The position numbers were made by a program, and so were the translations under genes. This document shows, piece after piece, positions 1 through 12,631 of a DNA stretch of 12,631 nucleotides. Within the stretch, counting starts at the first letter, position 1. Every line of letters starts with the position of its first letter. The notes below the pieces were generated by a model. That model was not told the origin of the DNA, did not search any database, and saw nothing but the letters and a program-made list of their open reading frames with translations. Origin of the DNA: Alphaproteobacteria bacterium (GTDB taxonomy: Bacteria > Pseudomonadota > Alphaproteobacteria > Rs-D84); NCBI GenBank assembly GCA_009782725.1, contig WRIM01000009.1, positions 1 to 12,631 on the forward strand. Reading direction: 5' to 3'.

Positions 1-27
1 CTTGAAACACAAATAGAGGGAAAATGA
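1..27 (+). CDS. 3' end of an upstream gene (partial)
   Basis: The first frame is open from the window edge and ends at a TGA (25-27) that overlaps the next gene's ATG in an ATGA junction. This is a typical translational-coupling arrangement. Only eight residues (LETQIEGK) are visible, so the product cannot be identified from sequence. By context it could be the periplasmic adaptor (MacA/HlyD-like) that usually precedes a MacB-type ATPase/permease pair. Another frame has a stop at 14-16, so the choice of frame is not certain. Confidence 0.3.
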   Translation, partial: LETQIEGK

Positions 28-743
28 AAAACGAACCACCGATAATTTCTTTTAAAAAAATCGATAAATCGTTTCCGCTTGAAATCGGCGGCACGCAACA
101 GGTTTTGTACGGACTTGACTTTGATATCCGCGCGGGCGAATTCGTGTCGATTATGGGGCCTTCGGGTTCCGGAAAATCGACATGCATGAATATTATCGGC
201 GCGTTAGACACGCCGACCGGCGGCACTTATGAGCTTTATGGGAACGACGTCACGCATATGACCCCGGACGAGCTTGCAACAATGCGAAACGAATATATCG
301 GATTTGTGTTTCAAAACTTTAATTTGCTTACCAAGCGCAATGTCTTGGACAATGTGATGCTGCCGTTGATGTATCGGGGGCTTTCCATGGATGAGCGCGT
401 GGCGCGCGCGCGCCGGATGCTTCAACAAGTTGGTCTTGAAAAATTCGAATCATATTTGCCGACGCAGCTTTCCGGCGGAATGCGTCAACGCTGTGCGATC
501 GCGCGCGCTTTGGCGGGCGATCCCAAATTGATTCTGGCGGACGAGCCTACCGGCGCCTTGGACTCTAAAATGGGGCATGATATTTTGACATTCTTTAAGA
601 AATTAAATAAAGAAATGGGCATTACGATTGTGACAATCACGCACGAATTCGATATTGCGAAATTTTCCGACCGCCTTATCCACATCCGCGACGGACGCAT
701 AAATTACGACGGCCCGATACCAAAAGACAACAGGAAATTATAG
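24..743 (+). CDS. ABC transporter ATP-binding protein, MacB/LolD type
   Basis: This is a cytoplasmic ATPase subunit of 239 residues that would power the permease encoded at 1174-2394. All ABC motifs are visible: Walker A GPSGSGKST at 45-53, Q-loop Gln97 in FVFQNFNLL, signature LSGGMRQR at 149-156, Walker B LILADEPTG at 169-177 and H-loop His207. The methionine in LSGGM replaces the more usual glutamine. The NFNLL and DEPTGALD contexts are those of the MacB/LolD/FtsE group, whose members drive export or lipoprotein release by mechanotransmission. A GAGGG ribosome site (16-20) precedes the ATG, which overlaps the upstream stop. The stop codon TAG is the first three bases of a heptamer repeat array (741-775), so the original C-terminus may have been altered by that insertion. 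The substrate is unknown. Confidence 0.93.
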   Translation: MKNEPPIISFKKIDKSFPLEIGGTQQVLYGLDFDIRAGEFVSIMGPSGSGKSTCMNIIGALDTPTGGTYELYGNDVTHMTPDELATMRNEYIGFVFQNFNLLTKRNVLDNVMLPLMYRGLSMDERVARARRMLQQVGLEKFESYLPTQLSGGMRQRCAIARALAGDPKLILADEPTGALDSKMGHDILTFFKKLNKEMGITIVTITHEFDIAKFSDRLIHIRDGRINYDGPIPKDNRKL

Positions 744-775
744 ATAATAGATATTAGATACTAGATAGTAGATAT
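741..775 (+). repeat. Tandem heptamer array TAGATAN x5
   Basis: Five uninterrupted copies of TAGATAN occur, with only the seventh base varying (A, T, C, G, T). Because 7 is not a multiple of 3, TAG falls in all three frames of this strand. The first TAG is the stop codon of the ABC ATPase gene. The inverted partner lies at 1147-1160. Confidence 0.9.
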
Positions 776-789
776 GCGGAGAATAATTA

Positions 790-1161
790 ATGTCCAGAGA
801 TAGCGTAACTCTTGAAAAAAGCAAAAAATTTTCAGCACGGATTATCCGGCTTGATAAATACTTACGTGAGAAAAAATGTGACCGAGCGATATCAAATCAA
901 ATTTTACGATCCGGAACAAGTATCTGCGCCAATTTGTCCGAAGCAATATATGGCATAAGCCGAGGAGACTTTCTTCATAAAACCCATATAGCACTTAAAG
1001 AATGTGCGGAAACTATGCACTGGCTTGAAATGCTGAAAGAATCAGGAGATATTACGTCACGACAGTTTGAAAGCATGAAGGCAGATTGTGAAGAATTGCT
1101 GAAATTATTAATCGCCACAACAAAAACTACTAGAAATAAACTAAAAATATCTAGTATCTAA
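790..1161 (+). CDS. Four-helix-bundle protein (S23/IVP family)
   Basis: This 123-residue, mostly helical protein is of the four-helix-bundle type first known as the product of 23S rRNA intervening sequences. The family hallmarks are present: ILRSGTSICANLSEA at 39-53, then SRGDFLHKTHIALKECAETMHWLEML at about 57-82. Family members form helical bundles and pentamers, and relatives include the Avd accessory protein of diversity-generating retroelements. Their general biochemical role is not established. GGAGAA at 778-783 lies six bases before the ATG. The gene is AT-richer than its neighbours, is inserted between ABC transporter subunits, and has its TAA stop inside the right inverted repeat. No rRNA or reverse transcriptase is nearby, so this is neither an rRNA insertion nor a retroelement here. 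Confidence 0.88.
   Translation: MSRDSVTLEKSKKFSARIIRLDKYLREKKCDRAISNQILRSGTSICANLSEAIYGISRGDFLHKTHIALKECAETMHWLEMLKESGDITSRQFESMKADCEELLKLLIATTKTTRNKLKISSI
1147..1160 (-). repeat. Inverted TAGATAN heptamers x2
   Basis: Two NTATCTA units (N = A, G) on the plus strand are the reverse complement of the TAGATAN array at 741-775. With base 1161 they complete a 14-bp perfect inverted repeat with 754-767. The repeat encodes the last residues (about ISSI) of the four-helix-bundle protein and overlaps its stop codon. Confidence 0.85.
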
Positions 1162-1173
1162 AATGAGGGCTCT

Positions 1174-2394
1174 ATGACATTCAACGATATTCTTAAGGAA
1201 AGTTGGTTATCAATCAGCGGCAATAAAGTACGGTCTTTCCTGACAGTCCTTGGCATTATTATCGGCGTTATGGCGGTCGTGGTCATGATGTCTGTCGGCG
1301 ACGCGGTTCAAAAACAAATTACCGACCAATTCTCAAGTCTTGGCACGAATACGATTATCATTCGCGCGGGCGCCGCGCAAACAGGGGGCGTTCGCACGGG
1401 CGGCATGCGTCAGACTTTGACGCGGCAAAGCGCGGATGCGTTAAGACAATTGCCGGATATATCGGCCGCCGCGCCAATGCGTCAAACCTCGATCCAGGTT
1501 GTGTTCGGAAATCGCAACTGGGGCACCGCGGTTATCGGCACAAATCCGGACTATGCCACCATTCAGAATATTGAAATGGAGCATGGAGTATTCTTTGACC
1601 AATCAGCATTGCGCAATGGCTCTACATTTGCCGTAATCGGGCCAAAGACGGCGAACGAGCTTGATATGCCCATAGACCCCGTGGGTCAGATAATCCGAAT
1701 TAACAACGTCCCATTCGTGGTAATCGGCGTTATGCGAGAACGCGGGGACAGCATGATGGGAAGCCAAGACGACATGGTTATAATCCCGCTTACCACTTTT
1801 ACCAAACGCGTTTGGGGCGGGCGCTTTCCCGATGCCGTGCAAACAATCATGGTGCGCGTTTTCCAAGACGCGGACAATACGCTTGTAACCCAACAAATCA
1901 CGGCAATGCTGCGCGATCGGCATCGTCTGCGCGATGACGAGCCCGACGACTTTCAAATCATGGACATGCGCCAAGTTATGGAGACTATGAATACCATATC
2001 GGGATTTCTTCGCATGCTTTTAATGGCAATCGCATCCGTGTCTTTGTTGGTCGGTTCGATTGGAATTATGAATATGATGTTGGTAAGCGTGGCCGAGCGA
2101 ACGCGCGAGATAGGAATACGCAAAGCCATAGGCGCCAAAGAAACGCATATAACAATCCAATTCTTGTCCGAATCGGTATTGATTTCGTTTATCGGGTCTA
2201 TGGCGGGATTGATACTTGGCATTATATTGTCGCAAACAGTATTGCCGCGCGTTATGGATATGGCCGTGCCATTAAGCATTTGGTCGGTCATACTGTCGAT
2301 TGGCGTTGCGGTAGTCGTTGGAATTTCGTCGGGCGTGATGCCCGCGCGCAAGGCGGCCAAATTGAATCCGATTGACTCGTTGCGGCATGAATAA
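1174..2394 (+). CDS. ABC transporter permease, MacB/FtsX type
   Basis: This 406-residue inner-membrane permease partners the ATPase at 24-743. Its architecture is typical of MacB. A first transmembrane helix lies at about 20-43 (FLTVLGIIIGVMAVVVMMSVG) and is followed by a periplasmic domain at about 44-275. Three C-terminal helices follow at about 278-305, 328-352 and 366-388, with the conserved FtsX elements ERTREIGIRKAIGA and MPARKAAKLNPIDSLR. Such permeases move substrates from the periplasm through a TolC-type channel or act on lipoproteins; the substrate here is unknown. GAGGG (1165-1169) precedes the ATG. The TAA stop shares its last A with the ATG of yidD (TAATG), which suggests coupling. 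It lacks the fused N-terminal ATPase of canonical MacB, so it is a split-gene version. Confidence 0.93.
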   Translation: MTFNDILKESWLSISGNKVRSFLTVLGIIIGVMAVVVMMSVGDAVQKQITDQFSSLGTNTIIIRAGAAQTGGVRTGGMRQTLTRQSADALRQLPDISAAAPMRQTSIQVVFGNRNWGTAVIGTNPDYATIQNIEMEHGVFFDQSALRNGSTFAVIGPKTANELDMPIDPVGQIIRINNVPFVVIGVMRERGDSMMGSQDDMVIIPLTTFTKRVWGGRFPDAVQTIMVRVFQDADNTLVTQQITAMLRDRHRLRDDEPDDFQIMDMRQVMETMNTISGFLRMLLMAIASVSLLVGSIGIMNMMLVSVAERTREIGIRKAIGAKETHITIQFLSESVLISFIGSMAGLILGIILSQTVLPRVMDMAVPLSIWSVILSIGVAVVVGISSGVMPARKAAKLNPIDSLRHE

Positions 2395-2609
2395 TGAAGA
2401 AAACCGCGATATTTTTTATAAAAGTCTACCAATCCGCCCTATCCCCCGTATTCGGTGGAAGATGCGCATGCCGGTTTACGCCAACTTGCAGCGAATACGC
2501 CGCAGCGGCGATAGAAAAGCACGGGGTCGCGCGGGGCGGCTGGATTGCATTAAAAAGGATATCAAGATGTCGTCCGGGGGGCGGGGGCGGGTACGACCCT
2601 ATCCCTTGA
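2394..2609 (+). CDS. yidD: Membrane protein insertion efficiency factor YidD
   Basis: This 71-residue protein has the YidD pattern throughout: YQSALSPVFGG, CRFTPTCSEYAAAAIEKHG, GGWIALKRISRCRP and a closing GGYDPIP. YidD is a small membrane-associated protein that assists YidC-dependent insertion of inner-membrane proteins. In many bacteria it sits between rnpA and yidC. Here it is the last gene behind an ABC permease and overlaps it by one base, so translation is probably coupled. Its TGA stop (2607-2609) overlaps the -35 box of the accBC promoter. The length is normal for the family and nothing looks truncated. Confidence 0.93.
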   Translation: MKKTAIFFIKVYQSALSPVFGGRCACRFTPTCSEYAAAAIEKHGVARGGWIALKRISRCRPGGGGGYDPIP

Positions 2610-2633
2610 CTTCCATGCAATTTCTGGTACAAT
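2606..2633 (+). promoter_or_regulatory. Sigma70-like promoter of accBC
   Basis: TTGACT (2606-2611) and TACAAT (2628-2633) are separated by 16 bases, close to the sigma70 consensus. They lie about 40 bases upstream of accB. The -35 box overlaps the yidD stop codon, so the acc genes begin a new transcription unit. Confidence 0.65.
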
Positions 2634-2672
2634 TTGCGCTATGCTCAAGAGAGAATACTAAAAGGAAACTAA

Positions 2673-3128
2673 ATGTCATCGTATAGTACGATTGAAAAAA
2701 TGTCCAAAATGATGGACAAAATGGGTTTAACCGAATTAAAAATGGAATCCGGATTCTTGTTCGGCATCTGGAAAAAAGAAATCCACCTTTCCAAGCAGCC
2801 TAAAATGGTGGCAAGCCCCCAATTTGCTTCGACGCCGGCGGCGCCTTTGGCCAAGACCAGCTGCGAAGACTCTGCAAATCCGGCCGCGTGCGTTATTAAT
2901 GCGTTAAAATCGCCCATGGTCGGCGTTGTATTCTTGTCCCCGGAACCGGGCGCGGCGCCATTTGTAACGGTCGGTGCAACCGTCAAAGCGGGCGATACCG
3001 TCGCATTGATCGAAGCCATGAAGACTTTCAACCCGGTCAAATCGGAACGCGCCGGCACAGTCAAAGAAATTCTTGTAACCGACGGCCAAGCGGTAGAGTT
3101 CGACACGCCGTTGGTGGTGATCGAGTAA
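2673..3128 (+). CDS. accB: Acetyl-CoA carboxylase biotin carboxyl carrier protein
   Basis: AccB carries biotin between the biotin carboxylase (AccC) and the carboxyltransferase during malonyl-CoA synthesis, the first committed step of fatty acid synthesis. The 151-residue protein has the usual three parts: a helical N-terminal region (1-35), a Pro/Ala-rich linker (about 45-75), and a biotinyl domain (about 78-151) beginning with SPMVGVVF. The biotinylated lysine is Lys117 in EAMKTFN; the family more often has EAMKMMN or EAMKLMN. Conserved glycines and the closing PLVVIE are present. AAAGGAA (2661-2667) is a good ribosome site. accC follows four bases after the stop codon, so the two form an operon. 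Confidence 0.95.
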   Translation: MSSYSTIEKMSKMMDKMGLTELKMESGFLFGIWKKEIHLSKQPKMVASPQFASTPAAPLAKTSCEDSANPAACVINALKSPMVGVVFLSPEPGAAPFVTVGATVKAGDTVALIEAMKTFNPVKSERAGTVKEILVTDGQAVEFDTPLVVIE

Positions 3129-3132
3129 TAAC

Positions 3133-4485
3133 ATGTCAAAAAAAACAATCAAAAAAATACTGATAGCTAATCGGGGCGAGATTGCACTTCGCATTATTCG
3201 CGCGTGCCGCGATATGGGGCTTCGCTCTGTCGCCGTTTATTCCACAGCGGATGCGGACGCGACCCACGTGCATTTGGCCGACGAATCGGTTTGCATCGGG
3301 CCGGCCAAGGCCGCCGAATCATATCTTAATGAATCTGCGATTTTGACCGCGGCTCTTTTAACAAATGCGGACGCGATTCATCCGGGGTACGGATTCTTAT
3401 CCGAACGCGCGGATTTCGTCGAAAAAGTGGAACAGCATAAGTTAATCTGGATCGGGCCGACCGCCCAAATGATTTCCAAAATGGGCGACAAGGTAGAGGC
3501 GAAAAAGACCGCAATTGAATGCGGGCTTCCCGTTGTGCCGGGAAGCGACGGCGCGGTCGACACGTTGGAAGATGCGCTTAAATGGGCCCAGAAAATCGGA
3601 TATCCCGTAATGCTTAAAGCGGCATCGGGCGGCGGCGGCAAGGGAATACGCCCGGTATTGTCCAAAGACGACATGGCCGAGGCTTTTCAAATGACAAAAC
3701 GCGAAGCGTTGGCCGGATTCGGCGACGATACTTTGTATATGGAGAAATTATTGCTTCACCCGCGGCATATAGAGTTTCAGGTTTTGGGCGACCACCATGG
3801 AAACGTCGTGATATTCGGCGAACGCGACTGTTCATTGCAGCGTAAAAACCAAAAAGTCATGGAAGAATGCCCTGCGGCGGCCCTTACCCAGAAACAGCGC
3901 GACGATATGATTGAAATCTGCAAAACGGCCGTGAAGAAAATGGGGTATACGAACGCGGGCACGTTGGAATTCATGTTCGAAGACGGCAAGTTTTATTTCT
4001 TGGAAATGAATACCCGACTCCAAGTCGAACACCCGGTGACAGAAATGGTTTACGGCGTCGATTTGGTGCGCGAGCAAATTCGTGTGGCGCGCGGGGAAGA
4101 ATTGGGATATAGCCAATCCAACCTTGTGCCGAATGGTCACGCAATAGAATTTCGTATTAATGCCGAAGACCCCGAAACTTTTATCCCGAATCCGGGCAAA
4201 ATAACGCAATACTCGGTTCCGGGGGGCCTCGGCATTCGTGTTGATTCCGCCGTGTATCCGGGGTATTCTATTCCGTCGCATTACGACTCTATGATTGCGA
4301 AATTAATCGTTTGGGCGCCGACGCGCACGGCTTGCATTATGCGTTCTATGCGGGCTTTGGATGAATTTGTAATCGAAGGCGTCAAAACAACGATTCCTTT
4401 GCAGCAAAAACTATTAAAGAACAAAGACGTCCGGAATCTTGACATCGACAATCATTGGCTAGAAGAGTTTTTGAAGAACTCGTAG
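3133..4485 (+). CDS. accC: Acetyl-CoA carboxylase biotin carboxylase subunit
   Basis: AccC carboxylates the biotin of AccB using ATP and bicarbonate. The 450-residue length matches the family. Visible elements are the N-terminal biotin carboxylase domain (KILIANRGEIALRIIRA, 8-24), HPGYGFLSE (83-91), the ATP-grasp glycine-rich loop ASGGGGKGI (164-172), HIEFQVLGD (212-220), ERDCSLQRKNQK (230-241), and the catalytic segment EMNTRLQVEHPVTE (291-304) with Arg295 and Glu299. The C-terminal domain follows from about 335. The protein appears complete and functional. The TAG stop (4483-4485) lies inside the left arm of a REP palindrome that separates this gene from the convergent transposase gene. Confidence 0.96.
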   Translation: MSKKTIKKILIANRGEIALRIIRACRDMGLRSVAVYSTADADATHVHLADESVCIGPAKAAESYLNESAILTAALLTNADAIHPGYGFLSERADFVEKVEQHKLIWIGPTAQMISKMGDKVEAKKTAIECGLPVVPGSDGAVDTLEDALKWAQKIGYPVMLKAASGGGGKGIRPVLSKDDMAEAFQMTKREALAGFGDDTLYMEKLLLHPRHIEFQVLGDHHGNVVIFGERDCSLQRKNQKVMEECPAAALTQKQRDDMIEICKTAVKKMGYTNAGTLEFMFEDGKFYFLEMNTRLQVEHPVTEMVYGVDLVREQIRVARGEELGYSQSNLVPNGHAIEFRINAEDPETFIPNPGKITQYSVPGGLGIRVDSAVYPGYSIPSHYDSMIAKLIVWAPTRTACIMRSMRALDEFVIEGVKTTIPLQQKLLKNKDVRNLDIDNHWLEEFLKNS

Positions 4486-4508
4486 GGGCGCATAATTTCG
4501 CCCCCTAC
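4482..4508. repeat. REP palindrome 1, shared 3' ends of accC and RAYT
   Basis: GTAGGGGCG (4482-4490) is mirrored by CGCCCCCTAC (4499-4508), giving a GC-rich hairpin with one extra base in one arm. The TAG of accC (4483-4485) and the TAG of the minus-strand transposase gene (4507-4505) are both within its arms. It may also act as a two-way terminator, although it lacks a clear U-tract. Confidence 0.8.
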
Positions 4509-5131
4509 ATAATCTGATTATAAAACTCATCCAATTGTTTCTGATATAATTTATCAGAATCCCATGTTCGCGGATTGGATTTAATGTAATTCGCAATTTC
4601 ACGATAATCATCATTATCCCGGACAATATGTTCATAATAATTCCGCTGCCAGATTTGTTTTCCGATTTGTTTCGATACGGCCGATTTGAATCCACGAATG
4701 ATATGTGCCAATGTGCCGATTTTATCCCCGGGCCTCAAACCATGGTGGGCGCAATTATGCGCCCCTACAGAGTTTGATTGTTGTGGTAAAAATTCTTCGT
4801 TGGCCGTAAACGTTGTAGGGGCGCATAATTGCGCCCTGCCAGAGCCCATTATTTCAACCGTGGGTTGAATCTCTATGATGAAATGCGAATGATTCGGCAT
4901 GATGACCCATTCGTGCAATTGTGTGCGATTATTACGATTCGGGATTTCCAACAAACAATTTTTAACGATTTTACCAACATTATTCAAAATCATTTCGCCA
5001 TTTTGGATATGGCCGAATATGCATTGTTTTTCATGTGTGCAAATGGTTATGAAATACGCGCCGGGATTCGAATAATCGTATCCGCGTTTTCGAATAGTGC
5101 GACGGTGATGTACGTCTTTATCGAATTTCAT
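4505..5131 (-). CDS. REP-associated tyrosine transposase (RAYT, IS200-like Y1 family)
   Basis: RAYTs are single-copy HUH/Y1 nucleases related to IS200/IS605 TnpA that process REP hairpins. In this 208-residue protein, RGYDYSNPGAYFITICTHEK (residues 16-35) is the typical N-terminus. The metal-binding HxH motif lies in MPNHSHFIIEI (His81, His83). A tyrosine of WQRNYYEH (Tyr165 or Tyr166) is the likely nucleophile, followed by IANYIKSNPRTW. Residues 98-130 are unusual: GRAQLCAPT and VGAHNCAH are translations of two inverted REP copies inside the gene. The frame is intact. No strong ribosome site precedes the ATG. REP palindromes lie at both ends (4482-4508, 5149-5175), and two more pairs of the same family occur in the window. 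Confidence 0.88.
   Translation of the reverse strand: MKFDKDVHHRRTIRKRGYDYSNPGAYFITICTHEKQCIFGHIQNGEMILNNVGKIVKNCLLEIPNRNNRTQLHEWVIMPNHSHFIIEIQPTVEIMGSGRAQLCAPTTFTANEEFLPQQSNSVGAHNCAHHGLRPGDKIGTLAHIIRGFKSAVSKQIGKQIWQRNYYEHIVRDNDDYREIANYIKSNPRTWDSDKLYQKQLDEFYNQIM
4744..4768 (-). repeat. REP palindrome 2, inside the RAYT gene
   Basis: On the minus strand this copy begins with 22 bases identical to those of REP 3 (4815-4840), consensus GTAGGGGCGCATAATTGCGC plus CC. The two copies are inverted with a 46-base loop, forming a REPIN-like doublet. It is translated in frame as VGAHNCAH in the transposase. Confidence 0.85.
4815..4840 (+). repeat. REP palindrome 3, inside the RAYT gene
   Basis: This is the plus-oriented partner of REP 2, with the same 22-base core. 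It encodes GRAQLCAPT in the transposase on the minus strand. Confidence 0.85.
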
Positions 5132-5148
5132 AATTTGTGTTCAAATTA

Positions 5149-5175
5149 ATAGGGGCGTATTGCATACGCCCCTAT
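5149..5175. repeat. REP palindrome 4 upstream of RAYT
   Basis: A perfect 12-bp inverted repeat, ATAGGGGCGTAT (5149-5160) and ATACGCCCCTAT (5164-5175), has a three-base loop. It lies between the end of the large exported-protein gene and the start of the transposase gene. It belongs to the TAGGGGCG...CGCCCCTA family of the other REPs with a different centre. It could also terminate transcription of the large gene. Confidence 0.8.
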
Positions 5176-5197
5176 ATGGTTTGTGGTTGTAATCGCC

Positions 5198-8100
5198 CTA
5201 TTCCATCGTGGTCGAGCGGAAGTCGCCGAACATACCGATTTCTTCGGCGCCGATGTAACAGCGGATTTTTTTACCGATATTATCCATCCATTCTTTGGCG
5301 GCTTCTTCGGCGGCCTTGTCCGCGGCGGACTCTTGGGCGTCTTTGACCGCGCGGTTGGTAATGGCATTGAACGCAAGCGCGCCAATCGCCGCCCCACCGA
5401 CATTAACCAATGTTTTACCGCCACCACCGGACCAGAAGTTTCCACTACCTTCTTCGCCTTTAAACGCACCGCATCTATTATTTGAGAGTATCGCTGTCAT
5501 ATTTGCTATGGCATTGGCTGCGGACAAATTAGATACACAAAGAGCGTTGCCATTCGATGCAGTTTTACCCGTGATATAACGAGAATCCCCAACATACGTA
5601 AACCCAGCATTGTTACCTTCCCCATTTATAACCTGCTTTCCTTGCATTGCGCAAAGGGCGCCAGAATCTTGCAACGATGTTATGGCTTTTTCTACTTCAC
5701 CCCGACATACACGTACCCTTTGATCGTTGATGTCATTCGCGGTCTGTCTATTCGTACCGATAAGACTTCCAAAGCCGCCTTTTTGAAGCGCGTTCATACC
5801 CGCCGCGCCGCCCAATGCGCCGACGACCGTTCCGGCCACCGTCGCCCACCTGCGCGTCGTTCCGGCGCCCTTCATTTCGGAAAGATATGTTTCTTCATAG
5901 ACATCTTGCGAAATTCCTTCCAAATCGGCTTGGGGTATCCATGATCCGCAGACAAAGCTGTCCCCCACCGCGAAATTCGTCCGCGACCAATATCCGTCTT
6001 CCAGCCATTTTTTGATGCGCGGATCGGTCGAACGCAATTCCACACGCACGCGACAGAACGAACCGTAAAGGTCATTCGACGCTTGCAGCTGGTTGTCCGA
6101 CAGTCCGAATATCGAATAGTCGTTCGGGACTTTGTTGGATTTCAAACGCGCCCACATGAATGTCGAATACATGTCTTTGTTGCCCATGATTCCGCCAGCA
6201 TTTTCCGCATGGCACATGTTCATCTGACGCGTTAATTTCGCGTTGTATATCGCCTGAGCCTCCAGCTCTAAATCAAATATCAATTGTTGGAATATTTGGT
6301 TTTCGGCCATGCGCACCGCATAGTCGTTATTCGACACCATATACGGTATCGTATACGATTTGATGACTTTGCCGTTTGTATCGCGTATATCGTCCGAACC
6401 GTCGCACCGGCCAAAGTCGGCCAAATTCGACGCATCGGCAAGGCACAGCAACGCGCCGTTGGCGTCCCTCATCTGAACCGTTTCCGTGAACTTTACGTCA
6501 TAGTTCGCAACGCCGCCGTCAAGCCAGCCTTGGCGTGCCGACGTAGCGCCGCCCCATACGCTGTCCCCTTGGGCCGTGGCGTTTTTGATTTTCGCGGTCT
6601 CGACCCGGATATGCTCTTCGCAAGTCTGATTAGTTTTAACCGTATTGATGCAAAGCCCGATTACAATCGCCCGGTCAAGCACGCCCGCAACGCGATTGCC
6701 CGCCGCGCGGTTATCCGGCATGCCGCCGATCGCCGACACTATGTCCGTGCGATTTCTGAAGCAATTCTGGAAATCCGTTCCGCACATATTTTTAACGCAA
6801 GACTGCGCAATCGATTGGCATTGTCTTTTCATGCCTTCTAATGCGGCCGCGCTGAACGAAGTCGCCAAACGCGCATTCAAGGCCGCAACCGCGCCAACCG
6901 GGTCACGAAGGCCTTCGGTCGCAGTCGGGCTTGTGAACAATTTCGCAAATATGCCCGCGTCTTCTTCATACATCAAATGACCGGAACCCGTATCGAACGT
7001 CGCCGCCGCAAACCGGCATGCGATGTCGGAATTCACAACCGCGGCGCATCCCATTTGAATTTCACGAAGCGGTTTGGCTTGGGTTATATCCAATACTTTG
7101 GTCGTTTCATTAAATGCGGACGAATAGCATACGCTTCCCACGCCTTCGCCGCAGTGACGCATCGCGCATTGCACGATTGTGTCAGAACAGCGTGCTTTCT
7201 GGCGCGCGGCGAATTTATCAATCATTTCGTCGATTTTCGCCTTCATGCTGTTGTTAAATCTGGATGCGTACATGTCCGCGAACACGTCTTCTTTGTTTTC
7301 TTCATTGGCAAGTTGCGACGCGGTCGGCATAGAACCCTTGACCGTGGAATAGCAATATCTATTCGCGCCGATTGTATCAAAGCACGCATTCCGTATAAGG
7401 CCTGAAATTTCCGCGCGGTTAACCGGCCCCAAATCATTCGGGGTCGTTACCGTCCAACTTGTCACGGTGGTTGTCGTGGCCGACGCGCCCCCGCGTCCGC
7501 GGCGGCGTCCCGGATTTTCAGAGCCCGTTGTCGCGGTTTCCGTATATTCTTCGACTATGTCGACTATGCTTGAATTCGCGCCTTCTTTACACAGATATGG
7601 ATTCGGAGCGCAAGCCTGTAAGATACAGTTATCGACAACTTTATAACAAGTGGCCACCGCATTCACGGCCGCAAGCGCAGCACCTTCGTCAATCATATCG
7701 CGGATGCGTCCGCCAGATTGCGGATTGGCCGTCACGTCCGTCGTGCCCCAAAGTTCTTTGCGTCCCTCTAATTGGCAACGGGCAAGCGTCGATGAGCAGA
7801 ATACTTTCTGTTTTCTGAATTCGGAATCGGATGTGCAAAGCTCGAAATCCGCGCCGCAAACATCGTCGCGTTTCAAGCATTGGGTATAGCGGCGAACACA
7901 ATCTTGGGTGTTCAAGCGTTGGGAAATCGACGCGCCGACAATCATGCTTCCCAATATGGAATTTTCCGTCGGATAGATAAATACGAACTCGCCGTTGTCG
8001 TCTTTTTCGGTCGTGCTTCTTGTCGCAAGTATGCCGGTGTTATTCGTTCCGTACAATTGATGAATGGCGTTCGACGGGCATGTCAGCAATATGCTGGCAC

Positions 8101-8467
8101 AGCCGGATTTGCGCGCGAAAAATAAAGAATTATTGGTACAGTCTTCGAAATTCGGGCCGCATACTTCGCCGGTTTTCGTACAATCAAGATATGAATCGAT
8201 GCATTCTTTGTCGGTTGTCGTCACAACGCCGCCCGTGGTTCCACCGGTGGTTCCCCCCGGGATATTCGTCACCGGACGAAGTGTCGGCATGCGCGGCCCG
8301 CCTACGCCCGCGACCGGATAAACGCCCAAAGATATTGCCGGACGCGCGGTCGGCGTCGGATTCGGCGATACAAGACCGCCGGTCGCCGCAATTGCCGCGC
8401 CGCCGCAAATAACGGACAGCAACCCGCACAAAGCAAACGTGTTGATTCTTTTGATTAATTTAAACAT
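5198..8467 (-). CDS. Large exported cysteine-rich protein of unknown function
   Basis: I do not recognise a family. The start chosen is the second in-frame ATG: GGAGAAGAG lies just before it, whereas the ATG four codons upstream (8479) has no such site. Numbering from that upstream ATG gives 1093 residues. An export signal lies at about 5-32 (Lys/Arg, hydrophobic core, AIAA). A Pro/Thr/Gly-rich stretch follows at 33-90. Next come cysteine modules: C93/100/107/114/127/134 and C194/201/208/215/228/235 have identical spacing 101 residues apart. Related CxxxxxxC modules start at 278, 431 and 554. Gly/Ala-rich hydrophobic segments lie at about 878-897 and 1024-1040, and an Ala/Glu/Lys helix at 1044-1075. 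It may be periplasmic or surface-located with disulfide-linked helices. A promoter-like sequence precedes it. Confidence 0.85.
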   Translation of the reverse strand: MFKLIKRINTFALCGLLSVICGGAAIAATGGLVSPNPTPTARPAISLGVYPVAGVGGPRMPTLRPVTNIPGGTTGGTTGGVVTTTDKECIDSYLDCTKTGEVCGPNFEDCTNNSLFFARKSGCASILLTCPSNAIHQLYGTNNTGILATRSTTEKDDNGEFVFIYPTENSILGSMIVGASISQRLNTQDCVRRYTQCLKRDDVCGADFELCTSDSEFRKQKVFCSSTLARCQLEGRKELWGTTDVTANPQSGGRIRDMIDEGAALAAVNAVATCYKVVDNCILQACAPNPYLCKEGANSSIVDIVEEYTETATTGSENPGRRRGRGGASATTTTVTSWTVTTPNDLGPVNRAEISGLIRNACFDTIGANRYCYSTVKGSMPTASQLANEENKEDVFADMYASRFNNSMKAKIDEMIDKFAARQKARCSDTIVQCAMRHCGEGVGSVCYSSAFNETTKVLDITQAKPLREIQMGCAAVVNSDIACRFAAATFDTGSGHLMYEEDAGIFAKLFTSPTATEGLRDPVGAVAALNARLATSFSAAALEGMKRQCQSIAQSCVKNMCGTDFQNCFRNRTDIVSAIGGMPDNRAAGNRVAGVLDRAIVIGLCINTVKTNQTCEEHIRVETAKIKNATAQGDSVWGGATSARQGWLDGGVANYDVKFTETVQMRDANGALLCLADASNLADFGRCDGSDDIRDTNGKVIKSYTIPYMVSNNDYAVRMAENQIFQQLIFDLELEAQAIYNAKLTRQMNMCHAENAGGIMGNKDMYSTFMWARLKSNKVPNDYSIFGLSDNQLQASNDLYGSFCRVRVELRSTDPRIKKWLEDGYWSRTNFAVGDSFVCGSWIPQADLEGISQDVYEETYLSEMKGAGTTRRWATVAGTVVGALGGAAGMNALQKGGFGSLIGTNRQTANDINDQRVRVCRGEVEKAITSLQDSGALCAMQGKQVINGEGNNAGFTYVGDSRYITGKTASNGNALCVSNLSAANAIANMTAILSNNRCGAFKGEEGSGNFWSGGGGKTLVNVGGAAIGALAFNAITNRAVKDAQESAADKAAEEAAKEWMDNIGKKIRCYIGAEEIGMFGDFRSTTME

Positions 8468-8470
8468 TCT

Positions 8471-8477
8471 CTTCTCC
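8471..8477 (-). promoter_or_regulatory. Ribosome binding site deciding the start of the large gene
   Basis: On the minus strand, GGAGAAG lies four to five bases before the ATG at 8467. It sits between two in-frame ATGs (8479 and 8467) and so supports the downstream one. Confidence 0.7.
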
Positions 8478-8498
8478 ATATTATGGATTCAATGATTA

Positions 8499-8527
8499 AT
8501 TTTATCATAAAAGGGGAAATTGGGCAA
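8499..8527 (-). promoter_or_regulatory. Possible sigma70-like promoter of the large gene
   Basis: On the minus strand, TTGCCC (8527-8522) and TAAAAT (8504-8499) are separated by 17 bases. They lie in the 66-base gap between sspB and the large gene. The -35 match is partial, and read-through from sspB is also possible. Confidence 0.4.
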
Positions 8528-8533
8528 ATGTTT

Positions 8534-8998
8534 TTATGCTTTTTTATTCTTGCGAAAATCATCAAGCGATACAATTCTTTTATCGTCCGACGTACCGGAT
8601 TTTTCTTCGGATAAAGGCAGTTCCAAATCATTTCCGGCGGTAAGCTCTTTCTTTGGGTGAAATTGAAGCATGAAATCGACGCTTGGGTCTTTGAATTCTA
8701 CCATGGCGTTAAACGGAATCCGAATGTAGAACGGCCGCCCGTCGAACGTCAGCGTCACACCGAATTCTTCGTCGCTTACATTCAAATTGTAAAAAGAATG
8801 CTGAAGCACAATCGTCATCATATCCGGATATCGCATTTTAAGAAAATCGGGAATGACGACATTCGGGTCGCGCGTCTTGAACGTGATATAAAAATGCGCG
8901 CCGTCGTTAAGGCCGTGAGACTGGGCATGCTGCAACGCCTCTTTCACAACCATTTTTAATGCTTTTTCAAGAAGATTTGGATAATCCGGCTTGGTCAT
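8534..8998 (-). CDS. sspB: SspB-like ClpXP adaptor (alphaproteobacterial type)
   Basis: SspB tethers ssrA-tagged and some other substrates to ClpX to speed their degradation. The 154-residue protein matches the alphaproteobacterial form. A helical N-terminus (YPNLLEKALKMVVKEALQHA, 6-25) precedes the substrate-binding fold, which includes FYITFKT (36-42), FGVTLTFDGRPFYIRIPFNAM (79-99) and DPSVDFMLQF (104-113). A disordered tail ends in RIVSLDDFRK (141-150), the short ClpX-binding motif. GGAG (minus strand, 9008-9005) lies six bases before the ATG. The upstream region towards recF consists entirely of the heptamer element at 9015-9151, so the promoter may lie in or beyond it. Confidence 0.88.
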   Translation of the reverse strand: MTKPDYPNLLEKALKMVVKEALQHAQSHGLNDGAHFYITFKTRDPNVVIPDFLKMRYPDMMTIVLQHSFYNLNVSDEEFGVTLTFDGRPFYIRIPFNAMVEFKDPSVDFMLQFHPKKELTAGNDLELPLSEEKSGTSDDKRIVSLDDFRKNKKA

Positions 8999-9014
8999 CG
9001 CTCGCTCCGCTTTG

Positions 9015-9049
9015 CAGATACTAGATACTATATATTAGATAGTAGATAT
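9015..9049 (+). repeat. Heptamer array TAGATAN x5 (left arm)
   Basis: There are five consecutive 7-mers. Four match TAGATAN with at most one change, and the middle one has drifted to TATATAT. They are inverted relative to 9117-9151. Confidence 0.85.
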
Positions 9050-9060
9050 TTAAACATGAG

Positions 9061-9080
9061 TTGTCCATTATATTCGACAA
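9061..9080. promoter_or_regulatory. Imperfect 20-bp dyad, operator-like copy 1
   Basis: TTGTCCATTATATTCGACAA is nearly identical to the perfect palindrome at 9093-9112, with 18 of 20 bases the same and start points 32 bases (about three helical turns) apart. On the plus strand, TTGTCC followed after 16 bases by TATAAT (9083-9088) also resembles a promoter. Confidence 0.55.
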
Positions 9081-9092
9081 TCTATAATTTAC

Positions 9093-9112
9093 TTGTCCAA
9101 TATATTGGACAA
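9093..9112. promoter_or_regulatory. Perfect 20-bp palindrome, operator-like copy 2
   Basis: TTGTCCAATATATTGGACAA is identical to its reverse complement. Its size and symmetry suit a dimeric DNA-binding protein, but it could equally be a structural part of the repeat element. The cognate protein is unknown. Confidence 0.6.
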
Positions 9113-9116
9113 CAAT

Positions 9117-9151
9117 TTATCTAATATCTACTATCTAATATCTAGTATCTT
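9117..9151 (-). repeat. Heptamer array TAGATAN x5 (right arm)
   Basis: On the minus strand the units read aagatac, tagatat, tagatag, tagatat, tagataa. The first overlaps the TAA stop of recF (9152-9150). Confidence 0.88.
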
Positions 9152-10220
9152 ATTTATCATAAACGCAACCGTTTTCACAATAGATAAATTTCGAATTCGA
9201 AATGCCATTGAAAGATTCGCGCTCTAACCCCGTCATCCAAACTTGGGACTCTATGGCGTCAAGTTCCGCGAACAATGCCGCCCGCGCCTCTTTGTCTAAA
9301 TGCGCCGCAACTTCGTCCAATAAAATCAACACGGGCGCGGATGCGCGCGCGCGCAACAATTTCGCATGAGACAAAACAAGACGCATTAATGCGGATTTTT
9401 GCTGACCCGTGCTTGTCATCGCAACGGGCATGGCAAGCACATTATTAATCATTCCAAAATCCGCCCTGTGCGGGCCGTCGATGCTCATTTTATCGCCGAT
9501 TAATTCGCGGTTCTTTGATAAATATTCCAAATATTCAGAACCCGCATCGGCGGCGGAAATCGCGTTCGCCAATTTTTCTTCCAACATGCCGGATATTGTT
9601 ATCGAATAATCGTCGCCCAAGAAATAATTGATTTCTCCCGCGTATTTGACGCGCGCGGCGGCGACGCTTATCGCTGTGTCGGACAATTGACGTTCAAGCG
9701 CGGCCAACCACCCGGGATTAGCACCAGATTTCAACGCAAACGCGCGTTCGGATAAAAGTTTGGAAAGCCGTATAACGCGCCCCGTATGCGCCGTATCAAA
9801 CCCGGAAACAAGGCGGTCGAAAAACGCGCGCCGGTCGGATGCGCTGTCTACGAAAAGCCTGTCCTCGCGCGGGGTGATCCAAACCATGCGGATGTGCCGA
9901 GACAGGTCGGAAATCGGCGCGGCATCGCTGTCTATGCGCGCGCGGCGCTTTGCATCCGTTAGCTCGAACGATACGGATAATTCGGTATCGTTTTGCAAAA
10001 CCACGGTGACGCCGAATTGCCCGGCGCCGCCGATACGCACGATGTCGGGTGGGGCCGCGCCGCGTAATGACCCGGATGCGGATATCGCGCTTAGCGCTTC
10101 TAAAACAGACGTCTTGCCGCCGCCGTTCGGGCCGTACAGCACGATATTTTTCGCGCTGTCTATTTTAATCCGACTGCATTCATGGTTTCTGAAATCGCAA
10201 ATGGTAAGGGTTTGAATCAT
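9150..10220 (-). CDS. recF: DNA replication and repair protein RecF
   Basis: RecF is an SMC-like ATPase that works with RecO and RecR to load RecA at gaps. The 356-residue length is normal. Walker A GPNGGGKT lies at 30-37 and is preceded by FRNHE, typical of RecF. SDRRAFFDRLVSGFD (128-142) is the conserved arm region and GPHRADF (249-255) is typical. The ABC-type signature STGQQKSALM lies at 270-279, Walker B LILLDE at 298-303 and the D-loop AHLD at 306-309. The ATG has no clear ribosome site. The gene follows tRNA-Cys on the same strand and is not next to dnaN here. Its stop codon abuts a heptamer array. Confidence 0.95.
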   Translation of the reverse strand: MIQTLTICDFRNHECSRIKIDSAKNIVLYGPNGGGKTSVLEALSAISASGSLRGAAPPDIVRIGGAGQFGVTVVLQNDTELSVSFELTDAKRRARIDSDAAPISDLSRHIRMVWITPREDRLFVDSASDRRAFFDRLVSGFDTAHTGRVIRLSKLLSERAFALKSGANPGWLAALERQLSDTAISVAAARVKYAGEINYFLGDDYSITISGMLEEKLANAISAADAGSEYLEYLSKNRELIGDKMSIDGPHRADFGMINNVLAMPVAMTSTGQQKSALMRLVLSHAKLLRARASAPVLILLDEVAAHLDKEARAALFAELDAIESQVWMTGLERESFNGISNSKFIYCENGCVYDK

Positions 10221-10233
10221 AATTTAAAATAAA

Positions 10234-10249
10234 TGGAGGCCCGAGTCGG
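10234..10249 (-). repeat. Second copy of the tRNA-Cys 3' end (att-like direct repeat)
   Basis: TGGAGGCCCGAGTCGG here is identical to 10352-10367, the last 16 bases of the tRNA-Cys gene including CCA. The copies are direct repeats 118 bases apart. Duplicated tRNA 3' ends typically mark integrase attachment sites, but no integrase is present. The intervening bases hold only small palindromes. Confidence 0.7.
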
Positions 10250-10318
10250 TCCCGGCCTTCGCCGGGATGACAACAAATCGCTTACGCGATTTATTTTGCG
10301 GCGCGTTGCTTGCAAAAT
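10250..10318. repeat. Cluster of three small palindromes
   Basis: Three inverted repeats follow each other: TCCCGGC-CTTC-GCCGGGA (10250-10267), AAATCGC-TTAC-GCGATTT (10275-10292), and ATTTTGC with GCAAAAT (10293-10299, 10312-10318). The first is of a type widely scattered in alphaproteobacterial genomes. They could end tRNA-Cys transcription, though no U-tract is seen. Confidence 0.6.
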
Positions 10319-10351
10319 GATTCCGACCAAATCAAGCAATGTTTTTAATTT

Positions 10352-10425
10352 TGGAGGCCCGAGTCGGAATCGAACCGGCATTCAAGGATTTGCAGTCCTC
10401 TGCATAACCACTCTGCCATCGGGCC
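10352..10425 (-). tRNA. tRNA-Cys (GCA)
   Basis: The 74-base minus-strand sequence folds as a cloverleaf. The acceptor stem is GGCCCGA/TCGGGCC, followed by discriminator T and an encoded CCA. The anticodon loop CTGCAAA carries GCA (10393-10391), and the T-loop reads GGTTCGATTCC. U73 is a known identity element of tRNA-Cys. The 3' 16 bases recur at 10234-10249. Confidence 0.95.
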
Positions 10426-10434
10426 AATGGGGAC

Positions 10435-10463
10435 ACTATAAACGCAAAAACCGGAAAACGCAA
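10435..10463 (-). promoter_or_regulatory. Promoter of tRNA-Cys
   Basis: On the minus strand, TTGCGT (10463-10458) and TATAGT (10440-10435) are separated by 17 bases. The -10 box ends nine bases before the tRNA 5' end. Confidence 0.6.
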
Positions 10464-10479
10464 ATGTAAATTTGGATAC

Positions 10480-10507
10480 GTAGGGGCGCATATTTGCGCC
10501 CGCATAG
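10480..10507 (+). repeat. REP palindrome 5
   Basis: Its first 22 bases (GTAGGGGCGCATATTTGCGC plus CC) are identical to the reverse complement of REP 6 (10553-10574). They differ from REP 2/3 by one base. Together with REP 6 it forms a REPIN-like inverted doublet upstream of tRNA-Cys. Confidence 0.85.
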
Positions 10508-10552
10508 TTTGGCATTTGGGATAAGATTTTCGACAGAAAACAAATAATGAAA

Positions 10553-10574
10553 GGGCGCAAATATGCGCCCCTAC
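10553..10574 (-). repeat. REP palindrome 6
   Basis: This is the inverted partner of REP 5, with a 22 of 22 base match. It lies just downstream of the Yip1-like gene and could also act as a hairpin at its 3' end. Confidence 0.85.
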
Positions 10575-10596
10575 AAGATTTTCCAAATTTAAATCA

Positions 10597-11211
10597 CTAC
10601 ACCAAACACTTCAGTGCCGCGGCGGTGTTTTTCAGCATGAACCAGCCAAAGCGATAATCCGTCAGATAAACCGTAATAACGAATACCGCGAACGCGCCTA
10701 TGACCAGAATCACGCGCGTCTTGTTGCCCTTCATGCAGTATACGCCGATGTTATACAACAAGAATAATACATACGCGTCGACGACCGCGCTTATAATCCA
10801 TAAAGACGTGCAATTAAACGCAATCGCATTCAAAATCAGAATCACCGGATATATAAAGAATACAGCTGCAAGTCCTTTGATTGCGATTTCCCAATCGCGC
10901 TCTCCCCCCGTGATTTCAGACACAAGCATCAATAATCCGCCCATAACGAACAATATCGCAACCGCCAAAACCGGGATGATGACCAATTTTGAAAACGCGA
11001 CGGAAAAAGTTATTGTCGCGCCGCCAATCAGCTGCATCGCCAATACGGCCGCGCCGCCAAGAAGACCGTACAAGAATGCTTTCAGCATGGATTCTTCCAA
11101 ATTTCCGTCGGCGACGATTTTGGTAAAGAACCGTTTCGGGTCGGTCAAAATAAGATAGATGTGCCGAAGCGACCTTTTGAACATTCCTTTGATTGAATTT
11201 TTTTTCTGCAT
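10597..11211 (-). CDS. Yip1-domain-like inner-membrane protein
   Basis: This 204-residue protein has about five hydrophobic segments, near 43-64, 71-99, 112-132, 136-158 and 166-184. A basic cytoplasmic N-terminus includes LTDPKRFFTKI (22-32), the short pre-membrane motif typical of bacterial Yip1-family proteins, which are often found next to transport or envelope genes. The molecular function of bacterial members is unknown. It may be a membrane scaffold; nothing catalytic is visible. A G-run (GGGGG) lies about five bases before the ATG. The gene is divergent from der, and the two promoters appear to overlap between 11228 and 11280. Confidence 0.65.
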   Translation of the reverse strand: MQKKNSIKGMFKRSLRHIYLILTDPKRFFTKIVADGNLEESMLKAFLYGLLGGAAVLAMQLIGGATITFSVAFSKLVIIPVLAVAILFVMGGLLMLVSEITGGERDWEIAIKGLAAVFFIYPVILILNAIAFNCTSLWIISAVVDAYVLFLLYNIGVYCMKGNKTRVILVIGAFAVFVITVYLTDYRFGWFMLKNTAAALKCLV

Positions 11212-11227
11212 GGAAACCCCCGTTCGT

Positions 11228-11256
11228 TTGCTATTTGCAGTAATCTATCTTATAAT
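11228..11256 (+). promoter_or_regulatory. Promoter of der
   Basis: TTGCTA (11228-11233) and TATAAT (11251-11256) are separated by 17 bases. This is a good sigma70-type match 38 bases upstream of the der start codon. Confidence 0.6.
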
Positions 11257-11280
11257 AGAGTGAAAAATATAAAAAAACAA
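11252..11280 (-). promoter_or_regulatory. Divergent promoter of the Yip1-like gene
   Basis: On the minus strand, TTGTTT (11280-11275) and TATTAT (11257-11252) are separated by 17 bases. The -10 box overlaps that of the der promoter, so the two transcription units may compete. Confidence 0.5.
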
Positions 11281-11293
11281 TGGGAAAATAGAT

Positions 11294-12631
11294 ATGCCAA
11301 AGATTGCGATTGTTGGACGGCCTAATACCGGGAAATCGACGCTTTTTAACGCGCTGACCGGGACGCGGGATGCGTTGGTTCACGACCGGCCTGGGGTGAC
11401 GCGCGACGTTGTCGGCGGCATTGTGCGAGGGATTGGCGAACAAATAACGATTTTCGATACCGCCGGGTTAGAGAAAACAAAAACGGGCGTCGCGCATATG
11501 GCGACGGCAAAAACGCTTGATGCAATTCGGGATGCGGATGCGGTTTTGTTTGTGGTCGACGGACGTGCGGGACTCACCGCCGAAGATTTGGAATGGGCAA
11601 AGACCGTCAGAAAATCCGGGACGAAAAAACCGATTCTTTTATTGGCGAATAAACTTGAATCGCAAAAACGCGCGGGCGATTTGCCAGAATTTCATAAACT
11701 TGGATTCGGCGCGCCGACCGCGATAAGCGCGGAACATAAAATGGGGCTGGACAAGATTTACGAATGGTTGGAACAATTATCAAAGTGCAAAGTGCAAAGT
11801 TCAAATAAAGATGAATCTAACATTGAACATTGCACTTTGAACTTTGAACATTCACGCGAAGCGCAGCTTCGCGTGGCGATTATGGGCCAACCGAATGTTG
11901 GAAAATCAACCTTGGTTAATAAAATATTGGGGGAGAATCGCGTGATTGTGCGCGATGAACCCGGCGTAACGCGCGATACTATTAATATAAAGACAAAGGC
12001 TTTGGGGCGCGAATTCACGATTGTCGACACGGCGGGACTTCGCAGAAAGTCTGGCATTACGGATGATGTGGAAACGCTTGCCGCGCTTAAATCTTTGGAC
12101 GCGCTTAGCAAATCCGATATTGTAATATTGGTTGTGGATGCCACCGGGAATATTGAAAATCAAGCTCTTGGAATCGCGGGCCGCGTATATGACGCCGGAA
12201 AAATTCTTTGCATAGCTTTGAACAAATGGGATTTGGTGCATGTTAATGAACGTGATACAAAATTAAAGAAATTGGTCGCGCAGTTTAATCGTTCTTTCTC
12301 GCAAATTATAGACCCGTTGATTTTGCCAATCTCGGCCGAAAAAGGCACCGGAGTCAGAAACATTTTAAAACGCGTTTTTGAACTGTGGGATATATCGAAT
12401 AAAAGAATGCCGACTTCATTAATCAACCGCATCGTGGAAAAATTGGTCGAAGCGCATCAACCGCCGATGTCGCGCGTTGGCCGCCGCATGAAAATAAAAT
12501 TCAGCAGTCAAACGCGCACCCACCCAATCGTAGTAACAATTAATGTAGGCGGCGCATCTGATTTCCCGGAATCATATACGCGGTATCTTCGCCGCGGAAT
12601 CGCCAAAGCATTAAAGTGGGAGCAATTGCCG
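11294..12631 (+). CDS. der: Ribosome-assembly GTPase Der/EngA (3' end outside window)
   Basis: Der is an essential GTPase with two tandem G domains that acts in 50S subunit maturation. There are 446 codons without a stop before the window ends, so only a short C-terminal tail is missing. G domain 1 has GRPNTGKST (8-16), DTAG (55-58) and NKLE (119-122). G domain 2 has GQPNVGKST (198-206), DTAG (245-248) and NKWD (310-313). A KH-like domain follows from about 370. Residues about 163-187 of the interdomain linker are encoded by an inverted heptamer array (11782-11849), and the next residues by a short palindrome. The frame is preserved. The ATG at 11294 starts exactly at the conserved N-terminus PKIAIVGRPN. 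Confidence 0.95.
   Translation, partial: MPKIAIVGRPNTGKSTLFNALTGTRDALVHDRPGVTRDVVGGIVRGIGEQITIFDTAGLEKTKTGVAHMATAKTLDAIRDADAVLFVVDGRAGLTAEDLEWAKTVRKSGTKKPILLLANKLESQKRAGDLPEFHKLGFGAPTAISAEHKMGLDKIYEWLEQLSKCKVQSSNKDESNIEHCTLNFEHSREAQLRVAIMGQPNVGKSTLVNKILGENRVIVRDEPGVTRDTINIKTKALGREFTIVDTAGLRRKSGITDDVETLAALKSLDALSKSDIVILVVDATGNIENQALGIAGRVYDAGKILCIALNKWDLVHVNERDTKLKKLVAQFNRSFSQIIDPLILPISAEKGTGVRNILKRVFELWDISNKRMPTSLINRIVEKLVEAHQPPMSRVGRRMKIKFSSQTRTHPIVVTINVGGASDFPESYTRYLRRGIAKALKWEQLP
11782..11849. repeat. Inverted heptamer array GTKCAAA inside der
   Basis: Three tandem heptamers (11785-11805: GTGCAAA, GTGCAAA, GTTCAAA) face four inverted ones (11822-11849; on the minus strand GTTCAAA, GTTCAAA, GTGCAAT, GTTCAAT). 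The arms can pair over about 23 bases with two mismatches around an 18-base loop. The array is translated without a frame break as the linker between the Der G domains. Confidence 0.85.
11853..11875. repeat. Perfect 9-bp inverted repeat inside der
   Basis: CACGCGAAG (11853-11861) and CTTCGCGTG (11867-11875) have a five-base loop. The palindrome directly follows the heptamer array and encodes SREAQLRV at the end of the linker and the start of G domain 2. Confidence 0.75.

Follow-up and report, generated by a model that had tools for sequence, protein, structure and literature searches.

Evidence for a small mobile element defined by an IVP four-helix-bundle gene and inverted short-period repeat arrays

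Genes of the S23/IVP four-helix-bundle family lie between inverted arrays of short tandem repeats, and there is strong support for the view that gene and arrays together define a small mobile element. This architecture is found across bacteria and at one locus of ANME-1 archaea; the elements end at the arrays, there are empty sites and copies that lack the gene, and one copy lies in a 23S rRNA gene. The protein is likely to be an end-binding factor, and it may also drive the movement. In the account that we consider probable, a unit of about 420 bp, which matching plasmid sites either have or lack as a whole, moves as DNA, and IVP, a predicted heptamer binder, brings its ends together. A preliminary description of the window (the whole stretch of 12,631 nucleotides analysed here, from an alphaproteobacterium) had proposed a mobile unit whose ends are tandem heptamers. 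Support for that proposal now comes from empty sites, from the presence or absence of blocks of about 420 bp and from array-flanked IVP genes.

Such an element would place three sets of observations in one frame: the intervening sequences (IVSs) of rRNA genes with an S23 open reading frame of no known role, the ‘four helix bundle protein’ genes that are widespread in bacterial genomes, and the orphan heptamer repeats of Xanthomonas, Nostoc and others. If this is true, an element that keeps the spacing but not the sequence of its end repeats, without a known recombinase, would solve transposition or end recognition in a new way. How IVSs spread, a question that is decades old, becomes directly testable in laboratory strains.

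The element in the window

The window is contig 9 of a 723-kb draft genome that is about 79% complete. As first described, the S23/IVP-like gene lies between an ABC ATPase gene and that of the partner permease (Table 1), with five TAGATAN heptamers on one side (TAGATAA, TAGATAT, TAGATAC, TAGATAG and TAGATAT). The two arms share a perfect inverted core of 14 bp: positions 754-767 (TTAGATACTAGATA) match the reverse complement of 1148-1161 (TATCTAGTATCTAA) exactly. Inverted heptamers are indeed present on the other side, with the refinement that they number only about two. The stop codons of two genes belong to the arms, that of the ATPase (TAG, 741-743) to the left array and that of IVP to the right arm. 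IVP is the sole gene between the arms, and profile searches of its open reading frame match PF05635 (84.8 bits) and TIGR02436 (92.7 bits). The RNA fold of the gene-bearing element has a z score of -2.5, with 1 of 100 shuffles as good.

Table 1. Positions of the heptamer elements of the window and of the genes next to the IVP element
Feature	Position	Strand	Remark
ABC transporter ATPase gene (upstream flank)	24..743	+	
Left arm, five TAGATAN heptamers	741..775	+	first TAG is the ABC ATPase stop codon
S23/IVP four-helix-bundle gene, 123 aa	790..1161	+	PF05635/TIGR02436
Right arm, about two inverted heptamers	1147..1161	-	overlaps the IVP stop codon; 1148-1161 perfectly complementary to 754-767
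MacB-type permease gene (downstream flank)	1174..2394	+	
Gene-less copy, arm nearest sspB	9016..9049	+	
Gene-less copy, arm beginning directly after the recF stop codon	9116..9151	-	
Third heptamer element, gene-less, CAAAGTG units inverted to CACTTTG	11778..11858	.	in frame inside der/engA

An AF2 model of IVP as a monomer has a pLDDT of 94.8. The solved folds nearest to it are 2rld and 2gsc, each with five chains, followed by DGR Avd; 2rld is BT_0352 of Bacteroides thetaiotaomicron, and 2gsc is xcc0516 of Xanthomonas. The 50 matches listed in this fold comparison include no recombinase or nuclease, which excludes nothing, and Pfam, NCBIfam and the fold comparison together recognise no recombinase encoded in the element. 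Across 184 domains, six polar residues are 97-100% conserved, namely Q37, R40, S44, N48 and E51 on helix 2 and E74 on helix 3.

Elsewhere in the window, a RAYT-like Y1 transposase gene (4482-5131) scores below its NCBIfam cut-off, and REP-type hairpins (GTAGGGGCGCATANTTGCGCCC) occur around it and 5 kb away (10480-10575). A 1093-aa open reading frame on the minus strand (5198-8479) has no Pfam or NCBIfam hit at E 0.001. The single Rfam hit in the window at the gathering threshold is a tRNA.

Other copies in the source genome

The source genome contains four IVP genes, all between inverted period-7 arms whose heptamer differs from gene to gene (TAGATAN, AACTAAC, GTRAGGC and TAGTAAG). Perfect three-unit matches to TAGATAN were found genome-wide at eight elements: the gene-bearing one in the window and seven gene-less inverted pairs of 71-149 bp. 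Both arms are perfect in six of the eight, one arm of the pair at 9016-9151 has a mismatch, and the right arm of the gene-bearing element is too short to match. A weaker gene-less TAGATAN pair lies on contig C44. Loose matches alone say little, because at up to three mismatches a reversed-pattern control gave 42 matches against 59 for the TAGATAN query. The gene-less TAGATAN copies in this genome carry the same heptamer as a resident IVP gene.

Heptamer arrays had been noted to recur without the gene at 9015-9151, and these prove to be a real gene-less inverted pair (9016-9151). The hairpin at 9015-9152 folds as RNA with a z score of -11.0, none of 200 shuffles being as good. The pair lies between recF and sspB. 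These two genes adjoin in 22 of 30 loci read, and in 18 of the 22 the gap between them is at most 11 bp. An inner palindrome of the TTGTCCAATATATTGGACAA type is common to three gene-less TAGATAN elements (at 9059-9112 in the window, in L036 on contig C6 and in L038 on contig C34) and was not seen in the gene-bearing copy. The third element of the window, with its CAAAGTG and CACTTTG units, occupies the linker between the two GTPase domains of der/engA; the best PDB match, 3j8g, has a linker at least as long.

IVP genes in other genomes

Matches to PF05635 were found in 27 of 100 genomes, the source genome included. The loci sampled comprise 78 of the 79 PF05635 places (the 79th being the second fragment of a gene) and the best 80 of at least 581 loci from named genomes; 3 of these 158 were dropped for short flanks, leaving 155. 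The record titles of the 80 name Bacteroidota, Omnitrophota, Patescibacteria, Planctomycetes, Nitrospira, Acidobacteriota, Atribacterota, Anaerolineaceae, several proteobacterial groups and ANME-1 archaea.

At 133 of the 155 loci, the left flank is complementary to the right in inverted orientation, with a score of at least 12; with swapped partners this holds for 2 of 155. An arm with a period score of at least 16 is likewise present at 133 of 155 loci; among 1091 control windows, 53 score as high, and of these 32 have period 7 themselves. A combined test (arm of at least 16 or inverted score of at least 14) is passed by 146 loci. Enrichment of period-7 inverted arrays at the flanks of other family members, to which the preliminary description had pointed as a sign of such a unit, is evident from these figures and extends further. 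Gammaproteobacteria have a match in 76 of 369 genomes, and 33 of 39 loci there (25/29 and 8/10) have an arm of at least 16, nearly all of period 7; on plasmids, all 17 IVP loci have such an arm.

The period is 7 in 182 of the 222 arms that score at least 16 and 8 in a further 27, and it is the same in both arms at 82 of 89 loci. Called by locus, with 29 of the 155 left out as below the period threshold, it is 7 in 106 of the 126 clearest cases, 8 in 15, 6 in 3 and 9 in 2. The sequence of the repeat unit varies between elements, and the period is usually 7, sometimes 8, 9 or 6; at L215, the ANME-1 locus whose flanks could be used, it is 8. Where both arms are clear (111 loci, 44 of the 155 being left out), the outer length of the element has a median of 447 bp. 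The number of units per arm has a median of 4.7 on the left (120 arms) and 4.6 on the right (117 arms). A co-oriented upstream open reading frame of at least 90 codons is present at 100 loci, and its stop codon lies at a median of -1 nt from the array start, within 10 nt in 75 of the 100, a proximity that short operon gaps alone could explain.

Variation is concentrated in fixed columns of the repeat unit (5233 versus 4138 +/- 48), as expected if a protein reads part of each unit. A changed unit length runs through the repeats of both arms, as in AGAGTNN at L100 versus AGAGTNNN at L102, and thus the arms seem to be homogenised. The heptamer tracks the protein sequence weakly (Mantel r -0.119, with 0 of 999 permutations as low) and the period does so marginally (99 of 126 nearest neighbours versus a permutation mean of 90.9, with 37 of 1000 permutations as high). 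That the protein lineage sets the period was considered and holds only weakly, L100 having period 7 and L102 period 8 at 78% identity.

An array query also matches genomes in which no IVP gene was seen (G104, G107, G113, G121 and G123). A search of 50,697 phage records with one query gave no IVP, and no near-identical IVP copies within one genome were found among the loci compared. The best candidate for recent multi-copy spread, G614, was set aside, its genes being Avd-like. This 1.5-Mb gammaproteobacterial genome has ten near-identical genes of this kind (L377-L386) with shared flanks, apparently DGR cassettes, which all lie within about 220 kb on the assumption of a circular contig.

Filled and empty sites

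The ATPase/permease junction was read at 30 loci of relatives. It is empty at 12 (-4 to 41 bp), and 5 hold IVP or a remnant of it (L140 being visible at the right end only), 2 hold gene-less arrays, 8 hold 644-1062 bp of other DNA (L117, L119-L122, L134, L137 and L141) and 3 have neither ATPase nor element in view; the ATPase is out of view in L118 and L139 as well. The existence of empty alleles at this junction, on which the preliminary description had placed weight, is thus confirmed in relatives that are too diverged to date the arrival of the window copy, and clean sites on plasmids add to it. Since eight relatives hold other DNA there, the junction may be a general insertion hot spot. 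TAGATAN-type units are found in four of the five IVP-bearing junctions, and the fifth (L124, in G008) has a distant IVP with ATTTAAG units. Gene-less L125, in G004, has AAGTTAT, and an IVP gene of the same genome (L089) has this heptamer too. Different IVP subfamilies are found at one junction (L004 and L096 versus L114). At a nuclease/plsC site in another genus, where L063 carries IVP, the gap is 1-51 bp in 10 of 29 loci, and gene-less arrays are found in L150 and L158.

On cyanobacterial plasmids with flanks that are 89-99.7% identical, filled and empty sites differ by a block of 418-423 bp that ends at the arrays. Nostoc pC052_D and pNsp_a have the element in one junction and the next junction empty, and pNsp_c has the reverse; L262 and L263 compared with L428 give reciprocal filled and empty sites of 418-419 bp. 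In Trichormus plasmid C (L264), compared with L434 and L435 at 97-98% identity, a 423-bp insert lies between two copies of GTAAT, one copy of which is present at the empty site. From this one clean case we infer a staggered target cut that leaves a 5-bp duplication. L263/L428 has an apparent 5-bp duplication, TTCTA, the bases of which may belong to the element arm. At four other plasmid sites, 11-32 bp of target were replaced with no duplication, and the population of 111 loci as a whole shows none (3.35 versus 3.32 for swapped flanks). Insertion at hairpin tips was considered because of the GGGAAAA...TTTTCCC flanks of the copy on C20 and because of rRNA loops; it was rejected, as outer flanks are not complementary beyond swapped controls (3.31 versus 3.24, n=111).

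Homology that is confined to the element, with unrelated flanks, is seen among L262, L264 and L265 (79-83% over about 420 bp) and between L056 and L063. Insertions are found at cas6/cas4 and cas10/cmr3 junctions and between nrdB and nrdA. The IVP genes within CRISPR operons (L260, L267 and L427) lie at cas6/cas4 of type I-D in two genera and at cas10/cmr3 of type III-B, and the type III-B junction is empty in PCC 7002.

A Chryseobacterium locus was matched at full length and in a single piece in 46 of 148 genomes, as counted from the matches listed. Most of the 20 ‘empty’ sites read by eye retain array remnants, and L336-L338 retain the end of the IVP gene, which suggests an old insertion followed by repeated internal deletion. 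These sites were therefore rejected as the pre-insertion state, most of them looking like internal deletions, and repeated deletion of this kind would explain the gene-less copies. Some IVP genes have internal stops. In L083 (G004, contig C2), IVP reads through the right array into a prepilin-like stretch to give a fused open reading frame of 274 aa.

An element in 23S rRNA

One IVP element (L061) lies inside a 23S rRNA gene (Rfam LSU at 184-3324, 2457 bits), at about LSU position 1157, which we take to be the helix-45 region. Its arms consist of AGAGGTC, AGAGATC, AGAAATC and AGATATC units, inverted on the other side. It was the sole hit when 445 loci were scanned for four 23S motifs. With one element in this position, rRNA IVSs look like IVP elements that have landed in rRNA. 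The IVS of Coxiella burnetii with an S23p open reading frame is 428 nt long and has inverted ends that form a stem, with two to three tandem GACAGAT heptamers, varying in number by strain, upstream of the reading frame (PMC4990558). The same paper cites the idea that the IVS is a former mobile element, and RNase III excision is reported there for rRNA IVSs.

A model for movement and its alternatives

In the mechanism that we propose, IVP would bind the heptamers of both arms and pair the ends, and the element would move as DNA. IVP would act as a pentamer with each arm as its binding platform, such that heptamer and protein would coevolve. The pentamer is suggested by Xcc0516, which is reportedly a homopentamer, by the five chains of both solved relatives and by the median of 4.6-4.7 units per arm. 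A staggered cut of the target would give rise to the 5-bp duplication. Our leading guess is that strand transfer would be carried out by a host nuclease or polymerase recruited by IVP, the invariant polar face of IVP being the alternative. The landing sites seen would reflect survival, being intergenic positions next to stop codons and loops of rRNA, and in the loops RNase III would remove the hairpin from the transcript. Internal deletion would produce gene-less copies.

A bolder version holds IVP itself to be a new recombinase, a four-helix-bundle pentamer with an invariant polar site that reads its own repeat by period and unit and transfers strands without a known catalytic fold. This is conceivable, though on balance we doubt it. 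If IVP did catalyse the movement, it would be categorically new and the engine of a transposon class over bacteria and archaea, and the 23S rRNA IVSs and many orphan heptamer repeats would be its products.

Movement might instead proceed through RNA, with IVP, which is Avd-like, presenting the hairpin RNA to a reverse transcriptase (RT) supplied elsewhere, for example by a DGR, and the cDNA being inserted. We regard this as rather unlikely. As a required partner, RT was rejected: it is absent from 12 of the 27 IVP-positive genomes, among them G011, G024, G052, G055, G081 and G087, which are 93-100% complete, and the source genome, at about 79% completeness, has no RVT_1 match. RT enrichment may reflect just the general load of mobile elements, and the one Avd compared differs at five of the six IVP-invariant residues (Q37, R40, S44 and E51 among them; the alignment at E74 is uncertain). 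Alternatively, an unrelated transposase could act on the ends, with IVP as cargo or regulator. IVP has no recognised recombinase fold, gene-less copies exist, and a 5-bp target duplication is typical of many DDE transposases, all of which would suit such a passenger. However, a transposase working in trans should preserve a single end sequence, whereas here that sequence varies by element and tracks the protein while the period is fixed. The association of gene and arms, moreover, is found in most loci and many phyla. Matches to the Y1 family, the one searched, occur in 3 of the 27 IVP-positive genomes, and Y1/RAYT was rejected as a partner. A passenger role thus appears very unlikely.

It is hardly any easier to believe that the element is a resident regulatory cassette, in which a hairpin and an RNA-binding protein tune operon transcripts under selection and with mostly vertical descent. 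Its operon-like junctions, with upstream stop codons so close to the arrays, would fit such a role, as would vertical persistence in Chryseobacterium and the finding that in two species the neighbouring genes are the same for 90% of the Xanthomonas GGGAATC repeats (PMC4692102), but sites that are cleanly empty, homology that covers the element alone between unrelated flanks and the different IVP subfamilies at one junction argue against it, as do IVP genes with internal stops and the insertion in 23S rRNA. Chance slippage, by which heptamer arrays arise anywhere and their link to IVP is accidental, can draw on the over-representation of heptamer repeats in many bacterial genomes (PMC4679880, PMC4692102). 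It is contradicted by inverted arms at 133 loci versus 2 with swapped partners, and by the 53 of 1091 controls that reach a period score of 16, and we give it practically no weight.

Comparison with known systems

Among the papers listed in a literature search, carried out without bioRxiv and most subscription journals, none was seen that describes the IVP element as a class. IVS elements with the same gene are already known in rRNA, and their build is common to the window element, with the same protein family, a similar size and inverted, stem-forming ends. The window element differs in being intergenic, between ABC ATPase and permease genes and not within an rRNA gene. As far as the available text of PMC4990558 goes, its account of the IVS contains no general rule of fixed-period, element-specific inverted arrays, clean empty sites and heptamer-matched gene-less copies.

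The likeness of IVP to DGR Avd does not extend to the arms. The ten near-identical Avd copies of G614 are without a period array (0/10 at a score of at least 16), although nine of them have an inverted score of at least 12, and inverted complementarity alone is therefore not specific. Nor was the DGR context of Avd, with a template repeat and an RT alongside, seen here: the neighbours of the window IVP are ABC transporter genes, and the draft genome, about 79% complete, has no RVT_1 match. In L062 (1483-3308), an IVP element lies beside an apparent DGR, between a candidate target gene and an RT with an LTSQ motif, presumably that of DGR-type RTs.

MITEs, and REPINs with their RAYT, resemble IVP elements in their short inverted repeats and in gene-less copies that have presumably moved in trans, but IVP elements keep mainly the period, and not the end sequence, between elements. 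The window element has no fixed terminal inverted repeats in common with a transposase-bearing element, as a MITE would, and its ends differ from those of other elements. Its arms are TAGATAN heptamers and not the GTAG-type ends of REPs, and the RAYT-like gene and REP units lie elsewhere in the window. Mu and Tn7 have arrays of protein-binding sites at both ends and make a 5-bp target duplication. Their binding sites are longer, however, and they use DDE transposases, none of which is encoded in the IVP element.

Heptameric repeats have been described in Xanthomonas (GGGAATC) and Nostoc (GGGGA(T/C)T) (PMC4692102) and in Beggiatoaceae (TAACTGA; PMC4679880), and these are intergenic heptamer arrays like the arms of IVP elements. 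The Xanthomonas arrays have mostly four units, and 70-75 cases occur as inverted pairs (PMC4692102). They are read in that paper as quadruplex-forming repeats, while PMC4679880 discusses regulatory roles and also mobility; in the portions of text available, PMC4679880 makes no mention of four-helix, intervening sequence or 23S, and PMC4692102 none of four-helix, S23 or xcc0516. The repeats of all three groups are likely to be the gene-less form of the IVP element.
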